This document shows, one piece after another, positions 1-64,000 of a stretch of 64,000 nucleotides of DNA. Under the pieces are notes generated by a model. The model saw only the letters and a program-made list of their open reading frames with translations. It was not told the origin of the DNA and made no database searches. The stretch is from Nocardioides daphniae. GTDB lineage: Bacteria; Actinomycetota; Actinomycetes; Propionibacteriales; Nocardioidaceae. How positions within the stretch are numbered: position 1 is the first letter of the stretch; each line of letters starts with the position of its first letter. The translations under genes and the position numbers were made by a program. Location: NCBI RefSeq assembly GCF_004777465.1, contig NZ_CP038462.1, positions 2,914,001-2,978,000 on the forward strand, written 5' to 3'.

Positions 1-729
1 GAGCTCCCTCGCCTGCTGGAGCGCCAGCACCGTCTTGCCGCTCCCTGCGCCCCCACGCACCTCCACCCGATTGAGCAGCCGGGTGACCGAGAGGATGCTG
101 GCCTGCTCCACGGTGAGCCGGTCGACGGCCGCGGCCCGTTCGTCGGACCAGTCGGCCATCGCGGGCACCGTCACCGGCCCGGTGTTGATGTCGGCCAGCG
201 CCTCCACGTCGTCATGGTCGGGCGCTCGCTGGCCGTGCTGCTGCAGGCTGATCGTGCGCCGCAGCCGGTCGACCAGGGTCGACTGGTCATCCTTGTCGTG
301 GAGCGCCCACCGCGGCAGGTCAGGCAGCTGGAAGTCGGGCCCGAAGCGGGTGAAAGGCGTGATGACGCCGTGGGCCCACGCGACCGGTCCCCGAGACCCC
401 CAAAGCGGGTGGGCCTCGGCGAACCGCTTGAGGACGTACTTGGCGCGACGTGCCTGAGCGACCGGGTCGACGGGGCGTTGATCGCCCTGGTGCTCCAACC
501 ACCAGCCCTCGTGGTCGTGGCGGATCCCGGCGCCCTTGACCTCCAGCACCAGGATCCCATGACCGGGCATGGCGACGACCAGGTCAGCCTCACGGTCACC
601 CTCGTCGTCGGTGATCCACACGTTCGCCATCAGCACGTCGTCGTCACCGAGGTGGTCGCGCAGCCGCTCCCAGACCTCCTGCTCCGACGCGGTCGCGAAG
701 TGTGGCTCTTCCGGCACCAGCCTGACCAT
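1..729 (-). CDS. NERD-domain helicase, 3' part beyond the window
   Basis: Reading the minus strand from the ATG at 729 gives 243 codons open to the window edge, so only the N-terminal part is present. Residues about 30-150 look like a NERD (nuclease-related) domain, with acidic and Lys residues in 'EADLVV' and 'ILVLEVKGAGI'. Near residue 230 there is a Walker A motif, GGAGSGKT, which starts an SF1-type ATPase domain. Proteins with this layout are usually annotated as nuclease-related-domain DEAD/DEAH or UvrD-like helicases with presumed DNA-processing roles; their cellular function is generally unknown. A ribosome site, AAGGGGGA, lies 4-5 bases before the ATG. The 78 bases to the next gene show nothing distinctive. 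Confidence 0.8.
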   Translation of the reverse strand, partial: MVRLVPEEPHFATASEQEVWERLRDHLGDDDVLMANVWITDDEGDREADLVVAMPGHGILVLEVKGAGIRHDHEGWWLEHQGDQRPVDPVAQARRAKYVLKRFAEAHPLWGSRGPVAWAHGVITPFTRFGPDFQLPDLPRWALHDKDDQSTLVDRLRRTISLQQHGQRAPDHDDVEALADINTGPVTVPAMADWSDERAAAVDRLTVEQASILSVTRLLNRVEVRGGAGSGKTVLALQQAREL

Positions 730-807
730 CGGTCCCCCTTCATCTCGTCGTACGAGGGACATGCTGCCGGTCGACGCCGACAGTTCTCCGGCGGTTCAGA
801 GAAGTGG

Positions 808-1971
808 TCACATCGCGCGCGCCAACGACCGTCGCAACGACCACGCTCCCAGCACCAGCAGCACGACCGCCATCACCAGCAGCACGCCGAGCGGCGGAGC
901 GATGTCGACCAGCCCTCCACCACGCCGGGTGATGTCGGCGAGCGCCTCGTAGCCCCACGAGTGCGGGACGAACCACGCCACCTTGCGCATGGTGTCGGGC
1001 ATCAGCTCGAGGGGGAACATCGAGCCGCCGAGCGCCGCGAGCACCAGGCCACTGCCGACGGCGATGCCGGTCGCCGGGCCCTCGTTGTTGAGCAACGTCC
1101 CGATGAGCGTGGCAGCGCCCGCGGCGACGAGCGCGAAGACCGCCAGCACGAGCAGGGCGAGCGCGAGGTTGCCCCAGTCGACGCCGAAGAAGAGCGTCGA
1201 CGCCGCCATGATGTAGGCGCCCTGGAAGAAGCCGAGCACCCACCGTCCGAGCGTGCTGCCCACGATGAGCTGGGCCGACGAGATGGGGGTCGACATCATC
1301 CGGCGGACCACGCCGAGCCGCCGCGCCTGGATCATGGTGCTGGCGCCGTTGAGCGTGGTCAGGAAGACGAAGAGCAGCAGCTGGCCCGAGGCCCCGAAGT
1401 CGAACTGGCCCATCCCGTCGAACTCCTGGCTGAAGTCGTCGGCGTAGCTCACCTTGACGGTCGGCGGGATGATCTGGGTGCGCGCCGCGGCGAGAGCCTG
1501 TGCGGCCTCGTCCTCAGCGACTCCGCGCTCGACCAGGGCGGCCTGCTGGCTCCGTTCGACGCCGAGGCCTGCGACCGCGGCCCGCAGCTCCTGCTCGACG
1601 ACCTGGGCGGCGGCGGCAGAGCTGCGTACGACCTCGATGCGGACCGGCTCCCCCGCCGCGTCGGCGCTGGCCGCGGCGTCGTCGATGCGGACCGCGACGT
1701 CGACGCGGCCGCGGGCCAGCTTCTCGAGGGCGTCGTCCCAGGTGGGCGAGGAGACCACGACCTCGCGCTCCTCGAGCCGTTCGACGATGCGCTCCTGCAG
1801 CGGCTGGCCCGAACCGACGACGGCAGCACGACCGGCGTTGGCGTCGTCACCGAACTGGAGGCCGATCATCGCGACCAGGAGCAGCGGGAAGATGAAGACG
1901 AAGAAGATGTTCGAGCGGTCCCGCAGGAAGCGCGTCAGCTCCAGCCACGCGATGCTCGCCGCCGACCTCAT
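808..1971 (-). CDS. ABC-2 type transporter permease (second permease of the operon)
   Basis: This is a 387-residue membrane protein. An N-terminal helix (about residues 20-40) is followed by a large extracytoplasmic loop (about 45-190) and then five or six helices up to residue 385. That topology is typical of ABC-2 export permeases with a big external domain (ABC2_membrane_3 / NatB-like). It starts with ATG at 1971 and overlaps the upstream permease stop by 4 bases (ATGA), so the two are translationally coupled. Together with the partner permease and the ATPase at 3119-4066 it should form a heterodimeric exporter in the cell membrane. The substrate cannot be read from sequence; drug, lipid or peptide export are all possible. 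Confidence 0.85.
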   Translation of the reverse strand: MRSAASIAWLELTRFLRDRSNIFFVFIFPLLLVAMIGLQFGDDANAGRAAVVGSGQPLQERIVERLEEREVVVSSPTWDDALEKLARGRVDVAVRIDDAAASADAAGEPVRIEVVRSSAAAAQVVEQELRAAVAGLGVERSQQAALVERGVAEDEAAQALAAARTQIIPPTVKVSYADDFSQEFDGMGQFDFGASGQLLLFVFLTTLNGASTMIQARRLGVVRRMMSTPISSAQLIVGSTLGRWVLGFFQGAYIMAASTLFFGVDWGNLALALLVLAVFALVAAGAATLIGTLLNNEGPATGIAVGSGLVLAALGGSMFPLELMPDTMRKVAWFVPHSWGYEALADITRRGGGLVDIAPPLGVLLVMAVVLLVLGAWSLRRSLARAM

Positions 1972-3113
1972 GACAGCGCCCCTCGGTCGGGCACCAGCCG
2001 CGCCACCGTGAACATCACCAGCGCGAACCCGGCCATGATCCCGAGCGGGGCGGCGATGTCACTGAAGCCACCGCCGGCCGAGGTCGCCCCGAGCCCTCGC
2101 AGCAGGGCGGCCACCGGGTTGAGGTCGAGCAGGGTGGAGATGACCGGCGAGGTGGTGACGACCGGGAAGAACGCCCCGCCCCCGATGCCGAAGACGACGG
2201 CGCAGATGGAGGTCCCCACCCCGGCCTGCTCACTGGTCGCGGCCAGCCGGACGATGAGGAACATCAGGGAGGTCGCGGCGGCCGCGGCGCCGACGACCAA
2301 CGCCGCGACGGCGGGGAGGAAGCCGAAGTCGGCGTCGAAGAACCAGCCGCCGACCGTCAGCAGCACCGACGTGGAGAGCACTCCGAGCAGGAAGCTCATC
2401 AAGGCCTTGGCAGCCACGACGGTGCTGCCGGGGATCGGCAGTGAGCGCAGGCGCGCAAGGGTGCCGTCCTCCCGCTCGATGAGCAGCTTGGTCACGCCGA
2501 AGCCGACGGTGAAGAGGAGGAAGAGCCCGGTCTGGCCGGCGACCAGTGCGGCCCCCTGGGCGAGCTGCTCGTCGGCGGTCTCGCCCTCGACCAGCTCGTA
2601 CGTCGTGGAGCTGGTCGCCACGTCCCGCGCGAGGGCCTCGAGCTGGTCGACGGGGACCCCGGCGGAGGCACCGGCGTACGCCGCCACCGTGCCGTGGGTG
2701 AACTGGTCGAGCACCTGCTCCAGGACCGACATCACCACCATCCCCTCGAGCCCCGCGTCGTCGGACTCGAAGACCTGCACGGTCGCCGGGTTGCCCGACG
2801 TGACGCTCTCGGTGAACTTCTCGGGGAAGACCATGCGCAGCGCGGCGTCGTCGTCGCTCTCTGCGACGGTGACGTCGAGCCCGATCTGCTCCAGCTGCCC
2901 GAATGCCTCGACGACCGTGCCGGCCACCTGGTCGTCGGCGGGCGCCTCCACGGCGACCGTGATCGGGGAGAACTCGGTCTCGTCGGTGCTGCCGAAGACC
3001 AGGTTGAAGACGAACATCAGCAGCAGCGGGACGACGAGGCCGAAGAGCAGGACCGACTTGTCGCGTACGCCCTGGACGAGGTCGTTGGCGGTGAGCGTGA
3101 GCAGCGAGCGCAC
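1968..3113 (-). CDS. ABC-2 type transporter permease (first permease of the operon)
   Basis: The GTG start at 3113 lies 5 bases after the stop of the ATPase gene and gives 381 residues beginning VRSLLTLTANDLVQG. An N-terminal helix is followed by an external domain (about 45-190) and a cluster of C-terminal helices, the same plan as the downstream permease, so the pair probably arose by duplication. The reading frame is open far upstream across the ATPase gene, but that extension is a shadow with no protein-like character. It forms an operon with the ATPase upstream and the permease downstream (4-base overlap). The predicted role is a membrane subunit of an ABC exporter of unknown substrate. 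Confidence 0.85.
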   Translation of the reverse strand: MRSLLTLTANDLVQGVRDKSVLLFGLVVPLLLMFVFNLVFGSTDETEFSPITVAVEAPADDQVAGTVVEAFGQLEQIGLDVTVAESDDDAALRMVFPEKFTESVTSGNPATVQVFESDDAGLEGMVVMSVLEQVLDQFTHGTVAAYAGASAGVPVDQLEALARDVATSSTTYELVEGETADEQLAQGAALVAGQTGLFLLFTVGFGVTKLLIEREDGTLARLRSLPIPGSTVVAAKALMSFLLGVLSTSVLLTVGGWFFDADFGFLPAVAALVVGAAAAATSLMFLIVRLAATSEQAGVGTSICAVVFGIGGGAFFPVVTTSPVISTLLDLNPVAALLRGLGATSAGGGFSDIAAPLGIMAGFALVMFTVARLVPDRGALS

Positions 3114-3118
3114 CGGCC

Positions 3119-4066
3119 TCAGTCCCTCAGGGCCTTGCCGGTGACGTGCAGGAAGACCGACTCGAGGTCCGGCCGGGCGATCTCGACGTCGGCCAGGCGT
3201 ACGCCGGCGGCGGTCGCGGTGGCGACCACGTCGGCGACCCGGGCCGGGGCCTCGTGCACGGCGAGGGTCAGCGAGGAGCGGTCGGCGTCGACCCGGTCGA
3301 CCCCGGTGAGGCCGCGCATCTGCGTCGCGGCGCCCTGCAGGTCGCCGGAGCCGCGGAGCCGGATCGTGTCGGTGCCGCCGGTGAGCCGGATCAGCTCGTC
3401 GCGCGTGCCCTCGGCCTGGAGCCGACCGCCGTCGATGATCGCGATGCGGTCGCAGAGCCGCTCGGCCTCCTCCATGTAGTGCGTCGTGTAGAGCACCGCC
3501 ATGCCGGCCACGGCCAGGGACTCCACCGCCTCGAGGATCGAGTTGCGCGACTGCGGGTCGACGCCGACGGTCGGCTCGTCGAGGATCAGCAGTTGCGGCT
3601 GGTGGAGCAGGCCGATGCCGATGTTGAGGCGACGCTTCATGCCGCCGGAGTACTCCTTGGAGCGGTCCTTCGCCCGGTCGGCCAGGCCGATGATCTCGAG
3701 GACCTCCTCGACGCGGGTGTTGAGGGCGCTGCCGCGCAGACCGTGGAGCTTGCCGAAGAAGCGCAGGTTCTCCCGGGCGGTGAGCTCGGGGTAGATGGCG
3801 AGGTCCTGCGGCACGAGCCCGAGGTGACGCTTCGGCTCGACCGCGTCGGGCTTCATCTCCTCGCCGGCGACGTGGATCGTGCCGCCGTCGGCCTTCAGGA
3901 GCCCCGCGACCATCGAAATGATCGTGGTCTTGCCGGCCCCGTTGGGCCCGAGCAGCCCGTAGGTCTCCCCGGGCGCGATCCGGAACGAGACGTCGTCGAC
4001 CGCCGTCAGGTCGCCGAAGCGGCGTACGAGGTGGTCGACGGTGAGTACGTCGGTCGTGCCGGTCAC
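3119..4066 (-). CDS. ABC transporter ATP-binding protein (DrrA-like)
   Basis: This 315-residue ATPase carries all the nucleotide-binding motifs: Walker A GPNGAGKTT (about residue 40), Q-loop region LVPQDL, signature YSGGMKRR, Walker B LLILDEP and the switch His in YTTHYMEEAERL. The C-terminal 90 residues form the extension typical of DrrA/CcmA-type exporters. It is the first gene of a three-gene operon with two ABC-2 permeases and powers export across the membrane. The 132 bases upstream are shared with the divergent MMPL gene and contain the two CsoR-like dyads, so the ABC operon might also be under that control; this is inference from position only. Confidence 0.9.
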   Translation of the reverse strand: MTGTTDVLTVDHLVRRFGDLTAVDDVSFRIAPGETYGLLGPNGAGKTTIISMVAGLLKADGGTIHVAGEEMKPDAVEPKRHLGLVPQDLAIYPELTARENLRFFGKLHGLRGSALNTRVEEVLEIIGLADRAKDRSKEYSGGMKRRLNIGIGLLHQPQLLILDEPTVGVDPQSRNSILEAVESLAVAGMAVLYTTHYMEEAERLCDRIAIIDGGRLQAEGTRDELIRLTGGTDTIRLRGSGDLQGAATQMRGLTGVDRVDADRSSLTLAVHEAPARVADVVATATAAGVRLADVEIARPDLESVFLHVTGKALRD

Positions 4067-4136
4067 GAAGCCTCCCGCGGAGTTGATCTGCCTCTCGGAA
4101 CCCTAGGGCACCGCACCGACGACGCACGCCGGATTC

Positions 4137-4189
4137 TATCCCCCTGGGGGGTTGTTGTAGTCTCTCCCGCATAACCCCCCTGGGGGATA
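4137..4189. promoter_or_regulatory. Paired CsoR-family-like operator dyads
   Basis: Two 17-base near-palindromes, TATCCCCCTGGGGGGTT (4137-4153) and AACCCCCCTGGGGGATA (4173-4189), lie 36 bases apart, and each is almost the reverse complement of the other. The C-tract/G-tract form flanked by A/T resembles operators bound by CsoR/RcnR/CstR-family repressors, which sense Cu(I), Ni/Co or persulfides. The second site ends 9 bases before the GTG of the MMPL gene and overlaps a possible -10 (GATACT, 4186-4191). No csoR-like gene is in this window, so the regulator would act from elsewhere. The assignment is by resemblance only. Confidence 0.55.
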
Positions 4190-4198
4190 CTTGTCTGC

Positions 4199-6355
4199 GT
4201 GAAGGAGTTTCATAAACAGCCCACCCCGGCCCCGGCCGGACACTTCTCCCCCGGCCCACTGGGTCGACTCGGACTGTGGGTGACCACCCACCGACGCCTC
4301 GTCGCCGGGATCTGGGTCGTCCTCGTGCTCGGCCTCGGGATCTCCGCGCCGAAGGTGGAGCACAACCTGTCCGGTGCCGGCTGGCAGGCCGACGGATCCG
4401 ACTCGGTGGCCGCCCGCGAGCTCGCCCGCGAGCACTTCGAGGGCAACACCTCCTCGGCCATCCAGGTGGTCGTGCACAGCGACGACGCTCCCCTCACCGA
4501 GGGCGACGGACCGGCCGTGCTGGCCGACGTCACCAAGCTCCTCGAGGACGAGGACCGGATCTCGACGGTGATCGCACCGATGCCGGGAGCCACCCTCAGC
4601 GAGGACGGGCGTACGGCGGTCGTGCTCGCCGGCGCGGGCGTCGACACCAACGAGATGGTGAAGGTCGCGACCGACATCAAGGAGGAGTTGGGCGACCTCG
4701 GGACCGCGTCGGTCGAGGTGAACCCGACGGGCGCCTCCCTGCTGTGGTCGGACTTCAACGAGGCCAACCTCTCGGCGATGCTCAAGTCGGAGATGCTGAG
4801 CTGGCCGGCCACCATGGCCATCCTCGTGCTGGCCTTCGGCGCGCTGGTCGCCGCCGGCCTGCCGCTCACGCTGACCCTCGCCGGCCTGGCCGCCTCGGCG
4901 GGCTCGCTGGTGCTGCTCAACGAGCTGATGCCGATCTCGATCTGGGCGATGAACTTCGCCATGATGTTCGCGCTCGCTCTCGGCATCGACTACGCGCTCT
5001 TCATGGTCGTACGCTTCCGCGCGGCGCGGATGGGCGCGCAGGTCAGCGCCTCGCGCGCCGTCGCGGAGATGATGGACACCGCGGGCAAGGCCGTGCTGCT
5101 CTCCGGTCTGACCGTGCTGATCTCGCTGTCGGCCGTGATGCTCGTGCCGTCGCCGTCCTTCCGGTCGATGGCCGGCGGGATCATGATCTCGGTGGTCTTC
5201 ATCCTGGCGGCCACGCTGACCCTGCTGCCGCTGGTGCTCTTCAAGCTCGACCACCGGATCAACAAGTTCGCGCTGCCGTGGGTCAAGACCGGCGAGCACC
5301 GCTCCCCCGCCTTCGCGAAGTGGGGGGAGCACCTGTGGCGTCGCCCGCTCGCCTGGGGCATCGGCACCCTGGTCGTGCTCATCGCCCTCGCAGCGCCGAT
5401 CATGAGCCTCAAGACGGCCATGCCGTCGATCAAGGTGCTGCCCTCCGAGGCGAGCGCCCGCGTCGGGTACGACGTCGTGAAGGAGGCCTTCGGTGACGGA
5501 GCCCCCGGCACGCTGCAGGTCGTCGTCGAGGCCGACGAGGCTGACGAGGCTGCCAAGGTCCTGACCGCCGACCGCGGCGTGGCCGGCGCGATGCCCGCCA
5601 TGCCGGCCACCGACGACTCGGACCTGGCGATGATCCAGGCCGTGCCGACCGTGGACCCCTCCGACCCGGCGCTGTCGAAGACCGTCGACCGCCTGCGTGC
5701 CGACCTGCCCGACTCGGCCCTGGTCGGTGGAGCCGCGGTGGAGAACCTGGACCTGAAGGCACAGCTCGACGAGTCGACCCCGCTGGTCATCGGCGTGATC
5801 CTGGTGCTCGGCTTCCTGCTGCTGCTCGTGGCGCTGCAGGCACCGCTGATCTCGCTGCTCGGCACGCTCGCCAGCTTGCTGTCGACGGCTGCAGCCTTCG
5901 GTGTCGCGAAGCTGATCTTCCAGGACGGACACCTGTCCGGGATGCTGGGCTTCGAGTCGCAGGGCTTCCTCGACGCGTGGGCGCCGGTCTTCTTCTTCGC
6001 GATGATCTTCGCGATCGCGATGGACTACACCGTCTTCCTGCTCGCGAGCGCCAAGGAGCACTACGAGAAGTCGGGTGACCCGCGTGAGGCGATGGTCGGC
6101 GCGCTGGCGCACAGCGGCCGCGTGATCTTCGCTGCTGGCGCCGTGATGGTGGCGGTCTTCTTCACCTTCGCGATCTCGGGTCCGATCCCGCCGAAGGAGA
6201 TGGGCATCGTCCTCGGTGTCGCCGTCCTGCTCGACGCGTTCCTCGTACGCCTGGTCCTGCTGCCCGTGCTGCTGCGCCTCACCGGCAAGGCCGCCTGGTG
6301 GACCCCGAACTGGCTCAAGAAGGCGCTCCCCCCGATCACCTTCTCGCACGGCTGA
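4199..6355 (+). CDS. MMPL (RND-type) family transporter
   Basis: The product is 718 residues with the two-fold MMPL layout: a helix near residue 30, a periplasmic domain, helices between about 185 and 350, a second periplasmic domain (about 385-510) and helices from 520 to the end. The motif GIDYALFMVVRFR and the matching AMDYTVFLLASAKEHYEK in the second half carry the Asp-Tyr pairs that relay protons in this family. Such proteins export lipids, drugs or metabolites using the proton gradient. The GTG start at 4199 has no upstream ribosome site but sits 8 bases after a GATACT box, so a leaderless transcript is possible. The double CsoR-like dyad just upstream suggests metal- or sulfur-responsive control. 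A DUF2892 gene follows after 11 bases. Confidence 0.88.
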   Translation: MKEFHKQPTPAPAGHFSPGPLGRLGLWVTTHRRLVAGIWVVLVLGLGISAPKVEHNLSGAGWQADGSDSVAARELAREHFEGNTSSAIQVVVHSDDAPLTEGDGPAVLADVTKLLEDEDRISTVIAPMPGATLSEDGRTAVVLAGAGVDTNEMVKVATDIKEELGDLGTASVEVNPTGASLLWSDFNEANLSAMLKSEMLSWPATMAILVLAFGALVAAGLPLTLTLAGLAASAGSLVLLNELMPISIWAMNFAMMFALALGIDYALFMVVRFRAARMGAQVSASRAVAEMMDTAGKAVLLSGLTVLISLSAVMLVPSPSFRSMAGGIMISVVFILAATLTLLPLVLFKLDHRINKFALPWVKTGEHRSPAFAKWGEHLWRRPLAWGIGTLVVLIALAAPIMSLKTAMPSIKVLPSEASARVGYDVVKEAFGDGAPGTLQVVVEADEADEAAKVLTADRGVAGAMPAMPATDDSDLAMIQAVPTVDPSDPALSKTVDRLRADLPDSALVGGAAVENLDLKAQLDESTPLVIGVILVLGFLLLLVALQAPLISLLGTLASLLSTAAAFGVAKLIFQDGHLSGMLGFESQGFLDAWAPVFFFAMIFAIAMDYTVFLLASAKEHYEKSGDPREAMVGALAHSGRVIFAAGAVMVAVFFTFAISGPIPPKEMGIVLGVAVLLDAFLVRLVLLPVLLRLTGKAAWWTPNWLKKALPPITFSHG

Positions 6356-6366
6356 GAGGCGCCGAG

Positions 6367-6573
6367 ATGAATGTCGACCGCGCCGTGCTCGCCATGGCGG
6401 GCACCGTCACCCTCATCAGCGTGCTGCTGGTGGCCACGGTCTCGAGCTGGTGGCTGCTGCTGACCGGCTTCGTCGGACTCAACCTGCTGCAGTCGTCCTT
6501 CACCGGCTTCTGCCCCGCCGCGATCGTCTTCCGGCGGTTGGGTGTACGCAGTGGGTGTGCGTTCGAGCGCTGA
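6367..6573 (+). CDS. Small DUF2892 (YgaP-type) membrane protein
   Basis: This 68-residue protein has two predicted helices (about 8-27 and 29-46) and the hallmark GFCPAAIVFRRLGVR. DUF2892 is the membrane anchor domain found alone or fused to rhodanese in YgaP-like proteins, and such genes often lie in CsoR/CstR-controlled sulfur or metal loci. It starts 11 bases after the MMPL stop, so the two are probably co-transcribed. The association strengthens the reading of the upstream dyads as a CsoR-family operator. Its biochemical role is not established. The upstream in-frame extension is part of the MMPL shadow; ATG 6367 preceded by GAGAGGCGCCGAG is the likely start. Confidence 0.75.
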   Translation: MNVDRAVLAMAGTVTLISVLLVATVSSWWLLLTGFVGLNLLQSSFTGFCPAAIVFRRLGVRSGCAFER

Positions 6574-6596
6574 GTGAGGCGCTGCTAGTGGCTGAG

Positions 6597-6627
6597 GCCC
6601 CCTCGTCCGGTTGGGCGAGGGGGCTTT
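6597..6627 (+). terminator. Rho-independent terminator after the MMPL-DUF2892 operon
   Basis: A perfect 9-bp stem, GCCCCCTCG / CGAGGGGGC, with a 10-base loop is followed by TTT. It closes the MMPL operon and marks the left edge of the lower-GC NUDIX-helicase insert. Confidence 0.8.
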
Positions 6628-6681
6628 GGTGCTTCGCCCCACTCATCGCGCCTAAGCTGTGGCAAACCGAAGGGGCAGAGC

Positions 6682-7082
6682 GTGAAGAAGCACATCGACG
6701 TGGTCGGAGCAGTCATCCTCCGAGACGGATTGATCCTCTGCGCTCAGCGCGCGGCACGGGAACCTTGGCCGGTTTATGGGAGTTCCCAGGCGGCAAGATC
6801 GAACCCAACGAGTCGCCACGTGCAGCTCTGATCCGAGAGATCCGGGAAGAACTGCTGTGCGACGTGGAGGTCACGGACCAGATCACCACGACTCATCACG
6901 AATACGACTTCGGCGTGGTAACCCTCACGACGTTCTACGGACAGCTGCTGAGTGGTGAACCAGCTCTCACTGAGCACCAAAACATCACATGGCTCCCCCC
7001 GAGCGAGCTACATCGACTGGAATGGGCACCGGCTGACATCCCAGCCGTACGCCTCATCCAGGAGCAACTTGCGTGTCCGTAG
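6682..7082 (+). CDS. NUDIX (MutT-like) hydrolase, frameshifted
   Basis: From GTG 6682 the product begins VKKHIDVVGAVILRDG, and after a break near 6744 it continues in another frame as TLAGLWEFPGG, with NUDIX box G-x5-E-x7-REIREEL and WLPPSEL near the C-terminus. Together these make a complete MutT-like domain of about 130 residues, the family that hydrolyses (d)NTP derivatives such as 8-oxo-dGTP. The break is explained by an extra GC in CGCGCGGC (6740-6750), either an assembly error or a slippage mutation. The 3' end overlaps the helicase gene by 10 bases, which implies translational coupling and a shared function. GC is visibly lower than in the flanks. It may sanitise nucleotides, or act as signal or effector in a defence module with the helicase. 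Confidence 0.75.
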
Positions 7083-10000
7083 ACCCGTTTTGGCCTTCGA
7101 ACGACCTGACACTGGACCTTCACCACGGCTTTCTGAGCGCTGAGACATCGGCTCCTCGTCTACGCCACCCGCACGTCGTCCTCAACGAGGGGACCGAAAC
7201 AGCTCTCCGCTCCATCCTGGAATCTCTGGCGAGAGCTGATCGCTTTCTCTTCTCCGTCGCCTTCGTGACGCCCGGAGCGATCGCTGCCCTCAAGCAACAT
7301 TTCCGAGATTTCCAGGGCCAGGGAACGATCGTTACGTCTACCTACCTCGGCTTCAATCCCCCTGCGGCCTTTGCCGAACTGCTCCTCCTCACGGAGGACG
7401 GCATCGACGTGCGGCTCCATCGATCGCCGGGGTTTCATCCGAAGGGCTACATCTTCCAGTCCTCCGATGCGGTCACCGCGATGGTGGGAAGCTCGAATCT
7501 GACCCCGGCCGCACTGCAACGGAACCACGAGTGGAACCTCAAGGTGTCCGCGTCTCCGGAGAGTGGTCTCGGCCAACAATTCCACCGCATCATGTCGGCC
7601 CAGATCGCGCAATCCGTGCCGATCACCGCAGAGTGGCTCGAGCAGTACACGGCTGCCTATCAAGCGCCGAGTCCGCGAGGTGGCACAGAAGTACCCCCAC
7701 CGAGCGTGCCCGAGTTGCCGTCCCCGCCCCCGTTTGAAGCTCTTGAAGGCGACGGGGCCGCCACGCCCATCACAGACGTTCTCCCCGCCGGGCACCTGCC
7801 CGAGACCGGCACTATCACACCCAACGCGATGCAGAAGACCGCGTTAGAGGCCATTGCTGGCGTGCGCGCAGCTGGCGAGCGCCGCGCGATCGTGGTTTCG
7901 GCAACTGGGACTGGCAAGACCATCTTGTCTGCGCTCGCGGTGAAGGACGCAGAACCGAGGCGCATGCTGTTCGTGGTCCACCGCGAACAGATCCTCGACA
8001 AGACGATTGCTGAGTACCGACGCGTGCTCGGCGGCGCCCCCGGCGACTTCGGCAAGCTCGCAGGATCAACCAGGCAAGCTGACCGACGTTACGTCTTTGC
8101 GACGGTTCAAACCCTGAGCCTGCCTCACGTGCTCGAGGGCTTCCACCCGGACGCATTCGACTTCATCGTGTTTGACGAGGCCCACCGTGTGGCCGCGGCG
8201 TCGCATCAGAAGGTTCTCAACCACTTCACCCCCGAGTTCGCCCTCGGAATGACTGCTACGCCTGAACGCATGGACGGCCGGAACGTCTTCGAGATCTTCG
8301 ACTTCAATGTCCCGTACGAGATCAGGCTCAACCACGCCCTCGAAGAGGGCATGCTCTCGCCGTTCCACTACTACGGCATCGCAGATGTCGAGTTCGACGA
8401 TGGCACTACGACCGACGTCCACACCAGCCTGGCAGGCCTCGTCTCCTCCCAGCGGGTGGAGCACCTTCTAGATGCCCTGCACTCCTACGGCCAGGCGGGA
8501 GTTCCACCGCGGGGATTGATCTTCTGTAGCCGGAACGAAGAGGCTCGGGCCCTCAGCGCGGCCCTGAATAGCTCACTCCTGCGCGGCAAACGTCTCCGCA
8601 CCGCGGCGCTATCGGGCGCCGACTCGGTCGAATCGCGCGAGCGCACCGTTCGACGCCTAGAATCCGGCGAGCTCGACTACGTGCTGACCGTCGACATTTT
8701 TAACGAGGGTGTCGACATCCCCTCGATCAACCAGATCATCATGCTGCGGCAGACACAGTCTGCGATTGTCTTCGTGCAGCAACTTGGACGCGGACTTCGC
8801 CTTGCACCAGGCAAGGAGTACGTGGTGGTCATCGACTTCATCGGCAACTACGCCAACAACTACCTCATCCCAATTGCGCTCTTCGGCGACGAGTCCTTGA
8901 GCAAGGAGTCACTGAGGAAGAACCTCATCGCGGCGGAAGAGCAGGGTTCTCTGCCCGGACTGTCGAGCGTCCAATTCGATCGGATCTCTCAGGAACGAGT
9001 GCTGCAATCGATCGTCGACACCGACCTGCAGAGCTCCACCAAGCTCAAGTTCGCCCTCGAGCAGATGAGGAACCGAGTCGGACGTGCCCCGACGCTGTGG
9101 GACTTCTACCGATTTGAAGGCACGGATCCAGTCATTCTGGCCACCAAGGAAAAGCACTACCTGGAGCTCACCAGAAAACTGCTCGAGGTTGACTACAAGC
9201 TCACTCATCAAGAAGACCGCGCCCTCGCCCTCCTGACGCACGAAGGGTTCACCGCACGTCGCGCCCACGAATTCCTTGTGCTGGAGCAACTGCTGACGGG
9301 AGAGGTCCACACGATTGACGAGCTGGTAACGCTCTGCGCACAGGAGGGCCTTGCCACCACAGCCGATCGGGTGCAGAGCGTCATCGACACGTTCACTCTG
9401 GTCGAGCACGCCAAGGTCGATCTGGATCGCTACGAGGCGCCCGTTGCCGAACAGGACGGTGACCTGGTCGTAGTGGACGCCGACGTGCTCTCCTCGTACA
9501 CCTCCAACCCGATCTTCGCCGCGGCCGTCAATGACCTGATCAAGACGGGCAAGGCCCTGACGCGCGAGCGCTACCTTCCCGACCGTCCGTTCACACCGGG
9601 CACCCAGTACGGGCGGAAGGAGGTCACACGACTCCTGCACCTCCCGCGAAAATGGACATCGACCCTGTATGGCTACAAGGCAGACGCCACCCGGAAGGTG
9701 TGCCCAATCTTCGTCACATTGCATAAGGGCGAGGACGTATCGGCCAGCACCGCCTACGAGGACGCTCTCATCGATCGCAACTCGATGGTTTGGTTCACCA
9801 AGAGTGGCCGGACGACGAAGAGCCCCCTCGAGTCAGCCATCATCGCCAACGACTACCAACTCGACGTCTTCGTCAAGAAGTCCGACTCTGACGGGCGCGA
9901 CTTCTACTATTTAGGGACGGCGAAGGTCACGCGTGCCGAGGACTCGACGATGAAGAATGACAAGGGGAAGAGCCTGCCCGTCGTTAAGACAGTCCTCACT

Positions 10001-10129
10001 TTCGAGCAGCCAATTCAGCAGGCACTCTTCGACTACTTCCATCCCCACGGTGACCGCCTGAGCCACTACGCCCCCAGCCTCTTTGCCCGATGCGTCCCCG
10101 TGGGGTCCACGACGAAGCACTCACCGTGA
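7073..10129 (+). CDS. PLD nuclease - SF2 helicase - DUF3427 fusion protein
   Basis: The 1018-residue protein has three parts. Residues about 35-160 are a phospholipase-D-like nuclease domain with H122-x-K124 and GSSN at 139-142. Residues about 245-600 are an SF2 helicase with Walker A SATGTGKT (276-283), DEAH (368-371), MTATPER and motif VI QQLGRGLR (569-576). Residues about 815-990 are DUF3427, recognisable by YGRKEVTRLL, ST-YGYK, CPIFVTLHK and DVFVKKSD-GRDFYYLG. The GTG start at 7073 has AGGAG 7 bases upstream and overlaps the NUDIX stop. Proteins of this plan occur sporadically in bacteria, often with a MutT-type gene, and are suspected anti-phage or DNA-processing enzymes; I infer a role but cannot prove one. 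Val-Arg pairs here use GTG-CGG/CGC rather than the GTA-CGC common in neighbours, and GC is lower, which supports transfer. The frame is intact. The last 64 bases overlap the convergent DUF222 gene. Confidence 0.88.
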   Translation: MSVDPFWPSNDLTLDLHHGFLSAETSAPRLRHPHVVLNEGTETALRSILESLARADRFLFSVAFVTPGAIAALKQHFRDFQGQGTIVTSTYLGFNPPAAFAELLLLTEDGIDVRLHRSPGFHPKGYIFQSSDAVTAMVGSSNLTPAALQRNHEWNLKVSASPESGLGQQFHRIMSAQIAQSVPITAEWLEQYTAAYQAPSPRGGTEVPPPSVPELPSPPPFEALEGDGAATPITDVLPAGHLPETGTITPNAMQKTALEAIAGVRAAGERRAIVVSATGTGKTILSALAVKDAEPRRMLFVVHREQILDKTIAEYRRVLGGAPGDFGKLAGSTRQADRRYVFATVQTLSLPHVLEGFHPDAFDFIVFDEAHRVAAASHQKVLNHFTPEFALGMTATPERMDGRNVFEIFDFNVPYEIRLNHALEEGMLSPFHYYGIADVEFDDGTTTDVHTSLAGLVSSQRVEHLLDALHSYGQAGVPPRGLIFCSRNEEARALSAALNSSLLRGKRLRTAALSGADSVESRERTVRRLESGELDYVLTVDIFNEGVDIPSINQIIMLRQTQSAIVFVQQLGRGLRLAPGKEYVVVIDFIGNYANNYLIPIALFGDESLSKESLRKNLIAAEEQGSLPGLSSVQFDRISQERVLQSIVDTDLQSSTKLKFALEQMRNRVGRAPTLWDFYRFEGTDPVILATKEKHYLELTRKLLEVDYKLTHQEDRALALLTHEGFTARRAHEFLVLEQLLTGEVHTIDELVTLCAQEGLATTADRVQSVIDTFTLVEHAKVDLDRYEAPVAEQDGDLVVVDADVLSSYTSNPIFAAAVNDLIKTGKALTRERYLPDRPFTPGTQYGRKEVTRLLHLPRKWTSTLYGYKADATRKVCPIFVTLHKGEDVSASTAYEDALIDRNSMVWFTKSGRTTKSPLESAIIANDYQLDVFVKKSDSDGRDFYYLGTAKVTRAEDSTMKNDKGKSLPVVKTVLTFEQPIQQALFDYFHPHGDRLSHYAPSLFARCVPVGSTTKHSP

Positions 10130-11487
10130 CGAGTGCGCCACCAGTACGTGCCTGGTCCCAGCTGGACGACTTCCACACCGGCATGGGTCTTCCAGCGGTG
10201 GTGGCGTCGGTTCAGGGGTTGCGAGTTGTGGGTGCCGGTCTGATCTGGCGGCCCGTGGGCGACCCACGGCTCGGGATGGTCGAAGTCGACGCGACGACCA
10301 CTCGATCCGGTCGACCAGGGTGCACGATCGCCGCCGGCCAGCAGCCAGATTCGCTCACGAAGCGACTCCGGATGCTCGTACGCCGTCACCCGGACCGCTT
10401 CGCGCAGGTCGATGACCGGCTTCACGGTCACGTGCGCGTGACGCAGCAGGTCGACCAGTTGGCTGGCGGCCACGGGACCGTGGTCCTCGACTCGGGCCAC
10501 CGAACGAGCCGGATCAGCCAGCGCCTTGTCGGTCACGTGCACGTAGAGGCACGAGCTGGGCCTGCGGGTCGGGTCGATCGAGCGCAGGGCGTCGAGGAGG
10601 TGGCGCGGGAAGGCGGTGGTGCGCGAGGTCGCCAGATCCTCAGCCGGTTCGGCCACCTCGTCCGTCCGCTCAAGGCCATCGGCGAGCAGCAGCTCCAACA
10701 GCTCCGCCGGTCGCGCCAGCCAACCGAACGCCTCCGACCGCAGCACGTCGGCGCTGGGCTGCTCGGCGGCAGGGACCCCGGCGTCGTCGAGCCTCCCGCG
10801 CAGGATCTCGGCGACCCGTTGCACCATCGCGTCCACCCACACCGCGTCCCCGGCCTGCACGCGAGCAATAACGCAGCGCAACCCGGCCTCGTCGGTCCGC
10901 GAGGTCGTCACATAACGCCGCGCCTTCTCCACCGCCACGCGGTGGGCATGGGCCACCGGGTCGGCCTCGATCACCTTGGCCCGGGCAATCTCGATGACCC
11001 GCGAGGGCGACTCCCCCACGATCGCCCTCGACACGGCAGCGTCGACCACACCGACGGTGTCGACTCCGAGGCTGCGGGAGATCACCGCGACCTTGCGCGC
11101 GACCCACGGCTCAGCGTCCAGGGACCTCACCAGCGCCCAGGTGCGAGGCAGACGGCGCTGGAGATCCAGCACGTCAGCCATGGCAGCGCGCGCCGTCATC
11201 CAGCCGACCTGGCGCACTGCGGCCAGATCCCCGAGGCGCAGGTCGCGCACGAGCGGCGTACCTTCGCCTCCCACCTCGATCAGTCGGTCGAAGGGTGAGG
11301 CCGTCGGGTCGTCGAGTGGGTCTGATCCGTGCAGCAGGGCCCACTGGGCAACGAGCTCCAGGTCGCGCACCTCGGCCGCCCGACGGAAGTCCAGGGCGTC
11401 GACCAGCTGCGCCAGCACCTCAGCGGCCCTCGCCACCTCGGGGGCACCCTCGACGGCCTCGAGAGGGGCAAGGGAAGTGGTGGGCAT
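10066..11487 (-). CDS. DUF222 / 13E12-repeat HNH endonuclease
   Basis: This 473-residue protein has the DUF222 region over about residues 20-330 and a C-terminal HNH-like motif (about 405-445): DFDHPEPW, then G-T-HNSQPLNRRHHRWKTH. The family is abundant and multicopy in actinobacteria (13E12 repeat proteins in mycobacteria), and some members are known LexA targets. A near-consensus SOS box lies 12-27 bases before the ATG at 11487, so damage induction is likely. The 3' end overlaps the transferred helicase gene by 64 bases, which suggests the foreign segment was placed right against it. The substrate and purpose of these nucleases are not established. Confidence 0.85.
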   Translation of the reverse strand: MPTTSLAPLEAVEGAPEVARAAEVLAQLVDALDFRRAAEVRDLELVAQWALLHGSDPLDDPTASPFDRLIEVGGEGTPLVRDLRLGDLAAVRQVGWMTARAAMADVLDLQRRLPRTWALVRSLDAEPWVARKVAVISRSLGVDTVGVVDAAVSRAIVGESPSRVIEIARAKVIEADPVAHAHRVAVEKARRYVTTSRTDEAGLRCVIARVQAGDAVWVDAMVQRVAEILRGRLDDAGVPAAEQPSADVLRSEAFGWLARPAELLELLLADGLERTDEVAEPAEDLATSRTTAFPRHLLDALRSIDPTRRPSSCLYVHVTDKALADPARSVARVEDHGPVAASQLVDLLRHAHVTVKPVIDLREAVRVTAYEHPESLRERIWLLAGGDRAPWSTGSSGRRVDFDHPEPWVAHGPPDQTGTHNSQPLNRRHHRWKTHAGVEVVQLGPGTYWWRTRHGECFVVDPTGTHRAKRLGA

Positions 11488-11498
11488 GCCTCATTCTT

Positions 11499-11514
11499 TC
11501 GAACATACATTCGA
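11499..11514. promoter_or_regulatory. SOS (LexA) box upstream of the DUF222 gene
   Basis: TCGAAC-ATAC-ATTCGA matches the actinobacterial LexA consensus TCGAAC-N4-GTTCGA at 11 of 12 positions. It sits just upstream of the DUF222/HNH start, an arrangement known for several mycobacterial 13E12 genes. Confidence 0.75.
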
Positions 11515-11550
11515 ATGCGCCAGCCTCCATTCTGGGTAACTGGCGCGGGG

Positions 11551-12219
11551 TCACACGCCTTCCACGCCAGCGAACGGCACGGTGACCACGCCGCTCGACG
11601 TCCGCAGGTGGTACCGCGTACGCCCCACCTTCTCCACCACTCCCACCGCTCCGGCGAAGCGGCCGGGAAGCAGGATGCGCGCCCGCTGCCCTCGACCGAG
11701 CAGCCGCGGCGCAGGCGCCCGCCCCTGCAGCGCAGCGAGCTCACGGACGTACGACGGGTGCATGGGCGCCGACTGACCTCGGTGCGTCCACTCGAAGAGG
11801 TGCTCGGGTCGGAACCCCGGCGCGCACTCACGGCAGGACGCCACCCGCTGCGGGGCACGGTGGCGCTCGACCCGGTGGCCGGCGCTGCACACCCCGACCC
11901 ACGCTCCGGGCACCCGTGGCGCCTCCGCGTCCACGCAGCGACGCCCGGAGCTCCCGATCCGGACGGCGGTGGCGCGCCAGCGCTCCGAGTGGCCCTCGCC
12001 CGGACCGACGAGCGCATGGGCGATCTCGTGCAGGACCGTGTCGCGCACCTCGGCCTCACTGTGCAGGCGCGTCAGGGGCGCGCTCAGTGAGATCACCTGC
12101 GTGCTGAAGACGCACAGACCAGCCCGTCGTCGGGCCCGGTCGAACCGGAAGGTCCACCCGGCCAGCCCGTGCTCTGCCATCAAGCGCTCAGCCAGGCGCT
12201 GCGCCTCAGTCAGTTCCAC
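11551..12219 (-). CDS. SprT-like zinc metalloprotease family protein
   Basis: The product carries the zinc-protease motif HEIAHAL preceded by VRDTVL and followed by GHSERWRATAVRIG, which identifies the SprT-like family (relatives of Spartan, a DNA-protein crosslink protease). A C-terminal part has Cys/His residues (CSAGHRVERHR, then CREC) that may form a zinc ribbon, followed by a basic, beta-rich tail. I chose the GTG at 12219 because homologues begin near LTEAQRLAERLM; an alternative GTG at 12273 would add 18 residues. The bacterial role of this family is uncertain. The gene is alone between the DUF222 gene and the PH-domain gene. Confidence 0.75.
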   Translation of the reverse strand: MELTEAQRLAERLMAEHGLAGWTFRFDRARRRAGLCVFSTQVISLSAPLTRLHSEAEVRDTVLHEIAHALVGPGEGHSERWRATAVRIGSSGRRCVDAEAPRVPGAWVGVCSAGHRVERHRAPQRVASCRECAPGFRPEHLFEWTHRGQSAPMHPSYVRELAALQGRAPAPRLLGRGQRARILLPGRFAGAVGVVEKVGRTRYHLRTSSGVVTVPFAGVEGV

Positions 12220-12369
12220 GCCCGAGATCCAAGCACTCGGTGCCGACAACTTCGGCACGCCCTGCGTTCTCACCCTGCGTCCTCACCCTGTTCACCCACG
12301 ACTGTCGGCGCCTCCCCCTAGGTTCTGGTCACCGACAAGCACCACACGCCACAGCACCAGGGGGACACC

Positions 12370-12741
12370 ATGGAAACTGCCGCCATCACCAGCTGGACCT
12401 TCGTCGCCGAGTGCCCGATCCCCACCGACGTCGGGCCCCTTCTCGTCGACGGCGAGCAGCCGTGGGCCGCGTACAAGACCTTCCGCGACAGCGCCATCTT
12501 CACCAACAAGCGCCTCATCGTCCGCGACGCCCAGGGCCTGACCGGCAAGAAGGTCGAGATCTACTCCCTGCCCTACTCCGCCATCACCATGTGGTCGTCG
12601 GAGAACGCCGGCAAGATGCTCGACTTCAACTCCGAGCTGGAGCTGTGGACCCGCGCCGGCCACATCAAGATCAAGCTCAACAAGGGCGTCGACATCCGCA
12701 AGCTCGACCACCTGATCTCCCACGCAGTGCTCAACGCCTGA
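12370..12741 (+). CDS. Bacterial PH-domain protein
   Basis: This 123-residue soluble protein is almost entirely a bacterial pleckstrin-homology (bPH_1 / YvbH-like) domain. Typical strands include YKTFRDSAIFTNKRLIVRD, then KVEIYSLPYSAITMWSSENAG and LELWTRAGHIKIKL, with a C-terminal helix DIRKLDHLISHAVL. The function of these small proteins is unknown; membrane or oligomer scaffolding has been suggested. The ATG at 12370 is preceded by GGGGGACACC. It is monocistronic and ends at a strong bidirectional hairpin shared with the SDF symporter gene. Confidence 0.8.
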   Translation: METAAITSWTFVAECPIPTDVGPLLVDGEQPWAAYKTFRDSAIFTNKRLIVRDAQGLTGKKVEIYSLPYSAITMWSSENAGKMLDFNSELELWTRAGHIKIKLNKGVDIRKLDHLISHAVLNA

Positions 12742-12763
12742 TCCACTCAGCGGCCGTCGGCAC

Positions 12764-12801
12764 GACAACGGCCCCCGCCCACCAGGGCAGGGGCCGCTGT
12801 C
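12764..12801. terminator. Bidirectional terminator hairpin
   Basis: A long interrupted stem, GACA-CGGCCCC-GCCC pairing with GGGC-GGGGCCG-TGTC, lies between the convergent PH-domain and symporter genes. No clear T-tract is present, as is common in this phylum. Confidence 0.6.
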
Positions 12802-12816
12802 AGCGACGAAAGGAGA

Positions 12817-14214
12817 TCAGGCAGCGACCGGCTCGGCCACGACCTCGTCCTTGAGGACCTCGCCGCCGCGCGGGGCGGCGTACACGGCCTCGTCGAGGAT
12901 GCCCTCGCGCTTGGCGACCAGCGTCGGGACGAGGGTCTGTCCGGCGACGTTGGTGGCGGTGCGACCCATGTCGAGGATCGGGTCGATCGCCAGCAGCAGG
13001 CCGACGCCCTCGAGCGGCAGGCCGAGCGTCGACAGCGTGAGCGTCAACATGACGGTCGCGCCGGTGACACCCGCGGTGGCCGCGGAGCCGATGACCGCCA
13101 CGAAGGCGATCAGCAGGTAGTCGGTGACGCCCAGGTCGAGCCCGAAGAACTGCGCGACGAAGATCGCGGAGATCGCCGGGTAGATCGAGGCGCAGCCGTC
13201 CATCTTGGTGGTCGCGCCGAGCGGCACGGCGAAGGAGGCGTACGCCCGCGGGACACCGAGGTTGCGCTCAGTCACCGACTGCGTCAGCGGCATGGTGCCG
13301 ACCGAGGAGCGCGACACGAAGGCGAGCTGGATCGCCGGCCAGGCACCGGAGAACCACTGCTTCACCGAGAGGCCGTTGACCTTCAGCAGCACCGGGTAGA
13401 CCACGAAGAGCACCAGCGCCAGGCCGAGGTAGATCGCCACCGAGAAGGTGCCGAGCGAGCCCAGCGCGTCCCAGCCGTAGGTCGCGACGGCCTTGCCGAG
13501 CAGGCCCACGGTGGCGATCGGGGCCAGCAGGATGACCCACCACAGCACCTTCTGCACGACGGCGAGGGCGGAGCGTACGACCGCCAGGAACGGCTCCGCG
13601 GCGTCGCCGACCTTCAGCGTCGCGACACCCACGGCGATGGCGAGCACCAGGATCTGGAGCACGTTGAACGAGACGCCGATCGAGCCGTCGGGCCCGGCGC
13701 TGGCGGCCAGGCCGAGGAAGTTCGCGGGGACGAGCCCGGTCAGGAAGTCGATCCAGGAGCCGGTGCTGCTCGGGGCGGCGGCCGCGTCGGCGCTGACGCT
13801 GGTGTTGGCACCGGGCTGCAGCACCAGGCCCAGCACGATGCCGATCACCACGGCGATCAGCGCGGTGCCGGCGAACCAGACCAGCGTCTTCCACGCCAGA
13901 CGCGCGGCGCCGGTGACCTCACGCAGGTTGGCGATCGAGGCGACGATCGCCAGGAAGACCAGCGGCGGGACGATCGCACGCAGCAGGGTCACGAAGATCG
14001 AGCCCACCGTGGTGAGCGTCTCGGTGAGCCAGTTGGGGTCGACGACCCCGGTCTCGGCGTCGACGCCGTCGGCGCCCATCTGACGCGCGACGAGGCCGAG
14101 CACGACGCCCAGCACCAGACCGATCAGGACCTGGACACCGAACGACGGGAGCCAGCGGCGACGCGGAGCGGGACCGCTCGCCTTCGCCTCGGTGGACGTG
14201 ACGGCAGAACTCAT
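12817..14214 (-). CDS. Dicarboxylate/amino acid:cation symporter (SDF / DAACS family)
   Basis: The 465-residue polytopic protein belongs to the DctA/GltP family. It has the serine-rich re-entrant loop (VSRSSVGTMPLT), the motif GATTKMDGCAS in helix 7 and the second hairpin with ATAGVTGATVMLTLTLSTLGLPLEG, followed by AIDPILDMGRTATNVAGQ, which binds substrate and cations. It should import glutamate, aspartate or C4-dicarboxylates with Na+ or H+. ATG 14214 is preceded by GAAAGG. The first 30 residues are a hydrophilic, basic N-terminal tail. The upstream 235 bases contain two copies of GAGGGACACAG, whose meaning is unknown. The gene is not linked to other glutamate genes here (the gluABCD operon is at 43525-46876). 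Confidence 0.9.
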   Translation of the reverse strand: MSSAVTSTEAKASGPAPRRRWLPSFGVQVLIGLVLGVVLGLVARQMGADGVDAETGVVDPNWLTETLTTVGSIFVTLLRAIVPPLVFLAIVASIANLREVTGAARLAWKTLVWFAGTALIAVVIGIVLGLVLQPGANTSVSADAAAAPSSTGSWIDFLTGLVPANFLGLAASAGPDGSIGVSFNVLQILVLAIAVGVATLKVGDAAEPFLAVVRSALAVVQKVLWWVILLAPIATVGLLGKAVATYGWDALGSLGTFSVAIYLGLALVLFVVYPVLLKVNGLSVKQWFSGAWPAIQLAFVSRSSVGTMPLTQSVTERNLGVPRAYASFAVPLGATTKMDGCASIYPAISAIFVAQFFGLDLGVTDYLLIAFVAVIGSAATAGVTGATVMLTLTLSTLGLPLEGVGLLLAIDPILDMGRTATNVAGQTLVPTLVAKREGILDEAVYAAPRGGEVLKDEVVAEPVAA

Positions 14215-14449
14215 GAGGTGCCTTTCGAGGGACACAGTGGGAACACTGCAAGAGGGACACAGCAGGGACGGGTCGAACAGACGGCGGGCCGACCGGGCGG
14301 CCCTGATCCGTCACCGACAGCGGGTGCTGTGCGTGCGTGCGAGGTCGACGACGAGCCGGCGCGTCAGTCGCACGCCTGCGTCGAGGCTCGTCACGGGGGT
14401 CACGAACGGCACAACACCACGCCCCCGCCAGACATTCCTGCGGCGTACG

Positions 14450-14884
14450 TCACGCCCACCGGGCCGCGGTCGCCGCGGCCTCCTCGACCACGGCGGCGGT
14501 CTCGCCGGCGCCGAGCGCCTCGACAGGCGTACGCCCGCCCCACCGTTCGTCCGAGGTCGTCAGCCACAGGCCGACCGACCACACGGGCGCGCTGGCGAAG
14601 GCGGCGAGCACGTCGGGGATGCCGGGCAGGATCGCGCCGTCGGCGACCTGCCAGGTGGGGAAGACCCAGTGACCGTCAGCGGTCGGCAGCGCCAGCACGT
14701 CCTTGCCCTCGCGCATCGCCTTGACGTCGGCGGTCGCCAGCGGCTCCTCGGCGCTGCCCAGGACCTCGGCCAGGGAGCGCTCGTCGTAGAAGTCCGGGCC
14801 CACCTGCTCAGCCATCGGGTTCATCGCGACCGCCCCTGCCGGCTGGCGTCCTGTCGTCCTCTTGCTCCGTCCACGACCTGCCAT
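14450..14884 (-). CDS. Putative protein with ParS/MbcA-like C-terminal pattern
   Basis: This 144-residue soluble protein has a C-terminal half, HWVFPTWQVADGAILPGIP, then VLAAF, VWSVGLWL and GGRTPVEALGAGE, that follows the pattern of Xre/MbcA/ParS toxin-binding domains (W/FP-Q ... dp ... WL ... L-G-TP-e-L). No RES-type toxin gene is adjacent, so it is either an orphan antitoxin-like protein or a different family with a similar fold. The start at ATG 14884 has GGAGG 9 bases upstream; an ATG at 14893 directly abuts that ribosome site and is less likely. The match is weak and the function unknown. Confidence 0.5.
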   Translation of the reverse strand: MAGRGRSKRTTGRQPAGAVAMNPMAEQVGPDFYDERSLAEVLGSAEEPLATADVKAMREGKDVLALPTADGHWVFPTWQVADGAILPGIPDVLAAFASAPVWSVGLWLTTSDERWGGRTPVEALGAGETAAVVEEAAATAARWA

Positions 14885-14928
14885 GTGCCCCATCCTCCCC
14901 CACCTGACACACGGTCCGGAGAAGTCGT

Positions 14929-15010
14929 GTGTCCGAGCGTTCCGATCCGTGTCCGGACGTGGGAGCTCCCGGGACCTTCACGTGGACGGCCTGTGGATCT
15001 GCGCTCCGTA
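14929..15010 (+). promoter_or_regulatory. Four tandem 10-bp repeats and promoter of the first TasA-like gene
   Basis: Four consecutive decamers, GTGTCCGAGC, GTTCCGATCC, GTGTCCGGAC and GTGGGAGCTC, run without gaps from 14929 to 14968. They are followed by TGGAC (14983-14987), 19 bases, then CGTAACTT (15007-15014), which contains a TAnnnT -10 form. The same layout precedes the second TasA-like gene. A 10-bp period puts every unit on the same DNA face, as expected for a cooperatively binding activator such as an OmpR-type regulator. The start codon is about 70 bases downstream. Confidence 0.5.
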
Positions 15011-15079
15011 ACTTTTTCGTCATCACCCCGTTGCGGCTGGAGAAGCCCCGGAGAAACCACCACCACAGGAGACGAAGAG

Positions 15080-15640
15080 ATGAACGCCGCCACCACCGCC
15101 CAGACCACCAGCCGCTCCAAGAAGGTCCTGGTGCCCCTCGCGACGCTGCTCGTCGCCGGTGCCGTCGCGGTCGGCTCCGGTGCCACCTTCACCTCCACCA
15201 CGGGCAACACGATCAGCGCCGTCACCTCCGGCACGCTGACCCAGTCGAACTCCAAGGACGGCAAGGCCGTCTTCAACCTCACCAACATGAAGCCGGGCGA
15301 CACCGTCACCGGTGCCCTGACCCTGAAGAACACCGGCTCGCTGCCGGCGAAGTTCACCCTCACCGAGACCAAGTCGGTCAACGGCTTCGACGGCTCGCAC
15401 CTCAAGCTCGTCATCACCGACACCAGCAGCGGCACGCAGGTCTACACCGGCACCTTCGGTGGCCTCGAGGACGGCGTGAAGAAGGCCCTGGGCCAGTTCG
15501 CCCCGGAGGAGGCCCACACCTACTCCTTCGCCGTCAGCCTCGACGCGGCGGCCGACAACACCCAGCAGGGCAGGACGGCCAACGCCACCTACGCCTGGGA
15601 CTCGGTCCAGCTCGACGGCGAGAACATCGACCAGCGCTGA
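15080..15640 (+). CDS. TasA/CalY-like surface fibre protein 1 (SipW-type signal)
   Basis: The 186-residue precursor has a lysine-containing N-terminus, one hydrophobic segment (about 16-34) and then SGATFTSTTGNTISAVTSG, the kind of N-terminal sequence processed by SipW-type signal peptidases in TasA/CalY (peptidase M73, camelysin) proteins. The mature part has the beta-rich family pattern FNLTNMKPGDTVTGALTLKNTGSLPAKFTLTE and ends AWDSVQLDGEN. By analogy with Bacillus TasA it should be secreted and may polymerise into extracellular fibres or matrix. ATG 15080 is preceded by AGGAGACGAAGAG. A paralogue at 17816 shares a nearly identical signal region and about the first 100 residues. A hairpin terminator follows at 15677. 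Confidence 0.8.
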   Translation: MNAATTAQTTSRSKKVLVPLATLLVAGAVAVGSGATFTSTTGNTISAVTSGTLTQSNSKDGKAVFNLTNMKPGDTVTGALTLKNTGSLPAKFTLTETKSVNGFDGSHLKLVITDTSSGTQVYTGTFGGLEDGVKKALGQFAPEEAHTYSFAVSLDAAADNTQQGRTANATYAWDSVQLDGENIDQR

Positions 15641-15676
15641 CCCGCACACAGCAGCACGCAGCCCCACCTCTGCACG

Positions 15677-15720
15677 GGCCCCGGCCGTTCCGTAGCAATT
15701 CGTGGAACGACCGGGGCCTT
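15677..15720 (+). terminator. Hairpin terminator with GTAGCAA loop (copy 1)
   Basis: A 15-bp stem with one mismatch, GGCCCCGGCCGTTCC / GGAACGACCGGGGCC, encloses the loop GTAGCAATTCGT. A related hairpin with loop GCGTAGCAAACCGT follows the signal peptidase gene at 19035. It ends the first TasA-like transcript. Confidence 0.65.
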
Positions 15721-15723
15721 CGC

Positions 15724-15755
15724 GTGACTCCCGGTGGAGCGCGCCTCCGTAGCGT
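15724..15755 (+). promoter_or_regulatory. Predicted promoter of the Ig-like protein gene
   Basis: GTGAC (15724-15728), 19 bases, then CGTAGCGT (15748-15755) matches the spacing of the other promoters in this island. The downstream bases CGTTGACACCAC resemble those at the 19107 promoter (CGTTGAGCACCAC). Confidence 0.4.
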
Positions 15756-15811
15756 TGACACCACAGTCGGGCAAGAGCCCGACACCCACCCACGGACGAC
15801 AGGAGCACCCG

Positions 15812-17641
15812 GTGACCACTCCCCGCCGCCACCTCCGTTCGTGGGGAGCGCTCGTCGCCGCCGCCGCCCTCACCGTCCTCGCGGTCAACGGCCCGACCAC
15901 CTCGGGCGCCACCTTCACGTCCACCTCCTCGGCCACCGGTCAGGTCACCGCTGCCGCCGACTGGACCGCCCCGACCGTCGCCGTGACCTCCCCCGGCAGC
16001 ACCGTCAAGGACGTCGCCACCATCGCCGTCGAGGCGACCGACGCCGAGAGCGGCGTCGCCCAGGTGACCCTCGAGCAGCTCGCCCCCGGCACCGACTCCT
16101 GGGTGACGATCTGCACCGACACCTCGGCGCCCTTCAGCTGCTCCTGGGACACGCGTACGCTCGCCGACGGCACCTACTCCCTGCGCGCCCGTGCCCTCGA
16201 CCGCGCAGGCCTCGAGGCCACCTCGACCGAGGTGCGTACGACGGTCGCCAACAAGCTCTTCGTCACCCTCGACGCCCCGGGCGACGACGTCCGCGGCACC
16301 GTCGCCCTGACGACCACCGTGCACAGCGCCGGCTCCCTCACCCATACCGTGCGCCTCGAGTACGCAGCCGCCGACTCCACCACCTGGAGGACGATCTGCT
16401 CGGGCCTGAAGAGCCCCTACGCCTGCTCCTGGAACACCACCTCGGTCACCTCGGGTGACTACGAGCTGCGCGCCGTCGTGGTCGACAGCCTCGGCCGCAC
16501 CGTCGCCACCTCGGCGGTCGTCGAGGTCACCGTCGACAACGTCGCCCCGAGCGTCGCGATGGTCGACCCCGGCAGCCCGCTGAGCGGCACGCGCACCTTC
16601 TCCGCCACCGCCAGCGACGCCCACTCGGGGCTCGAGCTCGTCACGATCCAGTACGCCGCCACCGGCACCTCGACGTGGCGCGACCTGTGCGCGCCCACCC
16701 AGGAGCCGTGGTCCTGCCGCGTCGCCACCTCGACGCTGGCCGACGGCAGCTACTCCTTCCGCGCCGTCGCCACCGACAACGCCGGCAACACAACCACCTC
16801 GGCCGCCGTCACCCAGCGCCTCGTCGACAACACCGTCTCCTCGGTCTCCGTCGACGGCCCCGACTTCATGACCGGCACCGTCACCGTCACCGCCGCGGCC
16901 AGCTCGACGGCAGGCGTCGCCCGGGTGCGCCTCCAGTACGCCCCCGACGGCAGCTCGACCTGGACCGACCTGTGCACCGACACCGCTGCCCCCTGGTCGT
17001 GCGCCTGGGACACCAAGACGGTGGCCAACGGGACCTACTCCCTGCGCGCCGTCATGGTCGACGGACAGGGCCGCAGCCTCACCTCGGCGGTCGACCCCGG
17101 CCACCGCGTCGACAACAGCCCGCTGCGCGGCCTCGACGTGCAGACCGCCAACGGCGGCTACGCGGCCGGCAAGGCCGACTCCGGCGACACGGTGACCTTC
17201 ACCTACAGCGGCGTGGTCGCCCCCGGCAGCCTGATGGCCGGCTGGGACGGCTCGGCGCGCAACGTCACCGTCCGGCTGCGCGACGGGGGCCTGCTCAAGC
17301 TGGGCAAGACCGACGACACCCTGGACGTGCAGACCCCCAACGGCGGCACCGTGCACCTCGGCCAGGTGAACCTCAAGGGCGACTACGTACGCAGCGGCCG
17401 CACCGCGACGTACGGCTCGACGATGACGGCCACCACCCAGACCCTCACCGACGGCACGCAGCGCACCGTCGTGACCCTGCGCCTGGGCTCGGTCACCTGG
17501 TACCAACTCACCAACCCCCGCACGGTCAAGACGACCGGGACGATGGCCTGGACCCCCTCGGCCACCGCCCTCGACACCCTCGGCCGCCCCTGCTCCACGG
17601 CCGTGGTCAACGAGTCCGGAGCAGCGGACCGCGAGTTCTGA
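15812..17641 (+). CDS. Secreted protein with four disulfide-type Ig-like repeats
   Basis: The 609-residue precursor has one N-terminal hydrophobic segment followed by SGATFTST, the same motif as in the two TasA-like proteins, so the local SipW-type peptidase probably processes it. Four tandem repeats of about 96 residues follow (about 52-147, 148-243, 244-340, 341-436). Each ends in W-x-x-(I/L)C-x8-C, then a D/NG-Y-L/FRA motif; cysteine pairs are C101/C110, C196/C205, C293/C302 and C388/C397. These look like bacterial Ig-like (Big) domains with a conserved small disulfide. The C-terminal 170 residues form a separate beta-rich domain without obvious family. There is no LPXTG or membrane anchor, so it may be bound through the TasA-like fibre. 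GTG 15812 has AGGAG upstream. Function is inferred as structural or adhesive. Confidence 0.75.
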   Translation: MTTPRRHLRSWGALVAAAALTVLAVNGPTTSGATFTSTSSATGQVTAAADWTAPTVAVTSPGSTVKDVATIAVEATDAESGVAQVTLEQLAPGTDSWVTICTDTSAPFSCSWDTRTLADGTYSLRARALDRAGLEATSTEVRTTVANKLFVTLDAPGDDVRGTVALTTTVHSAGSLTHTVRLEYAAADSTTWRTICSGLKSPYACSWNTTSVTSGDYELRAVVVDSLGRTVATSAVVEVTVDNVAPSVAMVDPGSPLSGTRTFSATASDAHSGLELVTIQYAATGTSTWRDLCAPTQEPWSCRVATSTLADGSYSFRAVATDNAGNTTTSAAVTQRLVDNTVSSVSVDGPDFMTGTVTVTAAASSTAGVARVRLQYAPDGSSTWTDLCTDTAAPWSCAWDTKTVANGTYSLRAVMVDGQGRSLTSAVDPGHRVDNSPLRGLDVQTANGGYAAGKADSGDTVTFTYSGVVAPGSLMAGWDGSARNVTVRLRDGGLLKLGKTDDTLDVQTPNGGTVHLGQVNLKGDYVRSGRTATYGSTMTATTQTLTDGTQRTVVTLRLGSVTWYQLTNPRTVKTTGTMAWTPSATALDTLGRPCSTAVVNESGAADREF

Positions 17642-17659
17642 GCAGGCATGTTGCCCGCC

Positions 17660-17751
17660 GTGTCATCCGGTGTCATCCGGTGGCCAACCGTGGCCAGAAC
17701 CGGGATGTCCCGGGGAGCTCGCGGGGACGTTCTGTGGATCGCTGCTCCGTA
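17660..17751 (+). promoter_or_regulatory. Four tandem 10-bp repeats and promoter of the second TasA-like gene
   Basis: Decamers GTGTCATCCG, GTGTCATCCG, GTGGCCAACC and GTGGCCAGAA run gaplessly from 17660 to 17699. GGGAC (17724-17728), 19 bases and CGTAGATT (17748-17755) follow. The distance from the array start to CGTA is 88 bases here and 78 in the first copy, a difference of exactly one repeat unit, so both arrays keep the same helical face relative to the promoter. Confidence 0.5.
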
Positions 17752-17815
17752 GATTTTTCCTTGTCAGGCCGAGGAGCGAGAAGAAGCTCCGGCCACCACC
17801 CCAGGGAGAAACACG

Positions 17816-18369
17816 ATGAACGCCGCCAGCCCCGCCAAGACCACCAGCCGCTCCAAGAAGGTCCTGGTCCCGCTCGCCACCCTGCTGGCCGCCGGTGCCG
17901 TCGCCGTCGGCTCCGGTGCCACCTTCACCTCCACCACCGGCAACACGATCAGCGCCGTCACCTCCGGCACCCTGACCCAGTCCAACTCCAAGGACGGCCA
18001 GGCGGTCTTCAACCTCACCAACATGAAGCCCGGCGACACCGTCACCGGCTCGCTCACCATCACCAACACCGGCTCGCTGCCCGCCGCCTTCTCGCTGACC
18101 GAGGTCTCCTCGACCAACACGTTCGCGAAGGACAAGCTGACCTCACCATCCGTGCCGCCAACGGCGCCCCCGTCTTCTCCGGCAACTTCGGTGACCTCGA
18201 GGACCGGAAGAAGAACGACCTCGGCACCTTCGCCCCGGCCGCCGCGACGACCTACACCTTCACCGTCGCCCTCGACGCCTCCGCCGACAACACCCAGCAG
18301 GGCAAGACCGCCAGCGCCGTCTACGCCTGGGACTCGGTCCAGCTCACCGGCGAGAACTTCACCGGCTGA
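17816..18369 (+). CDS. TasA/CalY-like surface fibre protein 2, frameshifted
   Basis: From ATG 17816 the product is nearly identical to the first TasA-like protein through the signal region and FNLTNMKPGDTVTGSLTITNTGSLPAAF. Near 18141 the frame changes: CTGACCTCACC should read CTGACCCTCACC, one C lost in a run. After the shift it continues IRAANGAPVFSGNFGDLED and ends VYAWDSVQLTGENFTG, matching the paralogue's C-terminus. The corrected protein has about 184 residues. Because the sequence is conserved on both sides of the shift, a sequencing error is the simplest explanation. It lies just upstream of the signal peptidase gene (61 bases) and is probably co-transcribed with it. Confidence 0.75.
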
Positions 18370-18430
18370 CCCGGGCGCTCGACCGCACCCGCTGAACCCC
18401 GCTGAAGCCCGCTGAAACCAGGAGAGACCG

Positions 18431-19017
18431 ATGCCCCGCCCCCTCACCGTCGTCCGCACCGTCGCAGGATGGATCACCAACCTGCTGCTGGTCGCCGTGG
18501 TGCTCGGATGCGCGGCCTACGTGGCTCCCGGCTTCTTCGGCTACGAGCGCTACGTGATCACCGGGGCTCCATGTCCGGCACCTTCGAGAAGGGCTCCCTG
18601 GCCTTCGAGAAGCAGGTGCCGGTCGCTGACCTCGAGGTCGGTGACGTCATCACCTACCTGCCGCCCGCCGACAGCGGGGTCAGCACCCTGGTCACCCACC
18701 GCATCGTCTCCATCGAGCCGGGCGAGGGAGGCACCCGGGTCCTGCAGACCCAGGGCGACGCGAACCCCGACCCCGACCCATGGGAGTTCAGCCTCACCTC
18801 CCCCACCCAGCCCGTCGTGGTGCAGACCGTCCCCGCCCTGGGGCACGTCTTCATCGCCCTGGCCAACCCCCAGGTCCGCATCCTCGTGATCGGTGCCCCC
18901 GCAGCACTCATCGCCCTGATGGCCCTGCGCGACCTGCTCGTGGCCCTGCGCCCGCACACCCCGTCAGCAGGGGGGCGCATCCGGAGCCAGGCTCCCGGAG
19001 AGACCTCTCCGGCCTGA
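18431..19017 (+). CDS. SipW-type (ER-type) signal peptidase I, frameshifted
   Basis: The product starts MPRPLTVVRTVAGWITNLLL with one N-terminal helix, followed by the catalytic serine in GGSMSGTF (Ser about 47 after correction) and the catalytic histidine in VTHRIV (about 90). GDVITYLPP and QTQGDANPDPDP are further conserved boxes, and a C-terminal helix lies near 150-170. A Ser-His rather than Ser-Lys dyad is typical of SipW/ER-type signal peptidases, which process TasA-like precursors. A frameshift at 18563-18566 is explained by GGGG replacing GGGGG in ITGGSM. The neighbouring TasA-like and Ig-like proteins are its likely substrates. Confidence 0.85.
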
Positions 19018-19034
19018 GCCGGCTCACCCCCAGG

Positions 19035-19077
19035 CCCCAGGCGTTCCGCGTAGCAAACCGTGGAACGCCTGGGGTTT
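19035..19077 (+). terminator. Hairpin terminator with GTAGCAA loop (copy 2)
   Basis: A perfect 13-bp stem, CCCCAGGCGTTCC / GGAACGCCTGGGG, encloses a 14-base loop and is followed by TTT. It ends the TasA2-signal peptidase transcript and is related in sequence to the hairpin at 15677. Confidence 0.75.
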
Positions 19078-19082
19078 GGCTG

Positions 19083-19114
19083 TGGAAGAGCCGAGGGATG
19101 CCGATTCGTAACGT
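19083..19114 (+). promoter_or_regulatory. Predicted promoter of the membrane protein / two-component operon
   Basis: TGGAA (19083-19087), 19 bases, then CGTAACGT (19107-19114) repeats the layout of the three other promoters in this island. The gene start is 61 bases downstream of the CGTA. Confidence 0.4.
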
Positions 19115-19174
19115 TGAGCACCACTGCCCCCACCCCCCAGACTTCACCTTGAACGCACGGAAAGGAGCCACCCG

Positions 19175-19570
19175 ATGAAGCGTCAGACCACGTGGGCCTC
19201 ACGCCTGACCGCCGTCACGACGGCCCTCATCTCCCTGCTCCTCTGCGAGCGGCTCACCCACGACCTCTCCACGAGCTCGATCGTGCTCCTCGCCACCGTG
19301 GCCGCCCTCGGCCTGGGCGCCGCCGTCAAGATGGCGCTGCACAACTGCTTCGAGTCGCACCTGCTCGTCAGCCTGGTCACCGGCGCCACGCTGGTCGGCA
19401 CGTTGCTGAGCGTGACCGTGGGCCTGCCGGGCGCCAGCCGCTCGTCACTCACCCCCGTGCACGCAGGACTGATCGGCCTCCCGATCCTCACCCTGGGCCT
19501 GCAGAACGCGGACGCCCGGTTGCGGCGCCGCCGCCGGGACGTCGCAGCGGCGCACCCGTATGCTTCCTGA
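19175..19570 (+). CDS. Small membrane protein of unknown function
   Basis: This 131-residue protein has four predicted hydrophobic segments (about 10-26, 30-50, 64-84, 90-108) and a basic C-terminal tail (LRRRRRDVAAAHPYAS). I do not recognise the family. ATG 19175 has AAAGGAG upstream. Its end overlaps the response regulator start by 11 bases, so it is translationally coupled to the two-component system and could be a membrane partner of the sensor. Confidence 0.6.
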   Translation: MKRQTTWASRLTAVTTALISLLLCERLTHDLSTSSIVLLATVAALGLGAAVKMALHNCFESHLLVSLVTGATLVGTLLSVTVGLPGASRSSLTPVHAGLIGLPILTLGLQNADARLRRRRRDVAAAHPYAS

Positions 19571-20296
19571 CCATGGCCCCCAGGTGCTGGTCGTCGAGGA
19601 CGACGACAAGATCGCCGCCCCGCTCGTCCGCACCCTCGAGCGTGAGGGCTACGACGTCAGACGGGTGGCGGAGGGCCAGCCGGCCCTGGAGGCCATCGGC
19701 ACCAGCCAGGTCGACCTGCTGCTCCTGGACCTCGGCCTCCCCGACATGGACGGCCTCGACGTCTGCCGCCGCGCCCGCGAGGGCGGCTTCACCGGCGGCA
19801 TCATCATCCTGACCGCGCGCGACGGAGAGCTCGACCGTGTGGTCGGCCTCGACGTGGGCGCCGACGACTACCTGGCCAAGCCGTTCGGGCTGGCCGAGCT
19901 GCTGGCCCGCACCCGCGCGCTGCTCCGGCGCAGCGCCGCCGCCCCGCGGCCACCGCGGCAGCGACGAACGCCGCAGCCCCCGCCTCCCGGGGAGCCGACG
20001 GGCAGGGCCTGAGGGTCGACGTACAGGCGCGGAGGATCTGGGTGCGCGACGAGGAGCTCGCCGTCACCACCAAGGAGTTCGACGTGCTGGCCCTGCTCGA
20101 CGCCGTCCGCGGGGCAGTGGTGAGTCGCGAGCAGCTGATCAGCGACGTGTGGGACGAGAACTGGTTCGGCTCCACCAAGATGCTCGACGCCACCATGGGT
20201 CGCCTGCGCCAGAAGCTCGACGAGTCGGAGGCGCCCGTGCGCATCACCACCGTCCGCGGTGTCGGTTTCCGCCTGGAGGACGCAGCGGATGCGTGA
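19560..20296 (+). CDS. OmpR-family response regulator, frameshifted
   Basis: The N-terminal receiver domain has the acidic pocket VVEDDD, the phospho-acceptor Asp57 in LLLLDLGLPDMDG, and the switch residues in ILTAR and YLAKPF. After a linker the frame breaks near 19945, where one C is missing in GCCGCCCCGCGG. It resumes as LRVDVQARRIWV, then the winged-helix DNA-binding domain VTTKEFDVLALL, VSREQLISDVWDENW and TTVRGVGFRL. The corrected length is about 245 residues. The stop overlaps the histidine kinase start by 8 bases. It is the best candidate to bind the decamer arrays upstream of the TasA-like genes, an inference from proximity and from the direct-repeat binding habit of OmpR-type regulators. 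Confidence 0.85.
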
Positions 20297-21532
20297 ACGC
20301 CTGGTCATCGCCCTGATCGGCATGACCGTCGCGATGATCGCGATGTACGGCGTCCCGCGCGCCTACGTGCTGGCCGACCTGGTCAACGACCAGGAGAAGC
20401 TCAAGGTCGACCGCTCCTCGGTTCTGCTCGCCGCCCTGGTCACCGAGCGGACGCGCGGCGCGGGTGAGGTGGACGAGGAGTTCCTCTCCGAGTTCGTCCT
20501 CGACCGCGGCTCAATCAGCTACGTCTCCCCGACGGCGAGACCGTCGAGGTCGGCGACGCCGGGGACCCCGAGGGCAACCTCACCCGTACGCGCGAGCTGC
20601 CCGACGGCGGCAGCGTCACTCTGACCCGCTCCAGCGACATCGTCCGCGACCGCACCTCCCAGGCGTTGCTGCCGCTGATCACAACCGGCCTGGGGCTCAC
20701 CGTCTTCGCCGCCATCATCGGCTTCATCCTGGCCCGACGGCTCTCGCGTCCCTTCGACGAGCTCGCCGAGGCTGCCGAGCAGATCGCGCACGCGAAGTTC
20801 GACGTGGACCTCCCGCACTACTCGATCCCGGAGGCGGAGGCGATCGGCAGCGCGCTCCGGCTGGCGTCGTCGCAGCTCGACGAGCTGCTGCGACGCGAGC
20901 GCGAGTTCGCGGCCAACGCCTCGCACCAGCTGCGGACCCCCATCACGGCGCTACGGCTGACGCTCGAGGACCTGACGATGTGGCCCGAGACCCCGCCCGC
21001 GGTGGCCGACGAGCTCAACGCCAACATCAGCGAGCTCGACCGCCTCAGCGCCGCGATCAACGAGCTGCTGGAGCTCTCCCGCGGGAAGCGGCTCGGCGAG
21101 GCCGTCGACGTCGACCTCGACCTGCTCGCCTCCGAGGCCGTCGTGCGATGGCGCGCCCACGTCGAGGAGGAGCCCGGTCGTACGCTCGTGCACGCGCCCG
21201 CCGACCCCTGCCCGGCCCATGTCCCCCCGGGACCCGTGCTGCAGGTGCTCGACGTGCTGATCGACAACGCGCTCTGCCACGGCCAGGGGCGGATCACCGT
21301 CGGCGCCCGCCGTCGCGGACAGTTCGTCGACCTGGTGGTCGGCGACGAGGGCCCGACCACCATCGACGAGGCGGTCTTCCAGCGCGGCGCCCAGTCCGAC
21401 ACCAGCGAGGGTCACGGGCTCGGGCTCACCATCGCCTCGCAGCTCGCCGTCGCGGCGGGTGGCCGGCTCTCGGTCGCGGACGCGGAGACGACGACCTTCG
21501 TGCTGTCGCTGCCGGCGCTCGACCCGGCCTGA
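20289..21532 (+). CDS. Sensor histidine kinase, frameshifted
   Basis: An N-terminal helix (about 5-25) is followed by an extracytoplasmic sensor region, a second helix (GLGLTVFAAIIGFILARRL), a HAMP domain, the HisKA box FAANASHQLRTPI with the phospho-histidine, and a HATPase domain (LIDNAL, GDEGP, GHGLGLTIASQLA). The frame breaks at about 20530 in the sensor region, where TCCCC should be TCCCCC (ISYVSPDGETVEV). The corrected length is about 414 residues. It pairs with the overlapping response regulator and lies downstream of the fibre/signal peptidase genes. The signal it senses is unknown. Confidence 0.85.
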
Positions 21533-21545
21533 TCGTCGCCGAGCC

Positions 21546-22367
21546 TCAGGCGACCTCGAGCGGCCGGGACCAGGAGAGCCCGTCCTGGGTGAGCAGCGAC
21601 GCCTCGCCCGTGACGGTGGACTTCAGGGAGACCAGGAACTCCTCGCCGTTGCTGGCGAAGCCAGCGTGCCTGACCGTGTCCGGCAGCGGGATCTCCACCA
21701 CCCCGTCGGACTCGTCGAAGAGACCGGCCTTGACCTGGATGGTGTCGTAGTCGTTCGTGACCGAGGGGTACTCACCGTGCTCCTGCCTCCAGGCCTCGAC
21801 GGCCTCGGCGAGCTCGTCGGTGGCGCGGATGAGCGCCTCGTCCTGCGCCTGCTCCAGCGCGACGTCGACGCGGAACGCCCCTTCCTCGTACGAGACGCTC
21901 TCACCGGAGTCGGTCGAGAGCGTCCAGCTCACGAGGGCGCCGTTCGCCCACGTGACCTCGAACCTGTCGGCCAGCTCGACGCCCGCCGGCCTCAGCGTGC
22001 CGAAGTCACTGTCCGGGTCATCGGTGAAGGTCCCGTTCCGGCCACCGCCGCCCTCCCCCACCTCGGTCTTCGCGAACTCCTCGAAGAGCACGGCCTCGTC
22101 GTGGAGTTGCCGCTGCTGCTGGCTCAGCGCCGCCATGGTGATCGTCCCCTTCACGAGGTCGATCCCGTCCTGCGTGCTCGCCGCGTCGTCAGCCTCCGCC
22201 TCGGGAGGCTTCGCCTGCTGACCGGGCTCCTCGACCGCCGTCCCCCACTCGGAGGGGTCTGGCTGCTCCGCCCCGCCGCACCCGGCGACAAGCGGCGCGG
22301 CGACGAGCAGCAGGGCGAGGCAACGACGACGCAGGCGCAGTGGGTCCCGCTCGGGGTGGATGGGCAT
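21546..22367 (-). CDS. Hypothetical lipoprotein
   Basis: This 273-residue protein has a type II signal peptide with lipobox LVAGC (lipidated Cys30), then an acidic linker and a predicted mixed alpha/beta domain. A segment resembling DELAEAVEAWRQEHGEYPSV is reminiscent of pilin-like or DUF-type secreted proteins that contain 'HGxYP', but I do not recognise the family. It lies convergent to the histidine kinase and upstream of the Nramp gene on the same strand. It is probably anchored on the outer face of the cell membrane. Confidence 0.6.
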   Translation of the reverse strand: MPIHPERDPLRLRRRCLALLLVAAPLVAGCGGAEQPDPSEWGTAVEEPGQQAKPPEAEADDAASTQDGIDLVKGTITMAALSQQQRQLHDEAVLFEEFAKTEVGEGGGGRNGTFTDDPDSDFGTLRPAGVELADRFEVTWANGALVSWTLSTDSGESVSYEEGAFRVDVALEQAQDEALIRATDELAEAVEAWRQEHGEYPSVTNDYDTIQVKAGLFDESDGVVEIPLPDTVRHAGFASNGEEFLVSLKSTVTGEASLLTQDGLSWSRPLEVA

Positions 22368-22416
22368 GGCCGGACGCTATCGCTGCTGCCCGGGCCGCAC
22401 GCGACCATTTCGAGGA

Positions 22417-23702
22417 TCAGACCAGCTTGGAGACCTGGTTCCACAGCTCGTTGGCCGCGAGCACCACGAAGGCCAGCGCGATCAGCGTCATCGCCACGTT
22501 GGACCACGTCCTGTTGCGCCACTCGCGGGGCACGCGGTCGCTGTTGAGCAGCCACAGCAGCGTGATCGCGAGGAACGGCATGAAGAAGGCGCCGAGCACG
22601 CCGTAGGCGAGGATCAGCACGACCGGCTTGCCGAGGAACATCATCACCATCGGCGGGAAGGTGAGCCACAGGATGTACGCCCGGTACCAGCGCCCGTGCG
22701 CCAAGCCGTCACGGTGGTCCGGGGCGAGCTTGCGGGCCCGCGCCACGAAGTCGGCGAACATCAGGCTGACGCCATTCCACACACCCACCAGCGACGACAT
22801 CGCGGCCGCCCAGAAGCCGACCAGGAAGATCTTGCCGGCCCACTCGCCGTACCGGTCGTCGAGCACCTCACTGAGGTCGAGCAGGCCCTGGTCGCCGGTC
22901 GAGACGGCGATCTGCGCGGAGTACAGCAGTTCGGCGCCGACGACGAGGGTGGCCAGGACGAAGATGCCGGTCACGGTGTAGGCGACGCGGTTGTCGAGAC
23001 GCATCACCCGCATGTGACGCGGCGTCACCCACCCCTTCTCCCGGAGCCAGTAGCCGTACGCCGCCAACGTGATCGTGCCGCCCACGCCCCGGCCAGGCTG
23101 AGCACGTAGACGATGCCACCGTCGGGGATGCGCGGCACGAGTCCGCCGAGCATGTCGGGGATGTTGGGCAGGGTCAGGACGGCGGCGCCGACCATCGCGA
23201 TGAACATGAGCCCGACCAGCGCGGCGCAGACCTTCTCCACCGCCGAGTAGCGGCCGAACCAGACCAGGAGCAGGCCGACGAGCCCGCTGAGGATGCCCCA
23301 CCACGTGACGCTCAGCCACGGGAAGAGCGAGTGCAGGGGCAGGCCGGTGCCAGCCATGGCGGCTGCGCCGTACACGAAGCCCCAGATCACGATGTAGATC
23401 CCGAAGTACCAGGTCGCCCAACGACCGAGCGACTGCCAGCCCTCGAAGATCGTGCGGCCCGAGGCGAGCGAGTAGCGCCCCGCACCCTCGACCAGGACGA
23501 CCTTCATGACGCACCCGAGGACCACGCACCACAGCAGCGCGTAGCCGTACTTGCTACCCGCGATGAGGGTGGCGACCAGGTCGACCGCACCGACGCCGGT
23601 GGCCGCGACCACGAGGCCGGGGCCGATCACCTTCCACTTCGGGGGTGCCACCTCGGTGGCGAGGCCCGCACCCGCGGGCGTCGACGGAGTGTGCTCGCTC
23701 AT
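22417..23702 (-). CDS. Nramp-family divalent metal transporter, frameshifted
   Basis: The product starts MSEHTPSTPAGAG, and its first helix region reads GPGLVVAATGVGAVDLVATLIAGSKYG, corresponding to the Nramp DPGN segment in a variant form. After eleven or so helices it ends LWNQVSKLV. The frame breaks near 23088, where GGGG should be GGGGG (SLAGGVGGT). The corrected length is about 428 residues. Nramp proteins import Mn2+ or Fe2+ with protons; the altered DPGN region (here G-V-G-A-V-D) makes this a divergent member whose ion is uncertain. The 190 bases upstream hold a short CCCC/GGGG hairpin but no recognisable riboswitch. Confidence 0.75.
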
Positions 23703-23892
23703 TCCGGTGGTGTCCCCACTGCGGGGTGGTCGCGAAACGTACGCCGCGCCCCCACTGGCCGACCTGCGCTACCGCGTATTGGTGAACCTGCCGCAGGAAC
23801 CGGGTTTCCCGTTTGGGTCCCTCCTGACCGCGGGAAGCCTTTCGGCAACGGCGCCGCGGACGACCCCGGCGCCGGTCCCGGGAGGTGGTCGC

Positions 23893-24141
23893 GTGGTTCG
23901 AGCACCAGTCACGGGCGTCCTCGTCGGGGCAGTGATCGTCGTCCTGGCGCAGTGGGGTCCCGTCGCCTCGGCCGCCGGGGACGTCCCCCTGGTCACCTGC
24001 GCCGGCGCCACCCTGCGGACGATCGACCAGCGGATCGAACACCTCGTCGAGGTCGTCGAAGCGGTCGAGCGGGGCGTGAGCCCGCGGTCGCTGCCCGCCG
24101 CACCGACGGATCCGGCACTGGGGGCCTGCGGAGTCCAGTGA
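23893..24141 (+). CDS. Small secreted protein, unknown
   Basis: An 82-residue ORF starts with GTG 23893, preceded by GGGAGGTGG. It has a signal peptide (GVLVGAVIVVLAQWGPVASAA) and a short mature region with two cysteines and a helical part (TIDQRIEHLVEVVEAVERG). I do not recognise it. Coding status rests on the ribosome site, the signal peptide and the strong terminator directly after the stop. Confidence 0.45.
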   Translation: MVRAPVTGVLVGAVIVVLAQWGPVASAAGDVPLVTCAGATLRTIDQRIEHLVEVVEAVERGVSPRSLPAAPTDPALGACGVQ

Positions 24142-24145
24142 AACG

Positions 24146-24183
24146 GGACCGGCCCCGAGAGGAGTTCCTCTCGGGGCCGGTCC
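24146..24183. terminator. Strong bidirectional terminator hairpin
   Basis: An 18-bp perfect stem, GGACCGGCCCCGAGAGGA / TCCTCTCGGGGCCGGTCC, lies between the small secreted protein and the 3' end of nrdJ, and can serve both strands. Confidence 0.75.
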
Positions 24184-24197
24184 GGTGGTTCAACCGA

Positions 24198-27051
24198 TCA
24201 GCTGCAGCCGCTGGTCGAGCCGCAGCCCTCGCAGACGTAGCAGGAGCCGGCGGGACGCATCTTCGTGCCGCAGGTCATGCAGAGCGGCGAGTCGACGGCG
24301 GTGCCGGTGATCTTCTCCAGGAGCTCGGCGGAGGTGTGGGCCTCGCCGACCACGGGCTGCGCGGGGACCTCGCGGGCCTCGGAGCCGTGGGTGTCCTTGG
24401 TCTCGACCTCGATCGCCTCGGCGTGGTCGGTCTTGAGCGACTCGGCCTCGCTGAGCTCCACGAGCGGCTCGTAGGAGCCGGTCTCGAGGTGGCGCTGACG
24501 CTCCTCGGCGGAGTAGATGCCGAGCATCGACGCTCGTCGAACGACATGTAGTCGAGCGCCAGGCGACGGAAGATGTAGTCCATGATCGACTGCGCCATCC
24601 GGACGTCGGGTCGTCGGTGAGGCCGGCCGGCTCGAAGCGCAGGTTGGTGAACTTCGAGACGTAGGTTCTCGAGCGGCACGCCGTACTGCAGGCCGATCGA
24701 CACGGCGATCGAGAAGGCGTCCATCACGCCGGCCAGGGTCGAGCCCTGCTTGCCGAGCTTGAGGAAGACCTCGCCGAGCTCGCCGTCCTCGTGGGCACCC
24801 GAGGTCATGTAGCCCTCGGCGCCACCGACGGTGAACGACGTCGTACGCGAGACGCGCGACTTCGGCAGGCGCTTGCGGGTGGGGCGGTAGACGATCTTCT
24901 CGACGACCTTGGTCTCACCCTCGGCAGCGGCAGCCGCAGCGGCGTCCTTGTCGGCGGCGTCCTTCTTGGCCTTGCCGCCACCGTCGGCCAGGGGCTGGCC
25001 GACCTTGCAGTTGTCGCGGTAGACAGCCGTGGCCTTGAGGCCCAGCACGACTGCATGTAGACGTCCTCGATCTCCTCGACGGTCGCCGTCTCCGGCAGGT
25101 TGACCGTCTTCGAGATGGCGCCGGAGAGGAACGGCTGCGTGGCGGCCATCATCCGGACGTGGCCCATCGGGGCCAGCGAGCGCGCGCCCATGGCGGTGTC
25201 GAAGACCTCGTAGTGCTCGGTCTTCAGGCCGGGGGCGTCGATGACGTGGCCGTGCTCGCCGATGTAGGCGACGATCGCCTCGATCTGCTCCTGCGTAGTA
25301 GCCCAGCTTCTGAGGGCACGCGGGATGGTCTGGTTGACGATCTGCATCGAGCCGCCGCCGACGAGCTTCTTGAACTTCACCAGCGAGAAGTCGGCTCGAT
25401 GCCGGTGGTGTCGCAGTCCATCATGAAGCCGATGGTGCCGGTCGGCGCGAGCACGGAGGCCTGCGCGTTGCGGAAGCCGTTGCTCTCGCCCAGCTTGATG
25501 ACGTCGGCCCACGCCTGGGTCGCCATCTTGAGGACGCGGGCGTCCTCGGTGTGCAGCACCCGCACCTGGTCGTTGGCGGCCTGGTGCTTGCGCATGACGC
25601 GCTTGTGCGCCTCGGCGTTGCGGGCGTAGCCGGCGTACGGACCGACGACCTTGGCCAGCTCGGCGGAGCGCTTGTAGGACGTGCCCGTCATCAGCGAGGT
25701 GATGGCGGCAGCCATCGAGCGGCCACCCTCGGAGTCGTAGCCCAGGCCCATCGCCATGAGCAGGGCGCCGAGGTTGGCGTAGCCGATGCCCAGCTGGCGG
25801 TAGTCGCGGGTGTTCTTCTCGATCGACTCGGTCGGGAAGTCACCGAAGGCGACCGAGATGTCCATCGCGGTGATGATGAACTCGACGGCCTTGGCGAAGA
25901 GCTCGCGTCGAAGGTGTCGTCGTCCTTCAGGAACTTGAGCAGGTTGAGCGAGGCCAGGTTGCAGGCAGAGTTGTCGAGCGACATGTACTCCGAGCACGGG
26001 TTGGACGCGGTGATGCGACGGTCTCGGGGTTGGTGTGCCAGTCGTTGATCGTGTCGTCGTACTGCAGGCCGGGGTCGGCGCACTCCCAGGCCGCCTTGGA
26101 GATCGTGCGGAAGAGCGAGCGGGCGTCCACGGTCTCGATGACCTCGCCGGTGTCGCGGGCACGCAGCCCGAACTCCTTGCCCTCCTCGACCGCACGCATG
26201 AACTCGTGTCGGTGACGCGCACCGAGTTGTTGGCGTTCTGGTACTGGACCGAGGTGATGTCCTTGCCGCCGAGGTCCATGTCGAAGCCGGCGTCACGCAG
26301 CGCGCGGATCTGTCCTCCTCGCGCGCCTTGGTCTCGACGAACTCCTCGATGTCGGGGTGGTCGACGTCGAGCACGACCATCTTGGCGGCACGACGCGTGG
26401 CGCCGCCCGACTTGATGGTGCCGGCGGAGGCGTCGGCGCCGCGCATGAAGGAGACGGGGCCCGAGGCGGTGCCACCGGAGGAGAGGAGCTCCTTCGAGGA
26501 ACGGATGCGCGAGAGGTTGAGGCCGGCGCCGGAGCCGCCCTTGAAGATGAAGCCCTCCTCCTTGTACCAGTTGAGGATGGAGTCCATCGAGTCGTCGACG
26601 CTGAGGATGAAGCAGGCGGAGACCTGCTGCGGCGAGGAGGTGCCGACGTTGAACCAGACCGGCGAGTTGAACGAGAAGTACTGGTTGACGAGCAGCCAGG
26701 TCAGCTCCTCCTCGAAGACCTTGGCGTCACCGGCCGCGAAGTAGCCGTGCTCGATGCCGGCCGCGGTGTAGGTCTTCACGACCCGGTCGATGAGCTGCTT
26801 GAGGCTCCACTCACGCGCGTCGGTGCCGACGGCGCCGCGGAAGTACTTGGTGGTGACGATCGTGGAGGCGTTCACGCTCCAGAAGTCGGGGTACTCCACA
26901 CCGCGCTGCTCGAAGACCGTCTCACCGGTCTTCCAGTTGGTCTGGACGACGTCGCGCCGCTCCCAGGTGATCTCGTCGTACGGGTGGGTCCCCTCGGTGC
27001 TGAAGACGCGCTGCATCTTCAGTCCACCCTTGGTCACCGTCTCGCGGCCAT
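24198..27051 (-). CDS. nrdJ: Class II (B12-dependent) ribonucleotide reductase NrdJ, multiply frameshifted
   Basis: Successive fragments together give a full adenosylcobalamin-dependent ribonucleotide reductase of about 950 residues. They include HPYDEITWERRDVV at the start, SACFILSVDDSMDS, KGGSGAGLNLSRIRSS, NPCSEYMSLDNSACNLASLNL (active site) and [20 protein letters not shown]. The C-terminal Cys-rich tail has CMTCGTKMRPAGSCYVCEGCG. It makes dNTPs for DNA synthesis. At least ten small indels interrupt the frame, near 24540, 24612, 24665, 25050, 25300-25308, 25393, 25908, 26022, 26209 and 26311. Most are one-base losses, such as CCG for CCGG or GCG for GCCG. Because sequence conservation continues through every break, sequencing error is far more likely than decay. 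ATG 27051 has GAGGAG upstream but needs one further base to be in frame; ATG 27016 is the first in-frame alternative. nrdR lies upstream on the same strand. Confidence 0.88.
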
Positions 27052-27146
27052 GGAATCTCCTCAGTTCCTCGTGCTGACAACGTTGTCTGTTCGTGCGTCT
27101 GGGGCCCGGCACGCAGCTTCCCCACTGCGTACCGGGCGGTCTGTGG

Positions 27147-27617
27147 TCAACCGGTCGGGATCGCGGCGGCGTTGCGCTCGGCACGCATGACGTCGATCTC
27201 TGCCTCGAAGTCGGCCGCGCTCTCGAAGGCGCGGTAGACGGAGGCGAACCGGAGGTAGGCGACCTCGTCGAGGTCGCGAAGGGGGGCCAGGATCGCCAGG
27301 CCCACCTCGTGGGCCTGGATCTCGGCGGAACCGGTGGCGCGCAGGGCGATCTCCACCTCCTGACCCAGGCAGGCCAGCTGGTCCTCGGTCACGGGGCGGC
27401 CCTTGCACGCCTTGCGCACACCCTGGACCGCCTTGTCACGGTTGAAGGGCTCGCTGGCGCCGGAGCGCTTGAGCACCGTCAGCTGCATGAGCTCGACCGT
27501 GCTGAACCGCTTGCCGCACTCCGTGCAGGCACGACGACGACGGATCTGACCGCCGTCCTCGGACACGCGCGAGTCGAGGACCCGGGTGTCGGTGTGCCGG
27601 CAGTGCGGGCAGTGCAT
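27147..27617 (-). CDS. nrdR: Transcriptional repressor NrdR
   Basis: This 156-residue protein begins with a four-Cys zinc ribbon, [17 protein letters not shown], then [15 protein letters not shown], followed by an ATP-cone domain ([29 protein letters not shown]). NrdR represses ribonucleotide reductase genes according to the ATP/dATP state. It is transcribed with nrdJ, the usual actinobacterial order. ATG 27617 is the conserved start, with GGGAGAAGGAACGCC upstream. Two NrdR-box-like sites 31 bp apart lie 80-130 bases upstream, consistent with autoregulation of the nrdR-nrdJ operon. Confidence 0.95.
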
Positions 27618-27632
27618 GGCGTTCCTTCTCCC

Positions 27633-27744
27633 TGTGGATGAAGCCGGTCCAACTGTGGATGATCGTGCTGCGGGCTGTGCATCCAATGTCCACTTCTGTG
27701 GACTAGATGTGGAAAACCACAACCGTGTAACTACTAGATGTTGT
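27633..27744. promoter_or_regulatory. nrdR-nrdJ control region with NrdR boxes and DnaA-box-like repeats
   Basis: The 345 bases between nrdR and the divergent gene (27618-27962) hold two CTAGATG cores, at 27703 and 27734, exactly 31 bp apart. That is the spacing known for paired NrdR boxes (about 27698-27713 and 27729-27744). The same stretch has four DnaA-box-like words: TGTGGATGA at 27633 and 27654, TGTGGACTA at 27697 and TGTGGAAAA at 27708. The first two are identical and 21 bp apart. The remainder (27746-27962) shows nothing recognisable. Confidence 0.6.
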
Positions 27745-27962
27745 GGTAACCGTACGCGCCCTCCCCAATACTTGGCAAGCGGATCGCGCGAACTCCAGCC
27801 ACATCGCGGGACGACAGAAAGATCGACCGCCATCTGCGCAGGTCACAGGCCCGACGACGACCGAAAAGGCGTCGCCACCGAAGGAGTTCCGGCCGCGTGA
27901 CGCGACCCTCTCCGGGCGCCGAAGAAGGCACGCCGCGGCCACTCTCCTGACAGAATGGCGCC

Positions 27963-28298
27963 GTGGCCCAGGGGAAGCGTGCAGGTTCGAGACGAGCAGC
28001 TCCCCCGCCGCGGACCCTGAACACCGCAGCACTCGCGTACGCCGGTGGGATCACGCTCTGCGTCATCGCTTGGGGCTACCTCGTCTACGCGGCCATCGAC
28101 TTCGGGTCGAGCGCCCGGGCCGGCAACGCCGGCGCCTGGCTCCTGCTCATCCTCGCGGGCGCGGGGGCCGCAACCTGCCTCTTCGTCGGCCTGATGCTCT
28201 TTGCGCGCCTCGGGTCGGCGCTCGGCGCGACCCGCCCTCCCCAGGGCGATGGATCAGAGCCTCCGCGGCCTACCGGCGGACGTCGCGCCGCCCGCTGA
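27963..28298 (+). CDS. Small two-helix membrane protein, unknown
   Basis: The 111-residue product starts with GTG 27963. It has a basic Pro-rich N-terminus, two predicted membrane helices (about 22-45 and 57-82) and a Pro/Gly-rich tail. Similar small proteins are common next to nrdR/LysM loci in Nocardioidaceae, but no function is known to me. It ends 10 bases before the convergent LysM gene. Confidence 0.6.
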   Translation: MAQGKRAGSRRAAPPPRTLNTAALAYAGGITLCVIAWGYLVYAAIDFGSSARAGNAGAWLLLILAGAGAATCLFVGLMLFARLGSALGATRPPQGDGSEPPRPTGGRRAAR

Positions 28299-28307
28299 CC
28301 TCGTACG

Positions 28308-28649
28308 TCAGTCGGCGACCGGGACGTGGATCTCCTGGCCCAGGGTGACGACGGAGGAGTCGAGGTTGTTCAGCTCGCGGATCTCCGAGACCATCGCGCG
28401 GACCTCGCCCTCCTCGGCGACCCCGGCAGCGATGCCCCACAGGGTGTCGCCCTCGTTGACCACGACGACCTCGGTCGCCTGCGGAGCGCCGGCCTCCTCG
28501 CTGGCGGACGAGACGCCGCCAGAGCCACGCCCACGACGAGGGCCAGGAGGAGCGCAGCGAGCACGACGACGACGCGACCACGACGAGTCAGACGGACCTG
28601 GCCGCGGGGAGCGGCGGCGGTGACGGTCGAGGCGGTGGCGATGGGTCAT
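28308..28649 (-). CDS. LysM-domain SOS protein, likely cell-division suppressor (ChiZ/DivS-like), frameshifted
   Basis: The C-terminal part is a LysM domain (VVVVNEGDTLWGIAAGVA to NNLDSSVVTLGQEIHVPVAD). Between the ATG at 28649 and the LysM domain, a membrane helix (VVVVLAALLLALVVGVALA) lies in another frame. The full protein needs two compensating corrections: one base too many at ACCC near 28645 and one too few at GGCGGCG near 28515. The corrected protein is short N-tail, one helix and one LysM, about 113 residues. That plan, and the position beside lexA, match the SOS-induced division inhibitors Rv2719c/ChiZ, DivS and YneA. Three SOS boxes lie upstream (28758-28841). The product should sit in the membrane with LysM bound to peptidoglycan. 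Confidence 0.75.
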   Translation of the reverse strand: MTHRHRLDRHRRRSPRPGPSDSSWSRRRRARCAPPGPRRGRGSGGVSSASEEAGAPQATEVVVVNEGDTLWGIAAGVAEEGEVRAMVSEIRELNNLDSSVVTLGQEIHVPVAD

Positions 28650-28757
28650 GGAGACCTCCTGGGGAAGTGGTGGTCGTGCAGGTGCGTTGCTGTCGAACTG
28701 ATGTCTATGCGGACCCGCCGACAGTTTTGGATCGAGCACCTTGACCTGCCGACGAAT

Positions 28758-28841
28758 TCGATCAGACGTTCGATCGAACACATGTGCGACGTTAGAGCAG
28801 ATGTTCGAACGAATCAAGCATCTGGTCGAACAAAAGTTCGA
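28758..28841. promoter_or_regulatory. Three SOS (LexA) boxes upstream of the LysM gene
   Basis: TCGATC-AGAC-GTTCGA (28758-28773) directly abuts TCGAAC-ACAT-GTGCGA (28774-28789). A perfect TCGAAC-AAAA-GTTCGA follows at 28826-28841, and an extra GTTCGAAC half-palindrome lies at 28803. The 307-base gap 28650-28956 serves the LysM gene (minus) and the GNAT gene (plus). The boxes most likely repress the LysM gene, as for ChiZ/DivS. Confidence 0.8.
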
Positions 28842-28956
28842 ACGCTCTCCACGTGCCCCTCAGCTACCCGATTCTCGGCATCTGTGGCGAAAGCCTGTGC
28901 GGACGTCACCCGTATGGGGCATGCAGCCGTCGCGGCGCAGCCCTAGCGTCTGCCGC

Positions 28957-29748
28957 ATGCGAGACCTCCTGACCACGGCCTCCGACACGATCGAGGCCGA
29001 CTTCGCGGCGCTCCAGGCCGCCATCGCGCGCTCCCCGTCGCTGTCGACCGCGGACGAGCCGGACGCGACCGTCTACTGGTCCACGGCGCCGCTCGCCCTG
29101 CTCAACGTGGTCGTCAACGCCCACATCGCCCCGGAGGCCGTCGCCACCCGGGCACCCGCCCTGATCGAACCGTTCCTCCGCCGCGGCCTGCCGTTCCAGT
29201 GGATCACCACCCCCTCGACGACGACGCCGGCCCTCGAGGCCACGCTGGCCCAGCTGGGGCTGCTCGCCCGGGAGTACCCCGCGATGCACACCGCCCTGGG
29301 CGCGCCCGTCGACCCGGGCACGCCGGACGACGTCTTCATCGACGTCGCTTGGCCCGACGGCGTCGAGCCGGCCAGTCGCGCCATCCTCGAGGCGCTCGGC
29401 CACCCGGCCGCCCAGCAGGAGGTCACGCTGGGCGTGCTCGACACCCTCGACCCGGCCGACAACCAGTTCTTCATCGCCCGCAGCCTCCGCACCGGCGAGG
29501 TCCTGGGAGCCAGCACCATGCACGTACGCGGCACCAGCGTGATGCTGGCGAACGTCAGCACCACGCCGGCCGCGCGCGGGCGGGGCATCGGCCGCGCCCT
29601 GGGCGCCACCATGATGAACCGCGCCGCCTCCATCGGGGCCCAGTCGGCGACCCTCATCACCAACTCCCGGGCCTACCCGACCTACGTCGAGCTGGGCTTC
29701 CGCACGCAGTTCACCTGCGTGGCGTGGGTCTGGGACCCGCGCCGCTGA
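28957..29748 (+). CDS. GNAT-family N-acetyltransferase
   Basis: The 263-residue protein has a C-terminal GNAT domain: a strand with GEVLGASTMHVRGTSVMLANVSTTPAARGRGIGRAL (acetyl-CoA loop R-G-x-G-I-G) and LITNSRAYPTYVELGFRTQ. The N-terminal 130 residues are a separate alpha/beta region, probably a degenerate second GNAT fold. ATG 28957 follows GTCTGCCGC without a strong ribosome site. The acetyl acceptor is unknown. It lies between the SOS boxes and lexA; whether it is damage-induced is unclear. Confidence 0.75.
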   Translation: MRDLLTTASDTIEADFAALQAAIARSPSLSTADEPDATVYWSTAPLALLNVVVNAHIAPEAVATRAPALIEPFLRRGLPFQWITTPSTTTPALEATLAQLGLLAREYPAMHTALGAPVDPGTPDDVFIDVAWPDGVEPASRAILEALGHPAAQQEVTLGVLDTLDPADNQFFIARSLRTGEVLGASTMHVRGTSVMLANVSTTPAARGRGIGRALGATMMNRAASIGAQSATLITNSRAYPTYVELGFRTQFTCVAWVWDPRR

Positions 29749-29767
29749 ACCGCACGTGACACGCCGT

Positions 29768-29783
29768 TCGAACACATGTTTGA
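29768..29783. promoter_or_regulatory. SOS (LexA) box of lexA
   Basis: TCGAAC-ACAT-GTTTGA matches the actinobacterial consensus at 11 of 12 positions and lies 63 bases before the lexA start, consistent with autoregulation. Confidence 0.85.
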
Positions 29784-29846
29784 ACTGGGGTCGGGATCGG
29801 ACTAGCGTGAACCCCACGTCAGTCCGCACCACCCAGGAGGATCCAC

Positions 29847-30575
29847 ATGCCCAAGTCCAGCGGCGACACCGGCAAGGTCGTCTCCCTGCCCGACGGACCT
29901 CCTGACGCGACCGGGCTCACCGCGCGCCAGCAGCTGGTGCTGACCACGATCCAGGAGGCGCTGGAGACCCGGGGCTACCCGCCGAGCATGCGTGAGATCG
30001 GCACTGCGGTCGGTCTCACCAGCTCAAGCAGCGTCGCCCACCAGCTCAAGACGCTCGAGGAGAAGGGCTTCCTCAAGCGTGACCCCAACCGGCCGCGCGC
30101 GCTGCAGGTCTTCCTGCCCGAGTCGATGGCGGCCTCCCGAGCCGTCTCCAGCGCGGACGACTCCGACTTCGACCCCACGGACGTGGGCAACGCGGCGCCC
30201 GCAGCGGCGTACGTGCCGGTCGTGGGTCGTATCGCGGCCGGTGGCCCGATCCTGGCCGAGCAGCGGGTCGAGGACGTCTTCCCGCTCCCCAAGCAGCTCG
30301 TCGGCGACGGCACGCTCTTCCTGCTCGAGGTCTCCGGCGACTCGATGGTCGACGCGGCCATCTGCAACGGCGACTACGTCGTGATCCGCCAGCAGCCCGA
30401 CGCCGTCAACGGCGACATCGTCGCCGCGATGATCGACGGAGAAGCCACGGTGAAGACCTTCCAGCGCAAGGGCGGCCAGGTCTGGCTGCTGCCGCACAAC
30501 GACGCGTACGAGCCCATCGACGGCACCCACGCCACCATCCTGGGCAAGGTCACCGCGGTCCTGCGCAGCCTCTGA
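29847..30575 (+). CDS. lexA: SOS repressor LexA
   Basis: The 242-residue protein has an N-terminal winged helix ([28 protein letters not shown], then [18 protein letters not shown]). The S24 peptidase domain contains the self-cleavage bond Ala131-Gly132 in RIAAGGP, the catalytic Ser166 in SGDSM and Lys203 in ATVKTF. All residues needed for RecA-stimulated autocleavage are present. AGGAGG lies 8 bases upstream of ATG 29847. An SOS box sits in its promoter. It should control the LysM gene, the DUF222/HNH gene at 10066 and itself within this window. Confidence 0.97.
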
Positions 30576-30597
30576 TCCCGGGCTCCCGTACGCCGCG

Positions 30598-32574
30598 TCA
30601 GCCCGCGGCCGCGATGCGGCCGAGGGCCTGGCGCACCACGGACGGGTCTGTCGTCGACCACATCGGCGGCAGGCTCGCCTTGAGGAACCCGCCGTAGCGC
30701 TTGGTCGCCAGCCGCGGGTCGAGGATCGCCACCACGCCCTTGTCCTCGGTGGTGCGGATCAGGCGACCGACCCCCTGGGCCAGCAGCAGGGCCGCGTGGG
30801 TCGCCGAGACCTGCATGAAGCCGTTGCCGCCGGCCTTGTCGGCGGCCCGCGAACGGGCAGACATCAGCGGGTCGTCGGGCCGCGGGAACGGGATCCGGTC
30901 GATCAGCACCAGCTGGCAGGTGTCGCCGGGCACGTCCAGGCCCTGCCAGAGCGTGAGCGTGCCGAAGAGGTTGGTGTGCGGGTCCTCGACGAACTGCTTC
31001 GCCAGCTCCGGCAGCTGGGCGTCGCCCTGCGCCAGGGTGGTGAGGTGCGGGAGCCGCTCACGGACGGCCTCCGCCGCCGCGTCCGCCGCCCGTCGGGACG
31101 AGAAGAGCCCCAGCGTGCGCCCCTGGGCGGCGTCGATCAGCTCGACGATCTCGTCGATCTGCGCCTTGCCGAGGCCGTCGCGACCGGGGTCCGGCAGGTG
31201 CCGGGCGACGTACAGGATGCCCTGGCGCGAGTAGTCGAAGGGTGAGCCCACGTCGAGCGCCCGCCACGGCAGCGCGTCGTCGGCGCTCACCTCGCCGGCG
31301 CCCGTGTCGACGCGCTCCGACGGCTTGAGCCCGAGGCTGCCGGCGACCGCGTTGAAGTCGCCGCCGAGCATCAGGGTGGCGGAGGCGAAGACGACCGTCT
31401 TCTCGGTGAGCAGGCGCTCACGCATCTGGGCCCACACCTGCAGCGGCGCCACGGCCAGCCGGGCCGGGATCCGCTCGCGGGCCTCGTTGAGCCAGAGCAC
31501 GTCCGACTCCTTGAAGGCCGCCATCCGCTCCGCGGTGGCGAAGACCTCCTGCGCCAACCCCTTGGCCTGCGTACGCCCGGCGTCGGCGTCGCCCTCGTCC
31601 TTGCCGAAGGCGGAGACCAGGGACCGTGCGGCGTCGCGGACGAGGACCAGCGCGTCGGAGAGCTGCTCGCCGGCGGTCTCGATCCGGCCCGGCGAGGTGG
31701 CGGCGAGCGCATCGGCCAGGGCGTCCGCGGCGTCGGCCAGGTCGTCGGCGGCGGTGGAGGCCGCGCCCTTGTCGGCGATGTGCTTCTGGGAGCGCTTCGC
31801 GGCCCGCTGCACGTCACCCACGGTGAGCTCGTCGGTGGCTGCCTGGGTGACGCGGCTGACCAGCTCGTGCGCCTCGTCGATCACCACGACGTCGTAGTCG
31901 GGGATCATCGGCACGCCCTCGATCGCGTCGATGGCGAGGAGCGAGTGGTTGGTGACGATCAGGTGGGAGCTGGCCGCCTTCTCCTTGGCCCGCTCGGCGA
32001 AGCACTCCTGGGCGAAGGCGCAGCGCGCGGCGCCCAGGCACTCGCGGTGGTTGACGCTGACCTGGCGCCAGACCCTCTCGGTGTGCCGAGGGGCGTTGTC
32101 ACGCTCCCCCGTGCCGCCGGTCTCGGCCTCCATCTCGGCCCAGCCACGCAACGCCAGGACCTCGGCACCCATCGAGCCCTCGGGGACGTCGACGAGCACA
32201 CCCTGGTCGTCCGGGACGCCCTCGCGGATGCGGTGCAGGCAGGCGTAGTTGGAGCGGCCCTTCAGCACGGCGTACGAGGTGTCGAGCCGGTCGCCGACCG
32301 CCTCCACGAGCCGCGGGATGTCGCGCTCGACGAGCTGGTGCTGGAGCGCCAGCGTCGCGGTGGCGACGACCACGCGGTCGTGGTTGAGCAGGCTCGGGAC
32401 GAGGTAGCCGAGCGACTTTCCGGTGCCGGTGCCGGCCTGGACGATGAGGTGCTGCTGCTCCGTCATCGCCCGGGCGACGGCCTCGGCCATCTCGACCTGG
32501 CCGGAGCGCTCCTTGCCCCCCAACGCCTCGACGGCGGCGGAGAGGACCTCACGGACGGGCGACTTGTCTGGCAC
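30598..32574 (-). CDS. DinG/XPD-type ATP-dependent helicase
   Basis: About 658 residues. Motifs: Walker A QAGTGTGKSLGYLVP, an iron-sulfur-type cysteine set (YACLHRIREG, ECLGAARCAFAQECFAE), DEAH in VVVIDEAHELVSR, and C-terminal motifs TLTLWQGLDVPGD and AQGVGRLIRT. It lacks the exonuclease domain of some DinG proteins. XPD/DinG helicases unwind 5'-3' and resolve R-loops or G4 structures. The GTG at 32574 was chosen; a TTG 10 codons upstream is less likely. It is convergent with lexA and 51 bases downstream of the secDF stop, which lies on the same strand. Confidence 0.9.
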   Translation of the reverse strand: MPDKSPVREVLSAAVEALGGKERSGQVEMAEAVARAMTEQQHLIVQAGTGTGKSLGYLVPSLLNHDRVVVATATLALQHQLVERDIPRLVEAVGDRLDTSYAVLKGRSNYACLHRIREGVPDDQGVLVDVPEGSMGAEVLALRGWAEMEAETGGTGERDNAPRHTERVWRQVSVNHRECLGAARCAFAQECFAERAKEKAASSHLIVTNHSLLAIDAIEGVPMIPDYDVVVIDEAHELVSRVTQAATDELTVGDVQRAAKRSQKHIADKGAASTAADDLADAADALADALAATSPGRIETAGEQLSDALVLVRDAARSLVSAFGKDEGDADAGRTQAKGLAQEVFATAERMAAFKESDVLWLNEARERIPARLAVAPLQVWAQMRERLLTEKTVVFASATLMLGGDFNAVAGSLGLKPSERVDTGAGEVSADDALPWRALDVGSPFDYSRQGILYVARHLPDPGRDGLGKAQIDEIVELIDAAQGRTLGLFSSRRAADAAAEAVRERLPHLTTLAQGDAQLPELAKQFVEDPHTNLFGTLTLWQGLDVPGDTCQLVLIDRIPFPRPDDPLMSARSRAADKAGGNGFMQVSATHAALLLAQGVGRLIRTTEDKGVVAILDPRLATKRYGGFLKASLPPMWSTTDPSVVRQALGRIAAAG

Positions 32575-32625
32575 CGGCTGAACTCTAGCCAGCCCCGCCG
32601 ACAACTACGGCACCGCCGCGGTCGG

Positions 32626-34912
32626 TCAGACCACGGCGCCGGACTGGTCGCGCTCGATCTTGGCCTTCTCCGCCTTCTCCTTGGCCATCGGCCACTTCTG
32701 CTGCAGGTAGGTGACCAGCGGGGTGGCCACGAAGACCGAGCTGTAGGTACCGACCAGGAGACCGACCAGCAGGGCGATCGAGAAGTCGCGCAGCGAGTCG
32801 CCACCGATGATCGCGAGGGCGGCGAGGATGAACATGGTGCCCAGACCGGTGTTGACCGTGCGCGGCAGCGTCTCCACGGCAGCCTTGTTGGCCTGCGCAG
32901 TGAACGAGTCGGTCGGCTTCGAGCCCTGCCAGCGCTCACGGACGCGGTCGAAGACGACGACGGTGTCGTTGACCGACAGACCGATGATCGTCATGGCCGC
33001 GGCCAGGAAGATGCCGCCGTCGATCGGCTTGCCGAGCCAGGCGAAGAGCCCGACCACGATCGCGACGTCGTGCACCATCGCGAGCACGGCCGAGACACCG
33101 AAGGTCCACTTGAAGCGGACCGCCAGGTAGAGCAGCTGGGCCAGGAACGCGACGCCGAAGGCGATCAGCGCGCGGTCGCGCAGCTCCTTGCCGAAGGAGG
33201 CGCTGCTTCTCGTCACGCTCCAGGTCGGCCGTGCCGCCGACCGTGGCGATGGCGTCCTGGACCTGCTGCGCCTCCTCGCCGTCGATGGTGCCGGTGCGGA
33301 CCAGGATCTTGTCGCCGTCGGTCTCCTGGACCGACGCGACGTCGATGCCTGCGTCGTCGAGCGCCTCACGCGCGTCGTCGGCCGTGACGGTCTTCTGCGT
33401 CGAGTACTCGAGCACCCGGCCGCCGGCGAACTCGACACCGAGGTTGAGGCCGTTGACGAAGATGCCCGACAGGGCGATGACGGTGACCACGCCGGAGAGG
33501 GCCAGCCAGTTGCGCCGCCCCTTCATCAGGTCGGGGTTCTTGCGCTCCAGCCACTTGCGCACGCGCCCGATGTCACCGATGCCGGTGACCGCCGGGTGCT
33601 TGGCGATGCGCTTGTTGGAGACGCCGATCTCGGTCAGGACGCGCGCGATGATCAGCGCGGAGATCATCGAGGCGACGACACCGATGGTCAGGGTGACACC
33701 GAAGCCCTTGATCGGCCCGGAGCCGAGGAAGAAGAGCAGGCCGGCCGCCAGCAGCGTGGTCACGTTGGAGTCGATGATCGCGCTCCACGCCTTGTTGAAG
33801 CCCACCATCAGCGCGCGGCGCAGGCCGGCGGAGGGGTACGCGGCGTACTCCTCGCGGGCGCGCTCGAAGACGAGGACGTTGGCGTCGATCGCCATGCCGA
33901 TGGCGAGCACGAAACCAGCCAGGCCGGGCAGCGTCAGCGTCGAGCCCAGCGCGATGAGCATGGCGTAGGCGAGCAGGGCGTACGAGGCCAGCGCCAAGGT
34001 GGCCATCAGGCCGACGAAGCGGTAGACGGCCACGATGAAGAGGCCGGTCAGGGCGATGCCGATGACGCCGGCGAGGATCGAGTCGTCGATCGCCTTCTCT
34101 CCCAGGGTGGGGCCGGCGAAGCGGACGTCGATCGGCTTGACCTCGAGCGGCAGCGAGCCACCCTCAATCAGGGCCGCGAGCTCGTTGACCTCGTCGACGG
34201 TGAAGCCGCCGGTGATCTGGGTGCCGCCCTGGATGGAGCCGCCGCAGGAGCCCTGCACCTCGGGGGCCGAGATGACCTTGTCGTCGAGGACGATCGCGAT
34301 GCGGCGCTTGTCGCCCTGCTCGCACATGGCGGCGGCGGAGAGGTCGCTGAACTTCTTCGAGCCGGCCCGGCTGAAGTCGACGTTGACGACCCACTCGGTC
34401 GAGTTCTGGCCCTGGCCTGCGTCGGCGCCCTTGATGTCCTCACCCTCGAGCGCGGTGGGGCCGATCTCGATGAACCCCTCCTCCGGGCGGTCGCTGGGGA
34501 GGATCTCGTTGCCCTTCTCTGAGGGCTTCTGCTTCTCGTCGGTGATCCCGCCGGCCACGACCGGGTGCACGGTCAGCTGGGCGGTCTGGCCGAGCTGGTC
34601 GGCCGCCTCGTCGGCGTCCTTGACGCCGGGCAGCTCGACGATGATCCGGTTCTCGCCCGAGCGCACGATGTTGGGCTCGGAGAGGCCGAGGGCGTTGACG
34701 CGCTGCTCGAGGACGGCCTTGGTGCGGTCGGTGTTCTCCGCGTTGGCCTTCGTGCCGTTGGGCGAGTCGTAGGTCTGGAGGGTGACCGAGACGCCGCCCT
34801 TCAGGTCGAGGCCCAGGGTGGGTTCCTTGTTGAGCGCCAGCGCGGCACAACCGGCCAGGAGACCGAGCACCAGCACGAAGCGGATCCAAGCAGCACGAGA
34901 CATGCGCGTCAT
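32626..34912 (-). CDS. secDF: Fused protein translocase subunit SecDF, frameshifted
   Basis: The frame runs from SecD (LALNKEPTLGLDLKGGVSVTLQTYDSP, periplasmic P1 domain, AIGMAIDANVLVFERAREE) through a short basic linker straight into SecF (GVEFAGGRVLEYSTQK to LSVNDTVVVFDRVRE), with no stop or start between them. It is therefore a single SecDF polypeptide of about 760 residues with twelve helices. SecDF uses the proton gradient to pull secreted proteins outward. A frameshift near 33205 (between DLERDEKQ and SFGKELRDR) needs one base removed or two added. ATG 34912 has GAGGAAAG upstream. The C-terminus is cytoplasmic and charged. Confidence 0.88.
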
Positions 34913-35041
34913 CTTTCCTCAGCGTTCTGCGCCGCCCCCATCCGGGGCGGTACGGGAACTCCAACGAGCCCCCGACGGATCAGGTTCCCACGGAACAGCG
35001 TCGCATCCCGCGCGAACCCGCCCATCGGATCGCCGCGCGGC

Positions 35042-36590
35042 TCAGACGGCGTACGCCCGGAGCTCGCCTGCGAGGTCCTCGTTGACCCGTCCCGACACGC
35101 GCGTCCCGTCACCGGTGTGCTCGAGCGTGACGATCTCGCCCTGCTGGTGCAGCTTGTTGAGCAGGTCGCCGCGGTCGTAGGGCAGCAGCACCTCGAACTC
35201 GATGTCGGGGCGCGGCAGCTCGGCCTCGACCAGCTCCAGCACCTCGGGGATGCCCTCACCGGTCCTGGCGGAGACCACGACGCTGTGCGGCTCGCGTTGG
35301 CGCAGCCGCGCCAGGGTCAGCGGGTCGGCGGCGTCGGCCTTGTTGATCACGACGATCTCGGGGATCCGGTCGGCCTCGATCTCGGCGAAGACCTCGCGCA
35401 CCGCGGCCAGCTGGCCCTCCGGGTCGGGGTGCGAGCCGTCGACCACGTGCAGGATCAGGTCGGCCTCGCCGACCTCCTCCAGCGTCGAGCGGAACGCCTC
35501 CACCAGCTGGTGGGGCAGGTGCCGGACGAAGCCGACGGTGTCGCTCATCGTGTAGACGCGGCCGTCGCTGGTCGTCGTGCGCCGCGTCGTCGGGTCAGGG
35601 TCGCGAAGAGCGCGTCCTCCACCAGCACGCCGCGTCGGTCAGCCGGTTGATCAGCGACGACTTGCCGCGCGTGGTGTAGCCGGCGATCGCGACGCTCGGG
35701 ACCTTGTTGCCGCGGCGCTTGGAGCGCTTGGTCTCGCGGACCTTCGACATCCCCTTGAGCTCGCGGCGGAGCTTGGCGATGCGGTCGTTGATGCGACGGC
35801 GGTCGGTCTCGATCTTGGTCTCACCGGGGCCACGGCCACCGATGCCCTCACCGCCGGCGACCCGTCCACCGGCCTGGCGCGAAAGGTTGCCACCCCATCC
35901 ACGCAGGCGCTGCTTCATGTAGCTCAGCTGGGCCAGCTCGACCTGCGCTGGCCCTCCTTGGACTTCGCGTGCTGGGCGAAGATGTCGAGGATCAGGGCGG
36001 TCCGGTCGACGACCTTGACCTTGAGCGGTCCTCGAGGTTCCTCAGCTGGCTGGGGGCGAGCTCACCGTCGCAGAGATCACGGTGTCGGCGCCGGTCGCCT
36101 TCACGATCTCGGCGAGGCCCTCGACCTTGCCGCGACCGATGTACGTCGCGGGGTCGGGCCGCTGGCGGCGCTGGTAGACGGCCTCCAGCACCTCGGAGCC
36201 GGCGGTCTCGGCGAGCGCGGCCAGCTCGGCCATCGAGTTCTCCGCGTCGGCGACGGTGCCCTCGGTCCAGACGCCCACCAGGACGACCTTCTCCAGGCGC
36301 AGCTGGCGGTACTCGACCTCGGTGATGTCCTCGAGCTCGGTGCGCAGCCCGGCGGCGCGCTTGAGCGCGTAGCGCTCGGCGAGGTCCATCTCGCCGGTGG
36401 TGGCCTCGTCGAGCTCGGGGTCGGGCTCGTCGGCATAGCCCGCGCCGGGCACGTCGGCATAACCGGAGACGAAGTCGTCCGTCTCCTCCTCGGCGTCGTC
36501 GTCGAGGGCGTCCGCCAGGTCGGCGTCGTCGTCCCAGGTGCGGGTGGCGGCGAGCTCGTCGGCGAGGGTGAAGTGCTTGTGGTTCGTCAT
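35042..36590 (-). CDS. hflX: Ribosome-associated GTPase HflX, multiply frameshifted
   Basis: The fragments join into a full HflX: an acidic N-terminus, [20 protein letters not shown], the glycine-rich [28 protein letters not shown], the G1 loop [33 protein letters not shown] (G3) and NKADAADP (G4). HflX splits stalled 70S ribosomes after stress. At least five indels break it, near 35585, 35638, 35950, 36028 and 36073: mostly single-base losses plus one apparent CT insertion. As in nrdJ, conserved sequence continues across every break. The G1 loop reads A-G-Y-T-T-R-G-K-S, with Thr-Arg where most homologues have Asn-Ala; this is worth confirming in corrected sequence. Confidence 0.88.
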
Positions 36591-36654
36591 ATGCCGTCCA
36601 GCCTAGGTCGCCGCACCAGACAGCGCGACTGGATATCCGGCGCCGGCGTGACGG

Positions 36655-37463
36655 TCAGAGGTCCGTCTCGCCCCGGGCCACCAGGACGGCCGGCCCGGTC
36701 ATCAGGATCCGGTCGTCGTCGGTCCACGTGATCGACAGCGTGCCGCCCGGCACGTCGACCCTGTACTCCGTGCCCCGCGGCGCCCCGTCGAGCACGGCCG
36801 TCGCGACCATCACCGCACAGGCGCCGGTGCCGCAGCTGCGGGTCTCCCCGGAGCCGCGCTCGTGGACGCGCATCGCGACGTGGTGCTCGCCCCGGCGGAC
36901 GACGAACTCCACGTTGACCCCGTGCGGGTAGACGTCGACGTCGTGGCCCGGCGCCTCCAGCAGCGACCCCGCCTCGGCGAGGTCGTCGACAAAGGTGACC
37001 GCGTGCGGGTTGCCCATGTCGACGTTGGCCGCGGCCATGGCCCGCTCCCCCACCGTGACGGTCGAGTCCACGCCCAGCAGCGGCTTGCCCATGTCGACGG
37101 TGAGCAGGTCACCGGAGACGGTGACGACCTTGACCCCGCGCGGGTGGCGACCTCGATCGGACGGTCGGCGTCGACCAGGCCCTCGTCGAGGAGGTGGCGG
37201 GCGAAGACCCGCACCCCGTTGCCGCACATCTCCGACAGCGAGCCGTCGGAGTTGCGGTAGTCCATGAACCACTCGGCGCCCGACTCCCCCAGGGCCTCGC
37301 TGCGGACCACGCGCAGCACGCCGTCGGCCCCCAGGCCGGCCCGGCGGTCGCACAACGCCCGCACGCGCTCGGCGGAGAGCTCTCCGTGCAGCGAGCCGTC
37401 GTGGTCGGGCAGCAGCACGAAGTCGTTCTCCGTGCCGTGGCCCTTGAGGAAGGGGTAGGTCAC
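36655..37463 (-). CDS. dapF: Diaminopimelate epimerase DapF, frameshifted
   Basis: The product starts [20 protein letters not shown] and has both catalytic cysteines, one in [15 protein letters not shown] and one in [12 protein letters not shown]. It converts LL- to meso-diaminopimelate for lysine and peptidoglycan synthesis. The frame breaks near 37138, where GGGG should be GGGGG (ATRAGVKVV); the corrected length is 269 residues. The GTG at 37463 is the conserved start. It lies between hflX and a dihydrofolate-reductase-like gene on the same strand, as often in actinobacteria (miaA-dapF-hflX order). Confidence 0.93.
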
Positions 37464-37470
37464 CGACCCA

Positions 37471-38022
37471 TCATCCCACGGGGGCGGACCCCGGCCCCAG
37501 GACCGTGTAGCGGGTGCAGACGAAGTCGCCGTTGCGCACGACCTCCTCCAGCTGCAGCTCCACCCGGGCCGGCAGCAGCGGCGCACCGGCCCCCAGCGTC
37601 ACCGGCGCGAGCTGCACCCAGAGCTCGTCGACCAGCCCGGCCTCCACGAAGCGCGCCACGAGCGCACCGCCACCCACCAGCCAGAGGTCCTTGCCGCCCG
37701 CAGCTTCGACGGCCTCGGCGTGCAGGCTGCGTACGTCGTCGAGGGTGTCGGCGGCGACGAAGCGGACGCCGTCGGCCGGCGCGAAGTCACGGTGGGTGAG
37801 CACCCAGGTGGGCATCCCGCCCACGGCCGCCTCCTCGCCGTGGTCGACCAGCCACTGCCAGGTCGAGGCGCCCATCACCGCCGCCCCCAGACGCGGCTGC
37901 ACGGTCTCGAACCCCATCGCCGAGCCCATGTCGATGTCCCGGCTGACCAGCCACGACAGGTCATGGTCAGGGTCGGCGATGAAGCCGTCGAGCGAGCAAC
38001 CGGTGTAGAAGAGCGTCGTCAT
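37471..38022 (-). CDS. Dihydrofolate reductase / RibD C-terminal family protein
   Basis: This 183-residue protein has the family features [37 protein letters not shown] and [38 protein letters not shown]. The family includes small NADPH-dependent reductases related to RibD and DHFR, mostly of unknown substrate. It stops 7 bases before the dapF start, so it may be a recent insertion into the miaA-dapF order. A TetR-like dyad lies 74 bases upstream. Confidence 0.8.
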
Positions 38023-38095
38023 GCGTCCATTTCGATCCAGCGTTTGCTTGGAAAGTCAAGGCCGTCCACGTGATGGTCAACACACTTCCCACGAG

Positions 38096-38113
38096 ACTTA
38101 CCAATCGGTAAGT
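38096..38113. promoter_or_regulatory. TetR-type operator-like inverted repeat
   Basis: ACTTACC-AATC-GGTAAGT is a perfect 7-bp inverted repeat in the 221-base gap 38023-38243 between miaA and the reductase gene. Its form (TTACC-N4-GGTAA) is typical of TetR-family operators. The only gene reading away from it is the reductase; no TetR gene is adjacent. Confidence 0.45.
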
Positions 38114-38243
38114 TTCGGAGGCGTAGGGAAGGGGCGACCCACCCGACACGCAAGACTTCCGCCGCACATCCGGCTCTACGCGGCGGAACCCCGTACTGGG
38201 GAGGGAGACACGGAGGGCGGTCCTGGGAGGGATCGCCCTTCGG

Positions 38244-39164
38244 TCATTTCTGTGGCAGCTGCGGCAGGGCGGCGACGGCCCGGTCGAGCCGGTCGTCGGC
38301 GTCGTACGGCACCCAGGCGATGCGGTCGTCCTTGCGGAACCACGACTCCTGGCGGCGCGCGAACCGTCGCGTCGCAACCACCGTGCGCTCCTTGGCCTGC
38401 GCGAGGTCGAGGTCGCCGGCGACGTACGCCGCCACCTCGCGGTAGCCGATCGCCATCGAGGCCGTGCGGCCCTGTGCCAGCCCCCGCTCGAGCAGGCGCT
38501 CGACCTCCTCGACGAACCCCTCGGCGAACATCTGCTCCACACGCTGCGCGATCCGCTCGTCCAGCGTCGGGCGGTCGATGTCGACCCCGACCTGAACCGT
38601 CAGCGGGTCGGCGTACTCCAACCGTGGAAGGGTGGCGCTGTAGGGGCGCCCGGTCAGCTCGACGACCTCCAGCGCACGGACGATCCGGCGGCCGTTCTCG
38701 CCCAGGATGGTGGCGGCGGCCTCGGCGTCGACCGCGGCCAGTCGACGGTGCATCTCGGCCGCGCCCACCTCCGCCAGCTCGGCCTCGAGGCGGCGGCGCA
38801 CGGCCTGGTCGGTGCCGGGGAAGTCGAACTGGTCGACCACGGCACGCACGTAGAGCGCCGACCCGCCGACGAGCACCGGCGTACGCCCGCGCCCCCGGAC
38901 CTCGGCGATCGTCGCGCGGGCCAACTGCTGGAACTCCGCCACGCTCACTGCCTCGGTGACCTCCATCAGGTCGAGGAGGTGGTGCGGGATGCCGCGGCGC
39001 TGGTCGGGCGGCAGCTTGGCGGTGCCGATGTCCATGCCGCGGTAGACCTGCATGGCGTCGGTGTTGACGATCTCGCCGTCGAGCCGCTCGGCCAGGTCGA
39101 GCGAGAGTCCGGTCTTGCCGGCGGCGGTCGCCCCGACCACGGCGACGATCGGCGGCAGGCTCAT
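38244..39164 (-). CDS. miaA: tRNA dimethylallyltransferase MiaA
   Basis: The 306-residue protein starts MSLPPIVAVVGATAAGKTGLSLDLAERL (P-loop GATAAGKT) and has the family boxes NTDAMQVYRGMDIGTAKL, GIPHHLLD, VLVGGSALYVRAVVD and MAIGYREVAAYV. It adds the dimethylallyl group to A37 of tRNAs reading UNN codons; MiaB (41256-42802) then methylthiolates the product. ATG 39164 is the conserved start. It is divergent from the small Rv0909-like gene, with 60 bases between. Confidence 0.95.
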   Translation of the reverse strand: MSLPPIVAVVGATAAGKTGLSLDLAERLDGEIVNTDAMQVYRGMDIGTAKLPPDQRRGIPHHLLDLMEVTEAVSVAEFQQLARATIAEVRGRGRTPVLVGGSALYVRAVVDQFDFPGTDQAVRRRLEAELAEVGAAEMHRRLAAVDAEAAATILGENGRRIVRALEVVELTGRPYSATLPRLEYADPLTVQVGVDIDRPTLDERIAQRVEQMFAEGFVEEVERLLERGLAQGRTASMAIGYREVAAYVAGDLDLAQAKERTVVATRRFARRQESWFRKDDRIAWVPYDADDRLDRAVAALPQLPQK

Positions 39165-39224
39165 GCGACTAGTGTTCCAAAGTGCGGGAGCGCTGCGGGC
39201 ACTCCCCCGACCAAGGGAGACGAG

Positions 39225-39431
39225 ATGGGATTCCTCGACGACGCCAAGGCCAAGCTCACCGACGCGGTCGACAAGTCCGGCGACAAGATCGGTGACGCCC
39301 TCGACAAGGCGGGCGACATGGCCGACCGGAAGACCGGCGGCAAGCACGCCGACAAGATCGACGGCGGCGTGGCCAAGGTCAAGGACGCGCTCGACGGACT
39401 CGACGGCAAGAAGGACGACGACCTCGCGTGA
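39225..39431 (+). CDS. Rv0909/MT0933-family small protein (putative antitoxin)
   Basis: This 68-residue, highly charged protein is made of helical repeats (FLDDAKAKLTDAVDKSGDKIGDALDKAG, KTGGKHADKIDGGVAKVKDALDGLDGK). It matches the actinobacterial family annotated as Rv0909-type antitoxins, though that label is weakly supported. No toxin gene is adjacent. Its stop overlaps the NUDIX gene start (GTGA), so the two are coupled. AAGGGAGACGAG precedes ATG 39225. Confidence 0.75.
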   Translation: MGFLDDAKAKLTDAVDKSGDKIGDALDKAGDMADRKTGGKHADKIDGGVAKVKDALDGLDGKKDDDLA

Positions 39432-39901
39432 GCAGCTCATCGGACGCCGGGACGCTCGACCGCTTCGTCGTCGTCCCGGCGTCGTACGTCTACCTGCTGC
39501 GTGAGGGCGAGTCGGGCACCGAGGTGCTCCTGCAGCAGCGCGGCGACGTGCCCTACATGGCCGGCCACTGGGCTGCCGGGGCCGCCGGGCACGTCGAGCG
39601 CGGCGAGGACGCCTTCAACGCGGCCCGGCGCGAGCTGCGCGAGGAGCTGGACGTGAGCGCCGAGCTGCAGTTCGAGTTCACGATGCAGCGCACCCAGCAC
39701 GCCGACGCCATCGACGAACGGGTCGACTTCTTCTTCACCGCGCGTGCCTGGGAGGGCGAGCCCCGGGCGGTCGAGGGGGCCAAGTGCGCCGGTCTCGGGT
39801 GGTTCGGGCTGGACGAGCTGCCGAGCCCGATGGTTCCGCACGAGGCGCACGCGCTGGCCCACCTCGGGAGCGGCCTGCCCTACCTCACCTTCGGCTTCTG
39901 A
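39428..39901 (+). CDS. NUDIX hydrolase
   Basis: The 157-residue protein has a complete NUDIX box, G-H-V-E-R-G-E-D then A-A-RRELREELDV, preceded by VLLQQRGDVPYMAGHWAAGA and ending LAHLGSGLPYLTFGF. This subgroup is common in actinobacteria and is close to dNTP/NDP-sugar pyrophosphatases. The start GTG 39428 overlaps the upstream stop by 4 bases. It is intact, unlike the NUDIX gene at 6682. Confidence 0.85.
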   Translation: MSSSSDAGTLDRFVVVPASYVYLLREGESGTEVLLQQRGDVPYMAGHWAAGAAGHVERGEDAFNAARRELREELDVSAELQFEFTMQRTQHADAIDERVDFFFTARAWEGEPRAVEGAKCAGLGWFGLDELPSPMVPHEAHALAHLGSGLPYLTFGF

Positions 39902-39979
39902 GCCGGCGCCGGAGGGTTGTCGCCCGGGCCGCGCGGGTACGGGAGGGAGCACCCGTCCCTGAGATCTCGAGGAGTCAGC

Positions 39980-40264
39980 ATGAGCACCCTCCCCCCGAAG
40001 CCCGACCCCGTCACCGAGGAGCCCGAGCTCAAGCCGGGCGGCATCGACGCGATCCCGGACGACCCGGACGGCCTGGGCCTGCCGCGTGACCTCGCGCCGG
40101 AGAACAACCCGGCGGTGGACGACGAGCTGCCGGACGAGATCGCCGAGCCCGACGACAAGGACCAGGCACCGTCCGGCGAGGCCGACGACCAGGAGGCCGG
40201 CACCGAGCGCGACCCGGAGGCCGGTCAGCTGGACGAGGAGGGCAACCCGGAGCCGCCCGCCTGA
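39980..40264 (+). CDS. Small acidic, probably disordered protein
   Basis: This 94-residue protein is very rich in Asp, Glu and Pro with no hydrophobic core and is probably intrinsically disordered. ATG 39980 has GAGGAGTC upstream. Similar short acidic proteins are conserved in Nocardioides but uncharacterised. A strong terminator follows at 40283. Confidence 0.6.
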   Translation: MSTLPPKPDPVTEEPELKPGGIDAIPDDPDGLGLPRDLAPENNPAVDDELPDEIAEPDDKDQAPSGEADDQEAGTERDPEAGQLDEEGNPEPPA

Positions 40265-40272
40265 CCGAGCAC

Positions 40273-41203
40273 CTACGAAACAGCGGTGCCAATCGCACGA
40301 GGGGCCACCTGAGTGGGTCGCTCAAGCGATTGGCACCGCCTTTTCGTTGCCAGCTCCAGCACGGTTCGAACCCGCTCCGGCTCCAGCACCACGTCTTCCC
40401 AGGTGAACCGGAGCACCAGCCAGGGCCGCGGTGAAGTCGTTGTAGCGACGGGCGTCCCGCACCAGCGCTGAGCGCCCGCCGTGCCACTTGAACGAGTCGG
40501 ACTCCAGGACGATCCCCAGCTCGAGGTCCACGAGGTCGGGCCTCCCGATGAATCGGCCGCCCGAGTAGAGCGGCGCCTGTGGCCGGACAGTCAGACCTCG
40601 TACGTCGAGCGCCACTGCCCGCAGACCCGACTCGAACGGGTTGGCGGCCAGGTCGGTCGCGGCAGCGGCCACCCTGCGGGCCTGACGCGCGCCGTGCCCC
40701 CTGGCCTCCCCAGCGACTCGGGCGAGCCATCCGGGGGTGCGCCCCTGACGCAGCGCCGAGTCGGCGAAGGCGAGTGCCGCAGGGAACGAGCAAGCCCGCA
40801 GGCAGTCGAGCATCGTGCGGTCCGGCGACGTGAGACCGTCACGGACGTCGTCGGGATGCAGGTCGACCCGGTGCAGCGTCACGTCCCGCGAGCGCTCCTG
40901 GCTGACCCGCCGGCGAACCGGCAGGGTCACGTGGGGCTGCTCAGGCGCCAGGAGCACCGGCCACCCGTGGTGCAGCGCTGCGCTCTCGTGCGAGAGCACG
41001 CCGTTGAGCGCGTGCGCACGCCGGCGGTCGGCTGCAACACCCGGCAGGGCGAAGCGCCCACGCCCCACCCTGACCAGCCGCCCGACCTCCACCGCTCGGT
41101 CCAGCGCCGTCCGGCCGAGCGGCGCCTCGAGCTCGGCACGCGTGGCCAGCCCACCGGACCGGCGCAGCAGCTCCTCGACCTCCACACCCCCACGGTGCCG
41201 CAA
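40273..41203 (-). CDS. AbiEi-like N-terminal / DUF559 endonuclease-like protein, frameshifted
   Basis: The N-terminal 60 residues look like a winged-helix antitoxin-type domain (LLRRSGGLATRAELEAPLGRTALDRAVEVGRLVRVGRGRFALPG). The C-terminal part is a DUF559/Vsr-like PD-(D/E)xK fold (FIGRPDLVDLELGIVLESDSFKWHGG, DARRYNDFTA). The frame breaks near 40428: a lost CG in GCGCGG would restore WLVLRFTWEDVVLEPERVRTVLELA. The corrected stop is at 40273; the uncorrected frame ends at 40322. Such genes are abundant in Nocardioides and were probably spread by transfer; activity is untested. Confidence 0.7.
40283..40344 (+). terminator. Terminator hairpin after the acidic-protein gene
   Basis: A perfect 14-bp stem, GCGGTGCCAATCGC / GCGATTGGCACCGC, with a 29-base loop is followed by C and TTTT. 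It overlaps the corrected 3' end of the convergent DUF559 gene. Confidence 0.7.
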
Positions 41204-41208
41204 CGACG

Positions 41209-41241
41209 ACGGGCCCCGTGGAGTCTCTCCACAGGGCCCGT
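41209..41241 (-). terminator. Terminator of miaB
   Basis: A hairpin ACGGGCCC-GTGGAG / CTCCAC-GGGCCCGT with a short loop lies between the miaB stop and the DUF559 gene start. Confidence 0.6.
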
Positions 41242-41255
41242 CGGCTCAGCTCAGC

Positions 41256-42802
41256 TCAGGCGCCGCACGCCGGCGCGGCCGGCGGCAACGGGGCAGGCAC
41301 GCCGATCGACGGCATCCCGAGCCCCACGCCGGCAGTGGGCGCAGGTGCAGCGGTGCGCTTCTCCCAGGCGTCGCCCGAACGGGTGCGGCGCACCGCGCGG
41401 ATCGGGGCATCGGCGATCAGGTGGTGCGGGGCCGCGCGGGTGATCTCGACGGTGACCATGTCGCCGGGACGCACGGAGTCGGCGTCGACCTCGGAGAAGT
41501 CGGTCGCGAAGTGGACCAGGCGGTTGTCCGGGCCACGGCCCGACAGCCGGTGCGTCTCGCCGTCCTTGCGGCCCTCTCCCTCGGAGACCATCAGCTCGAC
41601 GGTGCGACCGACGATCTTCTTGTTCTCCTCCCAGGTGATCTCCTCCACCAGTGCAGCGAGGCGTTGGTAGCGGTCCTTCACCACGGCGGGGTCGACCTGG
41701 TCGGGCATCGTCGCGGCGGGCGTCCCCGGACGGATCGAGTACTGGAAGGTGAACGCCTGCGCGAAGCGCGCCTGCCGCACGACCTCCATCGCTGGAGGAA
41801 GTCCTCCTCGCTCTCACCGGGGAAGCCGACGATGATGTCGGTGGAGATCGCGGCGTCGGGGATCGCGGCGCGGACCTTGTCGAGGATGCCGAGGAACTTC
41901 TTCTGGCGGTAGGACCGGCGCATCGCCCGCAGCACCACGTCGGAGCCCGACTGCAGCGGCATGTGCAGCTGCGGCATCACGTTCGGCGTCTCGGCCATCG
42001 CCTCGATCACGTCGTCGGTGAACTCGGCCGGGTGGGGCGAGGTGAAGCGCACCCGCTCGAGGCCCTCGATCTCGCCGCAGGCGCGCAGCAGCTTCGAGAA
42101 GGCCTGGCGGTCGCCGAACTCGACGCCGTACGCGTTGACGTTCTGCCCCAGCAGGGTGACCTCGGTGACGCCCTCCGCGACCAGCGCCCGCACCTCGGCG
42201 AGGATGTCGCCGGGGCGCCGGTCCTGCTCCTTGCCGCGCAGCGACGGGACGATGCAGAAGGTGCAGGTGTTGTTGCACCCGACCGAGATGGAGACCCACG
42301 CGGCGTACGCGGAGTCGCGCTTGGTCGGCAGCGTCGAGGGGAAGACCGACAGCGACTCGAGGATCTCGACCTGGGCGGCCTCCTGCGACCGGGCCCGGTC
42401 GAGCAGGGCCGGCAGCGAGCCGATGTTGTGGGTGCCGAAGACCACGTCGACCCACGGCGCCTTCTTGACGATGAGGTCTCGGTCCTTCTGCGCCATGCAG
42501 CCGCCGACGGCGATCTGCAGGTCGGGCTTCTTGGCCTTCACCGGGGCGAGGTGGCCGAGGTTGCCGTAGAGGCGGTTGTCGGCGTTCTCGCGCACGGCAC
42601 AGGTGTTGAAGACGACGACGTCGGCCTGCTCACCGTCCGGCGCGGCGACGTAGCCCGCGTCCTCGAGCAGCCCGGTGAGGCGCTCGGAGTCGTGGACGTT
42701 CATCTGGCACCCGTAGGTCTTCACCTCGTACGTGCGGGGCGCAGGTCCAGCGGCAGGGGTCACGTCGAGCGTGGCGGCAGGCAGGGCAGGCTGTGCAGTC
42801 AT
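41256..42802 (-). CDS. miaB: tRNA-2-methylthio-N6-dimethylallyladenosine synthase MiaB, frameshifted
   Basis: The radical-SAM cluster motif is C-N-N-T-C-T-F-C in [13 protein letters not shown]. The N-terminal UPF0004 domain holds the second cluster ([24 protein letters not shown]), and a C-terminal TRAM-like region is present. It methylthiolates i6A37 in tRNA, completing the MiaA product. The frame breaks near 41790: CAGCGATGG should probably be CAGGCGATGG, giving [13 protein letters not shown]. The corrected length is about 515 residues. A basic Pro/Ala-rich C-terminal tail ([18 protein letters not shown]) is unusual for the family. Confidence 0.92.
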
Positions 42803-42862
42803 GGCGCCTTCAAGGGTACGGCGGTGCGGCGGCAGGCACAGAAATCCCGCGCCAGCGCGGGG

Positions 42863-43408
42863 TCAGGTGGGCGACTGCGTACGGTCGTCGACCGGCAGCT
42901 CGGGCCACGACGCGAGGCGTGACTCGAGCTCGGCGACGGTGCCGTGCGGGAAGCCGTACGCCTGCCACGCGGCCGCGGAGGAGTCGCTGGCGACGTCCTC
43001 GAGGACGGACTGCGAGGCGTCGACCACGGCCCGGACCAGGTCCTGGAGCGGGACGCTCCCCTCCCAGACGGTGTGGCCGTCGTCGTCGCGCGCCTCGGGG
43101 GCGTACGTCGTCACGTGGACGATCCGGACCAGCACGGCGCCGCCGGCACGGCGCAGGAGCCAGCGGAACTCACCGGGGTCCTCGGCCCAGGCGCAGCGCG
43201 CCTCCTCGGCACCCGCGCAGAGGTCGGAGACCGCGCGGAGCAGGTCGCCGAGGGCGTCGGTGACGTGCGAGGCGGAGACCACCGCGCGCAGTCCGCGCAG
43301 GGAGATTCCCGCCGTGGCCCACCCTCCGGGGCCCACGTCGAACCAGAACTGCAGTCTCTGCGACGACGCCCAGTCGCCCCAATGGGTCGGTCGGACCACC
43401 GCCCCCAC
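42863..43408 (-). CDS. Conserved hypothetical protein
   Basis: This 181-residue protein has no signal peptide or helices. It has an alpha/beta pattern with a strand-rich start ([19 protein letters not shown]) and a later segment [27 protein letters not shown] do not recognise the family. It lies between miaB and the divergent glutamate operon. A GTG or ATG upstream of 43408 is possible; the ATG there has GGAGGTGGGGGCGGTGG upstream. Confidence 0.55.
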
Positions 43409-43524
43409 CTCCTGTTCCCGAGAACGGCCGAAAGGTAGCAGTCAGGTCACAGAGCGGTAAAGGTAGTCCTTCCGGGCCACCCCGCAGTGGCCCGGATCAC
43501 CACTGTGGGACTACGTTCAGGGGC

Positions 43525-44301
<777 letters not shown>

Positions 44302-44357
44302 CCCGGGCCGGGGTCCAGCCCCGGTCTCGTCCACGTCCACAACAGAGGGAGAAACAG

Positions 44358-45242
44358 ATGAGGTTCACCAGGACGAAGGCCCTCGCGGTCGCCACCGGGC
44401 TCGCGCTGGCCCTTGCCGCCTGCGGTGACGCGGGGGACGACGGTGACGACGGCGCTGACGTCGACGTCGCGGAGAACGCGGCCGACGACTTCGACGAGGG
44501 CACCCGCATGAAGGCGCTCGCCGAGGACGGCAAGATCCGGATCGGCGTCAAGTTCGACCAGCCGGGCATCGGCTTCAAGGGCGCCACCGACGACGCGCCG
44601 CGCGGCTTCGACCCCGAGATCGGCAAGATCCTCGCCGCCGACCTGGGCATCCCCGCCTCCGACATCGAGTGGGTCGAGACGGTCTCCACCAACCGCGAGC
44701 CCTTCCTCGAGCAGGGTGAGGTCGACCTCGTCATCGCGTCGTACTCGATCACCGACGAGCGCCGCAAGGTCGTCGGCCAGGCCGGCCCCTACTACGTCAC
44801 GGGCCAGCAGCTGCTGGTGCGCTCCGACAGCGACATCGAGACCCTCGACGACGTGAAGGGCACCGAGGTCTGCTCGGTCACCGGCTCCACGTCGCTCGAC
44901 AACATCAAGGCCGAGGGCGCCAAGCCCCGCGGCTTCGACACCTACTCCGAGTGCGTCGACCAGGTGCTCGACGGCGCGGTCGACGCCATGACCACCGACG
45001 GCGCGATCCTGCTCGGCTACGCCGCCGAGAACCCCGACGAGCTGAAGGTCGTCGTCGACCCGTTCTCGGAGGAGCGCTACGGCGTCGGCTACAGCCTCGA
45101 CCACCCGGAGATGTGTGAGTGGATCACCGACACGCTCGAGGACGCCCAGGAGGACGGTCTGTGGGCCGACGCCTTCGAGTCCACGCTGGGAGAGTCGGGC
45201 GTCGAGACGCCCGAGCCGCCCCAGATGGACGCCTGCGCCTGA
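44358..45242 (+). CDS. gluB: Glutamate ABC transporter substrate-binding lipoprotein GluB
   Basis: The 294-residue lipoprotein has lipobox LAAC (Cys22), an Asp-rich spacer and a solute-binding domain of the amino-acid type (IRIGVKFDQPGIGFK, DLVIASYSITDERRKVVGQAGPYYVTGQQLLV, EVCSVTGSTSLDNI). GGGAGAAACAG precedes ATG 44358, 56 bases after gluA. It captures glutamate outside the membrane for GluCD. Confidence 0.93.
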   Translation: MRFTRTKALAVATGLALALAACGDAGDDGDDGADVDVAENAADDFDEGTRMKALAEDGKIRIGVKFDQPGIGFKGATDDAPRGFDPEIGKILAADLGIPASDIEWVETVSTNREPFLEQGEVDLVIASYSITDERRKVVGQAGPYYVTGQQLLVRSDSDIETLDDVKGTEVCSVTGSTSLDNIKAEGAKPRGFDTYSECVDQVLDGAVDAMTTDGAILLGYAAENPDELKVVVDPFSEERYGVGYSLDHPEMCEWITDTLEDAQEDGLWADAFESTLGESGVETPEPPQMDACA

Positions 45243-45325
45243 TCCGCTGACGCTTCAACTGCACGACACGGTGCCGGTGGGTCGGGAACGGCCCACCGGC
45301 ACCTCACAGAGAGGAGGTGCCCTGA

Positions 45326-46013
45326 ATGAACGTGGTGTTCGACAACTTCGACGAGGTCCTCAAGGCCTTCGCGTGACGATCGGGCTCTTCGCGGTGTCCG
45401 GCATCGCCTCCATGGTCTGGGGAACGATCCTGGCCGTCTTCCGGGTCGGCCGGTGTCGATCCTCAACAAGGCGGCCGCCCTCTACGTCACCCTCTTCCGC
45501 AACACCCCGCTGCTGATGATCTTCATCTTCATGGCGGTCGCGATGCCGAAGCTGGGCTACACGTTCAAGGTCGTCGAAGGGATCGAGATCGGGGGGTGGG
45601 AGGTCTCCGCCTTCTTCTTCCGCTCCTGCCTGGCGCTGACCCTCTACACCTCCGCCTTCGTCTGTGAGGCGATGCGCTCCGGCGTCAACGCCGTCCCGCT
45701 CGGCCAGGCCGAGGCCGGTCGCGCGGTGGGCCTCACCTTCATCCAGTCGATGCGCCACGTCGTCCTGCCGCAGGCGCTGCGCGCGGTCATCCCGCCGCTC
45801 ACCAGCGTGCAGGTCGCGCTGCTGAAGAACACCTCCGTGGCCGCCGTCTTCGGCATGGCCGAGGCAGTGGCCACGATGCGCATCCTCACCAACCGCAACT
45901 CCGACGAGACGATCCCGATCTTCCTGGCGTTCGCCGTCGGCTACATCATCCTCGTCGAGGTCGTCTCGCTCACCTCGTACGCGATCGAGCGGAAGGTCCG
46001 GGTGGCGCGATGA
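45326..46013 (+). CDS. gluC: Glutamate ABC transporter permease GluC, frameshifted
   Basis: The sequence is a HisM-type permease beginning MNVVFDNFDEVLKAF and containing the coupling EAA loop (EAGRAVGLTFIQSMRHVVLPQALR). Two breaks interrupt it. Near 45370, TTCGCGTGA creates a stop and needs one base to read AF-VTIGLF. Near 45450, GGCCGGTG should be GGCCCGGTG (RVGPVSILNKAA). The rest runs cleanly to the stop, which overlaps gluD by 4 bases. The corrected length is about 229 residues with five helices. It forms the membrane channel with GluD. Confidence 0.88.
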
Positions 46014-46876
46014 GCAACTCCGTCCTCTTCGACGCCCCCGGCCCCAGGACGGTCGCACGGCACCGCCTCTACTCAGTCCTGAGCGTCCTGGCGCTCCTGG
46101 CCCTGGTGGCCTTCGCCGTCTGGCGGCTCCACGACAAGGGCCAGCTCGAGTACGAGCTCTGGGAGCCCTTCCTCACCCCGGAGTACATCGAGTTCATCCT
46201 GGTCGACGGTCTGGTGAAGACCGTCCAGATGGCCTTCTTCTCGATCATCTTCGCCATCGTCTTCGGGCTCGTCTTCGGCGTCGGCAAGCTCTCCGACCAC
46301 CGGGTCTTCCGCTGGACCTCCTGGTTCGTGGTGGAGTTCTTCCGCGCCGTGCCGGTGCTCCTCCTGATGATCTTCGTCTTCTTCCTGCTCGCCATCGGCA
46401 ACGGCCCGCTCTCCCCGTTCTGGTGCGTGGTGGCCGCGCTCACCCTCTACAACGGGGCGGTGCTGGCGGAGGTCTTCCGGGCCGGCATCAACGCCGTCCC
46501 GGTCGGGCAGGCCGAGGCGGCGTACGCGATCGGCATGCGCAAGTCGCAGGTGATGGTCACGGTCCTGCTGCCCCAGGCCGTCAAGATCATGCTGCCGGCC
46601 ATCATCAGCCAGATGGTCGTGGCCCTGAAGGACACCAGCCTCGGCTACGCCATCCTGGCGCCGGGCCTCACCGCGGTCGGCAAGCCGATCTACCTCGAGT
46701 TCAAGAACCAGGTCCCGACGGCCATCGTGATCACCGCGATCTACGTGATCGTCAACCTGCTGCTCACCTGGCTCGCGACGAAGGTCCAGAAGCGGCTGGT
46801 CGGCGAGAAGCCGATCCTGGCCGTGGCCGCCACCCCCGCCGCCGCCCCGACCGCGACGACCGGCCCGACGCCGTGA
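46010..46876 (+). CDS. gluD: Glutamate ABC transporter permease GluD
   Basis: The 288-residue permease has helices around 25-43, 63-85, 95-117, 120-150 and near 230, and an EAA loop (EAAYAIGMRKSQVMVTVLLPQAVKIMLPAI). ATG 46010 overlaps the gluC stop. The C-terminal tail is Ala/Thr/Pro-rich. The TetR gene follows after 1 base and may be in the same transcript. Confidence 0.93.
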   Translation: MSNSVLFDAPGPRTVARHRLYSVLSVLALLALVAFAVWRLHDKGQLEYELWEPFLTPEYIEFILVDGLVKTVQMAFFSIIFAIVFGLVFGVGKLSDHRVFRWTSWFVVEFFRAVPVLLLMIFVFFLLAIGNGPLSPFWCVVAALTLYNGAVLAEVFRAGINAVPVGQAEAAYAIGMRKSQVMVTVLLPQAVKIMLPAIISQMVVALKDTSLGYAILAPGLTAVGKPIYLEFKNQVPTAIVITAIYVIVNLLLTWLATKVQKRLVGEKPILAVAATPAAAPTATTGPTP

Positions 46877-46877
46877 C

Positions 46878-47504
46878 ATGAGCGGCTCCGATCGAAAGGG
46901 CTCGACCCGGCGGATGACCGGCGCCGAGCGCCGCGAGCAACTCATCACGGTCGGGCGCGGCCTCTTCGCCGAGCGCGGCTTCGAGGGCACCGCCATCGAG
47001 GAGGTGGCGACCCGGGCCGGCGTCTCCAAGCCGGTCGTCTACGAGCACTTCGGCGGCAAGGAGGGCCTGTACGCGGTCGTCGTCGACCGCGAGGTCACCG
47101 AGCTGCTGCGGCAGATGCGTACGTCGTTGACCCCGCGCGAGCCCCGCGCCCTCCTGGAGTCGTCGGCGATCGCGCTGCTGACCTACATCGAGGCCAGCCC
47201 CGACGGCTTCCGGATCATCGTGCGGGACTCCCCACCGGGCGCCTCGACCTCGACCTTCCAGTCGATCATCGGCGACGTCGGCAACCGGGTCGAGGGGCTC
47301 CTGGCCGAGGAGTTCGAGCGCCACGGCCTCGACGCCGAGCACGCGCCGATGTATGCGCAGATGCTGATCGGCATGACGGTGACGCTCGGCCAGTGGTGGC
47401 TCGACACCCGGAGCCCGGACAAGGACACCGTCGCCGCGCACCTGGTCAACCTGGCGTGGCACGGCCTGACCGGGCTGCACGCGGACCCCGAGCTCCGCAC
47501 CTGA
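46878..47504 (+). CDS. TetR-family transcriptional regulator
   Basis: The 208-residue protein has an N-terminal HTH (ERREQLITVGRGLFAERGFEGTAIEEVATRAGVSKPVVYEHFGGKEGLYAVVV) and an all-helical ligand domain. It starts one base after gluD, so it may be co-transcribed and could control the glutamate operon, but this pairing is not known to me. The ligand is unknown. Confidence 0.85.
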   Translation: MSGSDRKGSTRRMTGAERREQLITVGRGLFAERGFEGTAIEEVATRAGVSKPVVYEHFGGKEGLYAVVVDREVTELLRQMRTSLTPREPRALLESSAIALLTYIEASPDGFRIIVRDSPPGASTSTFQSIIGDVGNRVEGLLAEEFERHGLDAEHAPMYAQMLIGMTVTLGQWWLDTRSPDKDTVAAHLVNLAWHGLTGLHADPELRT

Positions 47505-47509
47505 GGGAC

Positions 47510-47523
47510 TCTCGACGTCAAGA
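47510..47523. promoter_or_regulatory. MarR-type operator-like palindrome
   Basis: TCTCGACGTCAAGA is nearly palindromic (TCT-GACGTC-AGA) and is followed by a half-copy, TCTCGACG, at 47525-47532. The shape resembles MarR-family operators of the TCTTGA-TCAAGA type. It lies 28-41 bases upstream of the MarR start, consistent with autoregulation. Confidence 0.55.
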
Positions 47524-47550
47524 ATCTCGACGGTGGGCTACGCTGCCTCC

Positions 47551-48036
47551 ATGCGCGACGAAGTCGACGAACTCGTGGAGGCCTGGGCGCGGGAGCGCGC
47601 CGACCTCGACCTGACCCCGGTCGAGGTGTTCAGCCGGATCGGCCGCCTGTCGCGCCACCTCGACCTGGCCCGCAAGGACGCCTTCGCCGCCAGCGGCGTG
47701 GAGTCGTGGGAGTTCGACGTGCTCGCGGCCCTGCGCCGGGCCGGAGCGCCCTACGAGCTCTCCCCCGGGCGGCTGCTGCGCGAGACCCTGGTGACCAGCG
47801 GCACGATGACCAACCGCGTCGACCGGCTCACCACCCGGGGCCTGGTGGAGCGTCTCCCCGACCCGAACGACCGCCGCGGGGTCCTCGTACGCCTGACGCC
47901 CGAGGGCAAGAGCACCGTCGACGCCGCGTTTGAGGCGTTGCTCGACGCCGAGCGGGCCCTCATGCCCGACCTTGACGCCGACGACCGCGACCAGCTCGCG
48001 ACGCTGCTGCGCCGCCTGCTCGAGCCCTTCAGCTGA
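47551..48036 (+). CDS. MarR-family transcriptional regulator
   Basis: The 161-residue protein has a winged-helix core: SPGRLLRETLVTSGTMTNRVDRLTTRGLVERLPDPNDRRGVLVRLTPEG. ATG 47551 was chosen; a GTG at 47533 would add six residues. A palindromic operator candidate lies just upstream. The regulated genes beyond itself are unknown. It converges on the ABC-F gene with 10 bases between stops. Confidence 0.88.
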   Translation: MRDEVDELVEAWARERADLDLTPVEVFSRIGRLSRHLDLARKDAFAASGVESWEFDVLAALRRAGAPYELSPGRLLRETLVTSGTMTNRVDRLTTRGLVERLPDPNDRRGVLVRLTPEGKSTVDAAFEALLDAERALMPDLDADDRDQLATLLRRLLEPFS

Positions 48037-48046
48037 GCGCCGGCGC

Positions 48047-49869
48047 TCAGCCCTCAGCGACCTCGGCCGCCTCGAGCCACTCCATCTCCAGCTCCTCGCG
48101 CTCGGCGGCGTTGGTCGAGAGCTGGTCGCTGAGCGCCGACATGCGGTCGTAGTCGTTGCCGGCGGCCAGCTCGGCCAGCTCGGCGTGGAGCTTCTCGTCG
48201 GCGGCTACGAGCTTCTCCATCTGCTTGTCGATCCGCGCCATCGTCTTGCGGGCGGCACGGGCCTCGGCGCTGCCGGCCTTCGCCTGCGCGGCCGGGGCCG
48301 GCGGGGTCTCCCCCGCAGCAGCCGCGACCGAGGCAGGCGAGGGTGCGGAGGGCTGCGTACGCACCACAGGGGCGGGCAGCCCGGCGGCGCGACGCTCCAG
48401 GTATTCGTCCACGCCGCGCGGCAGCATCGAGATCTGCCCGTCACCAGCAGCGCCCACACCGAATCGGTGACCCGCTCCAGGAAGTAGCGGTCGTGGGAGA
48501 CCACCACCAGCGTGCCGGGCCAGGAGTCGAGGAAGTCCTCGAGCACGTTCAGCGTGTCGATGTCGAGGTCGTTGGTCGGCTCGTCGAGGAGCAGCACGTT
48601 GGGCTCGTCGAGCAGCAGCTTCAGCAGCTGGAAGCGGCGCCGCTCACCACCCGACAGGTCGCCCAGCCGGGCGGTGAGCCGGTCGCCCGTGAAGCCGAAG
48701 CGCTCCAGCAACGAGGTGGGCGTGAAGGTCTGCCCGTCGGTCGACCTGATCTCGCGCCGGATCGCGTCGACGGTCTCCAGCACCCGGGCGGTGGGGTCGA
48801 CCTCGTCGATCGCCTGGGTCAGGTGCGCCAGGGCGACCGTACGTCCGTGCTTGACGCGCCCGTGCTGCGGGTCGAGCCGCTGCGAGAGCAGGTTGAGCAC
48901 GGAGGTCTTGCCGGCACCGTTGACGCCGACGATGCCCACGCGGTCGCCGGGGCCCAGGCGCCAGGTGGCGTGGTCGAGCAGCACCTTCTCGCCGCGGGCC
49001 AGGTCGACGTCCTCGAGGTCGATGACGTCCTTGCCGAGCCGCTGGGTGGCGAACTTCTGCAGCTCGAGCCGGTCGCGCGGCTCCGGCACGTCCTCGATCA
49101 GGGCGTTGGCGGCGTCGATGCGGAACTTGGGCTTCGACGTGCGCGCCGGAGCACCGCGCCGCAGCCACGCCAGCTCCTTGCGTACGAGGTTCTGTCGCCG
49201 CACCTCGCTGGCGGCGGCCTGGCGCTGGCGCTCGGCCTTGGCCAGCACGAAGGCCGCGTAGCCGCCCTCGTAGGCGTCGACCTTGCCGTCGTGGACCTCC
49301 CAGGTGGTCTGGCAGACCGCGTCGAGGAACCAGCGGTCGTGGGTCACCACCACCAGCGCCGAGGGCAGCGAGACCAGGTGCTCGGCGAGCCACGCGACCG
49401 CCTCGACGTCGAGGTGGTTGGTCGGCTCGTCGAGCACGATGAGGTCGTGCGGCTCCAGCAGCAGCGCGGCCAGCGCGCAGCGACGACGCTCGCCACCCGA
49501 CAGGCCGTCGACGACGCGGTCGAGGTCGATCCCGGCCAGCAGCTCACGCACCACGCCGCGGGCGGCGGGGTCGCCGGCCCACTCGTGGTCGGCCTTGCCA
49601 CGCAGCACGGCCTCGCGCACGGTGTGGCTGTCGTGCAGCTCGTCGCCCTGGTGCAGGTAGCCGACGTCGAGGCCGCCGGTGCGCGAGACGCGCCCGGTGT
49701 CGGGCTCCTCCAGGCCGGTCATCACCTCGAGCAGCGTGGTCTTTCCGCCGCCGTTGCGACCGACGATGCCGATGCGCTCACCGACGCCGATGCCGAGCGA
49801 GACGTCGTCGAGAAGCGGGCGGATCCCGTACGCCTTGGAGACGCGTTCGAGGTTGAGCAGGTTGGCCAT
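48047..49869 (-). CDS. ABC-F family ATPase, frameshifted near the C-terminus
   Basis: Two ABC domains lie in tandem without membrane segments: Walker A GRNGGGKTT and GVNGAGKTS, signatures LSGGERRRCALAALLL and LSGGERRRFQLLKLLL, and two LDEPTN boxes. The C-terminus is a charged coiled region (ARIDKQMEKLVAADEKLHAELAELA). ABC-F proteins act on the ribosome, some giving antibiotic protection. The frame breaks near 48437 where CTGGTGAC should be CTGGGTGAC (WALLGDGQIS); the corrected length is about 607 residues. Its start overlaps the ispE stop by one base, as usual in actinobacteria. Confidence 0.9.
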
Positions 49870-50813
49870 CAGTTCTCCGGGAAGGGCGAGGTGTCGACCA
49901 CGTGGGCGCCGGACACGGGGCCGTGCGCGGTGAGCACCACAGGTCGGACGGAGGAGAGGGAGGAGGCCACGTCGCGGGCCGCCTCCGCCGAGTCGCAGAG
50001 GAAGACGCAGGTCGGGCCGGAGCCGGAGACGAGGCCGCGCAGGGCGCCCTCCATCTCGCCCCGGGCCAGCAGCTCACCCAGGTCGGGGCGCAGGTCGACC
50101 GCGGCCGCCTCCAAGTCGTTGTGCAGCGCCGCGGCCAGCGCGAACGGGTCGCCGGAGGTCAGCGCGGTCAGCAGCGGCTGGGCGGAGGCAGGCTCCGGCG
50201 AGGCGTCGGGGAAGAGCACGTCGTAGTGCCGGTAGACCGCCGGGGTCGACAGCCCGCCGGCGTCGGGCACCACGACCCACGACCAGTTGCCGGTGTCGTC
50301 GATCGGCGTGACGACCTCCCCCCGGCCGAGGCCCCGGGCGGTGCCGCCGACCAGCGAGAAGGGGATGTCACTGCCCAGCTGGGCGGCCAGGGCGAGCAGC
50401 TGCTCGTCGGGGGTCTGCAGGTCCCAGAGGCGGTCGAGGGCGACCAGCGCGGCCGCCGCATCGGCAGAGCCGCCGGCCATCCCACCCGCGACCGGGATCG
50501 TCTTCGAGACCTCGACGTGGGCGCGCGGGGTGCAGCCGTCGGCGCACCCCGTGGCGCAGAGCAGCGCCGCGACCTGGTCGACGACGTTGTCGCCGGGGCC
50601 GGGCAGCTCGACGGCGCCGAGGTGGTCGGCCACCGTCGTCGACAGCGACCAGTCGTCGGCGGCGTACGCCGTGAGGTCGTCGTACAGGCTCACGGCCTGG
50701 TAGACGGTGTCGAGCGGGTGGAAGCCGTCCTCGCGCGGGGCGCCGACGCCGAGGTGCAGGTTGATCTTGGCGGCGGCACGCACGGTGATGCCCTGGCGGG
50801 AAGGGTGCGTCAC
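49869..50813 (-). CDS. ispE: 4-diphosphocytidyl-2-C-methyl-D-erythritol kinase IspE
   Basis: The 314-residue GHMP kinase has [12 protein letters not shown] at the N-terminus, the ATP loop [17 protein letters not shown] and the C-terminal [12 protein letters not shown]. It phosphorylates CDP-methylerythritol in the MEP isoprenoid pathway. GTG 50813 overlaps the rsmA stop by 4 bases; the longer open frame upstream is a shadow of rsmA. It is part of the rpfB-rsmA-ispE-ABC-F group. Confidence 0.94.
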
Positions 50814-51697
50814 GCGGTCGCTCCCGACGAGGTCTCCAGGAGGGCCTCGGTGATCCGGACGAAGTCGTCGAGGACGAGCGTCTCGCCGCGGGCCTGCGGG
50901 TCGACGCCGGCGGCCACCAGGGCGGCCTCGGCACGCTCGCCCGAGCCGTCGACGAGCGACTTCAGGGTCGAGCGCAGGGTCTTGCGGCGCTGCGCGAAGG
51001 CGGTGTCGACGACGCCGAAGACCTGCTCCCGGGTCGCGGTCGTGGCCGGGGGCTCGCGCCGGGTCCACGCCACCAGGCCGGAGTCGACGTTGGGGGCGGG
51101 CCAGAAGACGTTGCGCCCGATCGCGCCAGCGCGGCGCACGTCGGCGTACCAGGACGCCTTGATCGAGGGGATGCCGTAGACCTTGGAGCCGGGCGTGGCC
51201 GCCAGGCGGTCGGCGACCTCGGACTGCACCATGACCAGGCCCCGCTCCAGGGAGGGCAGCAGCGCCATCATGTGCAGCAGCACAGGGACGGAGACGTTGT
51301 AGGGCAGGTTGGCGACCAGCGCGGTGGGCGCCGGGCCGGGGACCTCGGTGATCCGCAGCGCGTCGGCCAGCACGACCTCGAAGCGCGAGGCCTGGTCGGG
51401 GGCGTAGTCGGCGATGGTCTCGGGGAGGAGCTCGGCCAGCAGCGGGTCGACCTCGACGGCGACCACCCGGCGTGCGACCTCCAGCAGCGCCAAGGTGAGC
51501 GAGCCCAGGCCGGGCCCGACCTCGATCACCACGTCGTCCCCGGTGATGCCCGACTCCCGGACGATGCGCCGCACCGTGTTGGGGTCGATCACGAAGTTCT
51601 GCCCGCGCTGCTTGGTGGGCCGCAGGTCGAGCCGGGCCGCCAGCTGACGCACATCGGCCGGCCCCAGAAGTCGAGGGCCGGCCGATGCGTTGGTCAT
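50810..51697 (-). CDS. rsmA: 16S rRNA (adenine1518-N6/adenine1519-N6)-dimethyltransferase RsmA (KsgA)
   Basis: The 295-residue methyltransferase has [18 protein letters not shown], the SAM motif [17 protein letters not shown] and the catalytic [12 protein letters not shown]. It dimethylates two adenines at the 3' end of 16S rRNA. It follows rpfB with a 66-base gap, a conserved actinobacterial order. Confidence 0.95.
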
Positions 51698-51763
51698 GGG
51701 CGCAAGCGTAGTTGTCGCGTCAGCGCAGACCCAACCCGCGCAGCGCGGAGCGGGGGGCTGGCG

Positions 51764-52891
51764 TCAGCGCAGACCCAGCTTGGCGGTGCAGTGCGGCCAC
51801 TGTCCCCAGCCCGCGCGGGCCTGGAGGATCTTGCCGCGCTTGATCTGCTCCTCACGGCTGTGCTGGTGGGGCAGTCCGCTGCCACCGACCGAGGCCCACG
51901 TGGCGGCGCTGAACTGCAGTCCGCCGTAGTAGCCGTTGCCGGTGTTGGTGCCCCAGTTGCCGCCGGACTCGCACTGGGCGAGGGCGTCCCACACGGTGTT
52001 GCCGCTGGTGAAGACCGGGGCGGCCTTCTTGGTGCCGACCTTGACGACGGCGTCGACGGCCTTGCGGGTGACGTCGGCGGAGACCACCTTGCGGGCGACC
52101 AGCTTGCCGTTCTCGTAGCGCAGCTCGTAGACCACGTCGCGCAGGCCGGGCTTGCCGGCGCGCACGACGGTCTCGTCGCCCTCCATCATGGAGGCATCGC
52201 TGCGCTCGACGGTGTCGAAGGAGATCTTCTCGCCGTCGATGCTCTTGCGGACGATCTTGATCCGGGTGACGGTGACCTTGTCGCCGGACTTGATCTTCTT
52301 GCCGACGCGGGGCGTCACCTCGTCGTGCTGGCCGACCTTGATGCCGAGCTCGGAGAGCACGTCACCGACGGTCAGGGCGGCGACGTCGAGCTTGCGCGTC
52401 TTGCCGGCGCCGACGGCGAGGCGGATCTCCTTGGGGGTCACGACCTCCAGCGACATGCCGGAGCGACGGATGGTCGAGGAGCGGCTGGCCGAGAGCTCGG
52501 CGCCGACGAAGCGGCGACCGATCTGCGAGAGGGCCCCGTCGACGGAGGTGGCGGTCACCCAGTGGGTGGACTCCTTGCCGTCGACGTTGAGCTCGAGGGG
52601 GCGGCCGAAGGCCACGGTGATGGCGGTCCCGTCGGACACCTCGGTGTCCAGGGAGGGGGCGACCTCGTCGTACTGGCCGATCTCGATGCCTTCGGAGGCC
52701 AGGACCTCCTCGACGGTGCCGCCGAGGGCGCTGACCTCACTGCTCTTCCCGTCGAGGGTGAGCGTGACCGACTTGCTGAGGGATGCGTATCCGAGAGTGG
52801 TGCCTGCGACAGCCAGGGCAATGACGGCGCTCAGGGCGACGAGGAGCTTGCGGCTGTGCAGGAGTGACTGGATGGACGGTGCGATGCGCAC
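51764..52891 (-). CDS. rpfB: Resuscitation-promoting factor RpfB
   Basis: The 375-residue protein has one N-terminal anchor helix (about 16-35), three DUF348 repeats (about 40-215), a G5 domain (about 216-290) and a C-terminal transglycosylase-like Rpf domain with TVWDALAQCESGGNWGTNTGNGYYGGLQF. The catalytic Glu is in QCESGGNW. It cleaves peptidoglycan to restart growth of resting cells. GTG 52891 has GGAGAAAC upstream. A 163-base leader separates it from a good promoter at 53054-53089. Confidence 0.95.
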   Translation of the reverse strand: MRIAPSIQSLLHSRKLLVALSAVIALAVAGTTLGYASLSKSVTLTLDGKSSEVSALGGTVEEVLASEGIEIGQYDEVAPSLDTEVSDGTAITVAFGRPLELNVDGKESTHWVTATSVDGALSQIGRRFVGAELSASRSSTIRRSGMSLEVVTPKEIRLAVGAGKTRKLDVAALTVGDVLSELGIKVGQHDEVTPRVGKKIKSGDKVTVTRIKIVRKSIDGEKISFDTVERSDASMMEGDETVVRAGKPGLRDVVYELRYENGKLVARKVVSADVTRKAVDAVVKVGTKKAAPVFTSGNTVWDALAQCESGGNWGTNTGNGYYGGLQFSAATWASVGGSGLPHQHSREEQIKRGKILQARAGWGQWPHCTAKLGLR

Positions 52892-53053
52892 GTTTCTCCG
52901 AACTTCGTGCTTCCCGGGCCTCAGGAAACCGGCACGTAGCCACGCGCACCACGACTGCGTCGTGGGGGGAGGAGCGGTGGTTCCGGGCCAGGGTTCCGTG
53001 TGGCGCCCGGGGTGCTGGTCGGGGGGTTGGATGGGTCCTGATCCCGGCCTTCA

Positions 53054-53089
53054 GCTCACGACCATAACCAAATCGGCGTAGTCACCCAA
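53054..53089 (-). promoter_or_regulatory. rpfB promoter and long leader
   Basis: On the minus strand a -35 TTGGGT (53084-53089) and -10 TATGGT (53061-53066) are 17 bases apart, giving a start near 53054 and a leader of about 163 nt before rpfB. The leader holds a CCACGAC-tgc-GTCGTGG hairpin (52949-52965). The rpfB-rsmA-ispE leader of Mycobacterium tuberculosis is known to contain an RNA switch; no obvious match is seen here. The 264-base gap holds nothing else recognisable. Confidence 0.55.
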
Positions 53090-53155
53090 TTCGAATCCAC
53101 ACATTGAGCGTAGGCCGTGACGAGGCTCTCCTCTCGTCGGCCGCACGCGCGGCGG

Positions 53156-54046
53156 CTACCAGGAGCCCCCGAAGGCGGCCTCGGTGTTGGCGTCGACGGC
53201 CGCGCAGAGCTCGCCCAGGTCGTCCCCGCGGACCTCAGCCATCAGCCGCATCGTGAGGGGCACGAGGTACGACGCGTTGGGCCGTCCGCGCCACGGCACG
53301 GGCGTCAGGAAGGGGGCGTCGGTCTCGACCAGGACCCGGTCGCGCGGGGTGATCGCCAGCGCCTCGCGCAGCGGGTCGGCGTTCTTGAAGGTGACGGTCC
53401 CGGCGAAGCTGAGGTGGGCGCCCCGGTCGAGGCACTCGCGGGCGAAGTCGGCGTCACCGGAGAAGCAGTGCATCACCCAGCGCTCGGGCGCCCCCTCGGA
53501 GTCGAGCACGTCGAGCACGGCTTGGTGGGCGTCGCGGTCGTGGATCACCAGCGTCTTGTCGAGCCGCTTGGCGATGTCGACGTGCCGTCGGAAGCTCTCC
53601 TCCTGCGCGGCGACCCCCTCGGGCCCGGTGCGGAAGAAGTCGAGGCCGGTCTCCCCCACCGCCCGCACGTCGGCGTGGGCGGCGGCGAGCTGCTCGATCT
53701 CGGCCAGCGCCGCCTCCAGCTGGCCCTGCTCGGCCAGGCGGGGTGCCTCGTTGGGGTGCAGCGCGACGCCGGCGACGATCGCGGCGTGGTCGCGGGCGGC
53801 CTCCACGGCCCAGCGGGCGCCGGGCAGGTCGCAGCCGATCTGCACGATGCGTGGCACGCCGACCGCGGCCGCCCGGTCGAGCGCCTCCTGGGTGCTCAGC
53901 CAGTCGCCGTCGGCGATGTCGAGGTGGCAGTGGTTGTCGACCACCGGGTGCGGCAGCGGCTCGGGGGCGGGCGGCCGCTCACGGTCACGCCGGGCGCCGG
54001 ACTTCTCCTCGGTCGCCGCGCGCTCGCGGATGGCGCGGTCGCTCAT
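53156..54046 (-). CDS. TatD-family metal-dependent hydrolase
   Basis: The 296-residue protein has DNHCHLDI (metal His), IGCDLPGARWAVE, VGETGLDFFRTG, VIHDRDAHQAVLDVL, MHCFSGD and VLVETDAPFLTP, the full set of TatD family boxes. TatD proteins are 3'-5' DNA exonucleases in some bacteria. ATG 54046 overlaps the upstream hydrolase stop by 4 bases. It lies upstream of rpfB, the conserved position in actinobacteria, though metG is missing from its usual place here. Confidence 0.92.
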   Translation of the reverse strand: MSDRAIRERAATEEKSGARRDRERPPAPEPLPHPVVDNHCHLDIADGDWLSTQEALDRAAAVGVPRIVQIGCDLPGARWAVEAARDHAAIVAGVALHPNEAPRLAEQGQLEAALAEIEQLAAAHADVRAVGETGLDFFRTGPEGVAAQEESFRRHVDIAKRLDKTLVIHDRDAHQAVLDVLDSEGAPERWVMHCFSGDADFARECLDRGAHLSFAGTVTFKNADPLREALAITPRDRVLVETDAPFLTPVPWRGRPNASYLVPLTMRLMAEVRGDDLGELCAAVDANTEAAFGGSW

Positions 54047-54894
54047 CGCTGGCTCCCGACCCGGTCCAGGACCACGTCGGCGAGCAGGGCGGGTGCCTCC
54101 TCGGGGATCCAGTGGCTGACGTGCTCGAGCTCGACGTAGCGGTAGTCGTCGGTGACCCACGCGTCGCACCCCTCGGCGGCGGCGCGCGAGATGGCGGAGT
54201 CGTCGGTGCTCCAGACGTACGTCGTCGGCACGGTGACCCGTCGGCTCCAGGCGGGCTTGCGCGCGACGAGCGAGAGCGGGACCGCGCGGTACCAGGCCAA
54301 CGCGGTCGCCAGGGCGCCGTCCTCGACGACCTCGCTGTGGAAGCGCTGGAGCTGGCCCGAGGCCATCCCGCTGGCCCGCAACCCCTGGTCGAGCGCGTGG
54401 GGCCGGACCTTGACCAGGCCGTCGACCAGGAACGGCACGTTGAAGAGGCCGAAGTACCACGAGCGCAGCGCCTGGCTGCTGGTCACCGTGGCCCGGGCCA
54501 TCGCGCCCGGGTGCGGAACGGAGATGGCGGTCAGGGTGCTGACCAGGTCGGGACGGGTGGCGGCCACGCCCCATGCGACGACGGCGCCCCAGTCGTGCCC
54601 GACGAGGTGGACCGGGCGGCCGACCTCTTCGGCGAGGGCGATCGCGTCGTCGACCAGCGCGGAGATCCGGTAGTTCCAGCGCCCCCGGGGACGCGCTCCG
54701 GGCGAGTAGCCGCGCTGGTCGAGGGCGTACGTGCGCAGCCCGCCGTCGTGGAGCAACGGCTCGACGAGCCGCCAGCAGCTCGACCGCTGCGGGAAGCCGT
54801 GCAGCAGCACCGAAGGCTCCCCGTCGACCGGACCGCTGGTGGTCACGTCGAACTCCAGCCCGTCGCGGGTGAAGCCGGTCAGCTCCGGGGTCAT
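54043..54894 (-). CDS. Alpha/beta hydrolase (epoxide-hydrolase-like)
   Basis: The 283-residue protein has the oxyanion motif LLHGFPQRSSCWRLVEP, a nucleophile elbow HLVGHDWGAVVAW (Asp as nucleophile, as in epoxide hydrolases and dehalogenases) and VELEHVSHWIPEEAP with the catalytic His. The substrate is unknown. It overlaps tatD and rsmI by 4 bases on each side, so all three are translated as a coupled group. Confidence 0.85.
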   Translation of the reverse strand: MTPELTGFTRDGLEFDVTTSGPVDGEPSVLLHGFPQRSSCWRLVEPLLHDGGLRTYALDQRGYSPGARPRGRWNYRISALVDDAIALAEEVGRPVHLVGHDWGAVVAWGVAATRPDLVSTLTAISVPHPGAMARATVTSSQALRSWYFGLFNVPFLVDGLVKVRPHALDQGLRASGMASGQLQRFHSEVVEDGALATALAWYRAVPLSLVARKPAWSRRVTVPTTYVWSTDDSAISRAAAEGCDAWVTDDYRYVELEHVSHWIPEEAPALLADVVLDRVGSQR

Positions 54895-55775
54895 CGCACG
54901 TGCACCAGGTCGTAGACCTCGCGCTTGGGCACTCCGGCCAGCTTGGCGACTGCGGCGATGGCGTCCTTGCGGCTCATCCCCCCACCCTCGCGCTCCGCGA
55001 CCGCCGCGCGCAACGCCTCCGGCGTGTTCTCGACCTCTGCCACGGCCTCGGCGCCCTGCACGACGACGGTGACCTCACCGCGTACGCCCTCGCCCGCCCA
55101 CGCGGCCAGCGCGCGCAGGCCTCCGCGCACGACCTCCTCGTGGGTCTTGGTCAGCTCCCGGCAGACCGCCGCCGGGCGGTCGTCGCCGAGCGCGTCGGCC
55201 ATCGCGGTCAGCGCAGCCTCGGTGCGGTGCGGGGCCTCGAAGAAGACCATCGTGCGCTCCTCGCGGGCCAGCGACTCCAACCGGCGCGAGCGCTCCCCCG
55301 CCTTGCGCGGCAGGAAGCCCTCGAAGCAGAAGCGGTCGACCGGCAGCCCCGAGACGGCCAGGGCGGTGAGCACGGCGCTGGGACCGGGCACGGCCGTGAC
55401 CCGGACGCCGGCCTCGACCGCAGCGGCCACCAGGCGGTAGCCGGGGTCGGAGACGCTGGGCATGCCGGCGTCGGTCACCAGCACCACCCGCTCGCCGGCC
55501 AGGAGCGCGTCGAGGAGCACCGGCGTACGCGCCTGCTCGTTGCCCTCGAAGTAGGAGACGACGCGACCGGTCAGGGTGACCTGGAGGTCGGTGGTCAGGC
55601 GCTTGAGGCGGCGGGTGTCCTCGGCGGCCACGACGTCGGCGCCGGCGAGCTCGGCGGCCAGGCGCGGCGGCGCGTCGGCGGCCTGCCCGATCGGGGTGCC
55701 GGCCAGCACCAGGACTCCGGGTCCGTCGCCCTCGCGCCGCGGGCCGTTCGCTCTGGAAGACGTCGCCTCAGTCAT
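54891..55775 (-). CDS. rsmI: 16S rRNA (cytidine1402-2'-O)-methyltransferase RsmI
   Basis: The 294-residue protein has LVLAGTPIGQAADAPPRLAAELAGADVVAAEDTRRLKRL, VVSYFEGNE, VVLVTDAGMPSVSDPGYRLVAAAVEAGVRVTAVPGPSA and FEGFLPRKAGER. The first motif differs from the common GTPIGN as GTPIGQ. It 2'-O-methylates C1402 of 16S rRNA. ATG 55775 was chosen; the longer open frame upstream overlaps the divergent mannosyltransferase gene and is a shadow. Confidence 0.93.
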   Translation of the reverse strand: MTEATSSRANGPRREGDGPGVLVLAGTPIGQAADAPPRLAAELAGADVVAAEDTRRLKRLTTDLQVTLTGRVVSYFEGNEQARTPVLLDALLAGERVVLVTDAGMPSVSDPGYRLVAAAVEAGVRVTAVPGPSAVLTALAVSGLPVDRFCFEGFLPRKAGERSRRLESLAREERTMVFFEAPHRTEAALTAMADALGDDRPAAVCRELTKTHEEVVRGGLRALAAWAGEGVRGEVTVVVQGAEAVAEVENTPEALRAAVAEREGGGMSRKDAIAAVAKLAGVPKREVYDLVHVR

Positions 55776-55813
55776 GGCCCCATCCTGCCGTGCGATGGCT
55801 ACAGTGACCGACC

Positions 55814-57508
55814 GTGACCCCTGAGGCGAGGTTCCCCACGCGGGCGCGGCCGCGGTCCGAGGCCCGGACCCCGACCCCGCGCGGCATCGCCCCTGCCCAC
55901 GCCCCGGAGCGCCGTGGGCTCGAGCAGCCGGTGTACGCCTGGGGTGGCGCCGCGCTGCTCGCCCTCTTCGCCTTCGTGCTGCGGGTCTTCCGGATCGGCG
56001 AGCCGAGCTCGTTCGCCTTCGACGAGACCTACTACGCCAAGCACGGCTGGTCGCTGGTCCACCACGGCTACGCCCGCAGCTACGTCGAGGGCGCCGACGC
56101 AAAGATCCTCACCGGCCAGACCGACGGCATCTGGCTCGACACCCCCGAGATGATCGTCCACCCCGAGGTCGGGAAGTGGCTCTTCGGCCTCGGGGAGCTG
56201 GTCTTCGGGATGGACCCCACCGGCTGGCGCATGGCCTCGGCGATCATCGGCTCGCTGATGGTGCTGGTGATGTGCCGCTTCGCGACCCGCGTCACCGGGT
56301 CGGTCTTCCTCGGCCTGCTCGCCGGCCTGCTGCTCTCCCTCGACGGGCTCCACCTGGTGCTCTCACGCCTGGCGCTGCTCGACATCGTCCTGGCCTTCTT
56401 CATGCTGCTGGGCGTGCACTGCGTGGTCGCCGACCGGCAGTGGTTCCGCGCCCGGGTCGCCCGGGCCGCCGACGGACCGGTGTCGGAGTGGGGTCCGGTC
56501 TGGCTCTTCCGCCCGTGGCTGCTGGCCGCCGGCCTGTGGTTCGGCCTGGCGGTCGGCACCAAGTGGTCCGCGCTCTACCCACTGGCCGCCTTCGGCGTGT
56601 GGCTGTGGGTCTCCAACGCCCTGGCCCGCCGTTCCCTGCGGGTGCGTTGGGCCGTGGCGAGGTCGGCCCTGGTCGACGGGGTCCCGGCCTTCCTCCACCT
56701 GGTCGGCGTGGCCTTCGTCGTCTACGTGCTCTCGTGGACCGGCTGGCTGCTCAACGCCGAGGAGTACGAGCAGCACCTGTCGAACACGCAGTACACGAGC
56801 TTCGGTGGCGGCAGCCAGTGGCCGAGCGCGCAGCAGCCCGACGCGGCCTGCGACGGGCTCGGTGACGCGCTGACCAGCCTCTGCGCGCCCGCCGAAACCG
56901 TGCAGTCGCTGCGTTCGCTGGCCAGCTATCACCGCGACGTGTGGAACTTCCACACCGAGTTCCTCAACGACTCGACCCACACCTACGCGTCGAAGCCGTC
57001 GGGCTGGCTGCTCATGGCCCGCCCCGTCGGCGTCGACGCCCAGCTCGACATCAAGCCCGACACCGAGGGCTGTGAGGCCGCGGCCGACTCCTCCTGCCTG
57101 CGCCAGGTTCTGCTGCTCGGCAACCCGGTGCTGTGGTGGGGCGGCTGCGTGGCGCTGCTGGCCTCGGTGGTGCTGTGGGTCGGCCGTCGCGACTGGCGCT
57201 TCGGCGTGCCGATCGTGGGTGTCGCGTCGACGTGGCTCCCGTGGCTGCGCTACGACGACCGCACGATCTTCGTCTTCTACGCGATCACGATCCTGCCGTT
57301 CGTGGTGCTCGCCCTGACGCTCTGCATCGGCGCGCTGCTCGGCCCGACGCTGCGCGCCTCACCCCGGCGTACGGTCGGGGTCGTCGCCTCGGGCGCCTTC
57401 GTCGCCGCGGTGGTGCTCGCCTTCGGGTGGTTCTGGCCGATCTGGACCGACCAGCTCATCACCCACGCAGAGTGGATGCGTCGGATGTGGCTGAAGTCGT
57501 GGATCTGA
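55814..57508 (+). CDS. Dolichyl-phosphate-mannose-protein mannosyltransferase (PMT, GT39)
   Basis: The 564-residue polytopic protein has the PMT start RVFRIGEPSSFAFDETYYAKHG with the catalytic DE, HPEVGKWLFGLGE, the second loop with SRLALLDIVLAFFMLLG, and a C-terminal membrane region. Actinobacterial PMTs transfer mannose from polyprenyl phosphate to secreted proteins. It is divergent from rsmI with 38 bases between. TACAGT (55800-55805) lies 8 bases before the GTG, so the transcript is probably leaderless. The 3' end overlaps the convergent lysoplasmalogenase gene by 50 bases. The secreted TasA-like and Ig-like proteins are possible substrates, but that is speculation. Confidence 0.93.
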   Translation: MTPEARFPTRARPRSEARTPTPRGIAPAHAPERRGLEQPVYAWGGAALLALFAFVLRVFRIGEPSSFAFDETYYAKHGWSLVHHGYARSYVEGADAKILTGQTDGIWLDTPEMIVHPEVGKWLFGLGELVFGMDPTGWRMASAIIGSLMVLVMCRFATRVTGSVFLGLLAGLLLSLDGLHLVLSRLALLDIVLAFFMLLGVHCVVADRQWFRARVARAADGPVSEWGPVWLFRPWLLAAGLWFGLAVGTKWSALYPLAAFGVWLWVSNALARRSLRVRWAVARSALVDGVPAFLHLVGVAFVVYVLSWTGWLLNAEEYEQHLSNTQYTSFGGGSQWPSAQQPDAACDGLGDALTSLCAPAETVQSLRSLASYHRDVWNFHTEFLNDSTHTYASKPSGWLLMARPVGVDAQLDIKPDTEGCEAAADSSCLRQVLLLGNPVLWWGGCVALLASVVLWVGRRDWRFGVPIVGVASTWLPWLRYDDRTIFVFYAITILPFVVLALTLCIGALLGPTLRASPRRTVGVVASGAFVAAVVLAFGWFWPIWTDQLITHAEWMRRMWLKSWI

Positions 57509-58250
57509 CCGGGGCCGCCTGGCTCTGGACGAGGCCGCGCACGATCAGCCACTGCGCGACCAGGTAGGTCAGCATCACCCAGAAGCCGTGCGCCGGCAGC
57601 GCCAGGCCTGCGCCGCCGAGCCCGATCAGCGAGTCCGACAGCACGAAGAGCGCGGCGCCGGTCGCGGTGGCCGGCGAGATGCGGTGGGCCAGGAAGGCCA
57701 TCGAGCCGAGCGCCAGGCCGTAGGTGCCGACGGCGAACAGGAACGGGTTGACGCCGCCCGTGGCGAGGAAGAAGCCGGCGAGCGCGAGCCACCACACGGC
57801 GTACGGCGCGAGCAGCGCGGGCCGTCCGGCCGTACGCGCGGGGTCGCCGGCCTTGACGAAGGTGACGGCGTAGGCGACCTGGGCGACGCCGAAGAGGCCG
57901 ACGCCGGCCAGGAAGAGGTCGGGGCTGATCAGCGCCAGGTCGCCGAACCAGCTGAAGGTGACGCCGACCGCGGCCCACGGCCACCAGGCGGGGAGCGGCC
58001 TGCGGTCGACACCTCGGCCGCCCGAGGTGAGCCCCTCCCCCAGCACGAGCGCCAGGGCCGGCAGCAGCAGCGCCTTCGAGACCGGCGCGACGACGGACGC
58101 GCCCGGGACCCCGGCGGCGATGCCGAGCTGGGCGAGCAGGTGCACGCCGGTCACGGCCCAGAAGGGCACGGTGGTGCCCGGGCGCACCCCGCGCACCCGG
58201 GCCAGCTTCGAGACGGTGGCGCGCAGTCCTCGACGTGCTCTGGTTCGCAT
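57459..58250 (-). CDS. Lysoplasmalogenase (YhhN/TMEM86 family)
   Basis: The 263-residue protein has about eight hydrophobic segments and the family pattern PVSKALLLPALALVL, TFSWFGDLALI, AQVAYAVTFV, LSDSLIGL and MLTYLVAQWLIVRG. YhhN/TMEM86 proteins hydrolyse the vinyl-ether bond of lysoplasmalogens. Its 3' end overlaps the convergent mannosyltransferase gene by 50 bases. Confidence 0.85.
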   Translation of the reverse strand: MRTRARRGLRATVSKLARVRGVRPGTTVPFWAVTGVHLLAQLGIAAGVPGASVVAPVSKALLLPALALVLGEGLTSGGRGVDRRPLPAWWPWAAVGVTFSWFGDLALISPDLFLAGVGLFGVAQVAYAVTFVKAGDPARTAGRPALLAPYAVWWLALAGFFLATGGVNPFLFAVGTYGLALGSMAFLAHRISPATATGAALFVLSDSLIGLGGAGLALPAHGFWVMLTYLVAQWLIVRGLVQSQAAPVRSTTSATSDASTLRG

Positions 58251-58320
58251 CCCCGCACCTTGCCCCAGTGCGGGCCGGATCGCGAGCGGAACGCGCCCGA
58301 AAAGTCGAGGAGGGGTCGCC

Positions 58321-58884
58321 TCAGCCGTCGAGGCTGGCGTAGAAGGGGCCGAGCAGCGTGGTCACGTGACCGGCGACCTCGGCCCGGTCGCGTCCCTCCT
58401 CGAGCATCCGCGAGGCCGTGTAGACGACCGCCTGGACCATCTCGGCCAACGCCTCGTCACCGCCCAGCGCGTCGAGCAGGGGGCGGACGATCTCGTCGTG
58501 CATCGCCTTGCCGGCGGTGGCCATCCGGTCACGGGCGTGGGTGGCGAGCCCGCGGACGACGGCGTGCTCACCCTCGTCGACGAGCGCCAGGTTGACCTCG
58601 ACGTAGGCGGCGACCTTGGCGCCGGGGCCGGGGGCTGCGTCCATGGCGGCGTGGATCCGCTCGGACCAGCGCGGCAGGACGTCGGCGATCACGGCGTCGA
58701 GGAGCTCCTCGCGGGAGGAGAAGTACTGGTAGAGGCTGGTGCGGGCCAGCCCGGTCCGCCGCCCCACCTCGGCGAGGCTGGGGGCGGCGGACGAGTCGGC
58801 GAGCAGTGCCCGGGCAGCGTCGAGGAGGGCACGGCGCTGCTGGGCGCGGTGCTCCGCGAGGCTGTCGGCGTTGATCCGGGGCAC
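58321..58884 (-). CDS. TetR-family transcriptional regulator
   Basis: The 187-residue protein has an HTH (RRALLDAARALLADSSAAPSLAEVGRRTGLARTSLYQYFSSREELLDAVIADVLPRW) and a helical ligand domain. It lies directly downstream (17 bases) of the decayed ABC-transporter remnant, the usual position of a repressor of such an exporter, so it has probably lost its target operon in this strain. Confidence 0.88.
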   Translation of the reverse strand: MPRINADSLAEHRAQQRRALLDAARALLADSSAAPSLAEVGRRTGLARTSLYQYFSSREELLDAVIADVLPRWSERIHAAMDAAPGPGAKVAAYVEVNLALVDEGEHAVVRGLATHARDRMATAGKAMHDEIVRPLLDALGGDEALAEMVQAVVYTASRMLEEGRDRAEVAGHVTTLLGPFYASLDG

Positions 58885-58901
58885 TGCTCGCTCCTGCTCT
58901 C

Positions 58902-59376
58902 TCAGGACTGACGCGTGAGGCGTCCGTCGACCATCTCGTAGACGGAGTCGCAGTGTGTCAGGACGTCACGGTCGTGCGTCACCATGACGGTGGCGACACC
59001 CTGCTCCTTGGTCTCACGGGCCAGGACCTCGACGACCTCCTGCGAGCGCTGACGGTCCAGCGCGGCGGTCGGCTCGTCGACGAGCAGCACCTGCGGCCGC
59101 ACCATCAGGGCCGGCACCAGGTTGGAGGACTGGAAGACGAAGCCGATGAGCTCGCGACGCAGGCGCGAGAGCTCCTTGGCCGAGCGGCCGACGAGCTGCT
59201 CGTCGCCGATCTGCACCTGGCCCGAGGTGGGGCTGCTCAGTCCGCCGGCCACGGCCAGCACCGACGACTTGCCGGAGCCCGACGGGCCGACGACCGCGAC
59301 GAACTCGCCGGGGGCAAGCCCCCATCAGTCCGAACCGGGCCCGCGCGAAGCGGAGCTCGCGGAGTGCGAGGAACAT
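58902..59376 (-). pseudogene. Remnant of an ABC exporter: permease start fused out of frame to a gutted ATPase
   Basis: From ATG 59376 the first 19 codons (MFLALRELRFARARFGLMG) are the start of an FtsX/MacB-type ABC permease. At 59311-59324 the sequence GGGGGCAAGCCCCC marks a junction, beyond which the ATPase starts in another frame ([18 protein letters not shown]). That ATPase lacks about 65 residues between SSNLVPAL and MVRPQVLLVDEPTAALD, so the LSGG signature is missing and the protein cannot work. A TGA sits just upstream of the ATPase frame. The C-terminal part (VATVMVTHDRDVLTHCDSVYEMVDG) is normal. This looks like two deletions, one at a GCCCTG microhomology, or a misassembly. The intact operon would be permease-ATPase-TetR. 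Confidence 0.8.
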
Positions 59377-59556
59377 GGTTCCACCTGACGGTTTGACGAC
59401 ACGACGTCGGCAAGTTTGCGGACGCCGTGTCGGGAAACCAACGCTGGGCACGTGGCCCGGCCTCACGGTGACGAGCGCCACCCAGGGGTATGGACACCGC
59501 TGCCCTCGCGGGCGAGGATGCCGGAGTCAGCGACACGCCGCTTCTCGAGGAGACAC

Positions 59557-61305
59557 ATGTCTAGGCGCACCCGCATCGGAGCCATGGCCGCCACCCTGGC
59601 CGCATCGGCTCTACTCGTCGGCACTCTCGGTCAGGCCTCCACCGCCTCACCGGGTCGGCACAAGCACCACAAGCCCCGGACCGTCCCGGTCCAGGTCCTG
59701 TCGTTCAACGACTACCACGGCCAACTCGAGGCACCGGCCGGGACGAGCGCCACGCTCGGCGCCGCGGAGGACCCGACCAACACCGTCGTCGGTGGCGGTG
59801 AATACCTCGCCACCCACCTCGAGCGGCTGCGCAAGGGCGTACGCCACTCCACGACCGTGGCGGCCGGCGACCTGATCGGCGGCACCCCCTTCCTCTCCGG
59901 GCTCTTCCACGACGAGCCGTCGGTGGAGTCGCTCAACGCGATGGATCTCGACATCTCCTCGGTCGGCAACCACGAGTTCGACGAGGGCGTCACCGAGCTG
60001 CTGCGCATGCAGAAGGGCGGCTGCCACCCGGTCGACGGGTGCTACACCGACCAGCCCTACCGCGGTGCCGACTACCAGTGGCTCGCCGCCAACGTGAAGT
60101 ACAAGGAGGGCACCCGCAAGGCCGGGCGCACCGTGCTCCCGCCCTACGAGATCAAGCGCTACCAGGGCATCAAGGTCGCCTACATCGGCATGACGCTCGA
60201 GGGCACGCCCGAGATCGTCGCCCAGGCAGGGATCAAGGACGTCGAGTTCCTCGACGAGGCCCGCACCGCCAACACGCTGGTGCGCCAGCTCAAGCGCAAG
60301 GGCGTCGAGGCATTCGTGGTGCTGCTGCACGAGGGCGGCTTCGCCCCCGGCGGCTACGACGAGTGCGGCGGCCTCTCCGACCCGATCAAGACGATCAACG
60401 ACAACCTCGACCCCGAGGTCGACCTGCTCGTCACCGGTCACACCCACTCCCCGTACGTCTGCCCGCTGCCCGACGCCCGGGGCCGCACCCGCTACGTCAC
60501 GAGCGCCTCGTCGCAGGGGCGCGTCGTCAACGAGACGTGGCTGCAGCTCGACCGGCGTACGCGTGACGTCGTGCGCTCGAAGGTCACCTCCACCAACCAC
60601 CTGGTGACCCGCGACGTGACGCCGGACGCGACGCAGAGCGCCATCATCGCCAAGTGGAACGCGCTCTCCGCGCCGATCGCCAACCGGGTCGTGGGCACCA
60701 TCGCCACCGACATCACCCGCGCGGCCGACCGGCAGACGGAGTCGTCGCTGAGCAACCTCATCGCCGACGCCCAGCTGGCCGCCACCTCGGCCCCGGCCGA
60801 CGGTGGTGCCGTGGCCGCCTTCATGAACCCCGGCGGCGTACGCGGCGACCTGACGTACGCACAGATCAGCGGCGGCGAGGCGCCGGGCGAGGTGACCTAC
60901 GGGGAGGCGTTCACGGTGCAACCGTTCGGCAACCTGGTGGTGACGCTCGACCTGACGGGCGACGCGATCGAGCGGCTGCTCGAGCAGCAGTTCACCGCCG
61001 ACGCCGTACGCCTGCACCTCGGCGTCTCCGAGGGCTTCAGCTACACCTACGACCTGTCCCGGCCCGCCGGCGACAAGGTCGACCCGGCGACGATCACCAT
61101 CAACGGCGCGCCGCTCGACCTGGGTGCGACCTACCGCATCACCACCAACAACTTCCTCGCCGACGGCGGGGACGGGTTCAGCGTCCTCACCGAGGGCACG
61201 AACCGCGCCGGTGGTGGCGACGACCTGGCCGCGCTGATCGACTACATGGGCGCCAACCCGGGCCTGCAGCCCGCTCCCACGGACCGCGTGACCGAGCTGC
61301 CCTGA
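59557..61305 (+). CDS. Secreted bifunctional metallophosphatase/5'-nucleotidase
   Basis: The 582-residue protein has a signal peptide (MAATLAASALLVGTLGQASTA), then a calcineurin-like metal site (FNDYHGQLE, GDLIGGTPF, VGNHEFDEG, LLHEGG, TGHTHSPY) and a C-terminal 5'-nucleotidase domain (NLIADAQLAAT, MNPGGVRGDLTY, TNNFLADGGDGFSVL). It should dephosphorylate extracellular nucleotides. ATG 59557 has GAGGAGACAC upstream. A strong terminator follows at 61340. Confidence 0.93.
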   Translation: MSRRTRIGAMAATLAASALLVGTLGQASTASPGRHKHHKPRTVPVQVLSFNDYHGQLEAPAGTSATLGAAEDPTNTVVGGGEYLATHLERLRKGVRHSTTVAAGDLIGGTPFLSGLFHDEPSVESLNAMDLDISSVGNHEFDEGVTELLRMQKGGCHPVDGCYTDQPYRGADYQWLAANVKYKEGTRKAGRTVLPPYEIKRYQGIKVAYIGMTLEGTPEIVAQAGIKDVEFLDEARTANTLVRQLKRKGVEAFVVLLHEGGFAPGGYDECGGLSDPIKTINDNLDPEVDLLVTGHTHSPYVCPLPDARGRTRYVTSASSQGRVVNETWLQLDRRTRDVVRSKVTSTNHLVTRDVTPDATQSAIIAKWNALSAPIANRVVGTIATDITRAADRQTESSLSNLIADAQLAATSAPADGGAVAAFMNPGGVRGDLTYAQISGGEAPGEVTYGEAFTVQPFGNLVVTLDLTGDAIERLLEQQFTADAVRLHLGVSEGFSYTYDLSRPAGDKVDPATITINGAPLDLGATYRITTNNFLADGGDGFSVLTEGTNRAGGGDDLAALIDYMGANPGLQPAPTDRVTELP

Positions 61306-61339
61306 CCCTGCGCCCGACCCCCGTCCGGGGACTCGTCGA

Positions 61340-61376
61340 CCTCGACCGGACCGCCCGCGTGGCGGTCCGGTCGAGG
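61340..61376 (+). terminator. Terminator after the 5'-nucleotidase gene
   Basis: A perfect 16-bp stem, CCTCGACCGGACCGCC / GGCGGTCCGGTCGAGG, with a 5-base loop (CGCGT). Confidence 0.8.
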
Positions 61377-61486
61377 TGCTTCTGCAGAGTGGCGCCAGTG
61401 TGTGGACTGACGTGAGAGAATGAAGGTGCCGTTCTGCTCGTCACGAGCGGCCGCACGCAGATCCGCATCAAACGAAGAGTGTGAGC

Positions 61487-61996
61487 ATGGAGTTCTCCCA
61501 GGGCCAGACGGTCATCCACCCCCACCACGGTCCCGCGACCGTGGCCAAGGTGTTCAGCCGTACCTTCAAGGGGCAGGAGCGCCAGTACCTGGAGCTGCAG
61601 GTCCACAGCAGCGACCTGTCGATCAACCTGCCCATCGACCAGGCCGACGAGGTCGGCGTCCGGGCCGTCTTCGCCCAGGACGAGACCAACGACCTCCTCG
61701 ACGTCCTGCGCGCCCCCACCGGCGCCCAGGAGCAGAACTGGTCGCGTCGCATGAAGGCCAACTCCGAGCGCCTCAAGCTCGGTGACCTTCCCACCACGGC
61801 CGGCGTCGTCCGCGACCTCATCCGTCGTCAGGAGGAGCACGGCCTCTCCCCCAACGAGCGGGAGATGCTGAAGACCTCGAGCCGCCTCGTGCTGGCCGAG
61901 CTCGCGCTGTCCCTCTCGATCGACGAGGACGCCGCCGAGGAGCTGCTCCGGCAGACGGTGCTCGGCGAGGTCGCCGCGCAGCCCGCCGAGGCCTGA
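61487..61996 (+). CDS. CarD-family transcriptional regulator
   Basis: The 169-residue protein has an N-terminal CarD_TRCF domain (MEFSQGQTVIHPHHGPATVAKVFSRTFKGQERQYLELQVH) and a C-terminal helical DNA-binding part (SERLKLGDLPTTAGVVRDLIRRQEEHGLSPNEREMLKTSSRLVLAELALSL). CarD binds RNA polymerase and stabilises open complexes at rRNA promoters. ATG 61487 was chosen; a GTG at 61481 is possible. In many actinobacteria ispD/ispF follow, but not here. Confidence 0.92.
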   Translation: MEFSQGQTVIHPHHGPATVAKVFSRTFKGQERQYLELQVHSSDLSINLPIDQADEVGVRAVFAQDETNDLLDVLRAPTGAQEQNWSRRMKANSERLKLGDLPTTAGVVRDLIRRQEEHGLSPNEREMLKTSSRLVLAELALSLSIDEDAAEELLRQTVLGEVAAQPAEA

Positions 61997-62037
61997 CGCA
62001 CCACGCATCTGGCTCTCCAGCCACCTGTCGTGACCGC

Positions 62038-62092
62038 CACTGGTCACTTGATGGGCATCCAGGACACCGGAACGCCCATCAAGTGACCAGTG
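62038..62092. repeat. Perfect 19-bp inverted repeat
   Basis: CACTGGTCACTTGATGGGC (62038-62056) and its exact reverse complement (62074-62092) flank a 17-base spacer. It lies between the convergent CarD and lipase-remnant genes. It lacks a T-tract and is AT-richer than local terminators, so it may be a bidirectional terminator, a dispersed palindromic element or the edge of a lost element. Confidence 0.75.
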
Positions 62093-62111
62093 TGCATTTC
62101 GGGGGCCGCGC

Positions 62112-62591
62112 TCAGTCGGCCAGACGGGCCTCGGTCCAGGCCAGCAGGTCGGGGAGCATCGGCGATTCCTCCTGCACCAGGCTCAGGTGGTCCAGGCCCG
62201 GGTAGACCACGAGGTCGACCTCGCGGCCTCCCGCTCGCACACCCGCCACGTAGTCGCGCTGCAACCGAGGGGTGATCAGGGTGTCGGCGGCACCCTGGGC
62301 GACCCACAGCGGCGACCTGCCGGGCGCGTCCGGCTCGTTCTCCTCCAGCCGCCGGCCCAGGGGGCCCGCGGCCGCGTCGCGGCGCAGCACGTCCTCGTCG
62401 CGCATCGACAGCGCGGTCAGCACCGAGGCCAGCACCCCGGGCTCGGAGAGGCAGCGGCTCGCCATCCGGCGCACCAGCGGCACGGCAGCCGGACGGACGA
62501 CGTCGCGCAGGCGTACGTCGTCGTAGGCGCTGGCGTAGCCCTGCACCACGAACGCGGCGAAGACCGACCCGCCCGTGACGTCGGCCAGCAC
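62112..62591 (-). pseudogene. C-terminal fragment of a lipase-family alpha/beta hydrolase
   Basis: The fragment covers the C-terminal 159 residues of a secretory-lipase-type hydrolase (GGSVFAAFVVQGYASAYDDVRLRDVV, PLWVAQGAADTLITPRLQRDYVAG, VVYPGLDHLSLVQE with Asp and His of the triad). The N-terminal half with the nucleophile serine is missing. Its upstream side is joined at about 62591 to an unrelated isomerase-type fragment. Confidence 0.75.
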
Positions 62592-62927
62592 ATGGTGACC
62601 GGCAGGCCGGTGCGCTCGCGGATCCGGCGCTCGAAGGCTGAGTTGCCCTCGGTGCCGCCCAGAAGGTCTCGGCCGACATGCCCATCACCATGCGCTCGGG
62701 CTCGGCCGTCAGCACGTCCCGCACGGCGTCGTCGATCGAGCCGCGGATCTGGGTGAGCAGGGCCTCGAAGCCGGCGTCGCCGTCGATGGTGGGGTCGGGG
62801 ATGAACATCGAGCCGGCCCGGAAGGCGACATCCTCGACGCCGGCCTTCCAGTAGTCGTGCTCGACGACGGTGTTGGTGGGGGGACGATCACCCCGAACAC
62901 CGCGCGCGGTCCGACGGCGTTGGTCAC
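62592..62927 (-). pseudogene. N-terminal fragment of a maleate isomerase / arylmalonate decarboxylase-like protein
   Basis: From GTG 62927 (4-base overlap with the TetR stop) the sequence reads TNAVGPRAVFGVIVP, TNTVVEHDYWKAG, ERMVMGMSAETFW and GNSAFERRIRERTGLPVTM, the start of an Asp/Glu-racemase-fold maleate cis-trans isomerase family protein. Two small frameshifts (six Cs for seven at 62880; GGG for GGGG near 62661) and the abrupt switch to lipase sequence at about 62591 leave roughly the first 112 residues only. The family's active-site Cys near the C-terminus is absent. Confidence 0.7.
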
Positions 62928-63505
62928 GCCTGGCCCTGCGGGAAGTAGAGGTCGACCGCACGGTGGGCCCGTTCGCGGCTGGCGGGCCGGTCGAGCAGCA
63001 GCGCGTCGACGAGGAGCGGCGCGACGATGGCGTTGACGGCGTCGTCGGCGACCTCCCCGGTGACGCCGTCGGAGGTGAGCACGGTGCGGAACGGCGCGAC
63101 CAGGTCGTCGACGTAGCGCTGGCGCAGCGGGATCGCGGCGGGGTCGCTGGCGGCCATGGTGACCAGGGCCTGGAGGAAGGCCGCCACCGGACGGTCACGC
63201 AGGCGGTCGCAGAGCAGGTCGACCTCGGCGTGGAGGTCGGCCACGGGGTCGCCCGTGAGCGTCCGCTGCACCGGCGGCGCGACCTCGATGAGGGCGGCGA
63301 GCACGTCGGTGGGCGTCGCCCAGTGCCGATAGATCGTGGAGCGGGAGACGCCGGTGGCCTGGTGCAGGCGCAGCGGGGTCAGCGCGGCCCCACCCTCCGA
63401 GAGCAGCAGCTCGAGCGCCGCCGTGAGGACGGTGGTGACGGTGTCAGTTGCGGGCCCCGCGGGCCGTCCGATCTTGCTCACAAGAGTTGACGCTACATCG
63501 TGCAC
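62924..63505 (-). CDS. TetR-family transcriptional regulator
   Basis: The 193-residue protein has an HTH region (VTTVLTAALELLLSEGGAALTPLRLHQATGVSRSTIYRHWATPTDVLAALIE) and a helical C-terminus. ATG 63505 is used; GTG 63481 (SKIGRPAGP) is the more typical family start. It overlaps the isomerase remnant by 4 bases and probably controlled that gene. Confidence 0.85.
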   Translation of the reverse strand: MHDVASTLVSKIGRPAGPATDTVTTVLTAALELLLSEGGAALTPLRLHQATGVSRSTIYRHWATPTDVLAALIEVAPPVQRTLTGDPVADLHAEVDLLCDRLRDRPVAAFLQALVTMAASDPAAIPLRQRYVDDLVAPFRTVLTSDGVTGEVADDAVNAIVAPLLVDALLLDRPASRERAHRAVDLYFPQGQA

Positions 63506-63622
63506 CGTGGCGTGTAGGACCTCTTGGGCGAGCCGGCATCGAATCGACCGAACCCGGGTAAGAGGTCACGGTGTGCGCACGCCCGGCACGCACCCCACAG
63601 CACCCGTTCCCCAGGAGGTCGC

Positions 63623-64000
63623 ATGTCGAAGGTCATCATCATCGGCGGTCACGGCAAGGTCGCGCTGCGCCTGGCCCCGCAGCTGGTGGAGCGCGGTGAC
63701 GAGGTCACCAGCGTCTTCCGCAACCCCGACCACGAGGACGAGGTGGCCCGGACGGGCGCGCGGGCGGTCGTCGGCGACGTCGAGACCATGAGCACCGAGG
63801 CGCTGACCGAGCTGGTCCGCGACCATGACGCCGTCGTCTGGTCGGCCGGAGCCGGGGGCGGTGACCCGGAGCGTACGTACGCAGTCGACGGGACGCCGCC
63901 GTGCGCTCGATGGAGGCAGCCAAGGCCGCCGGCATCCGGCGCTACGTGATGGTCTCGTTCCTGGGGGCGGCGAAGGAGAACCTGCCGCCCGAGGACGACT
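63623..64000 (+). CDS. NAD(P)-binding SDR-like protein, frameshifted and cut by the window end
   Basis: From ATG 63623 (AGGAGG upstream) the product reads MSKVIIIGGHGKVALRLAPQLVERGDEVTSVFRN, a Rossmann start with GGHGKVA, then VGDVETMSTEALTELVRDHDAVVWSAGAGG. A one-base loss near 63889 (GACGGG for GACCGGG) breaks the frame; after correction it continues as a typical atypical-SDR sequence (AAKAAGIRRYVMVSFLGAAKEN) to the window edge. The substrate is unknown. Confidence 0.75.

Follow-up and report, generated by a model that had tools for sequence, protein, structure and literature searches.

The DNA considered here, a stretch of 64,000 nucleotides from Nocardioides daphniae (the window), contains two overlapping genes: a Nudix gene broken between two reading frames and a gene for a predicted restriction enzyme related to SauUSI of Staphylococcus aureus. 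The module and its surroundings comprise the following features, with positions counted from the first letter of the window.

4199..6355, + strand: MMPL transporter, the left neighbor (matched at 1e-200 in 97 of 196 same-genus genomes)
6367..6573, + strand: small open reading frame 3' of the MMPL gene
~6591-6630, + strand: terminator-like stem-loop upstream of the module, with a short T run (RNA fold -35.6 kcal/mol, z -4.1)
6682..6759, + strand: first piece of the Nudix gene, encoding the N-terminus from a GTG start, in one frame (compare the intact proteins P0003 and P0004)
6744..7082, + strand: main piece of the Nudix gene, in another frame, with the Nudix box and a C-terminal WAPAD motif (PADLOC PDC-S07, E 1.3e-41)
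7073..10129, + strand: predicted SauUSI-type Type IV restriction enzyme, 1018 aa, GTG start (PADLOC PDLC03658, mREase_IV, E 4.9e-190; PDB 7clg, 638 bits; Foldseek)
7100..7672, + strand: PLD-type nuclease domain, residues 10-200 (aligned to SauUSI 6-197)
7436..7444, + strand: predicted catalytic H122-x-K124 (aligned to SauUSI H119/K121; invariant in 88 of 88 proteins)
7814..8803, + strand: SF2 ATPase, with ResIII at residues 248-399 and Helicase_C at 467-577 (Walker A K282 T283, Walker B D368 E369)
9233..10039, + strand: DUF3427, residues 721-989, comprising the end of the coupler and a putative SRA-like reader (Pfam E 4.4e-62)
9668..9793, + strand: residues aligned to the 5-methylcytosine pocket of SauUSI, namely Y866, Y868, F880, V881, D897 and W907
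10066..11487, - strand: convergent open reading frame of 473 aa, overlapping the end of the module by 64 bases (no Pfam match at 1e-3)

The module differs in composition from its surroundings. GC content is 0.615 in the helicase gene and 0.596 in the Nudix region, as compared to 0.702 for the window, and the sequence GTACGC, present 51 times on the + strand and 48 times on the - strand of the window, occurs once on + and not at all on - within 6682-10129. A preliminary description of this DNA had pointed out the low GC and the scarcity of the GTA-CGC codon pairing, as well as the 64-base run of the right end into a convergent gene, and all three observations are borne out. It had also placed a terminator on the left side, which is half right: the stem-loop is there, but its T run is short and a consensus terminator scan called none at that position. 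The immediate neighbors are the MMPL transporter, the small open reading frame and the one lacking a Pfam match, so no recognizable defense gene lies immediately beside the module in the window. The small open reading frame follows the MMPL gene in 10 of 11 relatives examined, none of which carries the module. SauUSI-type enzymes occur in 9 of 196 genomes of the genus, and in a weakly resolved Nudix tree (built on 129 columns, with 11 firm forks among its 102 inner branches, and used for coarse grouping only) the linked Nudix copies of the genus intermingle with those of other genera. Judged by its low GC, its sparse occurrence and this mixing, the locus looks horizontally acquired, in agreement with the earlier proposal of a transferred module.

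The large protein belongs by sequence to the SauUSI-type restriction enzymes, Type IV enzymes dependent on 5-methylcytosine, and its catalytic and reader-pocket residues are in place. The three parts described for it earlier are confirmed by Pfam matches to PLDc_2, ResIII/Helicase_C and DUF3427. The structure of SauUSI (7clg) is its best match both by sequence and by fold, though the fold match adds little beyond sequence, the structure model being weak (mean pLDDT 68.7, pTM 0.40). As in SauUSI, the HxK motif lies in an N-terminal PLD nuclease. The residues that make up Walker A, Walker B and motif VI (K282, T283, D368, E369, R573, R576) are kept in 88 of 88 aligned proteins, an alignment that omits L077, whose match came in two pieces, and retains the duplicates L051 and L053. 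The DUF3427 match covers positions 2-279 of the 280 in the profile, taking in coupler and SRA-like reader. Among the pocket residues identified for SauUSI in PMC7913695, Y831, F841, I842, D858 and W868 correspond to Y868, F880, V881, D897 and W907, while M829 is replaced by Y866. Similarity to SauUSI extends over nearly the whole length, although identity to the protein in the S. aureus record is only 39.9% over residues 10-689. The idea of an anti-phage nuclease-helicase fusion therefore survives insofar as SauUSI, the founder of the family, restricts modified DNA, but the protein is SauUSI-like and does not represent a novel, untested fusion. In PMC7913695, SauUSI figures as a major obstacle to the transfer of genes in S. 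aureus and is treated as a one-protein system that recognizes 5-hydroxymethylcytosine as well as 5-methylcytosine; PMC3874153 describes modified phage lambda as restricted in E. coli by SauUSI alone, though that host carries its own NudG, a Nudix enzyme considered below.

A sister branch of enzymes (PADLOC PDLC03659), represented by the four loci L243, L246, L261 and L305, shares the same three-part architecture and the label mREase_IV. These proteins differ from the SauUSI type in that PDLC03659 gives them far better scores than the SauUSI-type model does, their DUF3427 match is confined to the C-terminal part, and a Nudix neighbor is usually absent. None was found beside 23 further DUF3427 loci from the phylum sample or beside four loci of the genus (L305-L308), which rules out the Nudix protein as a partner of every PLD-helicase-DUF3427 enzyme. 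There is an exception: seven Nocardioides loci pair a Nudix gene with a sister-type enzyme.

The Nudix gene of the window was earlier taken to be a MutT-like gene overlapping the large gene by 10 bases. The overlap is real (the stop of the Nudix frame, at 7080-7082, lies beyond the start of the large gene at 7073), but the gene is not one intact open reading frame. The frame that begins with GTG at 6682 stops after 49 codons, and the Nudix box lies in a different frame, that of the open reading frame 6216-7082. The Nudix profile accordingly finds two matches in two frames, at 6685-6759 and 6744-7073, which rules out an intact Nudix gene in this assembly. A sister record contains an intact Nudix protein of 133 aa (P0003), residues 24-133 of which match the window at 99%, and for this reason the break is either a fault of the assembly or a recent lesion peculiar to this strain. 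A shared programmed frameshift is rejected: both parts lie in one frame at eight other loci of the genus (tblastn), as well as in P0003.

The type of the Nudix protein was determined on P0003, the intact copy from the other record. By sequence, its nearest characterized relative is NudG of E. coli (Orf135), a 5-methyl-dCTP / CTP pyrophosphohydrolase, and not MutT. Its best NCBIfam model is PRK10546 (NudG), at 111.7 bits, as compared to 74.2 and 67.4 bits with the MutT models; all three scores fall below the curated cut-offs (156, 148 and 97.9 bits, respectively), so P0003 is NudG-like without being filed as NudG. Among five Nudix proteins tested, one (L073) scored best with a different model, PRK08999. 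Against the PDB, P0003 matches NudG (2rrk) with E 4.8e-25 and MutT (1mut) with E 1.6e-9. Besides the Nudix box, it shares with NudG the residues W33, H99 and D119, where MutT carries L, G and N. Among 91 linked Nudix sequences, H99 is present in all, W33 in 90 and D119 likewise in 90. N119 has a role in MutT; P0003 has Asp at this position, as do 149 of 150 sequences from four groups. NudG itself prefers 5-methyl-dCTP over CTP (PMC5158307; PMC5389931), and CTP and dCTP are also substrates, going by the title of O'Handley 2001 as given in a reference list. For MutT2 of mycobacteria, which is also a near relative, 5-methyl-dCTP is said to be the substrate of highest activity (PMC10742078). In contrast to the Nudix gene considered here, nudG of E. 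coli K-12 adjoins no restriction gene.

The best PDB match of P0003 (E 9.4e-44) is a protein of another species, S. aureus 5x1x, deposited as 'Mutator mutT protein', for which a literature search found no paper. The translation of WP_000755954 agrees letter for letter with the 127 residues shown for 5x1x, and its gene lies directly upstream of the SauUSI homologue in the S. aureus record, the position that the Nudix gene has in the window as well.

How general is this adjacency? It has already appeared in print for Streptococcus, in a passage that offers no mechanism. I counted it by profile search, because gene calling left the Nudix gene uncalled at 13 of 29 loci. Among the best 80 of 574 candidate loci in other genomes, 77 have a Nudix gene beside the restriction gene, a rate biased by the choice of the loci most like the window (two of which are the same records as the genus loci L023 and L025). 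The Nudix gene is upstream in 71 of these, downstream and co-directional in two, and downstream and convergent in four, and gene order differs even within Domibacillus (L080 as compared to L078 and L083), from which it follows that the link outlives rearrangement. A Nudix gene also adjoins all eight other SauUSI-type loci of the genus, all four found among 296 sampled genomes of the phylum (the genome of the window included), and 5 of 14 regions viewed from a plasmid collection, one of them from S. aureus; the 14 leave out H14 and H16, with H9, unannotated, outside the scan and H4, H13 and H15 judged by annotation only. Of 123 scanned loci, four have a MazG-like pyrophosphohydrolase, of another family, directly next to the module.

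Strict co-occurrence of the two proteins was sought and not found. The three misses among the 80 are L095, L096 and L103, the first two of which end just past the restriction gene, leaving the downstream side unseen (as does a contig end in L260), and all three genomes carry a close Nudix gene. In the staphylococcus-related family of L103, 26 of 26 SauUSI loci lack a Nudix gene in the flanks examined, which are short (at least ~0.85 kb upstream and at least 0.58 kb downstream), while the Nudix gene is present in 33 of 33 genomes, seven of which show no match to SauUSI at 1e-40. Conversely, a Fusobacterium record with a SauUSI-type enzyme has no such Nudix protein at 1e-10. Within Nocardioides, a close Nudix protein occurs in 38 genomes, 29 of which have no SauUSI-type enzyme, and 22 of 29 Nudix loci have no directly adjacent PLD-helicase enzyme. 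These solitary copies often lie near genes for methylpurine-DNA glycosylase and class II ribonucleotide reductase (families identified by Pfam from one representative each, at L242), and E. coli NudG sits on a long branch within the solitary group of the tree. One genome (G091) has both a linked copy and one of the solitary type. The pairing is thus real but not obligatory. The gene pair does recur, albeit in several orders, and a purely housekeeping setting with no such partner fails to describe the SauUSI branch, though it is partly true of the often solitary Nudix protein.

P0003 matches the PADLOC candidate PDC-S07 (PDLC04899) with E 7.9e-53, but the model hits solitary copies too, as well as the housekeeping proteins NudG and MutT of E. 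coli, so it does not by itself define a defense system. One study (PMC12851794) reported PDC-S07 for 99.06% of its Enterobacter genomes, and a table of a paper on S. thermophilus (PMC11514479) lists it.

The explanation I favor, at about an even chance, is that the locus is a horizontally acquired two-enzyme unit of the SauUSI type, whose Nudix member removes 5-methyl- or 5-hydroxymethyl-dCTP and so either spares the host from cutting itself or denies the nucleotide to phage. Because the large enzyme is homologous to SauUSI, whose biochemistry is published, its SRA-like reader would be expected to flip 5-methyl- or 5-hydroxymethylcytosine out of incoming DNA, after which the ATPase would translocate and the PLD nuclease would shred the DNA. 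The Nudix enzyme would hydrolyze cytosine nucleotides of the 5-methyl-dCTP kind, most likely to keep modified cytosine, arising from DNA breakdown or from phage, out of the host chromosome, which the restriction enzyme would otherwise cut at such bases. The same hydrolysis would also cut off the nucleotide supply of a phage that uses modified cytosine in its own DNA. In favor of this explanation, besides the recurrent pairing and the NudG-type residues, are the occasional MazG-like neighbors and the solitary Nocardioides copies near glycosylase and ribonucleotide reductase genes. Against it count the genomes with a Nudix gene and no SauUSI-type enzyme, the 26 unpaired loci of the L103 family, the DUF3427 relatives that mostly lack a Nudix neighbor, the Fusobacterium record, the restriction of lambda by SauUSI alone (in a host with its own NudG, however), the PRK10546 score below cut-off, the L073 protein that fits another model better, the activity of NudG on CTP and dCTP, and the broken copy in the window.

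If denying nucleotides to phage were the main effect, the module would attack phage at two levels, destroying phage-made modified dCTP as well as modified DNA, with protection of the host secondary. Such a direct anti-phage role draws on the same NudG-like enzymology and gains from the ability of SauUSI to read 5-hydroxymethylcytosine, yet I consider it unlikely, the solitary copies without a restriction enzyme, often near ribonucleotide reductase, pointing to hygiene of the nucleotide pool. Those copies might instead suggest a housekeeping sanitizer of 8-oxo-dGTP or other oxidized nucleotides, active during DNA damage and only loosely tied to restriction. Its presence throughout the L103 family, the many same-genus loci with no adjacent PLD-helicase and the label 8-oxo-dGTP diphosphatase that some sources give to homologues all fit this idea; the closeness to NudG, the nearly universal Asp in place of N119 of MutT and a linkage kept at 77 of 80 loci in shifting order do not, and make it quite improbable.

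It may also be that the two genes merely travel together for historical reasons, with no functional coupling. A tight overlap can be inherited, and a Nudix gene is usually lacking beside the related DUF3427 enzymes, as it is at the 26 loci of the L103 family. But position and strand have changed repeatedly while the link was kept, a Nudix gene has separately joined a sister-type enzyme in the seven Nocardioides loci, and G091 retains both kinds of copy, so hitch-hiking of this sort seems a poor prospect. Nudix enzymes are able to act on nucleotide messengers. The earlier suggestion that this one makes or removes a signal controlling the nuclease is nonetheless very improbable, given that P0003 is NudG-like in sequence, that annotation names no cyclase among the neighbors in the plasmid regions viewed, and that SauUSI cuts its target in vitro when supplied with ATP (PMC7913695).

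The favored explanation, removal of modified dCTP by a partner of the restriction enzyme, can be extended from this locus to the family. SauUSI restriction might normally be two-layered, a shredder of 5-methylcytosine DNA together with a guard that excludes 5-methyl- and 5-hydroxymethyl-dCTP from the cell's DNA, distinguishing self from non-self at the nucleotide pool and so doing for a Type IV enzyme what a methylase does for ordinary restriction enzymes; the partner would have been overlooked because SauUSI has been studied as a single polypeptide. I offer this extension tentatively, as something short of probable. For those surveying genomes, a lone call of PDC-S07 says little about defense. 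If the pairing is functional, it directly predicts that the protein of the solved structure 5x1x hydrolyzes 5-methyl-dCTP. And if SauUSI enzymes usually pair with a pool enzyme, this would suggest a way in which their hosts avoid damage to themselves when methylated nucleotides are recycled.

The single contig of 3.56 Mb that carries the window encodes what is, judged by its sequence, a SauUSI-type Type IV restriction enzyme:

7073-10129, + strand: large enzyme, ORF of 1018 residues

The preliminary description had seen here a fusion of nuclease, helicase and DUF3427, and Pfam finds these domains (PLDc_2, ResIII, Helicase_C and DUF3427, the last profile covered whole); the more specific identity comes from PADLOC and PDB matches together with conserved catalytic, ATPase and pocket residues. 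The top PADLOC model is mREase_IV PDLC03658 (E 4.9e-190), and 7clg, titled SauUSI, was first both in a sequence search of the PDB (638 bits) and in a fold search that used a query model of modest quality. The available parts of PMC3874153 and PMC7913695 describe SauUSI as a Type IV restriction enzyme, and H119 and K121, as placed in section 24 of the latter, align with H122 and K124 of the large enzyme. In an alignment of 88 SauUSI-type proteins (the window plus 87 loci, with L077 left out and two duplicate records retained), every residue inspected in the PLD, Walker and motif VI sites is conserved in all 88. The residues aligned with the 5-methylcytosine pocket, as assigned in section 25 of PMC7913695, are nearly as constant: Y868 in 86, F880 and W907 in 87 each, V881 as V or I in 84, and D897 in 78, with E in nine. 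Pocket residue M829 of SauUSI corresponds to Y866, which is Y in 73.

The frequency with which a Nudix gene accompanies such enzymes was assessed in several samples. A scan of genome contigs with alignment of 14 large proteins gave 574 candidate loci, and the best 80, mostly from Actinomycetota and Bacillota (L051 and L053 being the same records as the genus loci L023 and L025), were searched with a profile made from 120 Nudix homologues. A Nudix gene adjoins the restriction gene in 77 of these best 80: upstream and co-directional in 71 (at about 1.1 kb in one, L066), downstream and co-directional in two, and downstream and convergent in four. The profile found none at L103, from a staphylococcus-related family, despite full flanks, nor at L095 and L096, whose records end just past the restriction gene. 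Chance adjacency is unlikely, since the best 80 of the 574 loci hold just one further match, a weak one (L107, 29 bits). The restriction gene, taken from its closest in-frame start, overlaps the Nudix stop by 4 bases in 11 of the first 12 rows listed. The SauUSI homologue of a S. aureus record (L115:2501-5338) matches as two pieces.

All eight same-genus SauUSI-type loci besides the window have the Nudix gene. So do all four found in an independent sample of 296 phylum genomes, drawn by DUF3427 alone and including the window's own; in the other three it lies upstream once and downstream convergent twice. The remaining 23 DUF3427 loci of that sample, several of which are fragments or cut by contig ends, have no Nudix gene beside them. 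Sixteen plasmid-collection records match the large enzyme, and among the 14 inspected a Nudix gene is annotated beside the match in five (Latilactobacillus, Lactiplantibacillus, Limosilactobacillus, Hymenobacter and S. aureus). A Fusobacterium record has a SauUSI-type enzyme without one, and the other eight are partial, distant matches: a profile scan found no Nudix in H7, H8, H10, H11 and H12, the annotation of H13 and H15 shows none, and H9 is unannotated.

The single MutT-like gene of the preliminary description is not one frame in this assembly, where its beginning and the part with the Nudix box lie in different frames. An intact version of 133 residues, P0003, is present in another record (a contig of 3,611,206 bases), and the comparisons of the small protein were made on that copy. 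A weak Nudix-like match also occurs elsewhere in the window (39518-39790, 29 bits).

The best NCBIfam model for P0003 is NudG PRK10546, at 111.7 bits, below its cut-off of 156 (MutT models scored 74.2 and 67.4). PRK10546 was top for four of the five Nudix proteins tested and PRK08999 for one (L073). In the PDB, P0003 matches 5x1x first (E 9.4e-44), then NudG 2rrk (4.8e-25), with MutT 1mut at 1.6e-9; the letters shown for 5x1x agree throughout with those of the Nudix protein whose gene adjoins the SauUSI homologue of the S. aureus record. Nudix types were compared at the position of N119, a residue taken as characteristic of MutT. Asp, as in NudG, is found there in 90 of 91 Nudix copies linked to SauUSI-type genes (one of the 91 being the solitary-type second copy of L022), in 7/7 linked to sister-branch enzymes, in 22/22 other Nocardioides copies and in 30/30 of the L103 family, 30 of whose 33 genomes had loci. 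W33 and H99 are likewise as in NudG. These residues and relatives suggest that the substrate is probably 5-methyl-dCTP. The available text of PMC5389931 lists NudG as a 5-methyl-dCTP pyrophosphatase, and a table in PMC5158307 gives it a kcat/Km (in the table's units) of 1,300 for 5-methyl-dCTP vs 47 for CTP.

A pyrophosphohydrolase of another family, MazG-like (Pfam assignment tested on L123 only), directly adjoins the module in four of 123 loci scanned, belonging to two lactobacillus plasmids, Cellulomonas and Microbacterium:

L123:5314-5634: MazG-like gene
L312:5427-5738: MazG-like gene
L030:9089-9343: MazG-like gene
L054:8931-9182: MazG-like gene

At two more loci, L062 and L107, such a gene lies within about 4 kb. 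Human DCTPP1, termed MazG-like, is tied to 5-methyl-dCTP in the available parts of PMC4491611 and PMC10742078.

The pairing is not universal. In the L103 family, no Nudix gene was found in the flanks of 26 SauUSI-type loci, and one is present somewhere in all 33 genomes, seven of which have no SauUSI match at 1e-40. A close Nudix (at least 142 bits, the next score being 101) occurs in 38 of 196 Nocardioides genomes, nine of them with a SauUSI-type enzyme. Near the Nudix gene of the other 29 lie members of a methylpurine-DNA glycosylase family (17/29) and a class II ribonucleotide reductase family (18/29), both names determined on L242 representatives. From these copies without a SauUSI-type enzyme, in both groups, and from the reductase and glycosylase neighbours, it follows that the Nudix enzyme is a more widespread gene of dNTP-pool type, carried along by SauUSI-type enzymes and not exclusive to them.

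In seven of the 29 loci, a sister-branch enzyme follows immediately downstream of the NudG-like gene (L239, L240, L243, L244, L246, L261 and L264), apparently a second, separate joining of a Nudix and a Type IV enzyme; some of the seven lie near the reductase family. One more has it 3.5 kb away, and it is absent from 21 within flanks of about 6 kb (L260 being cut on the downstream side). The branch was assigned by a custom profile, with PADLOC PDLC03659 tested on L243, L246 and L261.

The preliminary suspicion that the module was transferred gains ground: the restriction unit was probably acquired in this way. The pair has a higher AT content than the DNA around it, SauUSI-type enzymes occur in nine of 196 genomes of the genus, and linked Nocardioides copies are intermixed in the Nudix tree with linked copies from other genera. 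Immediately before the pair come an MMPL gene and then a small gene. These two are kept side by side in 10 of the 11 relatives inspected, a set that includes none of the nine SauUSI-type genomes. In the tree, 20 of 22 solitary copies cluster, though not firmly (SH-aLRT 88), in a group that also takes in the long-branched E. coli NudG. Both kinds of copy, one of each, occur in genome G091, where the solitary-type one (L022:13523-13906) precedes the Nudix-SauUSI module by about 1.8 kb.

The adjacency has left traces in print. A figure legend in a 2020 EVE-domain paper (PMC7641849) identifies small 'DNA repair' proteins beside Streptococcus SauUSI homologues as MutT homologues, and a 2026 study of S. 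suis (PMC12813430), with a distance limit of 20 genes, saw PDC-S07 co-localise with Type IV restriction in all 23 of its cases; the available parts of neither give a mechanism. Those of an eLife 2020 paper (PMC7159879) predict that DUF3427 binds modified DNA and name Nudix domains separately. The PDC-S07 model, PADLOC PDLC04899, matches not only the SauUSI partner but also solitary Nudix copies and E. coli K-12 NudG (L110:3491-3895, E 4.8e-44) and MutT (L111:245-631, E 6.3e-39), which may be why PDC-S07 is reported in 99.06% of Enterobacter genomes (PMC12851794, in part).

As a hypothesis, the Nudix enzyme may guard its host. A nuclease that reads 5-methylcytosine, a part given to the large enzyme by analogy with SauUSI, would put the host at risk if methylated nucleotides, from shredded DNA or phage synthesis, were phosphorylated and built into the chromosome; removal of 5-methyl-dCTP would keep self DNA unmarked. 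A strict need for a guard is disfavoured by the sister-type enzymes: their C-terminus is of the same reader type, yet the majority have no such Nudix neighbour. A direct attack of the Nudix enzyme on phage nucleotide pools would call for the same chemistry, indistinguishable here, and is a less likely but credible alternative. The guard role was not found stated in the accessible portion of the openly licensed literature on SauUSI, Type IV or modification-dependent restriction with Nudix or MutT, or on the 5x1x structure, where the partner has hardly been noticed. The locus is a real restriction unit of a known kind, and what is new is not the locus itself but the probable job of its partner.
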